64,000 bases of DNA. Source: Candidatus Brocadia sp. Lineage in GTDB: Bacteria > Planctomycetota > Brocadiia > Brocadiales > Brocadiaceae. The stretch spans positions 1-64,000 of the forward strand of contig SOEU01000012.1 of the NCBI GenBank assembly GCA_021646415.1, given 5' to 3'. Positions 1 to 64,000 of the stretch are shown piece after piece; position 1 is the first letter of the stretch, and every line of letters starts with the position of its first letter. A program made the translations under genes and the position numbers. The notes under the pieces were generated by a model, which was not told the origin of the DNA, ran no database searches, and saw nothing but the letters and a program-made list of their open reading frames with translations.

Positions 1-2
1 TT

Positions 3-1016
3 GCTGCCGGAGATTACACCCTTACTGCGTCTGCAACAGGCTACACTTCTGCATCCCAGTCTGCTACGGTAATAACAGGCAAGAACACCAGGGCTGATTT
101 CGCATTGACATCTGGAGGGACGCCCACACCAACACCCGGAACAGGCAATCTCGGAGGGCAGGTAACGGACACCGGGACAGGGGCAGGTATTGTTGGTGCA
201 ACGGTATCGACCGATACGGGGCTTACATCTACTACGGTCAAAAACGGTGCCTACGCATTCCGCAACATTGCTGCCGGAGATTACACCCTTACTGCGTCTG
301 CAACAGGCTATGCATCTGCATCCCAGTCTGCTACGGTAATAACAGGCAAGAACACCAGGGCTGATTTCGCATTGTCATCCGGAGGGACACCCACACCAAT
401 ACCAACGCCATTGTTAACCCCGACGCATGGAACAGGTAACCTTGGAGGTCAGGTAACAGACCTAGGAACAGGGGCAGGTATTGTTGGTGCGACGGTATCG
501 ACCGATACGGGGCTTACGACCGCTACGGTCAAAAACGGTGCCTACACATTTCGCAACATTGCTGCCGGAGATTACACCCTTACTGCGTCTGCAACAGGCT
601 ATGCATCTGCATCCCAGTCTGCTACGGTAATAACAGGCAAGAACACCAGGGCTGATTTCGCATTGTCATCTGTTGTAACGCCAACACCCGCACTGACACC
701 GCCACCAACATGCGAAGCCAACCTGTTAGTGGCGTTTCCAAAAAGACTAAGGCTACAAACAGAGGAAAGCGCCGAAGAAACAATAACAGTGTTCTGTGAG
801 AACGGTACCCCTCTTCCAGGTGAAATGATAACGTGGAATATTAGGTCTGGTAAAAAACGGATAACGATCACACCGAACAGTGCTGTAACAGACGCTAACG
901 GCGAGGCCAGATTCACGATTACAGCTACAGACAGGATCGGTGGTGCAAAGATCAAATTTAAAGATGAATCAGCTGATCTTAAGATGACAGTAACCGTAAA
1001 GGTTATGAGTAAATAG
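3..1016 (+). CDS. Repetitive surface/secreted protein, 5' end outside window
   Basis: The reading frame is open from the first bases of the window, so the true start lies upstream. The visible part holds a partial and two full copies of a module of about 80 residues (GNLGGQVTD ... GAYTFRNIAAGDYTLTAS ... NTRADFALSS). This looks like the carboxypeptidase-regulatory-like beta-sandwich found in secreted proteins. Modules are separated by Thr/Pro linkers (PTPTP, PTPIPTPLLTPTH). The last ~100 residues (after PPPTCEANLLV) resemble a bacterial Ig-like domain, with a DANGEARFTI motif typical of that fold. No anchor or sorting signal is visible at the C-terminus. Export and a structural or adhesive role are inferred from the family, not seen. 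Confidence 0.75.
   Translation, partial: AAGDYTLTASATGYTSASQSATVITGKNTRADFALTSGGTPTPTPGTGNLGGQVTDTGTGAGIVGATVSTDTGLTSTTVKNGAYAFRNIAAGDYTLTASATGYASASQSATVITGKNTRADFALSSGGTPTPIPTPLLTPTHGTGNLGGQVTDLGTGAGIVGATVSTDTGLTTATVKNGAYTFRNIAAGDYTLTASATGYASASQSATVITGKNTRADFALSSVVTPTPALTPPPTCEANLLVAFPKRLRLQTEESAEETITVFCENGTPLPGEMITWNIRSGKKRITITPNSAVTDANGEARFTITATDRIGGAKIKFKDESADLKMTVTVKVMSK
138..670 (+). repeat. Near-identical coding tandem repeat, 242-bp units
   Basis: Units at 138-379 and 429-670 differ at only a few positions, and a third partial copy occupies about 1-112. Each starts ggaacaggyaa and ends gcattgtcatc, and linkers of about 49 bp encode Thr/Pro-rich spacers. The near identity at DNA level suggests recent duplication or gene conversion. 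Confidence 0.9.
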
Positions 1017-1030
1017 ACTCCCTGTTCAAA

Positions 1031-1068
1031 TCAACACAGGGAAAAGTGAATTCCCTGTTGAAGTTTTT
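1031..1068 (+). terminator. Rho-independent terminator after the repeat protein
   Basis: The arms tcaacacaggga and tccctgttga pair with one bulge and are followed by agttttt, 14 bp after the stop codon. This is a good intrinsic terminator shape. Confidence 0.6.
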
Positions 1069-1175
1069 CTAAAAAAGCTAAAACATACGAATCTTCTCGT
1101 TAACTATTCGTATGCCAGATTCTGGATGGTTACCGGATTACGGACATGTCTTAACAATTTTTATAATACTCATTG

Positions 1176-3212
1176 TCAAGCCCCGTAAATATGTTCAAAA
1201 TAAACCCGTAATATCTCCGCTACGCTCCATGCCTGTGAGATACACCCCCGGGGTGTATGCGGAGGGTCCCCATCAAATATCTCAGAAATAGTCCCCAGAC
1301 CCGCTTCAAATAAGTGTGCATAAAACGGCCCGAATAATCCTTTGAGATATTTTGGGGTATCTTCACTGCCTGCATATACCCTGGCGTAGGCTGAAATGTA
1401 TGGGCCTATCAGCCATGCCCATACCGTACCCTGATGATACGCCCTGTCCCTCTCATACTGATTTCCATGATATTGATTGATGTAGTCTTTGTCTTCCGGT
1501 GACAGGCTTCGCAAACCATACGGTGTTAATAAATGTGTTTTTACGATTTCTATCACGCTCCTTTGTCTTTGTATGGATAGCATCGAATATGGCAGGCTCA
1601 CGGCAAATATCTGATTCGGTCGAATGGCCTTATCCCTTATTTCACCGTCGATACAGTCATAGAGATATTGTCCCTTATCAAACCAAAAGATGTTATGAAA
1701 TGATTCGCTTACTTTTTGGGCCAGCGAATTATACTCATTACCTTCCTCGCTTAAATCCATCTCACGAGCAAAGAAGGCCATGATTTTCAAGGCATTATAC
1801 CACAAGGCATTGATTTCCACGGCCTTTCCCCTGCGGGGAGTCACAACCCAATCACCCACCTTTGCATCCATCCACGTTAGTTGCACTCCCTCGGCACCGG
1901 CATGGATTAACCCATCTGAATCCATATGAATGTTATAGCGTGTCCCTTTCCTGTAATACTCAATGATCTCTTTTAACACACTATAGAGATCCTTACGAAT
2001 AGTCTCCAAATCCTTTGCAAGGCGCAGGTACTGGTATACAGCATGAATGTACCACAACGATGCATCAACGGTATTGTATTCAGGCATCTCACCATAATCG
2101 GGGAATCGGTTAGGTATCATCCCCTTGTCAACAAACCGGGCATAGGAAAGTAATATCTCTCTGGCGTCTTCAAATCTGCCCCGTATGAGAGTAAGCCCGG
2201 GTAGTGAGATCATCGTATCACGTCCCCAATCGCCAAACCAGTGATATCCAGCAATGATGCTCTTTTTATTATTTCCCCGTTTCACAATAAAACTGTCTGA
2301 GACGGCCAACAATGATTCAACCAATTTGGCAAGTTCGTTGAAAGGTGTCGGCTGTCTGGTGCCAGGTGTCAGGTGTTCGTGTTCCTTTTTCTGATCCCTG
2401 ATCCCCGACCCCTGATCCCTATTTTCCGTTTGGCTGAGACGATAGTTCAATAGTATGTTCTTCCTGCGGTCTATTTCTTTATTTAATAATTCAAAAACAT
2501 CTAATGTGTCATATTCTTTTGTAGAGGCCACAACATAGCAATCCGTCCCTTTATTCAAATCAAAGTGCAGTGCAAAGGGACTGAAGTGGCCTTCGTGGGC
2601 ATCCATACCGCGTTCGATCTCCTTTGGATATTCCATATTTTTATACCAAAATGAAGAATTATCCATTGATTGTGCATTAAAAAAGAGATACAGGGGTGGA
2701 AGTGTATCGTAAGGTTGTAAACATATTCCATTTGCCAGAATTTTGTAGTCCGTCTTAAAAGACGGATTTTCCCTGGTGAGCCAGTGATAGTCCCGAAACG
2801 CTACCATAACTCTCACCTTCATAGTAAGGGTGGACGGCAGTTTGTCTCTACTTTTTACCTGATAGAGGATTACGGTAGTGTTTTCTCCATGAACCATAAA
2901 CACGATTTTTTTGACATGTATTCCGTCGATAGAATAATGAAATGTCGGAAACGGTGTTAAGCTAAACTGGGTAAGATTTTTATATCCGGAAGGATAGACA
3001 GCATCAGGATAGAGGTTTGTTGACAGCGGAAACTCTTTGTCTTCTATGGAAAGAAATTCTTCTAATTTGGAGAGCATTAGGGTACGTCCGAGGGGAGGTC
3101 TCGTTGCGGCCATGAGCAGACCATGATAACGTCTTGTATTGGCCCCGATTATCGTAGAGGAGGCATAACCGCCAATTCCGTTGGTCTCCAGCCATTCCTT
3201 TTCGATAGCCAT
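1176..3212 (-). CDS. Glycogen debranching enzyme (amylo-alpha-1,6-glucosidase family)
   Basis: The protein cleaves alpha-1,6 branch points of glycogen in the cytoplasm, by family assignment. The N-terminus MAIEKEWLETNGIGGYASS with NTRRYHGLL is the typical bacterial/archaeal debranching-enzyme N-domain. The C-terminal GH133-like (alpha/alpha)6 barrel shows GRDTMISLPG, MPEYNTVDASLW, QLTWMDAKVGDW and GTVWAWLIGPY. The start at 3212 gives the family N-terminus and leaves a 16-bp gap to the upstream gene; an earlier ATG at 3248 would overlap it. No clear Shine-Dalgarno is seen. Residues about 273-305 are an in-frame, low-complexity insertion (RDQGSGIRDQ) between the two domains, derived from a tgatcccc-type DNA repeat. 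It lies in the interdomain linker, so the enzyme may still work. Confidence 0.9.
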   Translation of the reverse strand: MAIEKEWLETNGIGGYASSTIIGANTRRYHGLLMAATRPPLGRTLMLSKLEEFLSIEDKEFPLSTNLYPDAVYPSGYKNLTQFSLTPFPTFHYSIDGIHVKKIVFMVHGENTTVILYQVKSRDKLPSTLTMKVRVMVAFRDYHWLTRENPSFKTDYKILANGICLQPYDTLPPLYLFFNAQSMDNSSFWYKNMEYPKEIERGMDAHEGHFSPFALHFDLNKGTDCYVVASTKEYDTLDVFELLNKEIDRRKNILLNYRLSQTENRDQGSGIRDQKKEHEHLTPGTRQPTPFNELAKLVESLLAVSDSFIVKRGNNKKSIIAGYHWFGDWGRDTMISLPGLTLIRGRFEDAREILLSYARFVDKGMIPNRFPDYGEMPEYNTVDASLWYIHAVYQYLRLAKDLETIRKDLYSVLKEIIEYYRKGTRYNIHMDSDGLIHAGAEGVQLTWMDAKVGDWVVTPRRGKAVEINALWYNALKIMAFFAREMDLSEEGNEYNSLAQKVSESFHNIFWFDKGQYLYDCIDGEIRDKAIRPNQIFAVSLPYSMLSIQRQRSVIEIVKTHLLTPYGLRSLSPEDKDYINQYHGNQYERDRAYHQGTVWAWLIGPYISAYARVYAGSEDTPKYLKGLFGPFYAHLFEAGLGTISEIFDGDPPHTPRGCISQAWSVAEILRVYFEHIYGA
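2341..2430. repeat. In-frame repeat insertion inside the debranching enzyme
   Basis: On the + strand the stretch reads ctgatccctgatccccgacc with further degenerate copies, plus gtgccaggtgtcaggtg. On the coding strand it gives the hydrophilic peptide RDQGSGIRDQ followed by HLTPGTRQP. It keeps frame and sits at the domain junction, as an intragenic dispersed repeat would. Confidence 0.55.
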
Positions 3213-3228
3213 AGAGACATTATGGCAG

Positions 3229-4062
3229 TTATCTTCGTTGAGTACCATCGTTATTTTGTTTGTTTTTGTTCACGAGCTTCAGGCGCATCATCTCTGCAAA
3301 GAGCCCTACCTCATATTCGATGCCTTTGAGAATATCGTTCTCTACAGCAAAGTTAATACACTTCTTCATCTCTTTGAGTGCCCTCGCATCCCTTTCCAGT
3401 AAAGTCTTTGCCAAAGTTACGGCATGATCTAACACCTCTTTATGAGGTGATATTTGGTTGACAAGACCCCACTCCAGGGCTGTTTCGGCACGAATCATCT
3501 TTCCCAGGAACAGCATCTCCTTGGCACGGGCTGCACCAATATAGCGAGGCAGGCGCTGTGTACCACCCAGGCCTGGGATAATGCTCAATTCAGGTTTTGC
3601 CTCTGGCAGACTGAAAAATGAAAGTTCTGATGCAACGCGCAGGTCACATAGCATGGCAAGCTCCAGGCCTGCCCCGATTGTAACACCGTTAATAGCGGCG
3701 ATAACGGGTTTTTTGCAATTTTCAATTTCTACGAACATGTCATGTGCGCGTTTAAACCGCTCGTAGTTTTTTTCGGCCACAAGGCCAGAGATCCAGGAAC
3801 CAAAGAGCTCGTCACGGTCAGCGCCATCGCTGAAGACCCCCCTAAGTTTGCTGGCAATGATAATAGCGCCAATCTTATCATCTCCCTCGTATTGATCCAT
3901 TTTGTCGTAAATGGCATCCAAAAGCCATGAACCTATAGAGTTTCGCGGAGGTTTTTTCATGGAGATAATGCCAATTGCCTTACCATTATCTCCGGAAATT
4001 TCTTCAAATTCGATGTGGTTATAACCGGAGTTATCACCACGGTTCATACGGATGTCTTTCAT
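3229..4062 (-). CDS. Enoyl-CoA hydratase/isomerase family protein
   Basis: This is a crotonase-fold enzyme acting on acyl-CoA thioesters, 277 residues against a usual ~260. The oxyanion-hole and catalytic region is clear: PVIAAINGVTIGAGLELAML carries the first Glu, and LPEAKPELSIIPGLGGTQRL carries the second Glu and the GGTQRL signature. Both acidic residues used by hydratases are kept, so hydratase activity is more likely than a dehalogenase or decarboxylase role, but the substrate cannot be read. It sits upstream of the debranching enzyme on the same strand and downstream of a dienoyl-CoA-reductase-like gene, which suggests an acyl-CoA oxidation context. The N-terminal ~20 residues (MNRGDNSGYNH) are extra, and a start at an internal Met cannot be excluded. 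Confidence 0.88.
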   Translation of the reverse strand: MKDIRMNRGDNSGYNHIEFEEISGDNGKAIGIISMKKPPRNSIGSWLLDAIYDKMDQYEGDDKIGAIIIASKLRGVFSDGADRDELFGSWISGLVAEKNYERFKRAHDMFVEIENCKKPVIAAINGVTIGAGLELAMLCDLRVASELSFFSLPEAKPELSIIPGLGGTQRLPRYIGAARAKEMLFLGKMIRAETALEWGLVNQISPHKEVLDHAVTLAKTLLERDARALKEMKKCINFAVENDILKGIEYEVGLFAEMMRLKLVNKNKQNNDGTQRR

Positions 4063-4087
4063 TTTTATTTACAAATTTAGTATTTGT

Positions 4088-4306
4088 TCATGTAAGTTTT
4101 AAACACACATATATATATATGCACTTATTCACCAGATAATTTCGGAGGGGCTTGTAACCAGAAGAATAAATAATAAAGTTCATTGGTAAATTCGTAACTC
4201 CCGGGTCCGCGTTCTTTGTCCTTCTTTGTATTTCTTCGGTTCTGCCAATAAAAAATTCTAATGGCACAGGAACACCCGGCGTAAATGGTGAATATTCTTT
4301 AATCAT
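4088..4306 (-). pseudogene. N-terminal remnant of an AAA-family ATPase
   Basis: The first 28 residues (MIKEYSPFTPGVPVPLEFFI then GRTEEIQR) match the opening of AAA ATPases of the type that begin NPFTPG-PVP-xxFxGR and continue to a Walker A P-loop. No P-loop follows; the frame runs into unrelated sequence (NFIIYSSGYKPLRNYLVNK) and stops after 72 codons. It is therefore read as a 5' fragment left by deletion. It lies in the gap between two metabolic genes. Confidence 0.6.
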
Positions 4307-4327
4307 AATTATATTTTCCGAATGTTT

Positions 4328-6352
4328 TTATATTTTAAAAGCCACTTCAAACCCTTCGTGAATGGCTTCAAGTGCGGTACGCACTTTTACACAATCGCCA
4401 ATGAAGTATGTTTCCGGGAATTTACCTTCCAATTGCTTTTGTAGATCGGTATTAGGGCTGTATCCCACTGCAATGATAACGGTATCGGCCTTGATAAAAT
4501 GTTCCTCTCCATTCTTTTCATATATCACGCCCCCATTTCTTCGCCCGTTTTCTCCGGGGTTGTTTACAATTTCTTTTACTTGTACTTCCGTTATCTCTTT
4601 TACACCCGCATCTTTTAACTCCTTGAGAATAATCCATCTTGTGGAGATGCCAAACCCACCTCCTATTTTTTTCCTCATCTCCAGCATAGTAACATTCTTA
4701 TTTCCCCTTGTCGTATACTCAATTACGTCTTTGGCGTCAATAACCTTTTGTTTGAGGAGAAAGCAAGCCACATCCGGTCTCATTGCACCCTGTCTGGCCG
4801 CATGTAAAGCCACTTCACAGCCAACCGTTCCCCCTCCAATAATAACAACATCTTTCCCTACGGACACCCCCCCATCCAATACCGCACTGGCAGCATATAC
4901 ATTTTTCCCTTTTATTCCAGGGAAACCAGGCATTATAGGATTCCCACCCGTAGCCACAATTACCGCATCAGGGCACTCTTCTTTTATGATCTGTAAATCT
5001 GCCTCCATTCCGGTTTTTATCTTTACCTGAAGCTTTGAAATCTGCCTTTCCAGATACGTTATAATATTTTGTATTTCTTCACGTCCGGGAGGAATAAAGG
5101 CATATCGTAATTGGCCACCCAACTGGTTATTTCTTTCGTAGAGTGTAACTTCATGTCCCCTTAATGCCAGAACGCGGGCTGCTTCCATCCCGGCAGGTCC
5201 ACCACCCACGACTACAACTTTTTTGGGTCTGTTCGTCCTGGTTATCTTATATTCACCCTCATGTCCTGCTATTGCATTATACGTGCAGGAAACGGGCTTA
5301 AAATTAAGCAGGGAATCGAAACATCCCTGATTACATGCAATACATGTCCTGATGTCATCAAGTTGCCCATTTTTATATTTATTCGGTAATTCGGGGTCTA
5401 CGATGAGCGGTCTTCCGATAGACACCATATCGGCCTGTTCATTATCTAAAATCTCTTCAGCCAATTGAAGATCATTTATCCTCACAGAGGCAATCACTGG
5501 GACTTTTACCTGAGATTTGATCTTCTCTGAAAGAAATACATAAGCCATCCGCGGAATAACCATCAGCATGATCGGCGTCTTGCTCTCATGCCAGCCGGGA
5601 GATACGTTAAAGACGTCCACACCTGCCTTCTCTAAAATCCTGGCAATTTCTATACTCTCGTCTATCTTGAGCCCTTCTTCTACAAAGTCATCCCCTGACA
5701 TCCTAAAAATAATAGGATAATCCTTCCCGACAGTCTCTCTTATCGCAAGAACCATTTCTCTGGCAAAACGGGCCCTGTTTTCAAGGCTTCCACCGTATTC
5801 ATCATCACGTTTGTTGGTAGCTTTTGAGAGAAACTGATTAATGAGATATCCCATCCCACCGTGAAGTTCCACGGCATCGAAACCTGCCTTTTTTGCCCTC
5901 ACGGTAGCACTGACATAGTTATCAATAACAATTTTGATCTCGGGAACCGTTAAGGCATGGGGTTCCTGCTTAATACTTCTATGTGTTAGTGAGGAGGGCG
6001 CAACAGGCTGCATCTTTGTAAAAAAAGACGATGCGCTTCTGCCACCATGGAGAAGTTGCGCTGCCACACGGACGTCATACAAGTGAATGGTATCGGTTAA
6101 TCTTCTTAATCCGGGAATGAGTTCATCCCTATCCAGCCCAATAATACTCTTCCAGACTTTACCATTCATTTCCGGATAACAACCACCCACGACAATAAAA
6201 CCGATGCCACCCTTTGCCCGTTCCTCGTAAAATTTGATAATCCGGCCATTGATAGTGCCATCCGAGGTAAATCCCAGATCCATGGCAGACATGATTATCC
6301 TGTTTTTTAAAGTCATCTGACCGATCTTTATTGTGTCAAACAGTTTGCTCAT
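4328..6352 (-). CDS. NADH:flavin oxidoreductase / 2,4-dienoyl-CoA reductase-like enzyme
   Basis: This 674-residue protein has the three-part layout of FadH/TMADH-type enzymes. Residues 1-330 form an OYE-like FMN TIM barrel (LLHGGR, ELHGGMGYLINQFLSKATNK, SIGRPLIVDPELP). A 4Fe-4S cluster motif follows (CIACNQGCFDSLL ... VSCTYNA). The C-terminal half has two Rossmann folds (VVVVGGGPAGMEAARVLALR and VVIIGGGTVGCEVALHAARQ) for FAD and NAD(P)H. The family reduces dienoyl-CoA or other alpha,beta-unsaturated carbonyls; the substrate here is unknown. The enoyl-CoA hydratase downstream makes a role in unsaturated acyl-CoA turnover plausible. The start MSKLFDTIKIGQMTLKNRI is standard for the family. Confidence 0.9.
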   Translation of the reverse strand: MSKLFDTIKIGQMTLKNRIIMSAMDLGFTSDGTINGRIIKFYEERAKGGIGFIVVGGCYPEMNGKVWKSIIGLDRDELIPGLRRLTDTIHLYDVRVAAQLLHGGRSASSFFTKMQPVAPSSLTHRSIKQEPHALTVPEIKIVIDNYVSATVRAKKAGFDAVELHGGMGYLINQFLSKATNKRDDEYGGSLENRARFAREMVLAIRETVGKDYPIIFRMSGDDFVEEGLKIDESIEIARILEKAGVDVFNVSPGWHESKTPIMLMVIPRMAYVFLSEKIKSQVKVPVIASVRINDLQLAEEILDNEQADMVSIGRPLIVDPELPNKYKNGQLDDIRTCIACNQGCFDSLLNFKPVSCTYNAIAGHEGEYKITRTNRPKKVVVVGGGPAGMEAARVLALRGHEVTLYERNNQLGGQLRYAFIPPGREEIQNIITYLERQISKLQVKIKTGMEADLQIIKEECPDAVIVATGGNPIMPGFPGIKGKNVYAASAVLDGGVSVGKDVVIIGGGTVGCEVALHAARQGAMRPDVACFLLKQKVIDAKDVIEYTTRGNKNVTMLEMRKKIGGGFGISTRWIILKELKDAGVKEITEVQVKEIVNNPGENGRRNGGVIYEKNGEEHFIKADTVIIAVGYSPNTDLQKQLEGKFPETYFIGDCVKVRTALEAIHEGFEVAFKI

Positions 6353-6931
6353 AATTCATTCTTAAATTAATCTGAACGCTGATTCTCATAAATATACAAG
6401 ATAAGTATTTATCAATCATTTTTTAAAATTATTCCGTTATCAACGGCTATACATTTCCAACAATACTACTCTATTTACAATTTAAGCTATTTGCGGTATT
6501 TAATGAAGTGACCCTTTAATCGTTGAAACAATCAATGACCAATATTTCACAAAGGGCAAGGGAATAAGATGAAGATATTTGAAGCAACGTAGTTATCCTT
6601 CTTCGAGAATTTTTATGGAAAATATGTCAATAATTGTAAACAATAACATGTTCTCATTCTGAAATGTCAGGCACTTTGGGATTATAAGATTCACACCTGC
6701 TTTTGTCAAGTTTATCCTTACGTGAACGCAATTTCACATTCCCAATCAAAAAATTTAGGGTGTGCCGGTAAGGTATGGGATACGAGTGAAAAGGGTGGAA
6801 GTAAAGAAGAGTGGAAAATCTTTAAATAATTACATACTCAAAAGTATGCTTTGTATTCATCTTTCGATGGTGAAACATCAAAGATGAATTTCCGGATAGT
6901 TTTATCACAACAATTTCGGATCTAAACTCAT
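6353..6931. other. Intergenic region of about 580 bp, no gene seen
   Basis: It is AT-rich with no ORF of recognisable family on either strand. A short + strand frame ending near 6829 (GCAGKVWDTSEKGGSKEEWK) reads like a degraded coding fragment but has no start and no recognised family. The only clear structure is the hairpin at 6855-6889. Confidence 0.5.
6855..6889 (-). terminator. Hairpin downstream of the YjfB-like gene
   Basis: The arms attcatctttcgatg and catcaaagatgaat pair over 14 bp with a single bulge and a gtgaaa loop. It lies 42 bp past the stop of the minus-strand small gene. The T-tract on that strand is weak (acttttg), so termination is only a likely role. Confidence 0.4.
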
Positions 6932-7114
6932 TTAAGCATAAACATCAACATTTTTACCAACCCCTTCTGGATTGCTAAAACTTTCATTTGCCTGTTTTTG
7001 TTCTTCGATGAGCTTTAATACCGTTTCACCCTGCATCTTCATGAAGTCCATAGCTTTTTTTACCATCTCTATATTATTATCAACGGACATTTTTGGCGTA
7101 ATATTGCCTATCAT
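6932..7114 (-). CDS. YjfB-like small protein (putative motility protein family)
   Basis: The 60-residue protein has the central AMDFMKMQGETVLKLIEEQ helix and the terminal GKNVDVYA. This resembles the YjfB family layout (…MKMAMDQAEQQGQALVKML… G..IDIRV). The family is small, often found near flagellar or chemotaxis genes, and has no proven biochemical activity. A strong Shine-Dalgarno (aaggaggaaattata before ATG) confirms translation. No motility gene is adjacent, so it is monocistronic here. The stretch 7115-7469 upstream is AT-rich, holds its promoter by position, and shows no other gene. Confidence 0.65.
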   Translation of the reverse strand: MIGNITPKMSVDNNIEMVKKAMDFMKMQGETVLKLIEEQKQANESFSNPEGVGKNVDVYA

Positions 7115-7469
7115 TATAATTTCCTCCTTATATTGATGAGGGTTTATGGATACAGCCGGAACTGGAAAATGATATTCTCATACCGTCCTGATCTATAAAA
7201 AGAATGACATGAAGCATTTTTTATTATCGGAATATTCCAGGAATTGTTTAATACTTTTTTAGAAAATTATTTTGACATTTTGATGACACATTTATCACAA
7301 TAATACAACAAAATAATTTTCAATGTAAACCTTTATGATCGGAAGGCTCGCAGAAGCGCATGGGAATATATCCCCTCCCTGAAAGTCTTCCCATCGTTTG
7401 CAGAAAAGATTCCTCACCCCCTTGCAGGAGATGATAAAAGTGAGGGATAATTTCAGATGAAATATTACT

Positions 7470-8786
7470 GTGATTATCAATCCTGAACAAATCAAGACTT
7501 TTGTCAATACAAACTACCCTTACCTCGGCGTAAATAAACAGCAAGAGGTCTCCCGGCTTCTGTTTGAGATTGCCAAGCGTGAACGCATAGATTATACAGA
7601 GGTAGCTGAGCGCTTGCCAAAACCACCAAGTCGATTTTCCCTGCTGAAAGATTATCTTCTGAAACGACGTTATCCATCTCTTGCCGTTAAGGGCCATAAA
7701 ATCAGGCCGTCTTTTCCCGATATTAGCATTAATCCGGCATTGCAAGTGGATGTTACTTTGAAACCGCGGATCAACCCCGGAAATCTGTTCATAGAAGAAT
7801 CTGTTTTGCATACTGAAATGGTGAAAAGGGTAGTAGCTCAATTCCCAAAGAGCAATATTGAAATAATCAAGACTTATAAAGAACATACGGAGAAGAAACA
7901 GTTTAGCATCGAAGACTATAACAGAAGGTCAGAGAATTTTTACCTTGTGCGCGAGAACTATGATTTCTATAAACGGTGTCCTTGTTCCAGCAAATCTGCA
8001 TCATGTGGTTATTTTATTGTTAATCTGGGAAGTGGATGTGTGTATGAATGCTCTTATTGTGTTTTGCAGGATTATATCAATTCACCCGGCATTATCCTGC
8101 CAGCCAATATCGAGGACTTTTTTTTGGCTTTTCAGAATTTGAAGCATGACATCCGTTGCGGCTCGTGCGAGTTAACCGATTCTCTGATCTTTGATCACAT
8201 TACAGGATACTCACCGCAGATCGTCGAATTCTTTCGTCACTATCCCAGAAGCACGTTCGAGTTTAAAACAAAGAGCGATAATATCGGGCTTTTGACCTCA
8301 GTGCCGGGGGCAAACAATATAGTCGTCTCCTGGTCAATGAACCCCCAGCTTATTGTGGACACCGTTGAATATTTTACCGCTACGTTACCTCAACGTTTAG
8401 CAGCTGCACAGAAATGCGTTGATTGCGGATACAGGGTCGCCTTCCATTTTGACCCGATTATTTACTACCCAGAATGGGAAGCCGATTATGAAACATTGAT
8501 TAATGACATCTTTGATACCATCGATGGAGGAGATATCGCATGGATAAGTCTTGGAACACTGCGCATGACACCACGACTGAAAAAGATCATTGAAAATCGT
8601 TTTCCAGATAACACAATACTCGATGAGGAATTTTTCGTTGGCCACGATGGCAAACTCAGATATCCACGGGATGTTAGGGCTTTCATATACAAAAATATGA
8701 CATCCTGGATTCGCAAGCGCAGTAAAGACGTTCCTGTTTATCTGTGTATGGAAGAAAAGTCAATGCATTTAGACCATGCAACTTAA
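7470..8786 (+). CDS. Spore photoproduct lyase-like radical SAM protein
   Basis: The 438-residue protein contains the radical SAM motif CVYECSYC (Cx3Cx2C) at about residues 191-198, within GSGCVYECSYCVLQDYINSP. This is the spore-photoproduct-lyase (SPL) type and not a generic CxxxCxxC neighbour. Downstream FTD-like elements (ELTDSLIFDH), SWSMNP and FHFDPIIYYP are also SPL-family features. SPL repairs thymine dimers in spores, but non-sporulating bacteria carry homologues of unproven role, so repair of DNA lesions here is inference. The GTG at 7470 is the only usable start because an in-frame stop lies just upstream. An extra N-terminal ~150 residues includes a helical region before the core. 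Confidence 0.82.
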   Translation: MIINPEQIKTFVNTNYPYLGVNKQQEVSRLLFEIAKRERIDYTEVAERLPKPPSRFSLLKDYLLKRRYPSLAVKGHKIRPSFPDISINPALQVDVTLKPRINPGNLFIEESVLHTEMVKRVVAQFPKSNIEIIKTYKEHTEKKQFSIEDYNRRSENFYLVRENYDFYKRCPCSSKSASCGYFIVNLGSGCVYECSYCVLQDYINSPGIILPANIEDFFLAFQNLKHDIRCGSCELTDSLIFDHITGYSPQIVEFFRHYPRSTFEFKTKSDNIGLLTSVPGANNIVVSWSMNPQLIVDTVEYFTATLPQRLAAAQKCVDCGYRVAFHFDPIIYYPEWEADYETLINDIFDTIDGGDIAWISLGTLRMTPRLKKIIENRFPDNTILDEEFFVGHDGKLRYPRDVRAFIYKNMTSWIRKRSKDVPVYLCMEEKSMHLDHAT

Positions 8787-8791
8787 AATTA

Positions 8792-8824
8792 ACCCTGTCA
8801 GGGTTCTAAACCCTGACAGGGTTG
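8792..8824. terminator. Perfect 15-bp palindrome after the radical SAM gene
   Basis: The arms aaccctgtcagggtt (8792-8806) and aaccctgacagggtt (8810-8824) are perfect reverse complements separated by 3 nt. Each arm is itself almost palindromic, so either a long hairpin or two short cruciforms can form. It could act as a bidirectional terminator, but the lack of a T-tract and the nested symmetry suggest a dispersed palindromic repeat. Confidence 0.7.
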
Positions 8825-8906
8825 ACTCACGAATTTCGTGCCTCTGATTTTGTCTTTTCCGACTTGTTCAGGTTAGGAATTTTCATTTTATTTAGATGGA
8901 GATAGT

Positions 8907-10442
8907 GTGAAAACTCTATTGATGAATACCCTCAAAACATCCAAAAACATTGCTTGTTTGATAACATGCAATTTTCTACTTCTTGTTCTTTTCGGTTGTG
9001 CTCAATCACCGCAGCATGACGAGACAGAAACATATTTCGGCGTCCTCGATAACATCAAAATAACAAAGAAAAGGCAAATAATCGACTATTTTAACAAGAT
9101 AAAACAAACAGTTCATGGGGTGAACAAAGACGATAAAATATTACATTGTTTCACTGTAATGAGAAACTACTATAATTCAAATCCAACGAGGGCAGATGCC
9201 CCATCTCTTTACAAGTTAGAGTATGAAATGGATGTGCATTATGTAAAAAAATATGGAGATTTTTATGATATCCTTTTCGTAGACAATAAGGGTTTTGTTT
9301 TTCACAGTATCAAACATGAGGCAGACTACCACACAAATCTTTTTACCGGACAATTCTCTGATACGCAACTGGCAAAGCACATGAAAAATAATCCGGATAG
9401 TGAATTTGTGGATTATGAATTTTATTTCCCATCAGACGAGCCCGCTGCCTTTTTTCTGAAACCAGTACAGGAAAACAACGAAATGCTCGGGTGGTTGGCA
9501 CTCCAATTCCCCATCAATAAAATCAACGCCATACTTTCTGATCATGAAGGTCTGGGGAGGACTGGTGAAGTTTACCTTGTAAACAAGAACAAACTCATGC
9601 TAACCGATTCGAGGTTTATTGAAGACAGTACTATTCTCAAACTGAAAATCGATACAGAAGCTATCAGATTAGCCCTTACCAGAGAAACCGGGAAAATGAT
9701 AATAAATGATTACCGGGGCGTAAGGGTTCTCAGTTCTTTCGAACAATTTGATGTCTTCGGGCATTCCTGGATAATCATTGCTGAGATTGACGAAGACGAA
9801 GCTGTTTCAAATCATTATCAAAGACATAAAAAATTCTACCTTCCCAGGATAGTAGAGTATTATACCAACATGGCTTCCAAAATTAACGCATCTGGAAAAG
9901 AAATGAGCAGGGACAAAAAAGGGAAAAGGGTTGATATGAATGAGTTCTGTATGACAAGATCGGGAGAAGTACTTGAAACGCAAGGGGTTGGACCGTGTAC
10001 TTCAATAATCATTTATTATCCAAAAAAATTTGGGTATCTTGTCCATATTAGCCCAACAGACGAAATTTATCAAAAACCTCTCCTGGTAAAATATTTGCCA
10101 TGGGGGAAAAAAACGTGCCTTCTGGAAGAGTTAATAAAGAGAATCCAATATTATGACATCTATCCATACCAACTGAAGGACCTACAATTTGTCATAATTG
10201 CCACCCATGATAAGAGCCTTGAAACTATTATTAATCAACTATACAAAGCGGGAGTAAATCTTGCTCAAATAAAGTTTTTATATAATCCACTGGCGAATTA
10301 TGCAAATGTTGCGTTCAATCAGTCAGATGATTCTGTTTCTGTAGAATGGCTATCTCAAAATGGGGGAAAAGCCTCCTTTTCTGAACATGCCTCTGCTATT
10401 GATTCGATTGGATCCATTGTAAAAAAGATAACAATTCAATGA
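8907..10442 (+). CDS. Cache-domain sensor lipoprotein without output domain
   Basis: The N-terminus (ACLITCNFLLLVLFGCAQSP) is a signal peptide with a lipobox ending at Cys, so the protein is an envelope lipoprotein. Residues about 60-300 form a double-Cache/PDC-like ligand-binding domain. Its segment TGEVYLVNKNKLMLTDSRF recurs in two other proteins of this window (48141-49916 and 51563-52777). No kinase, HAMP or methyl-acceptor domain follows. The last ~190 residues (from PRIVEYYTNMASKINASG) look like a second sensory-type region (DEFCMTRSGEVLETQG) but were not assigned. Ligand binding is family knowledge; the signal partner is unknown. GTG 8907 is used because gatggagat lies just before it; ATG 8922 is possible. 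Confidence 0.75.
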   Translation: MKTLLMNTLKTSKNIACLITCNFLLLVLFGCAQSPQHDETETYFGVLDNIKITKKRQIIDYFNKIKQTVHGVNKDDKILHCFTVMRNYYNSNPTRADAPSLYKLEYEMDVHYVKKYGDFYDILFVDNKGFVFHSIKHEADYHTNLFTGQFSDTQLAKHMKNNPDSEFVDYEFYFPSDEPAAFFLKPVQENNEMLGWLALQFPINKINAILSDHEGLGRTGEVYLVNKNKLMLTDSRFIEDSTILKLKIDTEAIRLALTRETGKMIINDYRGVRVLSSFEQFDVFGHSWIIIAEIDEDEAVSNHYQRHKKFYLPRIVEYYTNMASKINASGKEMSRDKKGKRVDMNEFCMTRSGEVLETQGVGPCTSIIIYYPKKFGYLVHISPTDEIYQKPLLVKYLPWGKKTCLLEELIKRIQYYDIYPYQLKDLQFVIIATHDKSLETIINQLYKAGVNLAQIKFLYNPLANYANVAFNQSDDSVSVEWLSQNGGKASFSEHASAIDSIGSIVKKITIQ

Positions 10443-10742
10443 TTCAGTAGTAAATCAGATCCGAGGCAACTTTTCTGATCACCAGGACGCCGGGTTACAG
10501 CGAAAAAAACTATTCATCAATTTGTCATATACCAGAAATATTTCTTTTATAAGGCACTGTATTTTTCTCAAATAAGCCATACTTTGGAAATGAAAAACTC
10601 GTTTAGGAATGGCGTTTCTTTCATTTAAAAGAACCATTGCATGTCCGAAACGTCGCTCCGATTGTATACCTGGAGGTTATCATGCCGGTCGTCCCTGCAT
10701 ACTCCACCAGAACAAAGCCCACACTCTTCATTAACCCGACAA

Positions 10743-10759
10743 GATCCCGAACCGGGATC
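10743..10759 (-). promoter_or_regulatory. SECIS-like hairpin after the second in-frame TGA
   Basis: On the coding strand gatcccg-gtt-cgggatc forms a perfect 7-bp stem with a GTT loop. The loop starts 18 nt after the TGA at 10771-10773. Bacterial SECIS elements are described as short stems with a G in the first two loop bases, lying roughly 16-37 nt after the UGA, so the geometry fits. A 7-bp hairpin can also arise by chance. Confidence 0.35.
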
Positions 10760-11193
10760 GCACCCCCAATTCAGTCCGACCAAGTCTCAAGACTGTTAAT
10801 TATCCCGGCAGGAAGATCCAACTTCAAGACGATATCTGCAAACCGAAGACGGCCATTGGGCTTAAGGATGCGGTATATCTCCCGAAAACACCTCTCCTTC
10901 ATTGGTAAGAAATTCAGCACGCCATTGGAAATCACCACGTCAAAGACGCTGTCGTAAGGGATCGCTTCAGAACCCGCAAGATGAACTGCGCCATTAGACA
11001 CACCCGCTCATCTCAGGTTCATCCGGGCGCTCTCTACCATTTCCGGCGTAAGGTCAATTCCGCATACCCGTCCCGTTTTACCAATAAATCTACTTGCGAC
11101 GATGAGGCCAAATCCTGCGCCACAGCCTACGCCCAGGATGGCCTCTCCAGGATTAATCGGGCCAAGGGAGAAGGGATTCCCTACATTAGCAGA

Positions 11194-11250
11194 ATAAATG
11201 GCACCTACCCAATCTGGAAAGAAAAAACCTGATGTACCAATCTTAATCAT
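11194..11250 (-). pseudogene. 5' fragment of a DUF72 (YecE-like) gene
   Basis: The 19 codons MIKIGTSGFFFPDWVGAIY match the start of DUF72 proteins, not of methyltransferases. They are fused in frame to the methyltransferase remnant. The rest of a DUF72 protein (from PDNIKKGEMLPYY) lies at 20405-19644 on the same strand. The two pieces together would give one complete protein, in permuted order on the chromosome. Confidence 0.65.
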
Positions 11251-11288
11251 ACCTTATGAGGTTGAAGAATCTGTGTAATTTTAATGGT

Positions 11289-11477
11289 CTAGACATTGAG
11301 TTGCATAACTCCAACGCATTTCGTTCTGACATTTGAAACCCCTTCACACCCCGATCGAAACTGAGCTTCGAGGTTGCGAATGAGCAATGAAATTTGTTCA
11401 TCCATTTCTTTTAGGTTTGAGGCAGCATGATTTTCTTTCCATTCTTGTTGCATGAGAAGTTCAACATCGCTTTTCAT
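11289..11477 (-). CDS. Possible small hypothetical protein, 62 aa
   Basis: The frame encodes a hydrophilic helical peptide (MQQEWKENHAASNLKEMDEQ). It has no recognised family and no convincing Shine-Dalgarno, and lies in a repeat-rich, gene-poor stretch beside the integrated element. It could be a real regulator fragment or chance. Confidence 0.2.
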   Translation of the reverse strand: MKSDVELLMQQEWKENHAASNLKEMDEQISLLIRNLEAQFRSGCEGVSNVRTKCVGVMQLNV

Positions 11478-11536
11478 TTGCCTGCCCAGTAAAATGAATT
11501 CTTTATATAATTCTTTTTTTATTAACCAATGGTTTT

Positions 11537-11657
11537 TTAATCCCGAAGAGATAATATATTCTTGTTATTGTTGTTCTTGCTATTATATTCCACCTCTTCG
11601 GGGTTATATGATGTATTGCGGTTTTTTCCTATAAGCATATCATCCCTTCGGGATTTT
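11537..11657 (-). repeat. Dispersed repeat copy (cccgaaggg / ccccgaagaggtg family)
   Basis: Read on the minus strand it runs aatcccgaagggatgatatg, ttataggaaaaaaccgcaat, ataaccccgaagaggtggaa and ends tctcttcgggatt. The same sequence of modules occurs on the + strand at 63857-63967. The arms tcccgaa/ttcggga make it partly self-complementary. No coding capacity is seen; it behaves as a non-autonomous dispersed element. Confidence 0.7.
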
Positions 11658-11687
11658 TTTTCTTTCGCATTCCCCGAAAAGAGTTTT

Positions 11688-11713
11688 AACCACAAAACAC
11701 GAAGGTCACGAAG
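11688..11713 (+). repeat. Short 'aaccacaaa...cacgaag' repeat
   Basis: The sequence aaccacaaaacacgaaggtc followed by acgaag resembles a simple repeat seen again, inverted, at about 61680-61710 (tttgtgttctttgagtcttt, gtggttaa). It is non-coding and probably a degenerate dispersed repeat. Confidence 0.4.
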
Positions 11714-11849
11714 AAAAGCTTACAAAAAGGCATGAAAAAGAACCTTTTCATACCATGCCGTGCAAAAACTCCTTCAGTTTTATCTGCATCAGATCTATGT
11801 CTTGTAAATACGTTGTTACTTTCCAGTGTTGTAAAAAACCCGGTACTTT

Positions 11850-12004
11850 TGTCGTACCGAATCATAAAAAGATATCGAAAAATGGTGAAAAGGGACAAAG
11901 ATTAAATTCCTTTGAATGACCCAGAGATTACTGGTAAAATCAAGGCATACCGAACACAGTAAACGCGCATAAAAGCCTGAAAACAGCCTGGAAATAACTA
12001 TTTG
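11850..12004 (+). repeat. Left copy of a ~155-bp diverged direct repeat flanking the element
   Basis: The block cgtaccgaatcataaaaa ... taaattcctttgaatgac ... is about three-quarters identical to 21913-22067. The last 34 bp (11971-12004, starting aaaagcctgaaaacagcctg) are identical to 22034-22067. It lies just outside the integrase-proximal end and may be a scar of an earlier integration at the same target or part of a duplicated target. Confidence 0.75.
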
Positions 12005-12068
12005 TTATTTGCCTGTCTTCTGTAAGTCTTACCGCAACAAGAGTATATAAAAACCTGTATTTGCCCAT

Positions 12069-12087
12069 GTCGTACTTATGCCGTACC
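12069..12087. other. Left attachment core (attL candidate)
   Basis: gtcgtacttatgccgtacc is identical to 21903-21921. It contains the last two sense codons and stop of the integrase on the minus strand. Inverted GTAC half-sites (cgtac-n5-ccgtacc) fit a tyrosine-recombinase core. The exact crossover cannot be read without an empty site. Confidence 0.6.
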
Positions 12088-13242
12088 CGCTTGGGATATC
12101 ATCGGTGTTACAGCCCTTTCACTCATGGTTAGGATATGGTCTGTTAAAGCCTGTGATGCCTTTCTCTTACTATCTAATCCAATATGGGAATATTTCAAGG
12201 TCATACGCAGATCGCTATGTCTCAGCATTTCCTTTACGGTAACGGCGCCGGTTCCCAAGTCACCCTGTAAACTGGCGAAGGAATGTCTTAGACAGTGGTA
12301 AGTAAAGCCATGAATTCTCAGTTGTTCAAACAACTCTTTAAAATGCTTACTACGGCATGTAATGAGCGACTGGTTTATTTCTGAATCCTCAAACAGATTA
12401 TTGCTTTTACAATTGCCCTTATAGCCTGTTAGTTCCTTTAGCATGAAATCGGACAAGGGAACAGTCACTTGTTTTCCTGTCTTGGATTGAGTAAGCGTTA
12501 ACAGGTTTCTGGTAAAATCAAAATTATCCCATGTTAACTTTAATGTTTCGTTTAGCCGTAATCCACAAAACAAGCCAAGTAAGACTGCCATACGGTCACG
12601 GCCTTGTAATGTGTTCAACAATATACGTATCTCTGATTCAGATAAAACCCTGTCTCTGGACTGCATTGCCTTTAGCCGTTTAACGTCCTTACATGGGTTT
12701 CCATCAATGACGCCCTCTTTTATGGCCGTATTGTATAAATGCGACAGTATAGCCAGGTCATGATTAACCGTGATAGCACCTACTTTGTCTGTTTCCTGCC
12801 TGGAAAGCTTGAATCGCTCAACGATAAACGGTGTCAATTTATCCAGCCGATAATCCCCTAAATACTTCGTTAAGGCATTTACCGCCCGCTCTCTTCCAAG
12901 TCGTGTGTTTTCTTTATCACTTTTGTAATGCTCTAAATATCTTTGGCAATATTCGGCAAGGGTAGAAATAACCTTTTTCTTTGGCAATTGCAGTTTGCCA
13001 CGTTCCCGATCACCAATAAACATAGCCAGTCGTTTCTCTGCTTCCGTCTTGTTCCTTACGTCCTTGAAGGTCAGGGATTGCCATTCCTTCCGATCGTCAA
13101 AGAATTCAATGCACCATGTCCCACAGGTCTTATACTGTCCGTTTTCCTTCTTAGGCCGATCCCCTGGACAATACTTCCCCTGTCTGCCATTACAGGGAAT
13201 AGGCTTACATTGCTGGAAATATTTGCGATACCTAACAGCCAT
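12076..13242 (-). CDS. Tyrosine recombinase/phage-type integrase
   Basis: The protein catalyses site-specific integration and excision of the surrounding element. The catalytic domain shows the conserved Arg (GLFCGLRLNETLKL), Lys (SKTGKQV), HxxR (HCLRHSFASL), second His (LRHSDLRM) and the Tyr nucleophile (TLKYSHI). A SAM-like core-binding domain lies at about residues 70-170. The first 45 residues are Cys-rich (Cys at about 12, 17, 25, 40 and 44) and could bind zinc, which is unusual. The start at 13242 (MAVRYRKYF) has aggacgg upstream; an earlier ATG at 13365 adds residues with no family character and covers GTAC-rich regulatory DNA. The 3' end overlaps the attachment core. Confidence 0.92.
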   Translation of the reverse strand: MAVRYRKYFQQCKPIPCNGRQGKYCPGDRPKKENGQYKTCGTWCIEFFDDRKEWQSLTFKDVRNKTEAEKRLAMFIGDRERGKLQLPKKKVISTLAEYCQRYLEHYKSDKENTRLGRERAVNALTKYLGDYRLDKLTPFIVERFKLSRQETDKVGAITVNHDLAILSHLYNTAIKEGVIDGNPCKDVKRLKAMQSRDRVLSESEIRILLNTLQGRDRMAVLLGLFCGLRLNETLKLTWDNFDFTRNLLTLTQSKTGKQVTVPLSDFMLKELTGYKGNCKSNNLFEDSEINQSLITCRSKHFKELFEQLRIHGFTYHCLRHSFASLQGDLGTGAVTVKEMLRHSDLRMTLKYSHIGLDSKRKASQALTDHILTMSERAVTPMISQAGTA

Positions 13243-13376
13243 TGTTTCACCGTCCTTTCTGAAATAAAAAAGGCAACTAACACCCTGTAGGACGGTACAG
13301 GATGCCGTTGCCTTCGCTACCTGGTAAGCCGGGTACCAGGTATTATATTCATGCGTTCCGTCCAACGCCTCATTTT

Positions 13377-13395
13377 CCGTACGTCCTACCGTACC
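13377..13395. promoter_or_regulatory. GTAC-rich site upstream of the integrase
   Basis: ccgtacgtcctaccgtacc resembles the attachment core (cgtac-n5-ccgtacc, here with a 6-nt spacer). Further GTAC sites at about 13333 (gggtacc) and 13293 (cggtac) lie in the leader between the HTH gene and integrase. They may be integrase/excisionase arm sites or operators for int expression. Confidence 0.35.
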
Positions 13396-13429
13396 TTTTC
13401 AGTTATTGCAAGGATATTTTTATTTCTTT

Positions 13430-13879
13430 TCATGTCTTTTCATGAGTCTTTATTTCTTCTACATGTATTTCTTTTAAAAGTTCCTCTTTGCGTTTACGAA
13501 TTTCCTCTAACGATGCTTGAAATGTGAATTGGTCGTGAATCTCCGTTGCCTGGCCTTTTGTAAGCCTATTGGCGTTAAAAACTTGCTGGAACGTATAAGC
13601 AGTATTATTGAGACTAGCCTTTTGTAAAGTCTCTGGGTCAAGCATCTTCTGTAACATCTCCATTTCAATACTGCTTAGAATAGCCGACTTGTTTTCTTCG
13701 TATGCCCGGAGTACATCAGGGTCTTTGAGAATAGCCAGAAACTTGGATAAACGTTGTTGTACCGCTTGTGCGCTGCAATCGAATCTTTTCCCTATTTCCT
13801 CAAAGGATAATCTATGCTTAATACGCAATTTTAACGCTTCCTCAACATCAATCTTTCGCTCAATTTTAGGTAATGGCAT
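13430..13879 (-). CDS. HTH DNA-binding protein, possibly small-terminase-like
   Basis: Residues about 12-45 (ALKLRIKHRLSFEEIGKRFD, then CSAQAVQQRLSKF) form a clear helix-turn-helix. The rest is helical and charged with a Lys/Glu-rich tail (EEIRKRKEELLKEI). HTH plus helical oligomerisation region is the layout of small terminase subunits and of some element regulators. No large terminase is present, so a regulatory role in the element is as likely. It lies just upstream of the integrase on the same strand. Confidence 0.5.
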   Translation of the reverse strand: MPLPKIERKIDVEEALKLRIKHRLSFEEIGKRFDCSAQAVQQRLSKFLAILKDPDVLRAYEENKSAILSSIEMEMLQKMLDPETLQKASLNNTAYTFQQVFNANRLTKGQATEIHDQFTFQASLEEIRKRKEELLKEIHVEEIKTHEKT

Positions 13880-13958
13880 TGTTTACCTTTCTTATTGTTA
13901 ACTGTTTTTATCTATCCTTTTTTCTTTTGACGTGTTTTAGTGAAATTGGTATTATTCT

Positions 13959-14162
13959 ATGAGACGTATGAATGAGAAACAAAAGACCAATCTTGCCAAA
14001 TTCTTTTACGATATAGCCAAGATTGATTTTGCTGCCTTAGTGGTAGCTCAATTTGCAAACCCTGCTAATTTAAAATACTGGATATTGGTTGTTGGAATAA
14101 TAGCAACCATAATCCCGGTTATCGTTGGTCTCGTTATTGATAAACAGGAGACAGAAAAATGA
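13959..14162 (+). CDS. Small membrane protein (DUF6722-like)
   Basis: The 67-residue protein starts MNEKQKTNLAKFFYDIAKID and has one or two hydrophobic helices (FAALVVAQF; YWILVVGIIATIIPVIVGLV). This resembles short proteins annotated DUF6722; function unknown. It is the only transcription unit on the + strand inside the element and overlaps the next small ORF by ATGA, so both are probably translated together. The Met at 13968 may be the real start. A holin-like or sensing role is speculation. Confidence 0.5.
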   Translation: MRRMNEKQKTNLAKFFYDIAKIDFAALVVAQFANPANLKYWILVVGIIATIIPVIVGLVIDKQETEK

Positions 14163-14260
14163 CAGGACTTGGAATTATTTACGCCATAGTGATCGTATCT
14201 TGCCTTATTTTTCTTGCCTGGTTGAAATACAGCCAGAAGCATTCTAAGCATACGCATTAA
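14159..14260 (+). CDS. 33-aa single-span membrane microprotein
   Basis: ATG overlaps the stop of the preceding gene (ATGA). The peptide MTGLGIIYAIVIVSCLIFLA is one transmembrane helix followed by a short basic/His tail (WLKYSQKHSKHTH). The translational coupling and clean hydrophobic segment support a real gene. Function unknown. Confidence 0.45.
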   Translation: MTGLGIIYAIVIVSCLIFLAWLKYSQKHSKHTH

Positions 14261-14358
14261 TGCCATTGCAAGACCGTCCAGATCATCCAGCAAACCGCCC
14301 TTGTTAGTTCAAAACTTATCATCCAGAATAGAAAGTCATACCAATTCATATTCATTCC

Positions 14359-15203
14359 TTAATTGCCGGAAAATAAGGACTTCTGTTTAACTGTGAAGTT
14401 GCAGAGTAAAATTTCTTTCGTTACTGGCTTAGACTCACCTGTAGACTTGTGACTACCCTTAAAAGATTGATACTCATACCGATTCCAGCCCTTGTATAAT
14501 TCATCGTATAGGCCATTCTGATAGTGTGAGACATAACTTTACCCTTTACCGCGCTCAAGAGTTCTGCAAGCTTATAGTGGCCTTCCTGGCTAAAGAAATC
14601 ATTACCGTAATAGTGTTCTGCATTCAAATAAGGGGGGTCACAATAAAACAGGGTGTCTTGACTGTCATACCGTTTGATACATTCCGCATAAGGTAAATTC
14701 TCAACGGTAACGTTCTTAAGCCTTCTGGCTACATCCTCAAAGGTATCAATTGCCGTTCTAAATGATTGTGCTGGATTACGGCCAGTTACGGAAGGTATTG
14801 CAAACCCGCCCCGCTTCTGATCACCGGCAAAGGTAGTTTTATTGAGATAATACCACCATGCCGCCCTATCAATCTCATCTACAGGGATATTTCCAGCCTT
14901 CCACCTAAAACGTATATCTTGCCAGAGTTTTCTTGAATACAGCATGCTATCAAGTGTTTGTATCAGCTTTGACCTTTTCGTATCATTCCTTAAGAGTTCA
15001 AAGAAACCTATCAAATAACCGTCAATATCGTTTATAACTTCCACCTGAGAAGGTTCTTTGGCAAAAAATAAATGTCCAGCCCCGCAAAACGGTTCACAAT
15101 AAAGTGTATGCTGTGGTATATGCTGGACAAGAAAATCCCGCAAATAGAATTTACCACCAAAGCGATTAACAGGACTCTTTAAGGCATTACTCATTTTTGT
15201 CAT
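14359..15203 (-). pseudogene. DNA adenine methylase (D12 class), frameshifted near its C-terminus
   Basis: The protein would methylate adenine N6 in a short DNA site. Residues show SPVNRFGGKFYLRDFL and PFCGAGHLFFAK (SAM binding), NDIDGYLIGFFELL and the catalytic DPPY in TLFYCDPPYLNAEHYYG. After KGKVMSH the frame is broken: an extra 'ac' in cacac near 14530 shifts it, and the current frame stops at 14421. Reading the alternate frame restores the family C-terminus (YQNGLYDELYKGWNRYEYQS) and runs to a stop at 14359. Loss of this target-recognition end should impair activity. In elements such methylases often protect DNA from host restriction. Confidence 0.8.
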
Positions 15204-15330
15204 TCTTTATTTGTTCTGGTTTCTTTATACCTTTTTCAATAAGCAGTTCATCAAATATCTTTTCTTGCTCTCTCTGAAACTCAGCCCATTCCCTTTGGAG
15301 TTCTTCCTTGCTCTTTCTAATGTACATCAT
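15187..15330 (-). CDS. 47-aa charged helical protein between excisionase and methylase
   Basis: The frame MMYIRKSKEELQREWAEFQR is followed by a Glu/Lys-rich helix and ends EQIKNDKNE. It overlaps the excisionase stop by 14 bp and the methylase start by 17 bp, which indicates a tightly coupled operon. It has no recognised family; a coiled-coil adaptor is possible. Confidence 0.45.
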   Translation of the reverse strand: MMYIRKSKEELQREWAEFQREQEKIFDELLIEKGIKKPEQIKNDKNE

Positions 15331-15526
15331 TTGCCCCTTGAATATGCGATTCAATCCACTTATCCAAGTCCTGACGTCTGAATCTGTTTAGCCGTCCGAT
15401 TTTCACAAACGGTATTTCACGTTTCATACACATTTGATAGACCTTGCTAAGCTTAATACCTAAATAGTCACCCGCTTCTTGTGGGGTAAGAAGCTTGCCG
15501 TTGAATTTTTCTATTTTCTCATCCAT
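15317..15526 (-). CDS. Excisionase-family HTH protein
   Basis: The 69-residue protein has the MerR/excisionase-like winged helix: LLTPQEAGDYLGIKLSKVYQ and IPFVKIGRLNRFRRQDLDKW with the typical R(F)RxxDLDxWI end. It would bind DNA to bias the integrase towards excision or act as an AlpA-like regulator. It is three bases from the PC4-like gene and overlaps the 47-aa gene. Confidence 0.85.
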   Translation of the reverse strand: MDEKIEKFNGKLLTPQEAGDYLGIKLSKVYQMCMKREIPFVKIGRLNRFRRQDLDKWIESHIQGANDVH

Positions 15527-15528
15527 AT

Positions 15529-15759
15529 TTAGCCCTCTTTATTAAGTTTTATATGTCCTTTTGCCTTTTGAAGTATGTTTACCAATTCGCTTATTTTTGC
15601 AGGTGGTAACGTTATACCTTTCTTCGTGAAACACCATTCGTCTTTATCGTTCAAGAAAAAGGTACGAATGTCCAGGTAATCAAAGCCCTTGTATTCCTTC
15701 ATAGACACCAGTATCTTTTCACCTTCCTTCTTACAAATTTCGCCTATCACGTTCGACAT
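15529..15759 (-). CDS. PC4-like (transcriptional coactivator p15) ssDNA-binding protein
   Basis: The pattern KGFDYLDIRTFF followed by a polar turn, WCFTKKGITLPPAKISELVN is the PC4/Sub1 fold signature (DIR-x-W-x-TKKGI-L). Bacterial and phage PC4-like proteins bind single-stranded DNA and can aid replication or recombination. Position between the origin-like GTACCC repeats and the excisionase suggests a role in element replication, which is inference. Confidence 0.7.
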   Translation of the reverse strand: MSNVIGEICKKEGEKILVSMKEYKGFDYLDIRTFFLNDKDEWCFTKKGITLPPAKISELVNILQKAKGHIKLNKEG

Positions 15760-15827
15760 TTTTTTTTACCTCTCAAAAAGTTAAAGCTGAATAAATCAAA
15801 ACAAATAAAAGAAAATCAAAATAACTT

Positions 15828-15931
15828 CGTACCCTTACGTACCCTTGTACCCATAAGTCTGGAAAGTCCCTATACGAGAAAAATCTAAAAAACTTTAGAG
15901 AATTAAGGGTACATGGGTACGCATGGGTACG
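15828..15931. promoter_or_regulatory. Mirror-image GTACCC triplets, origin or operator candidate
   Basis: 15828-15852 carries three GTACCC motifs (cgtacccttacgtaccc then ttgtaccc). 15907-15931 is its reverse complement with three mismatches in 25. Between them lie 54 bp rich in A/T (ctaaaaaactttagagaatt). It sits in the only noncoding gap of the replication block, upstream of the PC4-excisionase operon and past the end of the primase/helicase gene. Iteron-flanked AT-rich DNA fits a replication origin; a repressor operator is the alternative. Confidence 0.5.
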
Positions 15932-15962
15932 GATTTCACGTTTGTTTAATGCCGATACCTTT

Positions 15963-18088
15963 TCAAAAATTACCCCCTGATTTCACTTTTTCTAAACCCC
16001 GTTCTGCCAACCGTAATCCAAAAATACGTTGCGTTAACAGGAATTCACCATTACTTTCACACCATTTTTTATATAATTCATACAGGTCGCCTGCTTTAGC
16101 TTTTACCTCTGGTGTTAAAATGCAACATTCTGAAAGAAACGCCCCGATAACGTCCATTTCCTCACGACAACTATTCGTTGCGGATTTTACCTCATCGGGT
16201 GTTTGCAGTCCAATGCGCTGCCATTCAAGGCAACCCTGGACAGCCCAAACAAGTATCCCAGGCATTTCGTCTTTCAACTTCTCCAAAAGTTTGGGATCCT
16301 TTTTGTCTTCTGGAATGGTTACGGTAAATGGAATTAGCCGAATACGTCTCCTTGATATTAGGCTTATGGTTAGCGGCCAGCCATATCTTGAATGTTGGTC
16401 GAAAGTCGAAATACTCACCGAAAAGGAATCTTGCCGTAATGGTATCCCCGCCTGTTAGCTGTTTGATTAATACTTCAGCCAGTCGCCTTTCGCCTTCTGT
16501 TTCAACAGCTGAAATAAATCGTTTGCCTGTCATCCTTGCCAGGTCGTTTCGAATTGTTTCGTTTTTTCTGATAAGAAATGTTTCAAAATCCGCAGCCTGT
16601 GCATAGTCACCAAGCAACATCCCTAAACATGCCAAGAAAGTAGTTTTGCCGTTACTTCCTGTACCATGTAAAAGAAAAAGGCATTGTTCGGAAACATCAC
16701 CTGTCAGGGCATACCCAATAGCCCTCTGCAAATACCGAATAAGGTCGTAATTCCAATTAAAAATGGTTTCAAGAAATTCAATCCATGTCGGACAGGGAGC
16801 TCTTGGATTGTATTCGGCAGGTATTATCTTCGTGATGAAGTCTTTCGGATCATGCGGTTTGAGTATTCCCGTTTTCAGGTCAATCAATCCATTAAGGCAA
16901 TTTAGAAAGTATGCACCAACGTCAAGCTCTTGTGGTGAAATCGGAATACCCGGTTCACTTTGTGCAAGCGATACCATAGCATTTAATCTATGTTCTGATT
17001 CGCTAAATACTGCCCACTTAGCTATACTCTGCCGTTGTTGTGTATCGATGATCGTTGCTGCTTCCGTGTAGATTTGTTTAACGGTGTCCTTTGCAAGTCT
17101 CAGAATTTGGCCATTATTGTCAATGTGCCAGGTCTTGTCGTCCCAAATAAGCCATTTCTTCCAGGCAAAGCAATATCGGATTATGTGTCCGTATTGTGAA
17201 ACCAGCCTTTTGGCGTTACCCAAATCAGTACAATTAAAACTAACAATTCCCGTTAGTTCATATCTATAAGCAGAATTGAGAATATTTTTAACTTCTGTTT
17301 CTGACAATGGCGGATTACACCGCTTTTGGTTTTCAGCTTCCAATGTGGATAATGCCGTATCATAGGACACATCCTTTGCCCTGAGACTACAGGCAAGCTT
17401 AAATAGCGTATCATTCCGTTGACCTTCGGGGATAGAATTATTTGCCGTTCTCGGAACAGTTATCTTTTCGCTGATATTCCGTCTGTTAAACACCCATGAC
17501 GGCACTTCTGGCAAGACTATATCTGGATTAACACCATTCATAACGCCTCCCGCTAATATGTACACTGGGTGGGGCAACGACATAACCACCCTCTGCCTTT
17601 ATATCGACCTTATTGACGAAGCCTGGCTGCGTTTTTATCGGCGTCTTTGACTTAAAATAGTAATGTACCCCCCGGCCTGTTCTCACGCATGGTACTGATT
17701 CATTTTGCAAGTCTTTAATACGTTCCCGACCTAAAGCCTCAAAGCCCTCATCGCCGTCAACATCGATGACCACAAGACCACTTTTACCACCAGTCACAAG
17801 ACCGATATTGCTTGGTAAAGCTGATTCTTTCGGCCACCACTTTTTAATCTGCTCAATATCTGATGTGGCGTCCTTTAGTCCATTTTTAGTTTTTGGATGT
17901 TTACCTGGACTTTCACAATCTTTAGCCATGCCACAGGTACAATAGCCTTTCTGGTTAATTGTGTGTAATGGAATGACTGGCCACCCTAACGCTGCATAAT
18001 CCAAAGCATATTTTAAAAATACTTCGCTTTCTGTTTCGTTGGTAAAATGATTTCTTTCAGGCATTTCTACTGTCTCCTGAACACTCAC
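15963..18088 (-). pseudogene. Prim-pol / P4-type primase-helicase, broken by two frameshifts
   Basis: Three overlapping frames make one ~700-residue protein. 18088-17528 encodes the bifunctional primase/polymerase domain (GWPVIPLHTINQKGYCTCGM, VVIDVDGDEGFE, GGYVVAPPSVHISG). 17589-16225 encodes the linker, D5_N-like domain and SF3-type helicase with Walker A LLHGTGSNGKTTFLA and ISAVETEGERRLAEVLIKQL. 16418-15963 encodes the helicase C-terminus (RRIRLIPFTVTIPEDKKDP). The first break is one extra base near 17535 (tggtgttaat for tgggttaat). The second is near 16350, where the usual D-x-x-IW stretch between KET and RRIRLIPF is deleted. This would be the element's replication initiator; it cannot now be made whole. 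Confidence 0.85.
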
Positions 18089-18236
18089 ATTTTTTATTTT
18101 TCAAGAAAGCCTCAATCGCATTCCTAAGAGTTTCTGATCTGGATTGCCCCATTTTTCTGCTAACCTCAGTTAGTTCCCTATGCATTTTCGTTGGAATCAA
18201 ACCTTGAACAAATCTGTAACCGTCTTTTACAACCAT
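18057..18236 (-). CDS. CopG-like ribbon-helix-helix regulator, 59 aa
   Basis: The frame MVVKDGYRFVQGLIPTKMHR ... MGQSRSETLRNAIEAFLKNK has an initial beta strand, then helix-turn-helix spacing typical of CopG/Arc repressors. It overlaps the prim-pol start, so the two are probably co-translated. It is the likely regulator of element replication or copy number. The Cys-rich tail (CECSGDS) is within the overlap. Confidence 0.6.
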   Translation of the reverse strand: MVVKDGYRFVQGLIPTKMHRELTEVSRKMGQSRSETLRNAIEAFLKNKKCECSGDSRNA

Positions 18237-18256
18237 AACTTAAACCCCCAAATAAA

Positions 18257-18310
18257 AAAATCCTTCGCAAATAAAATCGTTAAGACAACGACCAATCTGC
18301 GAAGGATTTT
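18257..18310 (-). terminator. Nested hairpin downstream of the zinc-ribbon gene
   Basis: Outer arms aaaatccttcgca and tgcgaaggatttt are perfect 13-bp complements. An inner tcgtt/aacga stem sits in the loop. A/T tracts on both sides allow termination on either strand. It separates the zinc-ribbon gene from the CopG-like/prim-pol operon. Confidence 0.7.
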
Positions 18311-18371
18311 ATTAATTTATTAATACTTTTGCAAAATTATCGGGCAATAGCTTTAATCAGGAATAAAGCCA

Positions 18372-19604
18372 TTACCTATCAGTTGTTGGTTTTAAATGAT
18401 CATCAATGGTTTCTCCGTTTCTTACCGCTTCTTTAGCCATAATCTTGGCTTCTTCTTTAGGATAGCCACGTTCTTCGAAGTAATGAGTAAGTTTAGAAAT
18501 TTTATTATTTACCTCACTTATTTTTTTACGCCTCTTGCATTCTTGTGAAGCCTTACTATTCTTTTTTCTGGAAGGTTGATTAAATATGTCTTCGCATCCT
18601 TTACAATACTTTCTAGGCTGTCCTTTGCTTTTAATTCTTATAAAGAATGTCCCACATAACGGGCATTGCTTTAAACGTGAGTGTAATTCCTTATTGTTAA
18701 TTCCGAAATCCAGAATACAGGCATAAATCGCATGTGGTATCATACCGTAGTGTGGAAATGGTTTTTTATATTGCATACTATCCATTACCAGAGTATTCCT
18801 ACCTCTGTATTTCCTTCCATCAAATGTTTCCTCGTCTTCTGCCGGTAATTCGTCCTCTTTCCACCATTCCAAATAAGGTTTTCTGATTGTTTCCATATAA
18901 CTCTGTAAAACTTCACTTGCAGGACGTTCGTTATCATAAGTTTTTGTATTCCATACGAGATTAGCAAGAATTCTGGATAATTCACCCCGTATATCTAGTA
19001 ATTGGCTGTAAAACCTATTTTCAAAATGTAGTTTCCATTCGTCAGAGAAGTTAAAACTTCCGGGAGGTTTAATTTCTGGGTTTAAAGATGACAAAGGACG
19101 TCCATCTTCCGTAACGAGTTCATCGCCTCTTTTAGGTGTTATTCCAGCTTTTAAAAAGAATTCCTTAAAATCCTTAAGACTTGGAGCAGCATTAATGCCG
19201 CCAAATATTATATCTTTTTTTGAATCGAGTCTTTTTAGTACTTCCGAATTGTTTTGCTTTGGAACAATTTTTTCACTTTTTTTGACCATATCCTCATAAT
19301 AATCTATTAGTTCATGGTGTTCCTCTAGTAATTTTTTGCGCCTTTCTCTTAACTTTTTAAGTTCTTCTTCTATCTTGGAAATGTTAATAGTTGGCTTCTT
19401 TTTTATGATCTGCCATTCATAGCCTGTAACTTTGTTTATGATTCTGTCGTGTTCGAGTACAAGGTGTGATACATCCTGTGGCAATGGTGGACGCTTAAGG
19501 TATCTGCGTTCATAAGGAAACATATACTGGTTGGGATGCCCAGGTTTACTCTTTATGTTGAGAAAATCTAAAACCCATTGAACGGTCTCTGGTATGTCTT
19601 CCAT
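18372..19604 (-). CDS. Unknown protein with coiled coil and C-terminal zinc ribbon
   Basis: The 410-residue protein is not assigned to a named family. Residues ~65-110 are a strong coiled coil (IEEELKKLRERRKKLLEEHH). Residues about 317-345 form a zinc ribbon CPLCGTFFIRIKSKG ... KYCKGC (CxxC-x15-17-CxxC), like the CGNR type seen in putative nucleic-acid-binding regulators. A basic tail follows (KKNSKASQECKRRKKI). Shine-Dalgarno tggaga lies before ATG 19604. It stands alone between the terminator at 18257 and the DUF72 body, and may be element cargo or a regulator. Confidence 0.6.
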   Translation of the reverse strand: MEDIPETVQWVLDFLNIKSKPGHPNQYMFPYERRYLKRPPLPQDVSHLVLEHDRIINKVTGYEWQIIKKKPTINISKIEEELKKLRERRKKLLEEHHELIDYYEDMVKKSEKIVPKQNNSEVLKRLDSKKDIIFGGINAAPSLKDFKEFFLKAGITPKRGDELVTEDGRPLSSLNPEIKPPGSFNFSDEWKLHFENRFYSQLLDIRGELSRILANLVWNTKTYDNERPASEVLQSYMETIRKPYLEWWKEDELPAEDEETFDGRKYRGRNTLVMDSMQYKKPFPHYGMIPHAIYACILDFGINNKELHSRLKQCPLCGTFFIRIKSKGQPRKYCKGCEDIFNQPSRKKNSKASQECKRRKKISEVNNKISKLTHYFEERGYPKEEAKIMAKEAVRNGETIDDHLKPTTDR

Positions 19605-19643
19605 CTGTCATTTCTCCAATAAATGACTCTCCAAGAGTAAGAA

Positions 19644-20405
19644 TTAAGGGAAACCGTTGGAGTCGGCTTTTCCCTCAATTAACTTTAACATCTCAATTGC
19701 ATTTTTAACCGACTTCCCTGCATGGCAGTTAATAAACAGAACTAAGGTATTCCTGGTAGTGCCGGATATATTCTTTATATCGGGTACGAAAGACTTCAAT
19801 TCTTCTGACGTGTACAGATAGTCATATCGTTCTGCTACTGATGCATCAAACCAGTTCGTATTCCTGCCATGAAACCTGAAGTATCCCAGGTCGGTTGTTG
19901 CCGTTGGATTATATGGCATAAGACCTTTGAGTTTGGGTTCGTCTACGATACAGTATCCAATATTGTTCTCTTTAAGAAATGTCAGACCTCTTTCGCTATG
20001 CCAGTAATAGTTCCTAAACTCTACCAACAACGGTATGTCTTTCAGTCTCTCTTTGAAAGTCAGGAGGTAGTTATAGTTGTCCTTTACTGCATGAAAGCTA
20101 TAGGGGAATTGAGCAAGGACTGCGGTTAGCCGGTTCTCTTTCTTTAAAGGTTCGATGGCATATAAGAAGCGGTCAAAGGCATCTTTATTATCAATGAATG
20201 CCCCTGTATCTTTATCCCGTATCTCATGGGTCATGGACTTATGCGCCTTGACGGTAAACTCAAAATTGGGAGACGTCTTTTTTAGCATGCCTTCAAAGGA
20301 TTTTGGGGAGGGAATTGTATAATACGTGGAGTTAATTTCGGTTATTTTAAATCCAAGATGCTGTTCGTAATACGGAAGCATCTCTCCCTTCTTGATATTG
20401 TCAGG
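19644..20405 (-). pseudogene. DUF72 (YecE-like) protein lacking its N-terminus
   Basis: From MLPYYEQHLGFKITEINSTY on, the sequence is a normal DUF72 TIM-barrel protein (FEFTVKAHKSMTHEIRD, VLAQFPYSFH, LLVEFRNYYW, YFRFHGRNTNWFD). Upstream codons PDNIKKGE are also DUF72-like, but the first ~20 residues are missing and are replaced by the end of a lipoprotein gene. The missing piece is found at 11250-11194. A start at 20381 could still yield a truncated protein of 245 residues, lacking the first strand of the barrel. DUF72 function is unknown. Confidence 0.75.
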
Positions 20406-20899
20406 GCTTTTCCTGTGATATTGTTCCCATTTTGCTCCAGGTATGCGGTGACTGAATCACTACCCCATTCTGGAATTGTTAAATATCCTTTCCAAGTACC
20501 GGCAATATTTATTTGTGTTGAAGTTGCTATCGGTGTTGGTGTTGGCGTTGGTGTTGATGGTAGTTTTATTAATGTAACTCTTTCTAATTGATAGCTATAC
20601 TCGGCTGATACAGTAGTAAAATCTATTTCTTTTGTTAGGCTCTGATATCCTGATTTTTCATACTTAAATGTATATTTTTGTGGTTTAATACCTTCGTAAA
20701 AACTGCCAAGAGTATACCAACCATTTGCATTTGTAGTGTCAGTAAATATATTATAATTATCTTTTGTGCTTACTTTAACATTTTCCAATGGTACATCATT
20801 TTCATCGTAGACATAACCATAAACTTGTAAGTCCGCATACGCATTTATCTGTGTGAATAAAACGAAAATGAATAATATTCCCCAAGTTAACCTTTTCAT
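20342..20899 (-). pseudogene. Secreted carboxypeptidase-regulatory-like protein, C-terminally truncated
   Basis: A signal peptide (MKRLTWGILFIFVLFTQINA) precedes a carboxypeptidase-regulatory-like module (VYGYVYDENDVPLENVKVST) and a Pro/Thr linker (STPTPTPTPIATS). A second domain starts IAGTWKGYLTIPEWGSDSV and breaks off in LEQNGNNITG, where similar proteins continue for tens of residues. The frame then runs out of register through DUF72 DNA (SRRERCFRITNSILDLK) and stops. The layout echoes the repetitive protein at 3-1016. It is exported but truncated. Confidence 0.65.
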
Positions 20900-20935
20900 T
20901 TTTAACTCCTTAAGTCTTGTATACGAATCACATGC

Positions 20936-21199
20936 TTATTTATAAATATCCCGCCTGTGCCCTATTTTGTGTACGGTAATAACTTTCTTGTTATGGTCTA
21001 TTTCATAAATAATTCTATAGTCTCCAACTTGTAATTTATAGAAATCAGCAAGGTTACCATGTAAGTGCAATAGGTTTAATGCCTCAACATTCTCAGAAAG
21101 CCATTTTAATTTGCTGGTAATTCTTTTCGCCGTTCTTTTCTCAATTTTTGATAACTCATCAATTGCTTTTGGTTGAATGATTACGCGGTACTTATTCAA
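20936..21199 (-). CDS. RelE/ParE-family toxin
   Basis: The 87-residue protein has the type II toxin fold: YRVIIQPKAIDELSKIEK, LADFYKLQVGDYRIIYEID and VHKIGHRRDIYK. RelE-type members cleave mRNA at the ribosome, ParE-type members poison gyrase; the sequence fits the RelE-like group (YRIIYEID, HRRDIY). It overlaps the upstream antitoxin gene by 8 bp, the standard TA order. It probably stabilises the integrated element. Confidence 0.88.
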   Translation of the reverse strand: MNKYRVIIQPKAIDELSKIEKRTAKRITSKLKWLSENVEALNLLHLHGNLADFYKLQVGDYRIIYEIDHNKKVITVHKIGHRRDIYK

Positions 21200-21416
21200 G
21201 CCCCAGTTCCTTTACTACCGTTTCAAGTGGGATTCCCTTTTCTTTCTTCTTTTTTGATTTCAGCAATTCCTTTTCAACCTCTGGTCTCAATTCAAATCCA
21301 TAATCAGGATCGATAACCTCTAAGACCGTGTCTTTTATAAGTTTCTTAAACTCTCTCACAGTCATATCACTTATTTTTTTATCTGATATTTTTTTACCTA
21401 ATGTCTTTGAAGCCAT
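21192..21416 (-). CDS. Antitoxin partner of the RelE-like toxin
   Basis: The 74-residue protein is charged and helical, with DMTVREFKKLIKDTVLEVID (a typical antitoxin DNA-binding or dimerisation segment) and a toxin-binding-like tail EKGIPLETVVKELGLE. It lies directly before the toxin and overlaps it. Family assignment rests on context and on similarity to short RelB-like antitoxins found with ParE/RelE toxins. Confidence 0.75.
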   Translation of the reverse strand: MASKTLGKKISDKKISDMTVREFKKLIKDTVLEVIDPDYGFELRPEVEKELLKSKKKKEKGIPLETVVKELGLE

Positions 21417-21438
21417 TTCTTTTCCTCTTTATTCCAAC

Positions 21439-21487
21439 AAAAAAGGCCAATTGCAGAAGGTCATGGCTTCCACAATCAGCCTTTTTT
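21439..21487. terminator. Long hairpin upstream of the antitoxin
   Basis: aaaaaaggc pairs with gcctttttt, with inner pairs attg/caat and gaag/cttc. A/T tracts on both sides would allow bidirectional termination, insulating the TA operon from the element end. Confidence 0.55.
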
Positions 21488-21902
21488 ACATGGATGTTTC
21501 CATCCAATCTAATCACCGTCCTGTATGACCATGACTCATAACAGGTACAGGTTGTTTTGCCGGTATTCTAACAACTTTACTCTACTTGTCAAACCAAATA
21601 CATCTTATCAAAGGTCTTAATTAACCTCTTAAATTCAAAAATACCCACCAAAAAGCTTTGGAAAACACATGTTTTTAACAGTCGGATTGCTTACATCGAC
21701 CTAAACCACGTTTGCCATACTTAGGATCGTTTTTATCGCATTAAAACGCTATTTTAAACAGCAAAAATATTCCATCCCGCCGTTTTCCATGCAACCTGAA
21801 ATGCGAAAATTTTTCGCTTAAACCCTTTTTGCTGTTTTTCTATCACAAGGGGGTATTATTAAAAATGTCCATGCATGTAATGTCCATACCCCCCTTATTC
21901 AT

Positions 21903-21921
21903 GTCGTACTTATGCCGTACC
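21903..21921. other. Right attachment core (attR candidate)
   Basis: gtcgtacttatgccgtacc is identical to 12069-12087 in the same orientation, followed by taatcataaaaa. The left flanking repeat at 11850 starts with the very similar cgtaccgaatcataaaaa, so this junction type occurs twice. Confidence 0.6.
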
Positions 21922-22067
21922 TAATCATAAAAACATAGCAAAACTGGTAAAAACATACAAGAAGTAAATTCCCTTGCATGACTTGAAAATGCTGATAGAA
22001 TCAAAAGAAATTAGAAAATATCAAAAGACATAGAAAAGCCTGAAAACAGCCTGGAAATAACTATTTG
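21913..22067 (+). repeat. Right copy of the ~155-bp diverged direct repeat
   Basis: It is the partner of 11850-12004. The final 34 bp (22034-22067) are identical, and the block starting cgtacctaatcataaaaa is alignable along its length. It lies directly after the right core. Confidence 0.75.
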
Positions 22068-22194
22068 ACATTAAGATACTACTTTGATAGATTGAATTTT
22101 TAAATATTTACGACATAGAGTTTTCTATGACGGGATATAACACAGTAATAATCAACGTTTATATCCGTCCATTATTTTGCTTCCTAAAAATATC

Positions 22195-23898
22195 GTGAAA
22201 AGAAATAAACAACTCTGGATATATCTCTTGCTGGCCATTCTTCCCATAGCATGCAGAACACCTTATTATGCCAAGGCGGAAAAGAAACCCAAGGGGGGGT
22301 ATCTGAATTCGATTACTGACAAGTTCACCGGAGCAACTACACCAGGACAGCACAAGACCGTGGGGATTTCTTACTTCAAAAAAGGAATGACAGAAGAGGC
22401 CTTGGAGGAATTGAAGCTGGCTGCCGAAGGAATAAAAGAAGATGGTGAAGTGCGTCATTATTTGGGAAAGGTTTATTATGAAAATGACAAATTGGACGAA
22501 GCCATTGCCGAGTTGCTTGCTGCCATATCTTACTATAAACCGAATCAAATAACAGAAAGAGCAGATGCTTACAACGACCTTGGTCTCGCTTACAAAAAGA
22601 AGAATGCGTTTACGGAGTCTGTCTCAGCATTTAAAGAAAGTATTGAGTTGGATCCTTCCGTAGCAGATACACACTATAATTTAGCACTCCTCTATTACGA
22701 AGAAGATATAATGAACGAATGCATCACTCATCTCAAAAGGGCAATCAAAATCGACCCGAAAGAAGCCGATGCCCATTTCATGCTGGGATTAGCATATTAC
22801 AAGAAGACATCAATTGACAAGGCTATGGATGAATTTAAACAAGCACTTGATTTAAATCCTAAAGATGCAGAGGCCCGCAATTATCTCGGCATATTGTATT
22901 ATGAACAGGGCAATCTTGAAAAGTCAATCAGTGAACACAAATCTGCCATTCAATTGAATAGAAATTATACCGAGGCTTTTAATAACCTGGGGGTTGCGCT
23001 CTATGCAAAGGGTGATCTCCGTGAGGCAGCAGATGCTTTTCAAAAGGTGTTGGAATTAGAGCCAAAATTTGCAGAAGCACACTATAGCCTTGGACTCATC
23101 TATAGCGAAGAAGGCAGACCTGAAGATGCAGTAGCCTCCCTGGAAAAAGCAATCAAGCTTAATCCAAAAATTGCTGAGGCGCACGTTAAGCTTGGTGAGG
23201 TTTATACGGAAAAGGATATGTTAGAAGAGGCATTGTCAGAATACAACAAGGCCATCGATGTCAAGCCCAATTATGCAGAGGCCTATTACAATTCCGGCGA
23301 ACTCTTTGCTACTGTGGGGAAACATGAAAAATCAATTGCTGCCTGGAGGAAGACCGTTGAGTTTAATCCCAAAAATACGGATGCCTATTTTAATCTGGGG
23401 GTGGCATATTATAACCAGAACAGGCTGGATAAGGCCATTTCCATGTGGAACAAAGTTCTTGAAATAAACCCAACCGATTTCGACGCCCAGACCAGTCTCG
23501 CTGACGTTTATGATATACAGGGTTTAACAGACCAGGCCATACAAACCTGGGAAAAGGTCACAGAAATCTATCCCGATCATGCAGAGATATACTATAAATT
23601 GGGCAATGCCTATGCGAAAAAAGATATGCATACTACTGCCATTCCTTGCTGGGAAAAGGCGGTTGAAATCGATCCGAATATTGCGAATGCCTTTTTCAAT
23701 CTTGGGCTTGTTTATCAAAAGATCGGCAAACAGGACGAGGCCATTGATGCCTATAAAAAGGTTTTGGATATCAATGCGGATGATATAGATGCTCATAAAA
23801 ATTTAGGTTTGCTTTACCAGGAAAAGGGTATGCATGTGGAGGCCGAGTCTGAATTTGCTATTTGCGACAAATTGAAATCTCACCAAGAGATTCGGTGA
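22195..23898 (+). CDS. TPR-repeat lipoprotein
   Basis: The start GTG 22195 gives a signal peptide (WIYLLLAILPIACRTPYY) with a lipobox ending in Cys, so the protein is lipid-anchored in the envelope. An earlier TTG at 22177 is less likely. The rest is about 14 TPR units of 34 residues with the A-x-Y-N-L-G-x-x-Y core and PNxAEAHxNLG joints. TPR arrays mediate protein-protein contacts; no enzymatic domain is present. The gene stands alone after the integrated element. Confidence 0.85.
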   Translation: MKRNKQLWIYLLLAILPIACRTPYYAKAEKKPKGGYLNSITDKFTGATTPGQHKTVGISYFKKGMTEEALEELKLAAEGIKEDGEVRHYLGKVYYENDKLDEAIAELLAAISYYKPNQITERADAYNDLGLAYKKKNAFTESVSAFKESIELDPSVADTHYNLALLYYEEDIMNECITHLKRAIKIDPKEADAHFMLGLAYYKKTSIDKAMDEFKQALDLNPKDAEARNYLGILYYEQGNLEKSISEHKSAIQLNRNYTEAFNNLGVALYAKGDLREAADAFQKVLELEPKFAEAHYSLGLIYSEEGRPEDAVASLEKAIKLNPKIAEAHVKLGEVYTEKDMLEEALSEYNKAIDVKPNYAEAYYNSGELFATVGKHEKSIAAWRKTVEFNPKNTDAYFNLGVAYYNQNRLDKAISMWNKVLEINPTDFDAQTSLADVYDIQGLTDQAIQTWEKVTEIYPDHAEIYYKLGNAYAKKDMHTTAIPCWEKAVEIDPNIANAFFNLGLVYQKIGKQDEAIDAYKKVLDINADDIDAHKNLGLLYQEKGMHVEAESEFAICDKLKSHQEIR

Positions 23899-23929
23899 CT
23901 ATTTTATTATTGAATAGTTGTAAACATTC

Positions 23930-25504
23930 TCATCTTTTTGCTCTTTCAACAATTGGCCTTTTCCTGCCTTTTTTCTTTTTAAAAATATTCAGTATTATTT
24001 CTGCTTCTTCGAAAGGAACTGTTATAAAAGAGAATTTATCAAATATTTGAATATCTTTTATTTTTTCTCTATAAACTCTGGCTTGCTGTTTTATGAAGTC
24101 CGCTAATTTTTTGGGAGTCATACCGTCGATTTTTCCTAATCCTACAAAGAGCCTTGATGTCCCTTTTCTATCAATAGAAACATCTCTTATTTCATTATAA
24201 TTACTTTCATCCAGTTCATCCTGAAAGGAATGTTTTAAAAGGGCAGCCAGAATCTTTTCTGCCTCATTTTCCTTCAGCATTTCTTGTGCAAGTCCAAGAT
24301 ATCCATTCATATCTTCTGACTTAATAATATTTGCAAGTTGTATCTTTATCCTGGATTTTTTTTGATTTATCACATCTGCTATTTTCGGCAGTTTTTCTTT
24401 TCGAATGTCAGTTTTTGCAAACTTTTTAATAAAAACAAGTCTTCTATATTCATCGGGCGTAACAAAAGTTATGGCAGTCCCTTCCTTTCCAGCCCTACCC
24501 GTTCTTCCTATTCTATGGACATACGATTCAGGGTCCTGAGGTAAGGAGTAGTTTATTACGTGCGTTAAGTTATGAATATCTATACCCCTGGCGGCAACAT
24601 CTGTAGCCACCAGGATATTAATTCTTTGCTTTCTGAATTTCTGTAATATTATTTCTCTCTGATTTTGAGAGATATCTCCATGCAACGCTTCTGCGTCATA
24701 CCCTCTTTCTATAAGCTTATTTGCTACAGTATCAACATCAATCTTCGTTCTGCAAAATACCAGGCCGTAAAATTCGTGTTCAAAATCTACGATCCTGCAT
24801 AATGCATCAAATTTATCTGAAGGTGCTACTTCAAAATATATCTGATCTGTTAAATTTGTTGTAAGCTGCTCTTTTTTTACTCCAATCATCTCATATTTTT
24901 TCATATACTTTTCTGCTATACTTATTATTTTCCCTGGCATTGTAGCGGAAAAGAGCAGCATTCTCTTCATTGAACCGGTATTTTTAATAATTTCTTCCAC
25001 ATCGTCAATAAATCCCATATTTAACATTTCATCTGCTTCGTCCAGGACTAAATATGATATATTTTTCAGCACGAGACTTTTTCTTTTTATATGATCCAAT
25101 ATCCTTCCGGGAGTCCCTACCACTACATCAATCCCTTTTTTCAACCTCCTAAACTGTTCTTCTATTGACTGGCCTCCATAAATAGGCGCGATCTGCAGCA
25201 GTTTTTGTCCTTTATAAGAGTTTAACTCTTCTGAGACCTGGATAGCCAACTCTCTTGTTGGAACAAGAATAAGTGCCTGAACAATTTTTGATTTTTCTTT
25301 TATCCCTTCAAGTATGGGGAGTCCGAATGCTGCAGTCTTTCCTGTTCCTGTTTGTGCCTGCCCGATAATATCTACTTCTCCTGTCATGAGGGCCGGGATA
25401 GTCTTTTGCTGGATTGGAGTAGGCTCTTCAAAGCCTTTTTTCCTTAATGCATCTAACGTGTTTTCTGATAAACCCAATAGTCTAAATTTTTCTAATTTCT
25501 CCAT
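23930..25504 (-). CDS. DEAD-box RNA helicase (DeaD/CsdA type)
   Basis: ATP-dependent RNA unwinding in cold adaptation or ribosome assembly, by family. All motifs are visible: Q motif (EEPTPIQQKTIPALM), Walker A (AQTGTGKTAAFGLP), PTRELAIQ, DEAD in YLVLDEADEMLNMGF, SAT (LLFSATMP), ATDVAARGIDI and HRIGRTGRAG. Residues ~440-510 (TSRLFVGLGKIDGMTPKKLA) form a DbpA/CsdA-type RRM that binds RNA, followed by a basic tail (KKKKGRKRPI). The length of 524 is normal. The upstream leader is long (25505-25987), as in cold-shock genes, but no regulatory element was identified. Confidence 0.93.
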   Translation of the reverse strand: MEKLEKFRLLGLSENTLDALRKKGFEEPTPIQQKTIPALMTGEVDIIGQAQTGTGKTAAFGLPILEGIKEKSKIVQALILVPTRELAIQVSEELNSYKGQKLLQIAPIYGGQSIEEQFRRLKKGIDVVVGTPGRILDHIKRKSLVLKNISYLVLDEADEMLNMGFIDDVEEIIKNTGSMKRMLLFSATMPGKIISIAEKYMKKYEMIGVKKEQLTTNLTDQIYFEVAPSDKFDALCRIVDFEHEFYGLVFCRTKIDVDTVANKLIERGYDAEALHGDISQNQREIILQKFRKQRINILVATDVAARGIDIHNLTHVINYSLPQDPESYVHRIGRTGRAGKEGTAITFVTPDEYRRLVFIKKFAKTDIRKEKLPKIADVINQKKSRIKIQLANIIKSEDMNGYLGLAQEMLKENEAEKILAALLKHSFQDELDESNYNEIRDVSIDRKGTSRLFVGLGKIDGMTPKKLADFIKQQARVYREKIKDIQIFDKFSFITVPFEEAEIILNIFKKKKGRKRPIVERAKR

Positions 25505-25987
25505 AGTATTCTTTCAAATGTAAAATATTTTCTAAGTGCTTTCAATTGATTTCGGGAAATGAACAGGTATAATAAACACCTTGTATTTACAGCAGATTTT
25601 AGATCGATTTGGCTCAGCCTTGATATACCTTCTAGTTTATTGTGGGGAAGTAGAATGACTGCCTGCAGGATATAAGAAGAATTTCTTTCCTTGAGAGTTC
25701 CTTCTCATTTCTGTCAATAGTCCATGAAAACCTGAAAAACTCAAGGGTTTTTCTTTGAGATGCAATCGAAACCTGGAACCGTTTTGTCCTTTTGCAACCT
25801 GTTGAGGCTTTTATCAGGAAGGTAACTATTATTCCGCAAGAACTCTTTTGTAAAAATCACTTCCTCAAAAACAATGCCCGTCGTATAAAAGACGGCGTGT
25901 TTAGACCGACAAGATTATAGCCTAAATTCCTTTCTATTTCAAGGATTTATCTTGAGAAGATTTCATGAATGACTTATATTTGTTGCT
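25505..25987. other. Divergent intergenic region of about 480 bp
   Basis: It lies between the divergent helicase and ABC-transporter genes and so must hold both promoters. A small hairpin (ccgtcgtataaaagacgg, about 25879-25896) is present. No gene or known riboswitch was recognised. Confidence 0.4.
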
Positions 25988-27514
25988 ATGAAGTATAGAC
26001 TTTTTATAATTCGATACCTTGCTTTATTACAGATTTGCCTTTCGGTACTTTATTTGTCCATAACCAATGCATTTGCACATCAAAATACCCTTGAAAAGAT
26101 AAAGAGTTCTGGTGTGATAACCTGGGGATTTGACGCAGAAGGGGGTGCCCCGTATGTATTTCACGATCCCGCACACCCTTCAAAAATCATCGGTTTTGAG
26201 GTAGAGCTTGTTGAGGCCATTGCCAGGGAATTGGGAGTAAAGGTACAACACTTCCAGAACGCATGGGACAACATCCTGCTTTCCCTCCAACGGGGGGATT
26301 TTGATATAGCGCTTAATGGTATTGAAGTTACTCCGGATAGGGCTCAGTCTGTATTGTTTACCCGCCCGTACTATGTGTATGCCCTGCAGATAGTTGTCCG
26401 CGCATCAGATAATCGCATCAATCGTCTGGAAGACCTTCGGGGCAAAAAGGTTGGTACCTTGTATAACACGGAAGCCAGGCGTCTCCTTGAAGAGATGGCA
26501 GGTGTTACCGTTAACACGTACAGTGGACAGGTGGAACCATTCAAAGATCTTTCTTTAAACCGTATTGATGCCGTCTTCGTAGATTTACCCATTGCAGCTT
26601 ATTATGCCATGCCTAACCCGCAGTTGCGTATGGTGGACGCTCCGGTGGGTGAGGGGTACTATGCCATTGCCCTCCGGAAAGAAGATACAGCATTGGCCGA
26701 TGAGTTAAACAAAATCATTGAGAGACTCTCGAAATCAGGGGAATTAAAAAAGATCTATAGCCATTGGGGGTTATGGAATGCCTCACAAGAAAAGCTCTTT
26801 TTGCATAAGGGGCGTTTACAAAAATACACAGAAAGTCCTCCGTCTGCTTCTGAAAAGACACCTGTTGCCGTAACCAGATTTTTACCTACCTTGTTAAAAG
26901 GAGCGCTGGTTACCGTAGGTATCTCCGTTTTGTCTATGATGCTGGCCATTATTCTGGGGCTTGTTCTCGTGGTTATGAGATTATACGGGAATAAGTGGTT
27001 ACAGATGATTTCTACGGCCTATATTGAGATTTACCGCGGAACTCCGCTTCTTATTCAGTTGTATATCTTGTATTATGGCTTGCCGAACATTGGTATTGCC
27101 ATGAGTGCCTTTGCCGCTGCAATCCTTGGGTTGGGTATGAACTACGCTGCTTATGAAGCTGAAATTTATCGTTCGGGTATCCAGGCTATCCCCAGAGGCC
27201 AAACCGAGGCTGCCCTTTCGCTAGGGATGTCGAGAAGTCTGACCTTAAAACGAATCATCCTGCCACAGACGTTCCGCATTACCATACCACCCATGACCAA
27301 TGATTTTATTGCCTTGTTTAAAGATTCGTCCCTGGTCTCCGTCATTGCTATAACTGAACTCACAAAGAGTTATAGCATATTGGCGTCAGCCTCGATGGAT
27401 TTTTTTAAATTGGGAATTATTACAGCACTCCTCTATTTTGGTATGAGCTATCCCCTTTCTCTGTATTCCAGAAAATTAGAAAAAAAACTAAAATCTCATG
27501 ATAAAAATTTGTAA
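25988..27514 (+). CDS. Fused amino-acid ABC transporter binding protein and permease
   Basis: Uptake of a polar amino acid (glutamine-like). The N-terminus has a signal sequence (LALLQICLSVLYLSITNAFA). Residues ~35-270 are a SBP_bac_3 periplasmic domain (IKSSGVITWGFDAEGGAPYV, FEVELVEAIARELGVKVQ, RGDFDIALNGIEVTPDRAQS). Residues ~285-500 are a His/Glu/Gln-type permease with EIYRGTPLLIQL and the EAALSLGMSRSLTLKRIILP coupling loop. The binding protein is thus tethered to the permease, a fusion known in other bacteria. It overlaps the ATPase gene by 17 bp, which implies coupled translation. Confidence 0.92.
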   Translation: MKYRLFIIRYLALLQICLSVLYLSITNAFAHQNTLEKIKSSGVITWGFDAEGGAPYVFHDPAHPSKIIGFEVELVEAIARELGVKVQHFQNAWDNILLSLQRGDFDIALNGIEVTPDRAQSVLFTRPYYVYALQIVVRASDNRINRLEDLRGKKVGTLYNTEARRLLEEMAGVTVNTYSGQVEPFKDLSLNRIDAVFVDLPIAAYYAMPNPQLRMVDAPVGEGYYAIALRKEDTALADELNKIIERLSKSGELKKIYSHWGLWNASQEKLFLHKGRLQKYTESPPSASEKTPVAVTRFLPTLLKGALVTVGISVLSMMLAIILGLVLVVMRLYGNKWLQMISTAYIEIYRGTPLLIQLYILYYGLPNIGIAMSAFAAAILGLGMNYAAYEAEIYRSGIQAIPRGQTEAALSLGMSRSLTLKRIILPQTFRITIPPMTNDFIALFKDSSLVSVIAITELTKSYSILASASMDFFKLGIITALLYFGMSYPLSLYSRKLEKKLKSHDKNL

Positions 27515-28253
27515 TCTATTCAAGAAATATGATCATCAACCCTTATTTCAAGGACTGAATTTGGTAATAGAAAGAGGAAGTGTTGTTACCATTATTGGGC
27601 CGTCTGGCAGCGGCAAGAGCACACTCTTGAGGTGTATTAATGGATTAGAAACGTTTCAAAGGGGCACCATAACAGTAGATGGTCAAAAACTTTACGGCTT
27701 TCATGAACAGGGTTACCATAAGGAACAAGAAACCATCACGGTAAAAAACATACGACGGAAGGTAGGAATGGTCTTTCAGCAATTTAATCTTTTTCCACAC
27801 ATGACAGTGCTACAGAACATAACTGTTACGCCGATTTTTGTACTGGGTGTTCATCAAACTGAGGCCGAGTCAAATGCCTTCTCGTTACTCAAGAAGGTAC
27901 ATCTGGAGGAAAAGGCCACAAAATATCCCGGGCAGCTATCAGGTGGTGAACAGCAGAGGGTGGCTATTGCACGTGCCCTGGCAATGAAGCCTGAAGCAAT
28001 GCTCTTTGATGAACCAACATCTTCCCTTGATCCTGAGATGATTGAAGAGGTGCTCCTGGTTATCAAGGATCTGGTATCGGAGGGGATGACTACGATAATT
28101 GCGACGCACGAAATGGGTTTTGCAAGGGATATTTCGACACAGGTGATCTTTTTAGAGAAGGGAGAAATTGTGGAACAGGGGAATCCTAATGTGCTATTTT
28201 TCACCCCCAAAAGTGACAGGACGAAGGTGTTTCTCAGTCGTTTCATGAAGTGA
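27498..28253 (+). CDS. glnQ: Amino-acid ABC transporter ATP-binding protein (GlnQ type)
   Basis: It powers the upstream fused binding-protein/permease. Walker A is GPSGSGKSTLLRCING, the Q-loop is VGMVFQQFNLFPHMTVLQNI, the signature is LSGGEQQRVAIARALAMKPE, Walker B is AMLFDEPTSSLDPEM and the H-loop is TIIATHEMGFARD. The length of 251 is normal for the polar amino-acid family. A two-gene operon is indicated by the 17-bp overlap. Confidence 0.93.
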   Translation: MIKICNLFKKYDHQPLFQGLNLVIERGSVVTIIGPSGSGKSTLLRCINGLETFQRGTITVDGQKLYGFHEQGYHKEQETITVKNIRRKVGMVFQQFNLFPHMTVLQNITVTPIFVLGVHQTEAESNAFSLLKKVHLEEKATKYPGQLSGGEQQRVAIARALAMKPEAMLFDEPTSSLDPEMIEEVLLVIKDLVSEGMTTIIATHEMGFARDISTQVIFLEKGEIVEQGNPNVLFFTPKSDRTKVFLSRFMK

Positions 28254-28329
28254 AACTTACCGCTCTTGCATTTGAGAAATTGACCATACTTGACATTCCA
28301 TCTTCCTTTCGTTAGGAACAAACAACAAA

Positions 28330-29076
28330 CTATTTTTCCGAAATAGATTTAATCTTTTCTTTTGCTATTTCAATATTAAATTTTGCCTCAAGATTCTCAG
28401 GGTCAATTACAAGCACTTCCTCCCATTTACCAATCGCTTCTTTATAATACCCTTCCCTGTAAAGAGTTAGTGCTTCATCCAACAGCTTCTGTGATGCCTC
28501 TTTTTCTTGGTTTGCAGCTATTGCCTCTATTTTTTCATCTTCTTCTGATTTTCTTTCAGCCGTTATCTCTTTAATCATCTCCCGTCCCTGCTCAACCATC
28601 TCTTTTGCCTCTTCTTTCATGGCCTCAGCTTGTTGATCAATCTTCGAACCAATAAGACGGGACCTCTGGGTCTGAAGACTCAAGAACTGGTTTTGCAAAT
28701 CGGTTTTTGCTTTTTCAATATCAGTTAGCTTCTTTTCAAGATCGTTTATACTTTTTTGCGTCTCAGTGAGAATGGTTTCATAAGAGCTATCCTTCATCTC
28801 AACCCTGGAATTTAATCCATCCAGAGCGCTCTGAAGCTTCGAGTAATTTGTGTCCGCATCTGCAGCTCTTTGTGAAAGCTCTTCAATACGTTCTCCCAGA
28901 TTTTGAGCAAAGCTGTTTAGATTCGATAATCCTTGCTCAAGATCCTGTATTCTTTGGTCGACCATAGCCAGACGGTCATCTTGGGGCGCTGACAATTTTG
29001 TAGAAAGTCCCGCACATCCCACTGACAATGAAGCTATACCCAAACTTATAAAAGTTAACAGAATACCTTTTTTCAT
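28330..29076 (-). CDS. Coiled-coil lipoprotein with C-terminal TPR-like end
   Basis: MKKGILLTFISLGIASLSVG then Cys is a lipoprotein signal peptide. Residues ~35-195 are a long coiled coil (RIQDLEQGLSNLNSFAQNLG; LEKKLTDIEKAKTDLQNQFL). The C-terminus has a TPR-like hairpin (EALTLYREGYYKEAIGKWEE, then VLVIDPENLEAKFNIEIAK). It resembles envelope scaffold proteins that link membrane and peptidoglycan or organise complexes; no enzymatic role is seen. It forms a minus-strand group with the three genes upstream. Confidence 0.75.
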   Translation of the reverse strand: MKKGILLTFISLGIASLSVGCAGLSTKLSAPQDDRLAMVDQRIQDLEQGLSNLNSFAQNLGERIEELSQRAADADTNYSKLQSALDGLNSRVEMKDSSYETILTETQKSINDLEKKLTDIEKAKTDLQNQFLSLQTQRSRLIGSKIDQQAEAMKEEAKEMVEQGREMIKEITAERKSEEDEKIEAIAANQEKEASQKLLDEALTLYREGYYKEAIGKWEEVLVIDPENLEAKFNIEIAKEKIKSISEK

Positions 29077-29123
29077 AATTTATCCTTTTAGTTGTATTCG
29101 TAAGCGGAGGGATAAGAAGATGC

Positions 29124-29720
29124 CTATTTCATCTTTGAAAGGTTAAAATCATACAAGGTCTCTTCCCCGCCAGGAGCGACAACTACCAGGGTGATAACCG
29201 AATTTAAATCAACACCTTTTGTTGGGAACTTAAAGACAAGGCGGGCTGAATGGCATGGAGAATTGGGCCAAAATTCGCTGGCATCTGCTAATTCCGGTAC
29301 AAACTCGAACTCGGGTTGTATTACATCGTCCTTATAATAAAGCTTGGCAGAATAATACTTAGAAAAATTATAATCATCACCATAGACTGTAACTGAAAAG
29401 GTAAGCGCATCTCCAATTTCTACTGCCTGCTGAATATCTTTAGGGGTAAATTCTCTGTGTTCCACAGCAGCTTTTCTTGCCTTGTAAGCAACATTGTGAA
29501 AAGGTGTAAACAACGTCGCAGACCCATAGCCTTTATCCTGAGAAATAGTCCATGGCCTTGAAAAGGTGGCAATGCTTACATGTCTGTTTTTCTGACAATA
29601 TTCGATGGCTTCTTGTATCTGCTCCGTGGTCAGCTGCAAAAAAATGGCATGAGCTGGTTTTAAAATTAATAAACACAGAAACAGACAGAAAACGCACGTT
29701 AACAGGAATAGCTTTTTCAT
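29124..29720 (-). CDS. Secreted protein of unknown function
   Basis: A clear signal peptide (MKKLFLLTCVFCLFLCLLIL then KPAHA) precedes a ~170-residue beta-rich domain (ALTFSVTVYGDDYNFSKYYS, SARLVFKF). ATG 29720 is preferred because it opens the signal peptide; aaggatg lies 12-14 nt upstream. It is not recognised as a named family. A TTEQIQEAIEYCQKNR helix at the mature N-terminus is followed by the domain. It may be co-transcribed with the neighbouring lipoprotein. Confidence 0.6.
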   Translation of the reverse strand: MKKLFLLTCVFCLFLCLLILKPAHAIFLQLTTEQIQEAIEYCQKNRHVSIATFSRPWTISQDKGYGSATLFTPFHNVAYKARKAAVEHREFTPKDIQQAVEIGDALTFSVTVYGDDYNFSKYYSAKLYYKDDVIQPEFEFVPELADASEFWPNSPCHSARLVFKFPTKGVDLNSVITLVVVAPGGEETLYDFNLSKMK

Positions 29721-29864
29721 CACGAATTTTTCATCCTTAAACAGAATCAATAACTATATGAGAAATTCTTATTATACAAAAATTACGATTTACTTTGGAA
29801 TGGTAAGATTGATGAAAATATCACTGACCGCTTATCTTAGGATTTCTGCGGATGCTTTTTGCAG

Positions 29865-30140
29865 CTATTCAGTACTCTGCTCGGTTGTCGTTGCTTCTTC
29901 CGTAGCAGCTGGCTCAGATGTTGCTTCAGTCTCGTGTTCTTCTTCTGCAGATGGTTTTACCACATAATTCTTGCCAGTCTTCATGAGGCTGGCACTGCAT
30001 ACGATAAACATAATGCCAAATACAACAGCACCAACAAAACAAAGTACCCCCCCTACATTATTCACAAATCCTTCTACTTTTTGATTGCCCATAATCTTTT
30101 CGGACTTTTCAGTAATTATTTGATTCAGCTTATCTATCAT
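29865..30140 (-). CDS. Small membrane protein with acidic C-terminus
   Basis: A strong Shine-Dalgarno (gggaggaa) lies 8 nt before the ATG at 30140; the ATG at 30146 is too close to it, so 30140 is chosen. Residues ~30-55 form one transmembrane helix (GGVLCFVGAVVFGIMFIVCS). The tail is rich in Glu, Thr and Ala (SAEEEHETEATSEPAATEEA). Function unknown; the N-terminal helix (KLNQIITEKSEKIMGNQKVE) is amphipathic. Confidence 0.65.
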   Translation of the reverse strand: MIDKLNQIITEKSEKIMGNQKVEGFVNNVGGVLCFVGAVVFGIMFIVCSASLMKTGKNYVVKPSAEEEHETEATSEPAATEEATTTEQSTE

Positions 30141-30225
30141 TTGCATTTCCTCCCATTACTTTTACAGTATCATTAAAACTTAGCTCAAAACAGACAACAC
30201 TCTCCGTTTCTATGAATCCATATTT

Positions 30226-31020
30226 TCAACGCTTCACTAAATCGTTATATTTGGACAATTCCCTATCAGCATCTTCATTCATCCCTTTTTCACGATAAAT
30301 AGACTCAAGATTTTTATATGCCTTTGCATACTTCGGGTTAATGGCGATGGCCTTTTTGTACTCAAGTACTTGTTCCTTATACATCTTTTTTTCACCGTAT
30401 GCAATCCCCAAATTAAAGTGTGCCTCGGCGCTATTGGGATTCAAGTCCAATACTTTCTTATATTGCAGAATTTCATCATCTAACAAACCTTTTTTACCGT
30501 ATGAAACACCCAAATTGAAATATGCGTCAATATAACTTGGATCGATTTCGATTACTCTTTTATATGCAGCAATGGATTCATCGTGCATTTCCTTTTCACG
30601 ATATGCATGTCCCAGGTTATACAGCGCCTCAAAATTCTCATAATCGAGTTCAATAACCTTTTGATACGTCCTGATCTCGTCATCCACCATTCCTTTTGCA
30701 CCATATGCGATTCCCAGATTAAAGTATGCATCTCTATAATTTTGGTCTAACTCAATCGCCTTTTTATATGCAATAATCTCTTCATCAAATAACTTCTTTT
30801 TGCTGTAAGCCACCCCCAAATTATTATAAGCCTTAGCGGAACAGGCATTCATTTCAATGGCCTTTTTGTATTCAGCAATTGCATCCTCAATCATCCCGCG
30901 CTTATTATATTCATTTCCCAGCTGATAATGTACATCAAAGTCTCCGAATTCATCTGCGTTGTAACTGTTAACAACATACAAAAAATTGAAAAGAATAATA
31001 ACAAAAAGAATCTTTTTCAT
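30226..31020 (-). CDS. Secreted or periplasmic TPR protein
   Basis: ATG 31020 gives a signal peptide (MKKILFVIILFNFLYVVNSY) and has aagagag upstream; longer in-frame starts would overlap the upstream gene. About seven TPR units follow (EYNKRGMIEDAIAEYKKAIE; YNNLGVAYSKKK; YFNLGIAYGAKG) to the C-terminus. It is the same style of protein as 22195-23898 but lacks a lipobox Cys. A scaffold role is inferred. Confidence 0.8.
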   Translation of the reverse strand: MKKILFVIILFNFLYVVNSYNADEFGDFDVHYQLGNEYNKRGMIEDAIAEYKKAIEMNACSAKAYNNLGVAYSKKKLFDEEIIAYKKAIELDQNYRDAYFNLGIAYGAKGMVDDEIRTYQKVIELDYENFEALYNLGHAYREKEMHDESIAAYKRVIEIDPSYIDAYFNLGVSYGKKGLLDDEILQYKKVLDLNPNSAEAHFNLGIAYGEKKMYKEQVLEYKKAIAINPKYAKAYKNLESIYREKGMNEDADRELSKYNDLVKR

Positions 31021-31036
31021 ATACTCTCTTTTTAAA

Positions 31037-31387
31037 TCAAACATGATAAAACCAATACATTTTTTCGTTCTCTGCGCAAATCTCGTTTGTAATGTTATAA
31101 AATTCTGTTTCAGAGAGGTCATCCAATTTTTTACCATATTTCTTTATGACCTGATTAAATTCCAATATCTTCTCAACGAGATTTTCGTGGGTTTCTGCAG
31201 AACCGCCCAATATGTAAAAATTCTCACCAGAGGTGATTCTTTTATGATTATCTTTATTGTCAAAGGCAAAACCACAAAGGATGGAATTTTCCCCGGACAC
31301 ATTTTCCTGACTATTCAAACCGTAGCTCCTTTCGATTGAATATCGTGCAACCTCATAATATTGAAAAAATCGTTTAAAGAATACCAT
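31037..31387 (-). CDS. Hypothetical protein, 116 aa
   Basis: ATG 31387 with gggtgga upstream is chosen over a TTG at 31396. The protein is soluble, with a GENFYILGGSAETHENLVEK centre and a helical C-terminus (LVEKILEFNQVIKKYGKKLD). No family was recognised. It is separated by 16 bp from the TPR gene downstream, so co-transcription is likely. Confidence 0.5.
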   Translation of the reverse strand: MVFFKRFFQYYEVARYSIERSYGLNSQENVSGENSILCGFAFDNKDNHKRITSGENFYILGGSAETHENLVEKILEFNQVIKKYGKKLDDLSETEFYNITNEICAENEKMYWFYHV

Positions 31388-31479
31388 TCCACCCAAAAAA
31401 TGTCAAGCGAATATACCAAGTCTCCATGTATCGGGAAGGCAGAATTTGACAGCGACAATACCGTACTGATTGCTTATCC

Positions 31480-32844
31480 CTACGGAGCAGTAGCGGAGAG
31501 TATTCTGCTGGCAATCTCAAAATAAATAACAAGTCCCGTAGCGTCTAACAGCGTAGCAATGAGTGGTGCAGATACAAATGCCGGATCCAGTTTTATAAAT
31601 CTGAAAAACAAAGGAATGGCAACACCAACAATATTTCCTACACTTACTACAATACACAGAGATACACCCACCGTCAAAGCGAGCGTTGTCTGTCTTAATG
31701 ATATTTCAGCAATGGTAAAGGCAATCAGGCCCATGATGAGTCCCAGCGAAACGCCAACCTTAAATTCCCGTAATATAATTCGCCACCATTCCCGGGATTT
31801 TACTTCACCAGTCGCCAGCGCCCGGATAATTAAGGTAGAGGACTGTGACCCCGTATTGCCACCAGACCCGGTAAGCATGGGGATAAAATAAGCAAGGGCT
31901 ATCACCGAACTTAAGACACCGGAATAATTTTTCAGTATGGTTTGAGATATGGTCGCAGCAATTACGAGAATGACTAACCAGGAAACACGGTTAATGACTC
32001 GCTTTGAAAACCCTACACGAAAATATTCTTCCTCAGTAGTTTGTATACCAGCCATCCTCTGAAAATCTTCTGTCACTTCTTCTTGCACAACGTCTAATAC
32101 ATCATCCACAGTAACGATCCCTACCAGTCTGTCCTCATTGTCCACCACGGGGACGGCAAGAATATCGTATTTTTGAACTACCTGGACAGCTTTTTCCTGA
32201 TCATCCGTGGTATGAACATAAAAAACATTCTCATTCATGATATCCTTAATGAGTTGATCAGGGTTGGCAAGAATAATATTCTTCAGAGAAGCAACGCCGC
32301 GGAGTTTTTTTGTCTCATCTACAATATAACAGATATAAATTGTTTCACGATTTGGTCCGGTTTTACGGATGTGTTCCAGTGCCTTCGCCACGGTCATATC
32401 CATCTGGAGATCTACATATTCCGTGGTCATTATGCGGCCTGCGGAGTTATGAGGGTAGTTCAGAAGTTCATTGGCTTCCCTGCGGTCTGCGGGGGGGAGA
32501 AGTTTTAAAAGTTTTTCTACGAGATGGGCCGGTAATTCATCAAAGAGTTGTGTACGATCATCCGGCTGCATTTGCACTAAAATTTCTTTTACATGCTGCT
32601 CGGTAAACTGCTTAAGAAGTTCTTCTTGTTCGATAGGTTCAAAAAGGGCAAAGACCTCGGAAATCTTATTTTTGTCGAGCAGTCTAAAACTCATCACGCG
32701 TTCTGCGGGGTCGAGTTCTCTGAGAATATCTACAATGTCCGCAGGATGACGCTCCCGAAGGAAGTCCCGCAATCCCCTGAAATCCTTAGTTTCAATGAGT
32801 TCCTTAATTTCAGGAAGAAATATCTTTGTCCACTGCAGTCCCAT
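31480..32844 (-). CDS. mgtE: Magnesium transporter MgtE
   Basis: Mg2+ channel of the inner membrane. Residues 1-130 are the MgtE N-domain (HPADIVDILRELDPAERVMS). Residues ~140-255 are two CBS domains (SAGRIMTTEYVDLQMDMTVA; VVDNEDRLVGIVTVDDVLDV). The rest forms five TM helices with the selectivity-motif region LTGSGGNTGSQSSTLIIRAL. The length of 454 is standard. Magnesium sensing by the N and CBS domains gates the pore in characterised members. A monocistronic gene is suggested by gaps on both sides. Confidence 0.95.
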   Translation of the reverse strand: MGLQWTKIFLPEIKELIETKDFRGLRDFLRERHPADIVDILRELDPAERVMSFRLLDKNKISEVFALFEPIEQEELLKQFTEQHVKEILVQMQPDDRTQLFDELPAHLVEKLLKLLPPADRREANELLNYPHNSAGRIMTTEYVDLQMDMTVAKALEHIRKTGPNRETIYICYIVDETKKLRGVASLKNIILANPDQLIKDIMNENVFYVHTTDDQEKAVQVVQKYDILAVPVVDNEDRLVGIVTVDDVLDVVQEEVTEDFQRMAGIQTTEEEYFRVGFSKRVINRVSWLVILVIAATISQTILKNYSGVLSSVIALAYFIPMLTGSGGNTGSQSSTLIIRALATGEVKSREWWRIILREFKVGVSLGLIMGLIAFTIAEISLRQTTLALTVGVSLCIVVSVGNIVGVAIPLFFRFIKLDPAFVSAPLIATLLDATGLVIYFEIASRILSATAP

Positions 32845-32873
32845 TTTTTATTTACGATAGGAATAATTGCAAT

Positions 32874-34064
32874 TTATTCAACCTTTTCTACTCCCAGTGC
32901 CTTTGCCATGCCCAGGAGTGTCCTACCCAGCAATGAACGTTTCATTTCAATTGCATTAAAATCGCACACCTCATCACAGCAAAAACATCCAATACATTTC
33001 TTTTTATCAACAACCACCTTGCCATTTTCTTTCGACATAGCGCCTGCAGGGCAATTCCTTACACACTCGTAACACCGTGTACAGTTCGAATGATTTACCG
33101 TAGAAAATGTGGAACACGTGCTATCAAACATCAAGGCCAGCAAAAAATCTGGCAGATATTTTCCCGCAAAATCCTGGGCACCGCTGGAAGGCTTTTGAAA
33201 ATCCGGAACAGATACATTACTGATAGTTTCACCGACGACATCGATAGTATCCGGCTCACCTATACCTAAACCACGATGATGCGCAAACCGGATAGTAGGT
33301 ATGGCCATAGGTTCAAATCCAATAATACTGCTGGCTACGGCATCTAATGCCACACTGTCACGGCTGGCGAGGATCAATCCGACCTTTTTCGGGGAACCGG
33401 CATTGGGACCATTTCCCTCCATCCCTACAATGGCATCCATAATAATGAGATGCGGAGGTACCATCTGATAAATGTCTACCAGCGCTTTCGCAAACACCGT
33501 AGGTTTTGGTGCAATTAAATGGACATTTTTTTTCCCATTGCCGGGGATAGCGCCCAACATATTCTTTATCGCACCTGTGTATTGCGTTAAACCATGTGTC
33601 TTGAGTTTGGGCACCGAGACCACAAAGTCCACCGCCCGCAACGTTCTGGCGATACGAAATTTATCCAAAATTTCATAATCCCTGTTATGAACATCAACAT
33701 ACTCATCCTTATCAAAATTAACAATCCTTGCCCCTGTTTCCTCTGCAATTTCATTGATGCGGGTAATGCGAAAGGCATTAAAGGTAGAAGCGTTCTTTAC
33801 GCTGCCTGACGAGTCTCCAATATAAACCTCACAACCAAAGTCCCTTTGAAATATACGAACAAGCACCCTGACTACTGCAGGGTGAGTGTTGACAGCCCTT
33901 TCCGGAGGCTGTGAAGAAGAAAGGAGATTGAGCTTTAAAAGCACCTTCATGCCGGGCTTAATCAGCCTGTCAACGCCGTTGAGCAAGCTTAAAGATTTAT
34001 GAATGGCATGGTAAACCTTTTCTGATTCATAATCATCACATTTAACAACTGATACGGTAGGCAT
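32874..34064 (-). CDS. DUF362 protein with C-terminal 2x[4Fe-4S] ferredoxin domain
   Basis: Residues ~30-290 are the DUF362 domain (VLLKLNLLSSSQPPERAVNT, DFVVSVPKLKTHGLTQYTGA, MLGAIPGNGKK). Residues ~325-375 hold two 4Fe-4S motifs, CTRCYECVRNC and CIGCFCCDEVC. DUF362 proteins are found in anaerobes, with unknown redox or maturation roles. Only the iron-sulfur clusters are certain here. A second DUF362 gene without a ferredoxin domain occurs at 42299. Confidence 0.85.
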   Translation of the reverse strand: MPTVSVVKCDDYESEKVYHAIHKSLSLLNGVDRLIKPGMKVLLKLNLLSSSQPPERAVNTHPAVVRVLVRIFQRDFGCEVYIGDSSGSVKNASTFNAFRITRINEIAEETGARIVNFDKDEYVDVHNRDYEILDKFRIARTLRAVDFVVSVPKLKTHGLTQYTGAIKNMLGAIPGNGKKNVHLIAPKPTVFAKALVDIYQMVPPHLIIMDAIVGMEGNGPNAGSPKKVGLILASRDSVALDAVASSIIGFEPMAIPTIRFAHHRGLGIGEPDTIDVVGETISNVSVPDFQKPSSGAQDFAGKYLPDFLLALMFDSTCSTFSTVNHSNCTRCYECVRNCPAGAMSKENGKVVVDKKKCIGCFCCDEVCDFNAIEMKRSLLGRTLLGMAKALGVEKVE

Positions 34065-34267
34065 AGAATAACCTCGTAAAAATTTTACAAACCAAGAAAT
34101 CTGACTTCCGCTTTTCCTGCAGGCACTGCAACTTCACCTGTTATCTCGGAAATGGTTTTTACACCCTTTCGCTGACCCAAACTACTGGCGGTTTCCCTCC
34201 TCTATTTTTATGGTGTTGAACTCGATTCATAACTATAGCAAAGTAATGGAATATTACAACAAAATAC

Positions 34268-35731
34268 TTAAAAGAATTTGTTCATGGCCTCCGCCCTTGC
34301 CATATCCCTTTTGTACAATTCCATTTCACTCAGATTATCTCCAAACAGCCTGTTTTTTAGCCTCAGGAACGGCCTCCTGAAATAATGCCGGTAATAATAG
34401 GCAAGGGGGTAATTTTTAATGAAGGCTGGTGTGGTGCAAATATAATTGGCGTATTTTTTGTTGTATTTCCATCTGAGAAACTGGAGGTCTTCCGGCCCTA
34501 AATGATTTGTTTTGACATTCGCCCAAAAGCAGTTGTAGCGACTATAGTCATATCTATTTGTTATCAGTCCGGCATTCAGTAACTCTTTACGCATACCCGT
34601 TTTGGGATAAGGTGTTAGTATCTGATCTGCAAAAAAATCTATATGCAAATCTACAAAGAATTCATAATTTCTTGCAATGTCTTCTTCCTTGTCATTGGGG
34701 TTCCCGATGATCATACCACCCACAATCATGATATCGTGTTCATGCAATCGCTTGACGGCAAGTTTGGTTTTTTCAATGATATTTCCCTTCTTCATAAGCC
34801 TCAGATTTTCTTCTGAGACATTTTCAATACCAAGGAATACGATTCGAAAACCCGCCTTGGCCATCTTTTCCACAAGGGTATTCGAGGAAGCGATCCCGGT
34901 ACTGCTTGCCTGGATGATATAGCAAATATCATTATGGCCAGCATCAACGATAGCATCACAAAGGGTCTCAAATCCTTTGATATCTAACGTAAAATTGTCA
35001 TCCGAAAAGACAATGAAGTTTGCACCATGCTGCTTGGCATTGGCAATATCCGCAAGTATCCTTTCAATGCCAAATCTTCGGAATGTTTTTCCGTACATCT
35101 TATCCATACTGCAAAAATTACAGGGCATAACGCATCCACGGGAGGATTCCACGATGTCGAGGGTAAAACCATAATATCGATACCCCTTCCATATCCTTTT
35201 GGAACGATCCGGAATTTTTATCTTCGTCAGGTCTTCCAAAGGACGCGGAGGATTGTGGATGAAACAACCTTCATTCCGGAATGAAACACCACAGATACCT
35301 TCTATGGCTCTTTCACCGTTTATGGCCTCTACTAATTCATGAAAGCACAAATCCCCTTCACCCCGAATAAGAAAGTCAAAAGGGTCAGACTCTTCACTCT
35401 TGCATATTTCATCGTACATGAGCGTAGCATGGTAGCCGCCTAAAACAATCTTAATATTATTATTGAGACCCTTTATAAGACTGGCTATTCTCCGGGCTGT
35501 GGCAAATTGGAAGCTCATTGCCGTTAGTCCAACGATGTCTGGCCGATACTTTGCGATCAATTCCCTGACGGTTTCATTAACCCGGTCTCTCCGCAATATA
35601 AGATCGGCTATATAAACGTTATGACCCTCAATATTACCCGCAATCGATGAGATGGCAAGGTTAGGTGGCTTCCACCGCTTTGCATTAAAGTGAGGGGCAC
35701 AATCTGGCATGGACATTAACAGTATATTCAT
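34268..35731 (-). CDS. B12-binding radical SAM protein (class B)
   Basis: Residues ~30-140 form a cobalamin-binding Rossmann-like domain (NIEGHNVYIADLILRRDRVN, IVLGGYHATLMYDEI), without the DxHxxG base-on motif. The radical SAM cluster is CVMPCNFCS (Cx3Cx2C) at about 204-211. A C-terminal ~110-residue extension is unassigned. Such enzymes do methylations, ring contractions or C-C bond chemistry; the hopanoid/ladderane type is a possibility in this bacterial group but cannot be proved from the sequence. Cobalamin would come from the Cob genes in this window. Confidence 0.85.
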   Translation of the reverse strand: MNILLMSMPDCAPHFNAKRWKPPNLAISSIAGNIEGHNVYIADLILRRDRVNETVRELIAKYRPDIVGLTAMSFQFATARRIASLIKGLNNNIKIVLGGYHATLMYDEICKSEESDPFDFLIRGEGDLCFHELVEAINGERAIEGICGVSFRNEGCFIHNPPRPLEDLTKIKIPDRSKRIWKGYRYYGFTLDIVESSRGCVMPCNFCSMDKMYGKTFRRFGIERILADIANAKQHGANFIVFSDDNFTLDIKGFETLCDAIVDAGHNDICYIIQASSTGIASSNTLVEKMAKAGFRIVFLGIENVSEENLRLMKKGNIIEKTKLAVKRLHEHDIMIVGGMIIGNPNDKEEDIARNYEFFVDLHIDFFADQILTPYPKTGMRKELLNAGLITNRYDYSRYNCFWANVKTNHLGPEDLQFLRWKYNKKYANYICTTPAFIKNYPLAYYYRHYFRRPFLRLKNRLFGDNLSEMELYKRDMARAEAMNKFF

Positions 35732-35975
35732 TGATTACCTTGTTAAAACAAAAGAAAATATAAGATAACTACCGATGTATCAAATATTTATACTTCACGA
35801 ACAACTTAAATATGTACATTTTTCAACAATTATTTCAATGAGTTTTATAATATCAACACTTAAACGATTTGTAAATAAACTTGTAAAACCTATGAGTTGA
35901 AAGATTGATATGCAATAAATGAATTTCTACGCAGTTGGGATAAGAACCTGGAATGACTATTTGCGATGTGAATTT

Positions 35976-38630
35976 CTAAAAGATCACCAAAGGAGTGGAA
36001 AATAAATTTGATGACTCTTTATTATCACGAGCCATGCATACTTTATCCTGCGCCATTTTCCGTTCAAGCATTTCGGCAGGCAAGGGTTTACAGAATAAAT
36101 ATCCTTGAACCTCATCACATTGCAGTTGTTTGAGTAATGAGAGTTGGTCATCAGTCTCAACCCCTTCAGCAATAACCTTGAATTTCAGGCTCTGTGCCAT
36201 AGCAATTACAGATGCCACGATCGCCTTATCATCATTATTTTTCACGATATCTCGAACAAAATACGGACTAAATTTAAGCTTGTTGATAGGGAACATCTTG
36301 AGATAACGTAAAGAAGAAAAACCCTCACCAAAATCGTCAATAGCGATTTGAATCCCCAAGCCGCTCAAACTTTTTACTTTCTGAATAGTAGTTTCAATAT
36401 CTTGCATAGCTATACTTTCCGTAATTTCAAGTCCTAGTAACTGAGGATCTAAACCTGTTTTTTCCAGTATTGACTGTACTTTTTCCAACAAGTTTTGCTC
36501 CTGAAACGTATGCGCTGAAAGGTTTACAGCCACGCATATAGGCTGAAATCCGGCATCTTGCCATGCCTTGTTTTGTGTACAGGCGGTTTGCAACACCAAT
36601 TCATCTAAAGAAACAATCAGCCTTGTGTCTTCCGCATACGAGAGAAACTCTGGCGGAGAAATAATCCCACGATCAGGGTGCTGCCATCGTACCAATGCTT
36701 CCATACCAATTATTTGTCCGGTATTAATGTCCATTTGAGGTTGATAGTATACTACAAATTCCCTGCGATTCAGTGCCCGGCGGAGCTCTGTCTCCATCGT
36801 CATCCTTTTAAAAGATTTGACATGCATTGCCGGAATGAAAAACTGATAGTTGTTTCTTCCCTGCTCCTTGGCATCATACATGGCAATATCGGCATTCTTC
36901 AGCAGTGTCTCAACATCTTTACCGTTATCGGGATAGAGGGCTACCCCGATACTTGCGGTAGCATAGAGTTCGTGTCTATCGATCACCCACTTCTGTTTGA
37001 AGACATTGAGGATTTTACGCGCAATATTGTGCACATCTTCCACGCGAGTAATTCCTGTTATCAGCAAAGAGAATTCATCACCGCCAAGTCGGGCAACAGT
37101 ATCCCCTTCACGTACACATTTCCTCAGTTTTTCAGCAATACGGTACAGCAACTGGTCTCCAAAGGTATGTCCCATTGTATCGTTAATAATCTTGAACCTG
37201 TCCAGGTCAAGAAACATTACGGCCAGCTTTTCTTTCGTACGATGTGCCTGAGCTATCGCTAGAGTAAGACGATCATTGAACAATAATCTGTTGGACAAGT
37301 TGGTAAGGGGATCGTGAAAGGCTATGTGTTTGATTTTTTCTTCAGATTGTTTGCGCTCGGTGATATCCCTGAAAATACCCATCAAATATGTTTTTCCTGC
37401 AATGGTTATCAGTGACGAGTTAATATCAACATAAAAAATACTGTTGTCTTTTCTTTTCACCGGCATATCTCTGGCAAATGTATTTTCACTTTTCGAGTAC
37501 TTTTCAAACTCATCCATTACTTGAGATAAAGCTTCCCTGGGATGAATATCCATAACTGTGAGTTTTTCCAGCTCTTCCATGGTATAACCCAGCATCCGGC
37601 AAATCTTTTTATTCCCCGTATAGAGTCTTTTGGTCTCCACATCTACCATGAGTATTCCGTCATTTGCGCTGTTAAATATGGCCTTAAATCTACTTTCCGA
37701 TTTAATGAGCTCCTCCTGATTTTGTTTGTGAACAATGCCAAGGGCGATTATATCTGCAACTGATGCCAGTGCCTTGAGTGTAAATTCGGTAAGAAGATTA
37801 CGGGAAAACATGACCATAACGCCGATCAGATGATTCCCTATAATCAGAGGATATCCGGCAAAGGAGACCATTCCCTCCCGTTTAGCCCAATTCTTGTCAC
37901 TAACATCCGGATCATCAATAACAGAGTTTGTCAGATGGGATTTGCGCTCCCGGGCAATACGCCCGATCTCGAATTTGCCAAACGGTATTCGGCTATGGAA
38001 ACCGTTTACGTGAGTATACATACCGGCACTGGCCTGCAATTCCAAAACATTTTCTTTTTCGTTAAGTGTCCAGATACGCGCAAACGCTGCACCAAGATGA
38101 TTAACTACTGCCTCTGCACAATAGCATAAAATTTCCTGTAAAGTGCTACCCCTGGTAAGCGCAATGCTTACATCTTTGACAAATGTAGTCAGACGCATCC
38201 GTTCCGCCAATTCAATCGTTCGCTTCTGTTCTGTTATATCTCGCCAGATGCTCATAATGACACCAGCATCCTCAGTTCCAACCCTCTCAATAAAAGAAAC
38301 ATTAACGCTGAGGTATCTTACCCCATTGCATGACGTTAAAACAAACTCTACATCATGGCACGAACCTTCGACGTGAACGCGATTCTCCATTTCAACCCAG
38401 CGTTTTGGCCCATCGGAACTAATCTGCTCTAACCAGAGGAATAAGTTTGTTTCGAGCACCTCACATCGGTGCTTCCCAAAGAAATCGCAAAATGCCTCGT
38501 TGACTACTATGATATTGTGCGTTACGTCAGTAATAACAATCCCATCGGTCGATGCACGCAGCAGCGTTTCAAAAAATTCAATTGTCCGCTGTGATACCTC
38601 AATTTTGCTTTGATCATACAGTTCACTCAT
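35976..38630 (-). CDS. PAS-GAF-PAS-GGDEF-EAL signalling protein
   Basis: Cyclic-di-GMP turnover enzyme, 884 residues. Order: PAS at ~15-130 (GIVITDVTHNIIVVNEAFCD), GAF at ~140-300, PAS at ~310-430 (NDGILMVDVETKRLYTGNKK), GGDEF at ~440-600 with intact active site VARLGGDEFSLLI, and EAL at ~615-865 with MEALVRW and IDDFGEGFSSLRYLKMFPIN. Both catalytic domains look intact, so net activity cannot be told. The GAF and PAS domains suggest sensing of small ligands or redox state. It overlaps the molybdoenzyme gene by 4 bp (ATGA), so both are co-translated. Confidence 0.93.
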   Translation of the reverse strand: MSELYDQSKIEVSQRTIEFFETLLRASTDGIVITDVTHNIIVVNEAFCDFFGKHRCEVLETNLFLWLEQISSDGPKRWVEMENRVHVEGSCHDVEFVLTSCNGVRYLSVNVSFIERVGTEDAGVIMSIWRDITEQKRTIELAERMRLTTFVKDVSIALTRGSTLQEILCYCAEAVVNHLGAAFARIWTLNEKENVLELQASAGMYTHVNGFHSRIPFGKFEIGRIARERKSHLTNSVIDDPDVSDKNWAKREGMVSFAGYPLIIGNHLIGVMVMFSRNLLTEFTLKALASVADIIALGIVHKQNQEELIKSESRFKAIFNSANDGILMVDVETKRLYTGNKKICRMLGYTMEELEKLTVMDIHPREALSQVMDEFEKYSKSENTFARDMPVKRKDNSIFYVDINSSLITIAGKTYLMGIFRDITERKQSEEKIKHIAFHDPLTNLSNRLLFNDRLTLAIAQAHRTKEKLAVMFLDLDRFKIINDTMGHTFGDQLLYRIAEKLRKCVREGDTVARLGGDEFSLLITGITRVEDVHNIARKILNVFKQKWVIDRHELYATASIGVALYPDNGKDVETLLKNADIAMYDAKEQGRNNYQFFIPAMHVKSFKRMTMETELRRALNRREFVVYYQPQMDINTGQIIGMEALVRWQHPDRGIISPPEFLSYAEDTRLIVSLDELVLQTACTQNKAWQDAGFQPICVAVNLSAHTFQEQNLLEKVQSILEKTGLDPQLLGLEITESIAMQDIETTIQKVKSLSGLGIQIAIDDFGEGFSSLRYLKMFPINKLKFSPYFVRDIVKNNDDKAIVASVIAMAQSLKFKVIAEGVETDDQLSLLKQLQCDEVQGYLFCKPLPAEMLERKMAQDKVCMARDNKESSNLFSTPLVIF

Positions 38631-40753
38631 AACAATCCTTTGTCATCGGTGTATACAATTTTAGTTACCTTAACTGCACAGTACTTGAATTCCGGTTGCT
38701 TTGAATGAATATCGTAAATCGGGTTACAGACAAGGTTCGCAAGTTTATCATTGCCTGCGGCAGATGCACTGCCATAATGGAAATTCATGTAGACCGTGCC
38801 AGCAAGTACACGATCTCTGACAGAGGCAACTCCTTTGACATTGCCCTGACGTGAAGATATCTCAACCGCGTCACCTTCAGCAATTCCAAGATGGGCAGCA
38901 TCAACCGGGTGAATCTCTACCAAATTATCCGGCGCAACATTATTAAGACTAGCAACACGACTGGTACGGGTACCCGTATTGAAGTGACAGGCAAGACGCC
39001 CGGTAATAAGAACAAAGGGATATTCATTGTCTGCCATTTCTGCTGGCTCCCTGTAATCACGGGCAAGGAGTGCAGCGCGACCGTCCGGTCTGGAAAATCG
39101 CAGATCAGTAAATAACCTCGGCGTACCAGGGTGATCAGCTTCCGGACAGGGCAGTTGAGGACCTATTTTATCACGGAGACGGTTGTAACTCACACCGCTC
39201 ATATCACACATACGCCCGCGTGAGATTCCCCTCCATTCCTCGAATACTTCTTCTGGTGAGGCATAAGGAAATTCTTTGTGAAATCCCATTGCTCTGGCTA
39301 TCATCCAGATGATCTCACAATCAGACTTTGCCACTCCAGGCGGTTCAACAATCTTTTCTGTCAGTTCAACACGCCTTTCCGAAGAAATAAGCGTACCTGT
39401 CTTTTCGCACCACTGGGCGCCAGCGAGGATTACGTCTGCCAGCAGTGTCGTTTCGGTGGGATGAAATATGTCCTGAACAACAAGGAGTTCCGCCTTTGAA
39501 AGTCCTTCTTCCACCCATCGCGTATGGGGAAGGGATGCCGCTGGATTGGAAGACATGACCCATAGCGCGCGCACTTTACCAGAATGGAGACCATGAATAA
39601 TTTCAATGATTGAGTGACCAGGTGTAGGCTGAATTTTTTCGGCTGGAATGCCCCAAAATTCGGCTATCTCTTGCCTGTGCCTGAGATTGGTAATCATTCG
39701 CATGCCTGGCAGAAGATGTGATAGCGCCCCAACCCAGCGACAGCCCATGGTGTTAGCTTCGCCTGTGATTGAGAGTGGACCTGCTCCGGGACGACAAAAA
39801 TCACCTGTCAACAATGATAAATTATGCAGAGTGTTATTTTTGAAAACTGCTTGTGGCGATTGGTTGTAACCCTGGAACCAAAAGGTTAACATCGTTTTCG
39901 CTTTCCCAATGATCCGTGCGGCCTCGTAAATTTGATTCTCCGGACAACCGGTAATCTGAGCAACAAGAGACGGATGGTATTTTCCCACCTTTTCTTTGAG
40001 ATCACTAAATCCAGAAGTATAATGTTTTACAAATTCTTTATTAATAAGACCCTCTTCCAAAAGCACATGAGCAATGGCATTATTCAGGGCAACGTCCGTA
40101 CCTGGTCTGAGCTGAAGATGGATATCAGCTATCGAGGCGGTCTCTGTTCTTCGAGGATCAACGACAATAATCTTTGCGGCATTTTTCTTCCTTGCGGAGT
40201 AAATACGTCTGAATAAAACAGGTAATGATACTGCCATATTATTGCCTGCAATAAAGAACAGATCGGCATCTTCAATGTCGGAATAACAAGTGGGTGGCGC
40301 ATCGGCACCGAGAGTAGAAATAAATCCCATTGCCGTACTCGCCATGCACAAACGGGCAGTACTTTCCACATTATTAGAACCAATAGCCCCTTTCATGAGT
40401 TTGTTTATGAGGTAGTACTCTTCGTTAAAACAAGCCGCACCACCAAAGAATGCGATTGAATCTGGGCCGTGTTCCCTGATGATTCGGTTGAACCCGTTCG
40501 CTACATGCTCAAAAACCTCATCCCAGCCTGCAGGTACTAACTCATCATTACGGCGAATCATTGGCCGGGCCAACCTTCCCTTTGTAGTGAAAAGTGGTGG
40601 GTAATTGGCAGGCAATGCACAAATGTCCCCGTCGTTAACGGGATGACCCTTCATTCCCTGGACTTTAATAATCTTTCGTTCTTCGAACCCCACCATCAGG
40701 CCACAGCCGAAGCCACAGTAAGGGCAGGTTGATTTCTTCCATTGAATGGCCAT
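38627..40753 (-). CDS. Molybdopterin oxidoreductase, NasA/NarB-like
   Basis: Mo/W-bis-PGD enzyme of the DMSO-reductase family, 708 residues. The 4Fe-4S motif is CPYCGFGCGLMVG with the fourth Cys at GDICALP. The Mo ligand region VESTARLCMAS has Cys, not Ser or Sec. The region FWFQGYNQSPQAVFKNNTLH and TGEANTMGCRWVGALSHLLP is closest to assimilatory nitrate reductases or formate-dehydrogenase-like members. The C-terminal domain (FHYGSASAAGNDKLANLV) completes the fold. No signal peptide is seen, so it is cytoplasmic. Substrate is not certain. No electron-transfer subunit is adjacent. Confidence 0.88.
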   Translation of the reverse strand: MAIQWKKSTCPYCGFGCGLMVGFEERKIIKVQGMKGHPVNDGDICALPANYPPLFTTKGRLARPMIRRNDELVPAGWDEVFEHVANGFNRIIREHGPDSIAFFGGAACFNEEYYLINKLMKGAIGSNNVESTARLCMASTAMGFISTLGADAPPTCYSDIEDADLFFIAGNNMAVSLPVLFRRIYSARKKNAAKIIVVDPRRTETASIADIHLQLRPGTDVALNNAIAHVLLEEGLINKEFVKHYTSGFSDLKEKVGKYHPSLVAQITGCPENQIYEAARIIGKAKTMLTFWFQGYNQSPQAVFKNNTLHNLSLLTGDFCRPGAGPLSITGEANTMGCRWVGALSHLLPGMRMITNLRHRQEIAEFWGIPAEKIQPTPGHSIIEIIHGLHSGKVRALWVMSSNPAASLPHTRWVEEGLSKAELLVVQDIFHPTETTLLADVILAGAQWCEKTGTLISSERRVELTEKIVEPPGVAKSDCEIIWMIARAMGFHKEFPYASPEEVFEEWRGISRGRMCDMSGVSYNRLRDKIGPQLPCPEADHPGTPRLFTDLRFSRPDGRAALLARDYREPAEMADNEYPFVLITGRLACHFNTGTRTSRVASLNNVAPDNLVEIHPVDAAHLGIAEGDAVEISSRQGNVKGVASVRDRVLAGTVYMNFHYGSASAAGNDKLANLVCNPIYDIHSKQPEFKYCAVKVTKIVYTDDKGLL

Positions 40754-41199
40754 GTCAAAACCTCTCTTACTAAAACCAAACCAAGGAACACGATACTTGC
40801 TCCCAACCTCTGTTTGGGAACAAGCAAAAGTACCGCCGAGTACTTTAATTATTCCAAAACTGGTTTTTAATCCCTTATAAACTCGAAATTTTAAGACAGT
40901 AATGATTTCTATGACAACAGTGAATTAGAACAGCATCTACCTGATAAGGTAATTTACGTACCGTTAAGGACTTTTTTATCCCAAAATGCCAGAAATCTTA
41001 ATGACTAAGATAAGATGCCAGGGGTTGCTTAAAAAGTTTTCACTCCATAATATAGCTGTAGAGCAAAATGACATTTCGCTCTATATACTGTATATACAAA
41101 ATGATTTTTGCCAATTTCCCCGTATTGCTCAATGGTTTTTGAGAAGTTTCTGGTTTTCGCTTTCCTGCCATAGTTTCTCCCGGCGAAATACTACAATGA
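40754..41199. other. Intergenic region with two hairpins
   Basis: No gene was recognised. cttgctccca and tgggaacaag (40798-40825) form a near-perfect 10-bp stem. A second stem, tagagc/gctcta (about 41059-41084), encloses a 13-nt loop. They may be a terminator/repeat and an AT-rich regulatory hairpin. Confidence 0.4.
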
Positions 41200-41958
41200 C
41201 TATGGTATTTTAACCATATTTATCAACTCATCAATAGACGAGTATTTTTGGGGAAATTCTAGTTGAGGGCGCTCGAGGACTATGGTATCTATTCCTTCTT
41301 TAAGTGCCGCATGAATTTTTTCCAGTACCCCTCCTGCCTCCCCACTGTCTTTAGTTACCACCGTATTAATGTGATACTGTCTGAACATCGCCCGGTTCAG
41401 ATCCTCTGAAAACGGGCCATGCATGGCAATAATGTGGGTTGGCGGAATCCCCATATCCAGACATGAAACAATGTGTTCGGGCACAGGGAGGATACGCACA
41501 TACAATTCCTTTTCATCCTTCAGGAGGATAAATTTGGAGACGCTCGATATACCTGTCGTCAGAAATATTTTTTTTCCGAGTGTCCCGGACTTATCTACAG
41601 CCTCCGCCATTGTTTTAACCTTGTGGATCAAAGGATGTGTTGGAATTTCTATCCCCTGCCTTTCAAAACGGAGATATCGGGTATTGGTTTTTTTGCAGGC
41701 ATCCATGGCATTCTGAGACACCTCTATCGCATAGGGATGAGTAGCATCCACTACAATGTCTATTCCCTTTTCTTTGATTAACCGGGAAAATCCCTTTGCA
41801 TCCAAACGACCTTGCAGGCAAACGTTTTCCAAGCCCATCTGTTCAAACATCTTTTTGCCGTATTGCGTTGCAACAGTTGTCAGGATGCCCAATCTCTCTT
41901 CATGAAGCCTTCTGACAATCTCTTTGCCTTCTTCTGTACCTGATAGCACAAGGATCAT
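41200..41958 (-). CDS. cobK: Precorrin-6x reductase CobK/CbiJ
   Basis: NADPH-dependent reduction of precorrin-6A (or cobalt-precorrin-6A) in corrin-ring synthesis. The start MILVLSGTEEGKEIVRRLHE, the HPYAIEVSQNA motif and VTKDSGEAGGVLEKIHAALK are typical of the family. The length of 252 is normal. Other corrin genes are not adjacent, but CobU and CobS lie at 54.6-56.2 kb, so the host has B12 synthesis. Confidence 0.9.
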   Translation of the reverse strand: MILVLSGTEEGKEIVRRLHEERLGILTTVATQYGKKMFEQMGLENVCLQGRLDAKGFSRLIKEKGIDIVVDATHPYAIEVSQNAMDACKKTNTRYLRFERQGIEIPTHPLIHKVKTMAEAVDKSGTLGKKIFLTTGISSVSKFILLKDEKELYVRILPVPEHIVSCLDMGIPPTHIIAMHGPFSEDLNRAMFRQYHINTVVTKDSGEAGGVLEKIHAALKEGIDTIVLERPQLEFPQKYSSIDELINMVKIP

Positions 41959-42046
41959 GTTTTAATGCCACTTAGAAATTTTTCTATATCTCTTGTATTC
42001 GAAAGAATATCGTGAAGATATTGGGTAATACGTTTTTTTTCAACGT

Positions 42047-42271
42047 TCATCGATACGCCTCGCCAAAGATAAAATAATTAACCCTGTATTGATCTGATAT
42101 CCGTTCTCTATAATCAGTCCTCAATCCCCGATTTTTATCTACAATGAGAGGCGTTATGCGGTCTTTTTCGATTTGAGACACGATATGTATATTGTCTATT
42201 ATCTCTGAATCTATGAACTTGAACCTTTCTTCAGGCTTTGTTATAGTACAACAAATGAAATTTATGGTCAA
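42047..42271 (-). CDS. Possible small protein or remnant, 74 aa
   Basis: The frame FICCTITKPEERFKFIDSEI ... IPLIVDKNRGLRTDYRERIS is not low-complexity and looks protein-like, but no family was recognised. No strong Shine-Dalgarno is seen. It may be a truncated gene or chance, in a 340-bp gap. Confidence 0.2.
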   Translation of the reverse strand: MTINFICCTITKPEERFKFIDSEIIDNIHIVSQIEKDRITPLIVDKNRGLRTDYRERISDQYRVNYFIFGEAYR

Positions 42272-42298
42272 TTATAAAACTATCTTCCTGAAATAATT

Positions 42299-43360
42299 AT
42301 GATCATTATCAAATCCCGGCTTTTCTACAAAATCGGTGTATCAATTTTCCTCTTTTTAAAACTTCGATGGAGGGACCTTTTCAAACTTCTTTTAGCAAAA
42401 CCAAAGACAAAAGTACCAAATCGCAACCACATCCAGAACATTTTCAAGGAGGAGAATAAGGCACTTGTCTCCATTGTTCAGGGTGATGATATTTATGCAA
42501 TGCTGAGGAAAGGACTGGAACTCCTGGGTGGATTGGAAAAGTTAGATATTCAGGGCAAAACTGTCCTTATAAAACCCAATATCGTCAACCGTTATCCGAG
42601 CCCTGCCAATACAAATCCGCTACTCATAAAGTATCTCACAAAACTCCTGCACGAGTCCGGGGCTTCCAAAATATTTGTAGGTGATATGTCTGCAATATAT
42701 GCGCTTCCAACGAAGAAAAATGCCATGAAATCAGGCATATGGGAGGTTATTCAAACAGAAGAAGTGACATTTGTCCCCTTTGAGGATCATGGATGGGTAG
42801 AGGTAGAAATACCCAATGGAAGATTCGTAAAAAATGCAATTGTATCAGAGATTATTTATCATGTTGATAGGGTTATCAACGTCCCTGTCATTAAGACTCA
42901 TAGCTTTGCCAATTATTCCATATCACTCAAAAACTTCATTGGGGCTATTCATGCACAACAACGTCCTTACTTTATTGCACCTGAATTTTGGGACGAGGTC
43001 GTTGCTGAACTGAATGTAGCCTATACACCCCACCTCAATATTCTGGATGGAACAAAGATTTTTATAAAGAAGGGTCCTACGAGGGGAACTGTAGCCTCAC
43101 CGAACCTTATTGCTATTACCGGAGACAGAATCGCGGCCGATGTCGTAGGACTGAGCATTATTAAAGCATTCGGAGGAGAGGAAAAAATCAGCAATAAAAG
43201 TGTGTGGGAACAACGGCAGGTTAAAAGGGCTATCGAACTGCATCTTGGTGTCAGTAGTTCTTCCGAGTTAAAAATTGTATCCAGGTGTCTCGGTACCAAT
43301 AAACCCAATTATGAAAAACTTATTAAGGAGATCCAACACTATTTGAATAAACAAACATGA
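42299..43360 (+). CDS. DUF362 family protein without ferredoxin domain
   Basis: The core DUF362 features are IQGKTVLIKPNIVNRYPSPA, NVPVIKTHSFANYSISLKNF and TGDRIAADVVGLSIIKAFGG. The N-terminus has a hydrophobic stretch (LFYKIGVSIFLFLKL) that may anchor the protein to the membrane. No iron-sulfur motif is present. It overlaps the LhgO-like oxidase gene by 4 bp, so both are co-translated. Function of the domain is unknown. Confidence 0.8.
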   Translation: MIIIKSRLFYKIGVSIFLFLKLRWRDLFKLLLAKPKTKVPNRNHIQNIFKEENKALVSIVQGDDIYAMLRKGLELLGGLEKLDIQGKTVLIKPNIVNRYPSPANTNPLLIKYLTKLLHESGASKIFVGDMSAIYALPTKKNAMKSGIWEVIQTEEVTFVPFEDHGWVEVEIPNGRFVKNAIVSEIIYHVDRVINVPVIKTHSFANYSISLKNFIGAIHAQQRPYFIAPEFWDEVVAELNVAYTPHLNILDGTKIFIKKGPTRGTVASPNLIAITGDRIAADVVGLSIIKAFGGEEKISNKSVWEQRQVKRAIELHLGVSSSSELKIVSRCLGTNKPNYEKLIKEIQHYLNKQT

Positions 43361-44568
43361 TAACAACCGATATATTAATCGTTGGAGGTGGAATTGTAGG
43401 TATTTCCATTGCCAAAGAGCTAACGAGCAGGTATCCAGATTTAAATATTACATTGATAGAAAAAGAAGCCACGGTGGCATGTCATGCAAGTGGAAGAAAT
43501 AGCGGGGTACTTCATGCCGGTTTTTATTATACACCTGACAGTCTCAAGGCAAAATTTACCGTAGAAGGAAATAGGCTTTTAACCGATTATTGTTTAAAGC
43601 ATAATCTTACCATAAATAGATGCGGAAAAATTGTAGTCGCAAAGGATGAAAAGGAACTCGAAGGTATTTTTGAGCTAAAAAGGCGTGGAGATAAAAATGG
43701 TGTAGAACTAGAGATAGTAGATGAAAAAAGATTTACAGAACTTGAACCAAATGCCAGGACTTTTGATAAGGCCTTATATTCACCGACAACTTCAGTCGTA
43801 AATCCCTCCGAAGTTGTCGAACATATCGCTCAGAATTTAAAAGGAAATGTAAAAATCTTACTTAAAGAAAAGTTTATAAAAAGAGACGATGTCTCCACAG
43901 TGAGTACGAATACACAAAAAATAAAATTTAAACATTTAATCAATTCAGCAGGCTTATACGCTGATAAAATAGCCCATCAATTTGGGATCGGGCAAAAATA
44001 CACCTTAATTCCTTTCAAAGGTCTATACCTGGAATACAAAGACAGTACTTTAATTCGCAAACATATCTATCCTGTACCCAATTTAAAAAATCCATTCCTT
44101 GGTGTCCATTTTACCATAACTGCGGCCGGGAAAGTTAAGATAGGCCCAACATCAATTCCTGCCTTCTGGAGGGAAAATTATCAAGGCCTTTCGAATTTTA
44201 GCCTGAATGAATTCTTTGAAGTGTTATTTCATGAGGCAAAGCTTTTTGTCACCAATGCCTTCAATTTTAGGAGTTTAGCCTTTGAAGAAATGAAAAAACA
44301 TTACCGGAATTATTTTATACAGCAGGCGTTACATTTAGTAAAAAAGATAGACACAAAGAATTTCGGCAACTACCTGAACCCAGGCATACGGGCACAATTA
44401 TTAGACACAGAAACCCTGAAATTAGTGATGGATTTTGTCGTCGAACACGGGGAAAATTCCATACACATATTAAATGCTGTTTCACCGGCATTTACCTCAG
44501 CCTTTTCGTTTAGTAAATTTATTGTTGATGAAGTGGAAAAGAGAATGGGACTTAAAACTACACTGTAG
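43357..44568 (+). CDS. lhgO: L-2-hydroxyglutarate dehydrogenase/oxidase-like flavoprotein
   Basis: FAD-dependent oxidoreductase of the DAO family. The dinucleotide fold is DILIVGGGIVGISIAKELTS, and the LhgO marker is ACHASGRNSGVLHAGFYYTP. A second motif, LINSAGLYADKIAHQFGI, and HFTITAAGKVKIGPTSIPAF follow. The length of 403 matches LhgO. It oxidises L-2-hydroxyglutarate to 2-oxoglutarate in characterised bacteria. Gene pairing with DUF362 is notable. Confidence 0.85.
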   Translation: MITTDILIVGGGIVGISIAKELTSRYPDLNITLIEKEATVACHASGRNSGVLHAGFYYTPDSLKAKFTVEGNRLLTDYCLKHNLTINRCGKIVVAKDEKELEGIFELKRRGDKNGVELEIVDEKRFTELEPNARTFDKALYSPTTSVVNPSEVVEHIAQNLKGNVKILLKEKFIKRDDVSTVSTNTQKIKFKHLINSAGLYADKIAHQFGIGQKYTLIPFKGLYLEYKDSTLIRKHIYPVPNLKNPFLGVHFTITAAGKVKIGPTSIPAFWRENYQGLSNFSLNEFFEVLFHEAKLFVTNAFNFRSLAFEEMKKHYRNYFIQQALHLVKKIDTKNFGNYLNPGIRAQLLDTETLKLVMDFVVEHGENSIHILNAVSPAFTSAFSFSKFIVDEVEKRMGLKTTL

Positions 44569-44585
44569 CATTCATAACGCAGATT

Positions 44586-44868
44586 GATTATGGCGGGCGA
44601 TGCCCCGTCCTACCTGACTGGTTTGACGGCATTATCGAAAAACTCATCGGAAGACATAATGTTCAACAAAATGAAGTCAGGGAGGTTTTGTCAAACAAAC
44701 CTCATTTCAGATTTGTTGAAAAATGACATCGGTCAGGTGAAAAATGTTTATGTAGCTTTGGGACAGACCCTTAGCGGTCGTTATCTTATTGTCTTTTTTA
44801 TTTATAAGACAGATAAACGTGCTTTGATATTATCAGCACGGTATATGACAAAAAATGAAAGGAGGTAA
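44586..44868 (+). pseudogene. BrnT-like toxin remnant, frameshifted
   Basis: Two frames join to a BrnT/DUF4258-like protein. Frame one (from 44586) reads LPDWFDGIIEKLIGRHNVQQ, EVREVLSNKPHFRFVEK, then stops at tga 44724-44726. Frame two gives VYVALGQTLSGRYLIVFFIY and ALILSARYMTKNERR, the family C-terminus with the SAR-x-MT-x-xERR end. A one-base shift near 44720 separates them. No ATG precedes frame one, so the start is lost too. It probably was a ribonuclease-type toxin. Confidence 0.7.
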
Positions 44869-44871
44869 GGG

Positions 44872-46434
44872 ATGTCTACGATGGATAACGATGTTCTCTG
44901 CACGGCTAAGCAAGACCCCGTGAATATCAGTGTCTATGGAAATCCTGTACTAGATGTCATCGTAGATGTCAGCAATACATCGCGCCATTTGGCGGAGCGC
45001 GATGCCGTTCAGAAAGTGGCAACAATCCACAGCAGCGGGGATCTTGAGTTTCAGCCGAACACGTATTTGGGATTCTTTTTCCAAGGTAAACCCGTAGTGT
45101 GGGGGCCCTTTAATCTAAACAACGGGCAGAAGGTTTATTCTGTTGGTAAGAAATTTCCCGTATTCATCAGTATGGGTTCCGAGGCTGAAAATTTGTTGAA
45201 ATCGTGCACAGTAGCAATCTTACCAGGCCCAGTGCAGCGCATTGGCGGTGGCGGACCAAACGTTCTTTTTGGATTCTACGACGTCTTCGCCAAATTGAGA
45301 GTTGAACTGCTGGCGACCGTTGAAAAACCAATGCCGGGAGGTAGAGCCAAACTGGACGTTTTCGTGAAACAACTTACGAAGAAAATTGGGCTTTACACCC
45401 CTATCCCGATATACGATTGGCCTGGCGTGAACCTTTGTATCGAGGGATTGGGCCCGAAGAGCGACCGTACGATTTTCACTGCGATGCTTCCGCCGCCGCA
45501 AGTGTCACCTTCAGCCCTCCCAATGCCAAGCGGCCGGGCGATTATGGTGAATACGGTGTACGCTCCAGCAGTCGCCCTTGACGCCCTTGCATACGCTTGT
45601 GAGAATGAGCGGATGGGCATCCTAGCACTTACTAAGCGGCTTTGCAGCAAGGATACAGTTGATAAAAAGGTCTTTGAGGAGGTTCTTGCGAATCACCCGT
45701 TGATGCGGCGTGAGGCAGGTATTGAGTACGCTAGCGTCCATGACTTTGTGATCAGATACGTACTCCCTCACGGAGGCTGTATCTGCATAATGAATGAGGA
45801 CGAGATCCAGCACCTCACGGGCAAGTCCGTCTGCATAGAAAGAGACAGTATATTTTATCCCACCCTCGGACGTGTTGTGGAAGTATTAAGAGAGGTGCGG
45901 AATTTACAAATGGGGAAGAAGGATCGTTTTTATGTAACCCTGGGAGCAGATGGCAGCGTCGTGCTCGATGAGCACAATGAGTTGATTTACTGTGGCATAG
46001 TAAACGACCCGAATAGACAACAGCAAAATAAGACGGCCATCGGTGATACATTCGCAACCTTTATACTAGCTCTTGAGACCATCGGAATGTATAATAGACA
46101 GTACAACATACCTGCTCAAGACGTGATCAAGGCAGCTGCTGCGGGCGCAGACTCCGGAGTATATGATGGCTTTGGAAATCTCACAGTTGACACGGTCAAC
46201 TATTTCCTCAGAGAGAAGAAACGGCGTCTGGTCGGTCTTGGCAGCCTGGATTCCTTTCCAAGCAAAGATTGGGTGGATAAACCGATAGCTCACTTGCGTG
46301 AAGTGGACTGGGAGCCACTCATTAGTGTGAATCATGCAGGAGAAGGCTATGTGCCCACTACCTTGCAGAAGGTCATCGGCCAGGCGTTTCTTAAGCTCCC
46401 TGTTCCGGAGAAAGAGGCTGGCCTAGGACGTTGA
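44872..46434 (+). CDS. Divergent PfkB/ribokinase-family protein
   Basis: The 520-residue protein has a ribokinase-like layout: VYGNPVLDVIVDVS near the N-terminus, RIGGGGPNVLFGFYDVF (substrate-side Gly-rich turn), MNEDEIQHLTGKSV, FYVTLGADGSVVL and, near the C-terminus, KTAIGDTFATFIL, which aligns with the DTxGAGDxF catalytic signature (the Asp is kept, but GAGD is IGD). It is longer than the usual ~320 residues, with an N-terminal insertion and a ~90-residue tail. Substrate is unknown. A strong Shine-Dalgarno (aaaggaggtaaggg) overlaps the preceding stop. Base composition is richer in G/C than neighbours, which points to transfer. An attC-like hairpin starts 4 bp after its stop. Confidence 0.7.
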   Translation: MSTMDNDVLCTAKQDPVNISVYGNPVLDVIVDVSNTSRHLAERDAVQKVATIHSSGDLEFQPNTYLGFFFQGKPVVWGPFNLNNGQKVYSVGKKFPVFISMGSEAENLLKSCTVAILPGPVQRIGGGGPNVLFGFYDVFAKLRVELLATVEKPMPGGRAKLDVFVKQLTKKIGLYTPIPIYDWPGVNLCIEGLGPKSDRTIFTAMLPPPQVSPSALPMPSGRAIMVNTVYAPAVALDALAYACENERMGILALTKRLCSKDTVDKKVFEEVLANHPLMRREAGIEYASVHDFVIRYVLPHGGCICIMNEDEIQHLTGKSVCIERDSIFYPTLGRVVEVLREVRNLQMGKKDRFYVTLGADGSVVLDEHNELIYCGIVNDPNRQQQNKTAIGDTFATFILALETIGMYNRQYNIPAQDVIKAAAAGADSGVYDGFGNLTVDTVNYFLREKKRRLVGLGSLDSFPSKDWVDKPIAHLREVDWEPLISVNHAGEGYVPTTLQKVIGQAFLKLPVPEKEAGLGR

Positions 46435-46437
46435 AAC

Positions 46438-46498
46438 GCATAACGACCGCTTGCAGCCGACCTCGCTAACGCTCGGCGGCTGAAGCGGAATGTTATGC
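46438..46498 (+). other. attC-like integron recombination site
   Basis: Outer arms gcataac and gttatgc are perfect complements. Inner arms ccgcttgcagccg and cggctgaagcgg pair except for one extrahelical g on the left arm, with short unpaired spacers (ga / aat) between the outer and inner stems. This R-spacer-L layout with an extrahelical base is the mark of integron attC sites. It lies directly after one gene and about 20 bp before another, as in cassette arrays. A plain terminator is the alternative, but no T-tract follows. Confidence 0.6.
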
Positions 46499-46521
46499 AA
46501 AAAGAAATGGAGGAATGAGAC

Positions 46522-47186
46522 ATGCCACTTAACGATGGCTACGGCGTCATCATCGGAACCTTACACAGTTTCTACCGTGATCCGGTAAATGACTACGGGC
46601 AGTACTACCACGGCAACGTTGAGGTACAGACCCCTGCCGGCATCTATAAGTGCGCCATCGACGTCGATAGCAAGAAACTGCCCAACGGCATCGAATGGCG
46701 CGTGGTTGAACTGGGAAAGGCGAATCTGAAGGGTGTTGCAGCATTAGCCAATGGTTGGCATTACCCGCCATCAAGTGCCACGTCAGGGGCGCTGGATTAT
46801 GTCCGCAGCCCAGAATTTCAACCTAAAGCGGGATGTGTTTTCGTGGTATCAACCCCCTTCTCGAGGCGCTTCGCCGGCTTCTCCAGGCCGTAATCAATCC
46901 TCCGTGGAAAAAAGGAACGAGCATCGATGCGCTAGCCGACCTCGAACCCTTGCTGCAAAAGTCAAAAAGGTTGTATATCTTTGGCGAACCTTTCGTCAAT
47001 GACCTCGGCGTGCACAACATTCATCAAAATCAGGGCGACCCAGCAGGCAGCCAATGGTGGACGGAAAACGGCATCTGGCAGGACGGCGCCACCCTCATCC
47101 AGCGCCAGGACGACACCATCGCCGCCTTCCTCAACAAGTTCAAAACCCAGTCCAACAAAACCGATATCAACGGCCACCCTGTGTAG
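46522..47186 (+). pseudogene. DUF2278 (YukJ-like) protein with a frameshift
   Basis: Frame one (46522-46893) gives MPLNDGYGVIIGTLHSFYRD and GALDYVRSPEFQPKAGCVF, the DUF2278 N-half. Frame two (to 47186) continues RGINPLLEALRRLLQ and YIFGEPFVNDLGVHNIHQNQ, WWTENGIWQDGATLI, the C-half. The join is near 46841, where ttcgtgg should read ttccgtgg, a single lost C. Shine-Dalgarno ggagg lies before the ATG. The gene follows the attC-like site and is G/C-rich, so it may be a cassette. Function of DUF2278 is unknown. Confidence 0.8.
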
Positions 47187-47558
47187 CCTCTACAACGGAT
47201 CGCGTTTGTAACTTGATAGTATAAGGAATTTTCATTTTATTTATGCGGTTTTAGGATATCAGATAGCCGCTCAGGGCCGGTTCAATCTTGCAGACTTCGT
47301 CGTAATCATAGTAGAACGATTTCCAACCCTTACATTGAAATTTCTGTGTCTGCTTAATTCAACCGATAAAGTAAAGGCATGTCCATACTGATTGAAATTA
47401 TGAAATGCCTAAATCTCCTTGCAAATCAGTACAAGCACCTTCAACCCCTCCAGCCTATCCAGCAATTCAAGGAGCAATGATCTGCTTTCCTTCGTGAATT
47501 TGCGTTAAAAGATCAATCAAACAATCTCGCGACTCTTTTCTCTCAACTTACTCCCTGG
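47187..47558. other. Intergenic region of about 370 bp
   Basis: A minus-strand frame around 47260-47340 (FQCKGWKSFYYDYDEVCKIE) reads like the tail of a lost protein but has no start. Otherwise nothing was recognised. Confidence 0.35.
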
Positions 47559-48044
47559 TTATATTTGTGGTATCGGTGGAAGTTCCTGACCATCATACCC
47601 GTATCCTCCTCGCACACACCATACATAATGGAGGCTGTCGCTGCTGCCTCTATCGTCGTTACTCACAAAGTCAGCTTGGAAGCTCACGGTTAATGCGAAA
47701 TTGGTATTGTTGGCATGGATAGTAGCAGACCAATAGTGGTCTAACTGCACATTTGTAAAGGGATGGCCGCCTGGCAAGAACAAGGCAGGAAAAGTCTGTG
47801 TTGGATCCACCAGGCTTGCCAATTCTTCCACCGTAGGCAGTCGCCATCCTTTACGACCACCCACCGTTTTTCGATAGGCATATAAAATAGCATCAGCCCA
47901 AGTTCTCCGTGTTGTATCCGGAGATTTCTCCCAGACGAGTCCTGTCTCCTTGTCATATATGGCCTCATCATCCAATACCAATACAAACCGGCTAGCGGCA
48001 TCAAGCTTCTCACTCCAGTTGGGTGGTTTGAGCATCTCTTTCAT
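47559..48044 (-). CDS. DUF1566-domain protein
   Basis: The Lcl/DUF1566 fold is recognised by KETGLVWEKSPDTTRRTWAD, GWRLPTVEELASLVDPTQ, DHYWSAT and YVWCVRGG. The family folds like the C-type-lectin fold and occurs in secreted or phage proteins. This copy has no signal peptide and a start at MKEMLKPPNWSEK. Function unknown. Confidence 0.8.
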   Translation of the reverse strand: MKEMLKPPNWSEKLDAASRFVLVLDDEAIYDKETGLVWEKSPDTTRRTWADAILYAYRKTVGGRKGWRLPTVEELASLVDPTQTFPALFLPGGHPFTNVQLDHYWSATIHANNTNFALTVSFQADFVSNDDRGSSDSLHYVWCVRGGYGYDGQELPPIPQI

Positions 48045-48140
48045 AAAATGAACTAAAATTTAAAAATTTGGCCCCTCTGCCGTTATACAACGAATATTCA
48101 GAAACCATTTTCATTAAGTTTTGAATTCCTTATCATGAAC

Positions 48141-49916
48141 TTAGAAATACTGCTTTATACCCCAGAAGGCGGAACTCTTGCGGAATGCCTCGTCAAGATC
48201 GATCTCGACAATCATCCCCCATTCGTATTCCGGAATCCAGCACCAGCTCCCCAATACTGGTACCCCCCGATAGTCGGGATATCCTGTATCATCGTACCCC
48301 TCAACCCCGCCCAGACATTCGGCAATCCCCTTTGTCAACCTTCCTGTCTCCGGGTTAATTCCTTTGAGTTCCAGAGATGTTCTGTCTTTTATCATGCCAT
48401 TGCGTTTAAGCTCAATGACAAACCGGGACTCTGTAATAAAAACCCCATCTGAATTAACAAGATACATCTCGCCACTTTCACCGATCTCAGCACTCTGCAT
48501 GAGTTTGTTCAACTCCATGGTGTCGATCCGAAGAACCACGACACCTGCAAACGCCCCGGTGCTATCTTTGACTACAACAGAAACAAACAGGGTAGGCACA
48601 TTGCGCTCAACCTTGCCAAACTCATTTAAGATTGGTGTGGCTGATGGCACTACATCACTGACAAAAACATCGCGCTTTTTTGCCTCGGAAAAAAAGTCTT
48701 CCTTAGAAATATCCATATTCACCAGGTTTTTTTCAGTGGATAGCTTTATAATTCCAGCAGAATCACAAATAAATATCCCTTTATATCCATACTCATCTCT
48801 GATAAACTCCAGATAATTCAAGGCATTCACAAACTCATCTACCGTTACTACGCCTTTTGTGTAAGGAAGTGTCTGAGGCTTTTTGGCAATTGCCCTGGCA
48901 TTATTCTTGTGTCCTTCCATACACATCTTTACCAGGCTGACTTGACGATGCATAAGACCGCGCAGATTTTTAATGGTGGTATCCTGAAAAAATTTACGGA
49001 CCTCGTTGCATGCCTCATCGATGTCAATTTCGGAAATAATACCCCAATTCAGATACGGCAGCCACATCCAGTAACCTATCACACTAGTACCTCGATAGTC
49101 GAGGTAGCCCGTATCATCATATCCTTCCATTCCTTTCAGACATTGCTGAACCGCCAAAGTCAGGTTTCCCGTTTTGGGATTTACTACCTTCAACTCTAAG
49201 GGCGCCCTCTTTTTTATAAGACCGACTTCCTTAAGTTCGGCTGTAAACCTGGAGTCGGTTAACATGTGCCCGTCTTTGTTAATTAAATAAATCTCCCCTG
49301 TTTCAGTAGCTTTCATTGGCATAATCAGTTTTATGAGTTCATTCAAATCGAGCCTATAGACCAGGACCCCCAGGACCTCCATTTTTTCATTAGTAACCTG
49401 GGTTGCTACAAACATCGTGGGTAACCCCAACTCCGGCTCACCAAATTCATCTTCAATAGGTACTGTAGAAGGCACAATATCGGAAAAAAACGTTTTCCCC
49501 TTCATTGTCTCCTGAAAATATTGTGCAGAGGATACGTCTTTCCCGATATTATTTTTATCCGTTGAAAGAATAATCGTACCCGTAGGATTTGCAATAAAGA
49601 CTTCCTTGTAATGATATATATTTTTTATAAAAGTGATATATTCAATGGATTTAGATAAATCCGGCTCCTTAATTTCCCGAACTGCCGCACTACGGTCAAT
49701 CGGTAAATTATAGGCAGTAACCCTTATATCTTTCTTTCTTGCATCAACCCATGCCGTAATAATATCCGCCTGCTTTCGTGTAATGCCCTGCAGATCCCTC
49801 ACGATACCTTCCCTAATAATACTCAGGGTATCAGAAAAGTTCATTTTAACTACAAACAGAGACAATAAGGAAAATGAAACAAATGCTGTTATGGTAGATT
49901 TGGTTGTTTTAAACAT
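48141..49916 (-). CDS. Tandem double-Cache sensor protein without output domain
   Basis: A signal/TM segment (TITAFVSFSLLSLFVV) is followed by two homologous ~280-residue Cache halves. Each half contains TGEIYLINKDGHMLTDSRF or SGEMYLVNSDGVFITESRF, ECLGGVEGYDDTGYPDYRG or a close version, and EIDIDEA or EIDLDEA. The protein ends right after the second half (AFRKSSAFWGIKQYF), before any TM2, HAMP or kinase. It is homologous to 51563-52777. The abrupt end suggests truncation or a stand-alone receptor module. Downstream DNA shows no rescue frame. Confidence 0.75.
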   Translation of the reverse strand: MFKTTKSTITAFVSFSLLSLFVVKMNFSDTLSIIREGIVRDLQGITRKQADIITAWVDARKKDIRVTAYNLPIDRSAAVREIKEPDLSKSIEYITFIKNIYHYKEVFIANPTGTIILSTDKNNIGKDVSSAQYFQETMKGKTFFSDIVPSTVPIEDEFGEPELGLPTMFVATQVTNEKMEVLGVLVYRLDLNELIKLIMPMKATETGEIYLINKDGHMLTDSRFTAELKEVGLIKKRAPLELKVVNPKTGNLTLAVQQCLKGMEGYDDTGYLDYRGTSVIGYWMWLPYLNWGIISEIDIDEACNEVRKFFQDTTIKNLRGLMHRQVSLVKMCMEGHKNNARAIAKKPQTLPYTKGVVTVDEFVNALNYLEFIRDEYGYKGIFICDSAGIIKLSTEKNLVNMDISKEDFFSEAKKRDVFVSDVVPSATPILNEFGKVERNVPTLFVSVVVKDSTGAFAGVVVLRIDTMELNKLMQSAEIGESGEMYLVNSDGVFITESRFVIELKRNGMIKDRTSLELKGINPETGRLTKGIAECLGGVEGYDDTGYPDYRGVPVLGSWCWIPEYEWGMIVEIDLDEAFRKSSAFWGIKQYF

Positions 49917-50175
49917 TGCCTTTCCTCCTTACGAAAAAAGAGTATTTATAGCATCGTTACTAAGAGAAATATAACAACCAACAATAATTATGATGTGTGA
50001 GAACTCTATAATTCCAAGTTCCTTTCAACCAAATTTGGAAGGAGACTGCAATTTTCCAGCCTGTCGTTCGAGGGATTTATTATTCAGAAGTATTATATCT
50101 TGTTTTTCATAATTTTCAAATTAGTTAAGGAATTTAGTATAAATAAACTAATTGAAGATGCGAAATCACCTTCTT

Positions 50176-51516
50176 TCACTGTTTGCGCTCTCTCTTATAA
50201 AGTGCAAGCCGCTCTTTGATCACTTTATCAAATCCGTTGTCCGTTGGTTTGTAGTATTCCCTGCCACGAAGTTCATCTGGCAGATAAGCCTGTTCTACGT
50301 ATCCTCCAAAACTATGAGGGTACTTGTAACCCATCCCATAACCAAGGTCTTTCATCAACTTCGTGGGAGCATTACGGATATGAAAGGGTACTGCCAAGGC
50401 ACCTTTCTCTTTCACATCTCTCAATGCCCCGAAATAGGCCATGTAGGAGGCATTGCTCTTGGGTGCACACGCAAGATAGGTCACGCACTGAGCCAAAGGT
50501 ATCCATCCCTCCGGCAATCCCACAAAATGAAAGGCATCCTTGGTTGCCACGGCCAACTGAAGAGCTGCAGGGTCTGCATTTCCAATATCCTCTGAAGCAA
50601 ATATAATCATACGGCGGGCAATAAAGAGCGGATCCTCCCCGGCATCAAGCATCCGCGCCAGCCAATAAAGTGCTGCATCAGGGTCGCTCCCCCGCATAGA
50701 TTTAATGAAGGCAGAAATTACGTTATAATGTTCTTCTCCACCTTTATCGTAGAGGAGTGCTTTCCTTTGCATGGCTTCCTGGGCAATTTCTACCGTTACA
50801 ATCCTTTTTCCCTCCTGGTTGGGTTTTACCAGCATAACAGATGCCTCAAGGGTATTTAATGCCACACGTGCATCTCCGTGAGAAAAATCTGCAATAAAAG
50901 CAAAGGCATCATTATGAATTTCCACATTCAAACATCCAAGACCTCGCTCCTTATCCCGTACGGCATTTGTCATAATGGTCTTGATATGGTCTTCAGTAAG
51001 TTGTTCCAGCACCAACACCTTGCAGCGTGATAAGAGGGGGGCATTGACCTCGAAGGAAGGATTTTCTGTTGTAGCACCAATTAAGGTAATAGTGCCATCC
51101 TCTACCTGATGCAGGAATGCATCCTGCTGGGCCTTGTTGAACCGGTGAATCTCATCCACGAAGAGGATAGTTTTTTTGCTGTAATATTTTAGTTGATTCC
51201 TGGCATCTTCAATAACCTCACGAATATCCTTGACCCCCGATAATACCGCCGAAAAGGCGACAAAATGGGCATCAGTTGCCTGGGCGACAATTGAAGCCAG
51301 CGTTGTCTTCCCGACCCCCGGAGGTCCCCAGAAGATCAAAGAGATCAATTCCTTATTGTCCACCAATCTCCGCAGTATTTTATTGGGCCCAACGAGGTGC
51401 TCCTGACCCACGAACTCCTCCAAACTTCGTGGTCTGATACGATCGGCCAGTGGTGGCTTTTTTATCATATTTGCCCTTGCATCAAACAAATCTCTTTGTG
51501 TTTTTTTTACTGTCAC
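50176..51516 (-). CDS. rarA: Replication-associated recombination ATPase RarA (MgsA)
   Basis: AAA+ ATPase acting at stalled replication forks. Start region PLADRIRPRSLEEFVGQEHL; Walker A FWGPPGVGKTTLASIVA; Walker B ILFVDEIHRFNKAQQDAFLH; sensor 1 IGATTENPSFEVN. The C-terminal MgsA/AAA-assoc region (SMRGSDPDAALYWLARMLDA and EGWIPLAQCVTYLACAPKSN) is complete. The length of 446 is standard. Confidence 0.95.
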   Translation of the reverse strand: MTVKKTQRDLFDARANMIKKPPLADRIRPRSLEEFVGQEHLVGPNKILRRLVDNKELISLIFWGPPGVGKTTLASIVAQATDAHFVAFSAVLSGVKDIREVIEDARNQLKYYSKKTILFVDEIHRFNKAQQDAFLHQVEDGTITLIGATTENPSFEVNAPLLSRCKVLVLEQLTEDHIKTIMTNAVRDKERGLGCLNVEIHNDAFAFIADFSHGDARVALNTLEASVMLVKPNQEGKRIVTVEIAQEAMQRKALLYDKGGEEHYNVISAFIKSMRGSDPDAALYWLARMLDAGEDPLFIARRMIIFASEDIGNADPAALQLAVATKDAFHFVGLPEGWIPLAQCVTYLACAPKSNASYMAYFGALRDVKEKGALAVPFHIRNAPTKLMKDLGYGMGYKYPHSFGGYVEQAYLPDELRGREYYKPTDNGFDKVIKERLALYKRERKQ

Positions 51517-51562
51517 CTAAACTCCCTTTATAACCTAAATTTTTTCAATGTAATCTGTGGTT

Positions 51563-52777
51563 TCACATGCCCTTTTCATCGGTCTGAGACTTTATCATTT
51601 GAGACCTTGCCTCCAGAGTCTCTGCCATCTTATTTATAGCGCCTGCAAGCTCACCAATCTCATCACTTGATGTGTAAGAGACCCTCGTTTTGTAACTGCC
51701 ATTGGCAATTGTTTTTGCTGTTTCTATAATGTGATAAATCGGTGCAGAAATTTTTTTGCTCAAAAAAAAGGATACAATAATAACTCCCATTGCAACCATC
51801 CCGAAGATGAGCAAGACATAATTTCGTAATTCGTAAAGGTTCCCGTAGCCTTCATTGACATCAATCTCGGCAATCACGCCCCATCCGTAATCTGGCATCC
51901 ATTTCCAGAATCCCAATACAGTTACGCCCCGGTAATCGGTATAGCCATTGGCATCAAACCCTTCCGAACCTTTCAGGCATTCACGAACTCCCCTGGTTAA
52001 ATTATTTGTGCCTGAATCGGTAACTTTCAATTCCAGGGCAGACCGCTTTTTTATTCGCTGCCTGCTCTTCAAGTCTTCAGTAAACCGGGACTCCGTCAGC
52101 ATGTATCCATGTCCGTCAATCAAATAGGTTTCCCCTGTTACCCCAATATGGACATTTTGCATCATCTTGTTGATCCCGGAGGCGCCTATTCTGAGTGTCA
52201 CCGTTCCCACAACAGAATTCGACTTATCCTTTATTGGCGCAGAAACCAGCATGGTGGGCACACCGACTTCGGATATACCGGCCTCATTTTCAACAGGAAC
52301 ATCAGAAGGTACGATGCTCGAAGTAAATAGGGCTCCATTCATAGCAGACCGAAAATAGTCCTTTGTTGAAATATTTACGCCCACCAGTCCCTTTCTGGAT
52401 GCAATCCTTACAACACCTTTATGATCTGCAATAAATACCTCTTTCCCTCCGTACTCCTTCCATAGATAATCAAAGTATTTGATTGTATCCAGATATTTGA
52501 ATAATTCCGCATGTTCAGTGTTTTCCGTAGTAAACGATTGGAGTGCAATAAGGACAAAGGGATTATTTGCGATGAACTGAGCATCAGCCGTACGCTCTTC
52601 CATCCATTTGGCAATCAGTTCTGTCTGTTTTTGTACCGCCCCTTCCAGGTTTTTGATAATTTCATCTTGTAAGGCATGAAAGGTAATGGGGTAAACTACC
52701 AATCGCATGACAAGCAAAGGAAGAAACGTTAAGACCAGAAAAAAAATACTCAGTTTACTCTTTGTAGGCTTGAACAT
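51563..52777 (-). CDS. Cache-HAMP transmembrane protein without output domain
   Basis: TM1 at ~8-30, a double Cache domain at ~50-310 with TGETYLIDGHGYMLTESRF and YTDYRGVTVLGFWKWMPDYG, TM2 (VLLIFGMVAMGVIIVSFFLS) and a HAMP domain (APIYHIIETAKTIANGSYKT to LAGAINKMAETLE). It stops ~15 residues after HAMP, without a kinase, cyclase or methyl-accepting domain. Either the output partner is separate or the protein is truncated. It is 46 bp from rarA. Confidence 0.8.
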   Translation of the reverse strand: MFKPTKSKLSIFFLVLTFLPLLVMRLVVYPITFHALQDEIIKNLEGAVQKQTELIAKWMEERTADAQFIANNPFVLIALQSFTTENTEHAELFKYLDTIKYFDYLWKEYGGKEVFIADHKGVVRIASRKGLVGVNISTKDYFRSAMNGALFTSSIVPSDVPVENEAGISEVGVPTMLVSAPIKDKSNSVVGTVTLRIGASGINKMMQNVHIGVTGETYLIDGHGYMLTESRFTEDLKSRQRIKKRSALELKVTDSGTNNLTRGVRECLKGSEGFDANGYTDYRGVTVLGFWKWMPDYGWGVIAEIDVNEGYGNLYELRNYVLLIFGMVAMGVIIVSFFLSKKISAPIYHIIETAKTIANGSYKTRVSYTSSDEIGELAGAINKMAETLEARSQMIKSQTDEKGM

Positions 52778-52856
52778 GTTTATTCATGGTAATATTGTAA
52801 AAATAGCAAGTATTGCCATCACTCTGTCAAAAATAGTACCTCGCCTTGCCAGCCAT

Positions 52857-53507
52857 TTATTTATTTTTTGGCACCTTTTCCCAATCGGCCAGAAATCGCT
52901 TAACACCATCATCCGTTAATGGATGCTGAACAAGCAAATCAAACACATTAAAAGGAATGGTGGCAACATCGGCCCCCATCAAAGCTGCATCACGTACATG
53001 AACGGGATTACGAATGCTGGCGACAATAATTTCCGTTTGAAAACCATAGTTGTCATATATAGTACGAATATCCTGGATCAGATCCATACCTACCTGCCCC
53101 CTGTCGTCTAATCTCCCGACAAAGGGACTCACATAGGTACCACCCGCTTTTGCTGCCAAAAGGGCCTGATTCGAGGAAAAACAGAGTGTCACGTTGGTTT
53201 TAATGCCTTCTTCCGCTAATCTTTTTACTGCTTTTAAACCGTTTTTTATTAACGGAATTTTGACCACAATATTGTCGGCAATCTTTGCCAATTCTCTTGC
53301 CTCCTTAAGCATACCTTCTGTATCAAGACCCACCACCTCTGCGCTAACAGGGCCTTCCACAATAGAGCATATCTCCTCAATCGTTTCACGAAAAGGGCGT
53401 CCGGTCTTGGCTACCAAAGATGGGTTTGTTGTTACCCCATCCAATATGCCCAAACTGTGCGCTTCTCTGATTTCTTTTACATCTGCCGTATCAATAAAAA
53501 ACTTCAT
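52857..53507 (-). CDS. tal: Transaldolase (TalC / fructose-6-phosphate aldolase subfamily)
   Basis: Non-oxidative pentose phosphate pathway enzyme. The start [34 protein letters not shown], the Schiff-base Lys region [13 protein letters not shown], and [16 protein letters not shown] with [11 protein letters not shown] are typical of the ~215-residue class. The length of 216 fits. True transaldolase versus F6P aldolase cannot be separated by eye. Confidence 0.92.
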
Positions 53508-53609
53508 TTTATTTCCTTTCTTAAAAGTTCAAAATTTTCACCTTCAAAATCAGATTCTTTTATCATATCCTCTGCCAGTTTACAAGACTTGATAAATCTA
53601 TTTCACTAT

Positions 53610-54602
53610 TTACGTACATAGTTTATACACGAGCAGTTCCAGTAACATTCTCGTACCAAAAGAACTCGTTTTGCTCTTCACATCAGTTTCTAACAAAAGC
53701 GCATGATTTTTCATGAGATTTTCTTCAGTATATAGTTTGACCTGTTCAAAAAACCGTTTTGCAAAGAATGGTATTATCTGTAACTCCGATGCGATTTTTT
53801 GTTCATTTCCACCCTGCTGCAACATCTGCTTTGCCCTCCACAGTCGTTTTATTTGCCATGCCAACAGACTAATAATCCTTACCGAATCTTCTCCATGCGC
53901 CAGCATTTGGCTGAGGATTTTTAGCGCCAATGTCACATTCCTTTGCGCAACGGCATCGGTCAGTTCAAATACGGTACGATTCCTGTCCACACCCACAAGG
54001 GCATCTACGTCCCTTTCGTCAATAGTAACCTTTTCACCCAGGTAAATGGATAACTTTTCAAGGTGTTTATCCAGGATCGCTAAATTGTTCCCCACATCAT
54101 CAACCAGTCTCAGCGCTGCCTTTGCAGTGATGTCTTTTTTGTAAAGCTTCGTATGAGTATGCACCCAATTTGGCAAGAGATGATCCTTTAGCCTTTTACA
54201 CTCAACCGATACACCCACCTTATCAACAAGGGATGCCAATTTCGTTCGCTTATCCCATTTATCACAGACAAGAACCAGATTGGCATGACTTGCGGGTGCC
54301 AGTAAATATTTTTCAAGTGTTTCTCTATTCTTATCAACAAAATCATCTGCCTCTTCTACAATCACCAATTTGTGCTTGCCCGAAAAAAGCGACAAAGTCC
54401 TTAATTCATCAAATATAACGCCCCCGGAAATTTCATCGCCATCAAATTCAACCAACGCCATACCAGGATCGCTATCTTTAAATGAATTAGCCTTTACTGC
54501 TGAAAGCGCTTCATGGATAAAAAATTCTTCATCTCCATAAAATATATACACGGGAAAGGTCTTATCCTTATTCATTAAGGCCTTAAACTGGTAAACATCC
54601 AT
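53610..54602 (-). CDS. holA: DNA polymerase III delta subunit
   Basis: Clamp-loader subunit. Features are DKTFPVYIFYGDEEFFIHEA, a degenerate P-loop-free AAA fold, LVLVCDKWDKRTKL, and the C-terminal collar (FELTDAVAQRNVTLALKILS, IISLLAWQIKRLWRAKQML). The start overlaps the stop of cobU by one base (TAATG), so translation is coupled. The length of 330 is normal. Confidence 0.9.
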   Translation of the reverse strand: MDVYQFKALMNKDKTFPVYIFYGDEEFFIHEALSAVKANSFKDSDPGMALVEFDGDEISGGVIFDELRTLSLFSGKHKLVIVEEADDFVDKNRETLEKYLLAPASHANLVLVCDKWDKRTKLASLVDKVGVSVECKRLKDHLLPNWVHTHTKLYKKDITAKAALRLVDDVGNNLAILDKHLEKLSIYLGEKVTIDERDVDALVGVDRNRTVFELTDAVAQRNVTLALKILSQMLAHGEDSVRIISLLAWQIKRLWRAKQMLQQGGNEQKIASELQIIPFFAKRFFEQVKLYTEENLMKNHALLLETDVKSKTSSFGTRMLLELLVYKLCT

Positions 54603-55216
54603 TACTTTATCCTCTGGGCAATACCTGCCACTATGAAGTACACTTCGTCAGCCTCTTCCGCCAGGGTCTGGTTCGCAAAACCAGCAATATCCCGAAAAAC
54701 ACGGGACAAGGCATTGTCAGGCACAATACCCAGTCCAACTTCATTCGATATGATAATAACATCTGACCTCGATTCACGACACACACGGCTGAGTTTACTG
54801 ATCTCAGCAAGGATTTGCACCTGCTTCTGTTTTGAATTTTCCTCAGGCGCGGCCAAAAGATTCATCATTTTTGTCATTTCACCAGAAGATACCGCCCCAT
54901 GTCCCTTCGTTTGCAAAGGAAGAGATTCTTCATACAAAAGCAGATTCGTAATATAGAGGGTAATACAATCAATAAAAATAAGACCCGCCTTGCCATTTAA
55001 ATCCGCCACAACCCTGTCCACATGATACGGAGACTCAATGGTCTTCCAGTTAAAGGGACGTCTGGCACGATGAGCCCGAATCCGTTCCCGCATCTCATCG
55101 TCCTTAACCTCAGCTGTAGCTATATAAACCACATCATTATACTTTTTGGCAAGTTCTTCTGCAAAGGCAGATTTGCCGCTTCGTGCACCACCAAGGACAA
55201 AGGTTATTTTAGCCAT
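54602..55216 (-). CDS. cobU: CobU, adenosylcobinamide kinase/guanylyltransferase
   Basis: Nucleotide-loop assembly of cobalamin. P-loop TFVLGGARSGKSAFAEELA, the AHRARRPFNWKTIESPYHVD region, FIDCITLYITNLLL and the signature IIISNEVGLGIVP are all present. It is 170 bp from cobS, on the same strand, so these two late B12 genes form a cluster. The length of 204 is slightly longer than usual. Confidence 0.93.
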   Translation of the reverse strand: MAKITFVLGGARSGKSAFAEELAKKYNDVVYIATAEVKDDEMRERIRAHRARRPFNWKTIESPYHVDRVVADLNGKAGLIFIDCITLYITNLLLYEESLPLQTKGHGAVSSGEMTKMMNLLAAPEENSKQKQVQILAEISKLSRVCRESRSDVIIISNEVGLGIVPDNALSRVFRDIAGFANQTLAEEADEVYFIVAGIAQRIK

Positions 55217-55295
55217 TTTAATAAAATGTAATCATTTTGTCACTAAGGACCAGTCATAAAACACAACCATTTCTAAGTACTCTCTAGCATTTTAA

Positions 55296-55338
55296 GTTGG
55301 CGGTAGGCAGTAGGCAGTCGCCAACTGCTTACTGCCAA
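55296..55338. repeat. Short palindromic 'ggcagta' repeat between cobU and cobS
   Basis: gttggc ... gccaac and ggcagta ... tactgcc form overlapping stems over 43 bp. It fits a dispersed REP-like sequence placed in an operon spacer. Confidence 0.5.
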
Positions 55339-55385
55339 CTTTGTTCACTCAATCTCGTATCTCGAATATCCTTGTCATCCAATAG

Positions 55386-56216
55386 TTACCTATTCCATCC
55401 GTTGCATACGAAAAGACTTAACAAAAACACCAGTTCTGCGATCTCATTGATGGCACCCAGAGTATCTCCAGTCATACCGCCAATTTTCTTTTTAATATAC
55501 CAAATCCAACTAAGAGTGAAAATAATTATTATTGCAAATATCACAAACCCACTTAGGTTGTAAAAAAACCAAAACAGGAATACTGGAAAAAGCGACACAA
55601 AAATTACCTGTTTCCATGTAGTACCACTAGTAATAAAACTTCCTGTACCCGATCCACTTCTGGCATACGAAGACAATCCTGCAGCACAGACCTGCGCCCA
55701 TCGTCCCACAACCGGCATTACCATCAACGCAACACATTTATTCACCAAGGCCGGTGAGATAAAACAGGAGACGCATTTTACACTGATATTAAAGAATAAA
55801 GTATTTGCCACCAAGATGTCTCCGATGCTTAGCAAACTAACATATTTGAGCCCGAGGAGGGAAATCAGACCAATGGCTCCAAAGCCACCAATACGGCTAT
55901 CCTTCATGATTTCCAGACGTTTTTCCTTATTCCAACCACCCCAGATGCCATCACAGGTATCTGCAAGTCCATCGAAATGCAATGCACCGGTTATGGCAAT
56001 AGAAACCAGGATAATTAATGCATCAGCAACAAGGGGAGGAAAGAAAAGATAGAGTGGCAAGTATGTGACAGACAGAAAAACACCTATGCATAAACCTACA
56101 ACGGGAAACCAATATACCACATTGCCATGGCTATGTGGTTTTATCCTACCTTCTTTATCAATAGGTATAATGGTCAGAAATTTAAGCGCCCATAAAAAGT
56201 TGTCCATTTTCTTCAT
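55386..56216 (-). CDS. cobS: CobS, adenosylcobinamide-GDP ribazoletransferase
   Basis: Membrane enzyme joining the lower ligand to adenosylcobinamide-GDP. The signature GALHFDGLADTCDGIWGGWN and KRLEIMKDSRIGGFGAIGLI are unmistakable. Several TM helices follow (FVIFAIIIIFTLSWIWYI). The N-terminus FLWALKFLTIIPI is the usual one. The length of 276 is slightly above average. Confidence 0.93.
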   Translation of the reverse strand: MKKMDNFLWALKFLTIIPIDKEGRIKPHSHGNVVYWFPVVGLCIGVFLSVTYLPLYLFFPPLVADALIILVSIAITGALHFDGLADTCDGIWGGWNKEKRLEIMKDSRIGGFGAIGLISLLGLKYVSLLSIGDILVANTLFFNISVKCVSCFISPALVNKCVALMVMPVVGRWAQVCAAGLSSYARSGSGTGSFITSGTTWKQVIFVSLFPVFLFWFFYNLSGFVIFAIIIIFTLSWIWYIKKKIGGMTGDTLGAINEIAELVFLLSLFVCNGWNR

Positions 56217-56357
56217 TTCTTTATTTTGTTCATGTAAATTTGGTATAAACTATTATACTGTAAAAGTTTGTTCTTGTAGCAATTTAAAAAAAAAACGGAT
56301 AACCAGGGAAGCAGGAACAAGTTCAACCATTATCCTTAAATAATTCGAAGTACCTCC

Positions 56358-57182
56358 ATGGGTAAATTTGATCAAAAAATGGTGAATCGGGGATTTGAGG
56401 GCGTCAATTACTTCTTTTCCTTCATCCTTATTGCTTTCATGTTTTTAATCATCGGGTCACTGTTTTTTACGACAACCCCCTCTGCTTTCCTCCAACAAAT
56501 TAGTAGCCACGTGATACTTGTCTCCATCGCCGTGACATTCGGTTCCTCTTTTATTGCATCTCTGATAGTTTTTATTTTCAGTGTACCCGCGGCATATGTG
56601 CTTTCACGGAAAAACTTCCCGGGAAAACGTGTCCTGGAGACTGTGGTGGTTGATTTGCCACTGTCATTCCCACCGGGCGTAGATGGCCTGATCCTCCTGC
56701 TTTTGTTGTCCAAAACGGGCATCCTGGGTAAACTTCTTGGACGGTTTGACATTTCTATCCCTTATACCTTTGCGGCTGTAGTCCTGGCCAAACTCTTTGT
56801 GAGTATCCCCTTTATGGTCAGCTTTGTCCGTGAGGCGTTTGATCATGTAGACAAAAACATTGAGAACGTGGCATGTACATTAGGTGCGAGTCCATTTCAG
56901 GTATTTTATAAGCTCACGTTCCCTCTCTCTGTTTGGGGAGTTCTGAAAGGACTCATCATGGCCCTTTCAAAGAGTTTGGGAGAGATCGGGGCTACGTTAA
57001 TCCTTGCGGGTGGTTTGACATCTTCTACCGGCACCATGTCGGTATTGATCTATTTTGCCACCCAGAAAGGGGAAATGGATAAGGCCATCGCCCTTGCCAT
57101 TATCCTTGAGTTTCTGACCTTTATCTTGCTAACGATTATTAAATTATTATTTAAGGAATCTACCCACAAAATCCGTGCATAA
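56358..57182 (+). CDS. ABC transporter permease, molybdate/tungstate/sulfate type
   Basis: Inner-membrane permease of the ModB/CysW family, six TM helices. Markers are FIFSVPAAYVLSRKNFPGKR, DLPLSFPPGVDGLILLLLLS and the coupling loop NIENVACTLGASPFQVFYKL. It overlaps the ATPase gene by 8 bp. No substrate-binding protein gene is adjacent, so the ligand is uncertain; molybdate or tungstate is likely given the molybdoenzyme at 38.6 kb. Confidence 0.88.
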   Translation: MGKFDQKMVNRGFEGVNYFFSFILIAFMFLIIGSLFFTTTPSAFLQQISSHVILVSIAVTFGSSFIASLIVFIFSVPAAYVLSRKNFPGKRVLETVVVDLPLSFPPGVDGLILLLLLSKTGILGKLLGRFDISIPYTFAAVVLAKLFVSIPFMVSFVREAFDHVDKNIENVACTLGASPFQVFYKLTFPLSVWGVLKGLIMALSKSLGEIGATLILAGGLTSSTGTMSVLIYFATQKGEMDKAIALAIILEFLTFILLTIIKLLFKESTHKIRA

Positions 57183-58254
57183 ATTAGAATTGATCGGCAC
57201 ATCAAAATCTTTTGGCTCACAAACTGTCTTAAAAGACTTATCGTTAGAGATTTCGCCCGATGAATTATTTGTCATTCTGGGAAGCAGCGGCAGTGGAAAG
57301 ACGACATTACTCCTTGGTATCCTGGGTCTTCAGAAATTTGACAGTGGCCGTGTAATCATCAATGGGAGAGATGTCACCAATCTTAGCCCCGGGGAGCGGA
57401 ATATCGGGTATGTACCGCAAAACTACGCCCTTTTCCCCAATTACACGGTCTTTGAAAATATTGCCTTTGGGTTACGATTGCGCAAGGTCTCGAAACCTAT
57501 TATACAGACACGAGTAGGGCAGATTATCAACGATTTTGGCTTGCAGGGGCTTGAATACCGTTTCCCAGTTCAATTGAGTGGCGGACAAATGCAGAGGGTG
57601 GCATTGGCAAGGGCGTTGATTATTGAACCATCGCTTTTATTACTGGATGAGCCTGTAAGTGCCCTGGATATAGAAACGCGACAAAAGATCAAGGCGGAGA
57701 TTAAAGAGCTTCAAAAGAAGTTCCACATCACTATGGTTTATATTACGCATGATCAGCAGGAAACATTGGAGTTGGCAGACCGGCTTGGTATCCTGAACAA
57801 CGGTAAGATAGAGCAGTGTGGAGGTCCGGACGAAGTTTTCTATAGACCGAAAACCCTGTTTGTTGCACGCTTTCTGAACACTGAAAATATCCTGAGCGGG
57901 AAGATCGTTCACAAATTGGGAAATACGGTAACAATTCAGACAAATAATATTGTTTTAAAAACGTATACTTCCTTAGAATTGTCTGAGGGAGACCTGGTGA
58001 CGGTATGCATCCGCCCCGGTGCCATTCATCTTCGCACACATCGTATACACCCGAGGAAAAACGTTTTTGCCGGGACCATAGAATCCATTCACCCCATCGG
58101 AAGGGATCTCGCGGTTAAGGTGTTAGTTACACCGCATGAAGTCCTTAAAACACGTATAAGCCGGATCGTGGCCAAGGAACTCAAGCTCACTCATGGAATG
58201 CCAGTCAGTCTCTCCATCGATGAGGCATTTGTACATCTAATCCCTGTCCAATAA
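57175..58254 (+). CDS. ABC transporter ATP-binding protein with TOBE domain (ModC-like)
   Basis: ATPase of the preceding permease. GTG 57175 is the start, overlapping the permease end. Walker A LGSSGSGKTTLLLGILG, signature LSGGQMQRVALARALIIEPS, Walker B LLLLDEPVSALD and H-loop MVYITHDQQETLELADRLG are complete. Residues ~290-355 (FAGTIESIHPIGRDLAVKVL) are a TOBE-like oxyanion-binding domain, as in ModC, CysA and WtpC. Confidence 0.9.
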   Translation: MHKLELIGTSKSFGSQTVLKDLSLEISPDELFVILGSSGSGKTTLLLGILGLQKFDSGRVIINGRDVTNLSPGERNIGYVPQNYALFPNYTVFENIAFGLRLRKVSKPIIQTRVGQIINDFGLQGLEYRFPVQLSGGQMQRVALARALIIEPSLLLLDEPVSALDIETRQKIKAEIKELQKKFHITMVYITHDQQETLELADRLGILNNGKIEQCGGPDEVFYRPKTLFVARFLNTENILSGKIVHKLGNTVTIQTNNIVLKTYTSLELSEGDLVTVCIRPGAIHLRTHRIHPRKNVFAGTIESIHPIGRDLAVKVLVTPHEVLKTRISRIVAKELKLTHGMPVSLSIDEAFVHLIPVQ

Positions 58255-58442
58255 AAGTTGACAGTAATTCATTATCCAATGAAAAAGGCTGACAGTTCTT
58301 TGCCTTTCTCTTTTCGACCGGATCTGACCATTGATGCTAGAACTACGGCTATCCATCGACAGAATTAGAAATACCTTGATAAGGAATTTATTGCATTTAT
58401 AATATGTTTATGTAGCAAGTTGCATGGTAAAGAGGGGTATAA

Positions 58443-58584
58443 ATGAGCCCAACAGTGTTTCGTTACAATCAATATAGATTTTTATTTTTTTCACGAGAAG
58501 AGCGAAATCAGCGAATTACTTACCATAACAAAGGAACGAATTCACGAAATCAAAGAAAGCTGGAGAAAACACTTCTTACGCTGA
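58443..58584 (+). pseudogene. DUF4160 remnant with internal deletion
   Basis: The first 20 codons MSPTVFRYNQYRFLFFSREE match the DUF4160 start. The next bases belong to its C-terminal helix in another frame (SEISELLTITKERIHEIKES then WRKHF), so about 50 codons are missing. The family normally pairs with DUF2442, which follows here. The pair is often considered toxin-antitoxin-like. Confidence 0.65.
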
Positions 58585-58807
58585 GGTAACCAATATATCT
58601 AATCACGGGATATGGCTGTATGTCAAAGATACTGAGTATTTTTTACCATTCGAAGATTTCCCGTGGTTTAAAGAAGCGAAGATAGGTGAAATAATGGAAG
58701 TAGAGCTTTTCCATGATAATCACCTGAGACGGGAAAAACTGGATATAGATCTTGAAATAGAATCAGTGGTAGAACCTGACAAATATCCCCTCGTATATCA
58801 CAACTAA
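58529..58807 (+). pseudogene. DUF2442 gene without canonical start
   Basis: The open frame GENTSYAEVTNISNHGIWLY, EYFLPFEDFPWFKEAKIG and YPLVYHN is a full DUF2442 domain. No ATG, GTG or TTG precedes it in frame after the stop at 58526-58528. It may have lost its start with the neighbouring DUF4160 deletion, or it uses a rare start codon. Confidence 0.65.
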
Positions 58808-59008
58808 CCATTCAATGTATCTGTGATTTTATTTGAGAGGATTATTTTCGCTTGACAAAGCCTTCTAAAAGTGACCCAAGGAGCATTTTTTGGTTTGCAT
58901 TGTAAAGTATATTCATTAATCAAGGCCTTACGTCGCGGGTTCCCCCTCACTCTCATTACCTCACTCTCGGCATCAACCGCGTCACAAAACTCCATTCGTT
59001 GTATGTTG
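58808..59008. other. Short intergenic segment
   Basis: A minus-strand frame here (KALINEYTLQCKPKNAPWVT) has no recognised family and overlaps the nuclease end. Nothing is called. Confidence 0.3.
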
Positions 59009-59929
59009 TTATGGAGTCTCCCTAAGTTTGAACGACACACTATAGTACCGAACGTCTATATTGTTAGTCATTTCCAGTGCGTAAGATAGCTTAGGATCGG
59101 GATCACGGCAGATGACAAGACCTTTCACGGTTTGTCCAGCCGTGCAGAGATTCTGTTTGACCCATCCCATGTAACGAAGAATTTGACCAATCACTGAATC
59201 GGATGAACGACCCTTCTTTAGCTCAATTACAACGAACGATTTTGATTTCGGTTCAAACGCCAGAATATCTATCGGGCCGATGTCGGTAACATACTGCTGA
59301 CCGTCGTTCCCCTCTGTATCCTCGTATATCTTCAAATCTCCTTTGAAAATCGTTTGGAAATTGCTGACGATGAAGTCCTCTAAATACTTCTCAAGGACAA
59401 ATGCATTTTGGTCTTCGATAGTCTCAGTAATTTCCGAAGAAATGGGTTGTAGTCCCGATCCATCGAGTAGGTTATGGAATTGTTCCTCCGAAAGTTCAGC
59501 AAGAGTGTGCATCGGGAAAACGATGCTTGAAAAAACCTTGTTGCGTGGCTGTTCTTGCCATGCAACCTCTAAGAAATTGGGATGCTCATGAATAGGATTC
59601 TTCCCCGGAGCGTAAAATGCAGATCGGGTAACTTTGCCGATAGCGGTGAGGGTTTTGCGTCCTCTTCGAGCTATAATGAGGTCGCCTGGACATATCTCAT
59701 GATAGAATGCCCAAATCATATTCGCATAGAGACTCTTTGTTGCTGGAGGTTTATCGGGATAGGTTGATGTGACGGCCTCGGAAAGTTCCTCTTTGCGCAT
59801 CTTAGACACATCACCAAGCATCTTCCATCCAATGGAGATGAGATTGTTGGCAAGATCGAATTGCCACACCTTATCGAATAGCTCCGGCGGATTCGACTCG
59901 ACTGGGGCAATTACCCAGTAGCATGACAT
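59009..59929 (-). CDS. Two-domain protein: EVE-like N-terminus and NucS/PDDEXK nuclease C-terminus
   Basis: Residues ~1-130 (YWVIAPVESNPPELFDKVWQ; ICPGDLIIARRGRKTLTAIG) look like an EVE/PUA-type modified-base-binding domain. Residues ~180-300 are a PDDEXK fold: LEKYLEDFIVSNFQTIF, GPIDILAFEPKSKSFVVIEL then KKGRSSDSVIGQILRYMGWV, with the D...ExK catalytic triad. The layout fits modification-dependent restriction or a defence nuclease. It lies beside TA genes. No methylase partner is adjacent. Confidence 0.75.
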   Translation of the reverse strand: MSCYWVIAPVESNPPELFDKVWQFDLANNLISIGWKMLGDVSKMRKEELSEAVTSTYPDKPPATKSLYANMIWAFYHEICPGDLIIARRGRKTLTAIGKVTRSAFYAPGKNPIHEHPNFLEVAWQEQPRNKVFSSIVFPMHTLAELSEEQFHNLLDGSGLQPISSEITETIEDQNAFVLEKYLEDFIVSNFQTIFKGDLKIYEDTEGNDGQQYVTDIGPIDILAFEPKSKSFVVIELKKGRSSDSVIGQILRYMGWVKQNLCTAGQTVKGLVICRDPDPKLSYALEMTNNIDVRYYSVSFKLRETP

Positions 59930-60214
59930 TGACGTTCTCCGTAACTCTGTATTGATGACTTCCGAACTTCAATCTCTTTCTAGAATTTATCTATTTTACC
60001 TTAAAATTACAGGAACATCTTATATAACTTTGAAGATTTTCTTTTGAGTTCCTTTTATCTAGTTTTCTGCCTGCGTAGTTAAGCAATATGGGTTAAACAA
60101 AGTGAACCCATTGGCATAACCTCCCCCTCCGTCCCCTCCATGAGGGGATAGGGGGAGGAGTGCGCTTCGTCCCTTCGAAAAGCTCAGGATATGCTTTACC
60201 CAACGGCCAATATG

Positions 60215-60430
60215 TTATGCATACATTAAACGGCCCTTGGGCACTGGTATTTGAATACCATCTTCTTTTGCCGTTTTTAACCAAAGCTCTACTGCTTTTT
60301 CTGCATTTTCAAGTGCCTCTTTTTTTGACTTACCATGCGCCATGCACCCAGGAAGTTCCGGTACGTCAATAACATAAATATTGTCTGTTCTATCCCAATA
60401 AATAATCATTTCATATTGTGATTCACTCAT
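60215..60430 (-). CDS. HicB-like antitoxin (solitary)
   Basis: The start ATG 60430 has ggag 6 nt upstream; an earlier ATG at 60448 lacks one. The protein SESQYEMIIYWDRTDNIYVI, DVPELPGCMAHGKSKKEALE, NAEKAVELWLKTAKEDG is the HicB partial-RNase-H fold. No HicA gene is adjacent, so it is an orphan antitoxin or works alone as a regulator. Confidence 0.8.
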   Translation of the reverse strand: MSESQYEMIIYWDRTDNIYVIDVPELPGCMAHGKSKKEALENAEKAVELWLKTAKEDGIQIPVPKGRLMYA

Positions 60431-60506
60431 CGCTTCTCCATATATCAAATTTATATGTTGTTAATATTTTAGTAGCATGTCAAGTGGAGACCTGACAAAA
60501 GCCTTC

Positions 60507-60902
60507 TTATGGGTGACCCTTAGTTTTTTGTTTCTTCGGAAAATATTTAACCTCATCAATTCCTTTAAAATCAACATCCTCAGTCCAGATAACAGCTTCG
60601 TAAACACGAGCAGTAGCAAGAATTATACTATCGGCCATTGGAATTTTAAGATCAGTGCTGATTTTTGCAGCCATTATAGCTATTTCAGAGGTTAGCTCCA
60701 CAACTATACCCTGTTTCATTAAGGCAACAGCCTGTAGCGCGTCTTCTTCTCCTCGTTCACGCAAGACGAGATTAAAAACTTCATAGATGCAAACAGTAGG
60801 AACAAGCAAATTGGCTATATCGTTGAGTGGAATTGAAAAAGTATCCGCGTTGGGGTCGTCGGTAAAATATTCAAGCCAGCCAGAAGTATCAACCAGATTC
60901 AT
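60507..60902 (-). CDS. vapC: PIN-domain toxin (VapC-like)
   Basis: ATG 60902 opens MNLVDTSGWLEYFTDDPNAD, the usual VapC start with the first catalytic Asp. VCIYEVFNLVLRERGEEDAL has the Glu, and IPMADSIILATARVYEAVIW plus TEDVDF hold the further acidic residues. It is a site-specific RNase by family. It overlaps the antitoxin by 14 bp. Confidence 0.9.
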   Translation of the reverse strand: MNLVDTSGWLEYFTDDPNADTFSIPLNDIANLLVPTVCIYEVFNLVLRERGEEDALQAVALMKQGIVVELTSEIAIMAAKISTDLKIPMADSIILATARVYEAVIWTEDVDFKGIDEVKYFPKKQKTKGHP

Positions 60903-61104
60903 ATCTATCTTCGTCACGTTCAAAATGAGCATTAATTCCTTTAAGAAAACCGCGCATTTTTTTTATCTTTTGTTCGGGTATTAATTCAATGCGGTTGCCG
61001 AAGACGATAACCTGTATCTTTTGACCCGGAGAAAGTTGAAGCTTTTCTCTGACTTCACGTGGTATAACGATTTGGAATTTGGGTGAAATTGTTACAGATT
61101 TCAT
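60889..61104 (-). CDS. vapB: AbrB/MazE-like antitoxin (VapB-like)
   Basis: Residues 1-45 (MKSVTISPKFQIVIPREVRE, KLQLSPGQKIQVIVFGNRIE) form the swapped-hairpin DNA-binding domain. The C-terminus (KKMRGFLKGINAHFERDEDR) is the toxin-binding tail. It precedes the PIN toxin with overlap, the standard VapBC order. Confidence 0.9.
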   Translation of the reverse strand: MKSVTISPKFQIVIPREVREKLQLSPGQKIQVIVFGNRIELIPEQKIKKMRGFLKGINAHFERDEDRYESG

Positions 61105-61340
61105 ACTTGACCTTCATCGATATTATCGTATTACGATATATCAATCGATAGAGAAAGTCAAAAAATACTTTCCCGTTCTTAACTTCATCATAGGGATATG
61201 ACCTTTATTCAAAGGATGAAGTGGTAGTTAACCGATATCATGAAGGTGAAGCCGTATTAAATAAGGAATGCGGAGATTTGAATATATCTTCTTCATTTAA
61301 ACTCACAGGACTAAAGCTTTATGCTGGAGGGGGATAAACT
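61105..61340. other. Degraded coding sequence next to a MITE
   Basis: A + strand frame around 61218-61336 (DEVVVNRYHEGEAVLNKECG, SSFKLTGLKLYAGG) reads like a protein end without a start or known family. It is cut by the MITE at 61341. Confidence 0.35.
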
Positions 61341-61507
61341 CAGCGTTGTCCGGTTAGAAATTTGCATGTACGGTTTTGTCATACCCGAACGTTTTTATCG
61401 GGTATCCAGTGAACCCTAAACCTCCTGGATTCCCGCTAAAAACATGCGGGAATGACATCTCGAGTGCAATAAAACAGGACATGCAAATTTCTAACCGGAC
61501 AACGCTG
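61341..61507. mobile_element. 167-bp MITE with 29-bp terminal inverted repeats
   Basis: The ends (cagcgttgtccggttag... at 61341-61369 and its exact reverse complement at 61479-61507) are perfect over 29 bp. A 9-bp direct repeat ggataaact flanks it (61332-61340 and 61508-61516), a target-site duplication. It has no ORF. Two internal hairpins occur: tacccga/tcgggta and attcccgc/gcgggaat. The intact TIRs and TSD show recent insertion by a transposase acting in trans; a 9-bp duplication is typical of several DDE families. Confidence 0.92.
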
Positions 61508-61742
61508 GGATAAACTTAAATTTAAATTCAAGAAGTTCCTTTAGTTCCAGGATGTGCATTTACATTAGATATAGCATTGTGTTTATATAAAAGTATTTGG
61601 CTTCTTATTGGTATTTTATTACCGACTCTTTTCAGTATTTACGAATTTTTACGGCCAGAATGTCAATTGGTTGTTTTTCCTTTGTGTTCTTTGAGTCTTT
61701 GTGGTTAAATTCTTTCTCTATTCACCACAAACAGACACAACC

Positions 61743-63782
61743 ATGAAACAGATGTATTTAAAAAAAATCCTGCCCCTTCTTATTTTTATTTCAGTACTCT
61801 TATACATAAACTCCTTGTCCAATACCTTTGTTTATGATGATGTCTATATCATTACTGAAAATCATTTTATAAAATCTTTAGGAAATTTACCAAAACTGTT
61901 TCAAAAAGAGTATTTACTCCTTTCAGGGGAGTTAAGTTATCGTCCGATTGTAACACTATCATATTTCATCGATTATGCAATTTGGCAGCTCAATCCACTT
62001 GGTTATCACCTCACAAATATCATACTGCATACCATCAACGTATTTTTATTTTATTATCTTATAAAAAGCATCAGCAAAAAGCATATCATTTCCATACTCG
62101 CCACCTTACTATTTTTATCCCACCCCCTTCTTACAGAAACAGTGAATGCAGTTTGCTACAGGGAAGACATTCTTGCTTCCATCTTCTTCCTTCTGGCATT
62201 TATTTTCTTCATGAAAATTAGTATCCCTTTTCAAGGAGAGAGAAATTCTTTACAACAAACCAATACACGATTTATCCTTTACTACTTTCTCTCGTGTGCC
62301 TCTTATTGCCTGGCCCTCTTCTCAAAGGAGATGGCCATTACACTGCCCATCCTCTTCATTTTATACGATCTTTTACATACCCGCCAAATTAAGTTTAAAA
62401 CATCCACTATCTCGCCCCAATTACTATGGACGACAAGGTGGATAGCATTTTATGCCGGATATATTGTAGTTACCAGCTTTTATCTTTTTATCAGATTTGC
62501 TGTATTTAAAAATACTTTCAAAACTATCAGCGTTTCCCCAAGTAACGCTATTACCATGACGAAGGTCGTTGCATCATACATAAAACTATTGTTTATACCT
62601 CTCAATCTGAATGCAGACTATATCGTACCTTACACGAAAGGATACGGTCTCTCATTCATCCTCTCCGCCTTAATCATTGTCTCTGCATGTATTCTTATTG
62701 TGCAGCTTTCCAGGAGGGATAAACTCCTGATATTCTTTAATCTGTGGTTTTTTATCACCCTGTTACCCGTACTTGGTATCATTCCGATCGGGAATATTAT
62801 GGCAGAAAGATATTTGTATCTACCCATCGTAGGTTTTTGCAGTACTATCGGGTGTATCTTAGCAAACTATCTATCACAGAGAAAATACATGGCTATTATT
62901 TTCGGGGGAATTCTTTTATTCATGCAGATTGGTATAGTATACAGGAATGGCGTGTGGCGAGATGATGCCACTTTATGGCATTACACTTACCAACGTGAAC
63001 CCAATAGTGCGCGTGCATGCGGTAATCTAGGCAATGCGTACTTTAAAAATAATCGTTACGAAGATGCCATTCAGATGTATAAAAAATCACTTACCTTTCA
63101 ATACAGCTATCCCTTTATCCATTATAACCTTGGCGCTACGTACGAAAAAATAGGACTGATTGACAAGGCCATCGAAGAATATAAGGCCTCCCTATCGAAA
63201 CATAATGACAATACACTCGCCTTCAATAATCTCGGAACCATTTACGATAAACAAGGATTGTATGACATGGCCATTGAGGCATACAAACAAGCGCTTACGA
63301 ACAATCCTTATTTCCCACTTTCCCATAATAATCTTGGGAATACCTACGAACGGATTGGGGATTCTGAAAAAGCACTCGCCGAATATCAGGAAGCTTTAAA
63401 AATTGATGATACTTATGCAGATGCCCACAACAACCTGGGAGCAGTGTATTTAAAAAAGGGGATACCAGACAAGGCGCTTGTTGAATTTCAAAAAGCAACC
63501 CAATTAAACCCAGGCCACAGAGATGCACATTACAATCTTGGTATCGCCTATGCTGGAAAGGGTCTTTATGGGGAGGCGATACATGAATTAACCCTTGCCA
63601 CAAAATACAATCCAACTGATTATTCCGCTCATAAAGATTTGGGCATTCTCTATTTTAAATACGAAAAGGACATGAAAAAATCACTCTACCATTTACATGA
63701 ATCGCTACAATTAGTAAAAGACCCTATCGAAGCAAACAAATTAAAAGAGTTTATTCATACCATAGATGCCGAACTAAAGTGA
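61743..63782 (+). CDS. TMTC-like membrane protein with TPR domain
   Basis: ATG 61743 (MKQMYLKKILPLLIFISVLL) is preferred to a GTG at 61701 that lies in a repeat. The first ~420 residues form about ten TM helices of a GT-C/PMT-like glycosyltransferase: NTFVYDDVYIITEN holds the acidic pair in the first loop, and NPLGYHLTNIILHTINVFLF and NIMAERYLYLPIVG follow. From ~430 on there are seven TPR units (ARACGNLGNAYFKNNRYEDA). Such proteins are likened to TMTC O-mannosyltransferases; activity is unproven. Confidence 0.82.
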   Translation: MKQMYLKKILPLLIFISVLLYINSLSNTFVYDDVYIITENHFIKSLGNLPKLFQKEYLLLSGELSYRPIVTLSYFIDYAIWQLNPLGYHLTNIILHTINVFLFYYLIKSISKKHIISILATLLFLSHPLLTETVNAVCYREDILASIFFLLAFIFFMKISIPFQGERNSLQQTNTRFILYYFLSCASYCLALFSKEMAITLPILFILYDLLHTRQIKFKTSTISPQLLWTTRWIAFYAGYIVVTSFYLFIRFAVFKNTFKTISVSPSNAITMTKVVASYIKLLFIPLNLNADYIVPYTKGYGLSFILSALIIVSACILIVQLSRRDKLLIFFNLWFFITLLPVLGIIPIGNIMAERYLYLPIVGFCSTIGCILANYLSQRKYMAIIFGGILLFMQIGIVYRNGVWRDDATLWHYTYQREPNSARACGNLGNAYFKNNRYEDAIQMYKKSLTFQYSYPFIHYNLGATYEKIGLIDKAIEEYKASLSKHNDNTLAFNNLGTIYDKQGLYDMAIEAYKQALTNNPYFPLSHNNLGNTYERIGDSEKALAEYQEALKIDDTYADAHNNLGAVYLKKGIPDKALVEFQKATQLNPGHRDAHYNLGIAYAGKGLYGEAIHELTLATKYNPTDYSAHKDLGILYFKYEKDMKKSLYHLHESLQLVKDPIEANKLKEFIHTIDAELK

Positions 63783-63856
63783 CTATTCAGCGAAACTGAC
63801 AGAGAATATTTTCTCAGAATAGTTAAGAGCCAATAGAGAAAACTGGGCAGACGGGC

Positions 63857-63967
63857 AAATCCCGAAGGGATGACATGATTATAGAGAGAAAAACACACCA
63901 CAATATTCAACCCCGTAGGGGTGAAATATCGTGATAATAATGATACCATGCCACCTCTGCGGGGTTA
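63857..63967 (+). repeat. Dispersed repeat copy (cccgaaggg / ccccgtaggggtg family)
   Basis: It contains aatcccgaagggatgacatg, attatagagagaaaaacac and ccccgtaggggtgaaata, ending cctctgcggggtta. It is the partner of 11537-11657 on the opposite strand. No ORF is seen. Confidence 0.7.
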
Positions 63968-64000
63968 ACCATAATTGCATAACGATTATGCTATAATTTA

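Follow-up and report, generated by a model that had tools for sequence, protein, structure and literature searches.

The 64,000-nucleotide window analyzed here carries, on the minus strand at 11250-10621, a reading frame for an ArsM-like methyltransferase. Two in-frame TGA triplets interrupt it, at 11010-11008 (residue 81, context NLR*AG) and 10773-10771 (residue 160, context WSD*IGGA), exactly as an earlier sequence-only reading of this DNA had placed them. A third TGA at 10623-10621 is the normal terminator and is common to G003, a genome of the same genus with an intact copy of the gene. Pfam and NCBIfam profile matches assign the read-through protein to the ArsM-type methyltransferases. 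Its best NCBIfam matches are NF047649, NF041537 and NF041536, families already named as selenoproteins, and all three fall below the curated cut-offs (161-199 bits versus 263-575), as does the intact G003 protein. The remnant itself was delimited to 11184..10624 on the minus strand by blastn against G003 and a second relative (G021), by NCBIfam and Pfam and by alignment. It corresponds to residues about 61-249 of the intact G003 protein with a DNA identity of 87%. It has a UGA at the selenocysteine (Sec) column and does not have the otherwise intact frame of the Sec-type ArsM-like proteins.

The homology to G003 begins abruptly at 11184 in the blastn comparison, and the N-terminal ~60 residues of the methyltransferase are missing. 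The 103 bp at 11287-11185 (minus strand; MIKIGTSGFFFPDWVGAIYSAN) resemble the 5' ends and upstream regions of DUF72 genes of relatives at 81-87% DNA identity and are fused in frame to the remnant. The first 22 codons are therefore a DUF72 start joined to mid-methyltransferase sequence, and the apparent start codon at 11250 is supplied by DUF72. No ArsM N-terminal piece was found elsewhere in the window, and a search of the assembly found no second full-length copy. SAM-binding motif I (11107..11136, minus strand) reads LGVGCGAGFG compared to LDVGCGAGFD in G003, so both Asp are replaced by Gly, extending the loss of the motif I Asp noticed earlier. One codon is deleted at 10950..10951 (minus strand), where G003 has YDDSTFD and the window copy YDSVFD. 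Using Candidatus Uabimicrobium as the outgroup, the nonsynonymous:synonymous counts are 22:10 in the window lineage and 4:12 in the G003 lineage (Fisher P = 0.006), indicating relaxed selection. The remnant still has a protein identity of 83-84%, and the decay is therefore fairly recent. Decay, initially considered plausible, is borne out by the truncation, the DUF72 fusion, the UGA at an Arg codon and the relaxed constraint.

The genome that supplies the intact reference is fragmented into 510 contigs. The contig concerned is 90.6% identical over 2 kb to another genus, so the origin of the G003 copy is uncertain. The window assembly is also a draft, in 42 contigs, and a base-calling error could yield one lesion. 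Assembly or sequencing artefacts masking a gene that is really intact are nevertheless highly improbable. The lesions are of several independent types, DUF72 DNA is joined on at a rearrangement junction, and the nonsynonymous:synonymous ratio is shifted across the whole gene; base-calling error would not produce the missing N-terminus, the junction and the nonsynonymous excess together.

An integrative element of ~10 kb (11971-22072) lies between 34-bp exact direct repeats (11971-12009 and 22034-22072) and encodes a tyrosine integrase, a D12-class adenine methyltransferase, and excisionase-like, PC4-like and primase/helicase proteins. Insertion of this element was considered as the event that split the methyltransferase gene and was rejected; its left end lies ~720 bp upstream of the frame, and the window holds no ArsM N-terminal piece. 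The two DUF72 halves are apart on the minus strand (11185-11250 and 19644-20385) in reversed order with the C-terminal half upstream, an arrangement that would result if circular DNA bearing DUF72 had integrated by a crossover inside the DUF72 gene at an AAT. The interval 11285-11970 is a patchwork of short dispersed repeats common to many genomes of the same family. Farther away, at 7470-8786 on the plus strand, is a spore photoproduct lyase-like radical SAM protein that scores far below the known SPL model cut-offs.

The first TGA occupies a position that is Arg in G003 and Lys in Uabimicrobium, consistent with the original remark that it lies off any Cys site. No SECIS-type hairpin was found after this TGA or after the terminal TGA, where the best stems are 4 and 3 bp. 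A double selenoprotein of the UXPK type was rejected on these grounds: neither the first nor the terminal UGA has a hairpin, a Cys/Sec column or a UXPK end.

The second TGA aligns to Cys224 of CmArsM (PDB 4kw7). Homologues were drawn from 392 searched genomes of the phylum and from a named GTDB scan, and the column could be scored in 114 of them: TGA is present in 31 distinct sequences, including the window's, and TGC or TGT in 83, with no other codon. The UGA is shared by the nearest relatives, which are G003 (full N-terminus and a single in-frame TGA at WSD-U-IGGA), Uabimicrobium, which like the window's organism is a planctomycete, and four Nitrospirae/Deferribacteres-type loci.

Downstream of this UGA is the hairpin GATCCCG-GTT-CGGGATC (10759-10743, minus strand), a perfect 7-bp stem with a GTT loop located 18 nt from the UGA, as first described. 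The 41-nt stretch containing it has an energy of -12.8 kcal/mol. The published bacterial SECIS model calls for a loop of 3-9 nt with an early G, a stem of 4-16 bp, a spacing of 16-37 nt and an energy <= -7.5 kcal/mol (PMC13188914), and the window hairpin satisfies it. When the codons of this peptide are replaced at random by synonymous ones, a stem of this kind arises in 0.6% of trials. All 22 UGA homologues tested in the phylum set have a hairpin, its stem 7-9 bp long and its short G-loop 17-24 nt past the UGA, whereas the 12 Cys homologues all lack one (stems <= 6 bp, mostly <= 4). The comparison with relatives that had been proposed thus comes out in favor of a Sec site. Energy z-scores of single hairpins are uninformative and covariation is informative. 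Stem cells are paired in 96.4% of cases across eight close sequences, with double-sided changes in 4 of the 7 pairs. The covariation score of 0.464 compares to a shuffled mean of 0.201 and is higher than in any of 500 shuffles or any slid control. In Candidatus Uabimicrobium amorphum the stem is GATTCCA/TGGAATC instead of GATCCCG/CGGGATC, and its retention accompanies two amino acid changes. On this comparative evidence, UGA 10773-10771 is beyond reasonable doubt an ancestral Sec codon.

The genome was examined by assembly-wide searches and in about 1.5 Mb of contig pieces for the Sec-decoding machinery, a check that had been suggested at the outset and came out mixed. selA (554 bits together with its neighbor), tRNA-Sec (selC, anticodon TCA) and selD are present. 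selD (G000:C1:182006-182932) scores 366 bits, one of the top values among the relatives, has an in-frame Sec TGA and is under strong purifying selection, with a dN/dS of 0.067 against the nearest relative (G005). In selA (G000:C9:1118-2602), sequence inserted in frame near residue 70 (KSPPYEGGEIGVVKSR) resembles a dispersed repeat, and the TIGR00474 match is split at this point. selB was the one component of the Sec-decoding trait that was not found. TIGR00475 gave a sub-cut-off match in the assembly, PF09107, which does have a hit in most of the genus, gave none, and querying with a SelB protein from the genus retrieved only EF-Tu and other GTPases. Three places in which relatives have selB keep their flanks here and lack the gene: beside accA (C12), as in relatives; between a LexA-RecQ block and YchF (C42/C13), the arrangement of G005; and beside a DUF4197-like gene (C35), the arrangement of G009. 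Readthrough of the Sec UGA in the present genome is doubtful because no selB was found. Persistence of Sec decoding without a recognizable SelB, in which another factor would deliver Sec-tRNA, is very unlikely. A very recent loss of selB, or its location in an assembly gap, is far more likely. The decay of the methyltransferase is independent of selB loss, because G021, a genome with selB, holds a second decayed copy that is independently frameshifted with several frame breaks.

These data also bear on the idea that the frame is a working selenoprotein gene, both UGAs being read as Sec to make a shortened methyltransferase. The retained selA, tRNA-Sec and selD with its conserved Sec UGA would fit, as would the good SECIS hairpin at UGA 10771. 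We consider this extremely improbable in view of the UGA at an Arg/Lys position without a hairpin, the loss of the N-terminal ~60 residues and of both motif I Asp, the relaxed selection and the failure to find selB in the assembly. The initial proposal of a selenocysteine arsenite methyltransferase or its remnant therefore stands for the ancestral Sec codon, the real SECIS hairpin and the decay, and does not stand for a working selenoprotein in this genome.

The window feature is best read as a pseudogene of a Sec-type ArsM-like methyltransferase, with a probability of about 0.93. On this reading, the ancestral product was a SAM-dependent methyltransferase whose single selenocysteine stood where ArsM has Cys224; the hairpin, SelB and Sec-tRNA directed its insertion at UGA 10773-10771. 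Rearrangement then cut off the first ~60 codons of the gene and attached what was left to the DUF72 5' end. Other lesions turned an Arg codon into UGA, replaced both motif I Asp and took out one codon; the order of these events is inferred, and the activity was probably lost along the way. The Sec codon and the hairpin persist as fossils.

The original substrate was evaluated from the ligand positions. CmArsM binds arsenite through three ligands, Cys72, Cys174 and Cys224 (PMC5552862). In 29 of the 31 Sec-type sequences the corresponding residues are Val, Gly and Sec, with Leu or Ile instead of Val in the remaining 2; the three ligand cysteines of a canonical ArsM are thus not found in the window copy. 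Among the 83 homologues with Cys224, Cys174 is kept in 79, and in 76 of those 79 Cys72 is clearly kept too. A tree computed with the Cys72, Cys174 and Cys224 columns masked unites the 31 Sec-type and four Cys sequences in one clade of 35 (support 0.92). The four Cys members (L114, L161, L162 and L168) have Val, Ala or Thr at Cys72 plus Gly at Cys174 and look, from their sequences, like Sec-to-Cys replacements. The window remnant groups within the Sec-type clade. This placement, the UGA in its nearest relatives and the covarying stems make it scarcely credible that plain nonsense mutations struck a Cys-type ArsM gene beside a chance hairpin, even though the first UGA is such a mutation and a comparable hairpin (Watson-Crick stem >= 7 bp, G-loop at 16-37 nt) also comes after 14 of the window's 2384 TGA triplets (0.6%).

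The Sec-type clade to which the pseudogene belongs forms a lineage of its own and cannot bind arsenite by the classical three thiols, because Cys72 and Cys174 are lacking. The residues at these positions leave arsenite unproven as the substrate of the clade and make the earlier assignment of arsenite doubtful. A lone selenolate that would act otherwise than in three-thiol arsenite methylation, perhaps on another substrate, is likelier than Sec decoding without SelB. The ligand-cysteine loss in this clade is unmentioned in the literature covered, which does not include the mSystems 2025 description of the UU families. The window captures a selenoprotein gene as it dies: the Sec codon and the hairpin can still be read, and the genome has selA, selC and a selD that itself contains Sec, while selB was not found. 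The database label 'selenocysteine arsenite methyltransferase' covers a separate clade with two of the three ligand cysteines gone, and this loss makes the substrate of the selenoenzyme a directly testable question.

The kind of gene is already known. Listings of a Sec-containing arsenite methyltransferase go back to 2008 (PMC2398784), and a 2026 review includes it as well (PMC13188914); the window copy is a decayed member of the Sec-ArsM families described before. It shares the fold and the C-terminal Cys224 site with canonical ArsM and CmArsM (PDB 4kw7 and 4fs8), with Sec at this site, whereas the Sec-type clade mostly has Val at Cys72 and Gly at Cys174. With the Sec-ArsM families NF008823 (UxxG), NF041536, NF041537 and NF047649 it has the methyltransferase domain and the Sec site (UxxG) in common, but it is truncated and broken. 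The intact G003 protein is single-domain and single-Sec, has none of the AhpD, DUF2284 or UXPK C-terminal parts of those families and falls short of the cut-off of each of the four models. The closest parallel for the genome is Yersinia pestis CO92, a recent loss of Sec decoding with a selB pseudogene, retained selA, selC and selD, and a stranded Sec UGA (PMC1273633). Like CO92, the window genome keeps selA, selC and selD without selB and has a UGA that is apparently undecodable. It differs from CO92, where a selB pseudogene is still visible, in that no selB is present in the assembly and in that the stranded gene bears further lesions.
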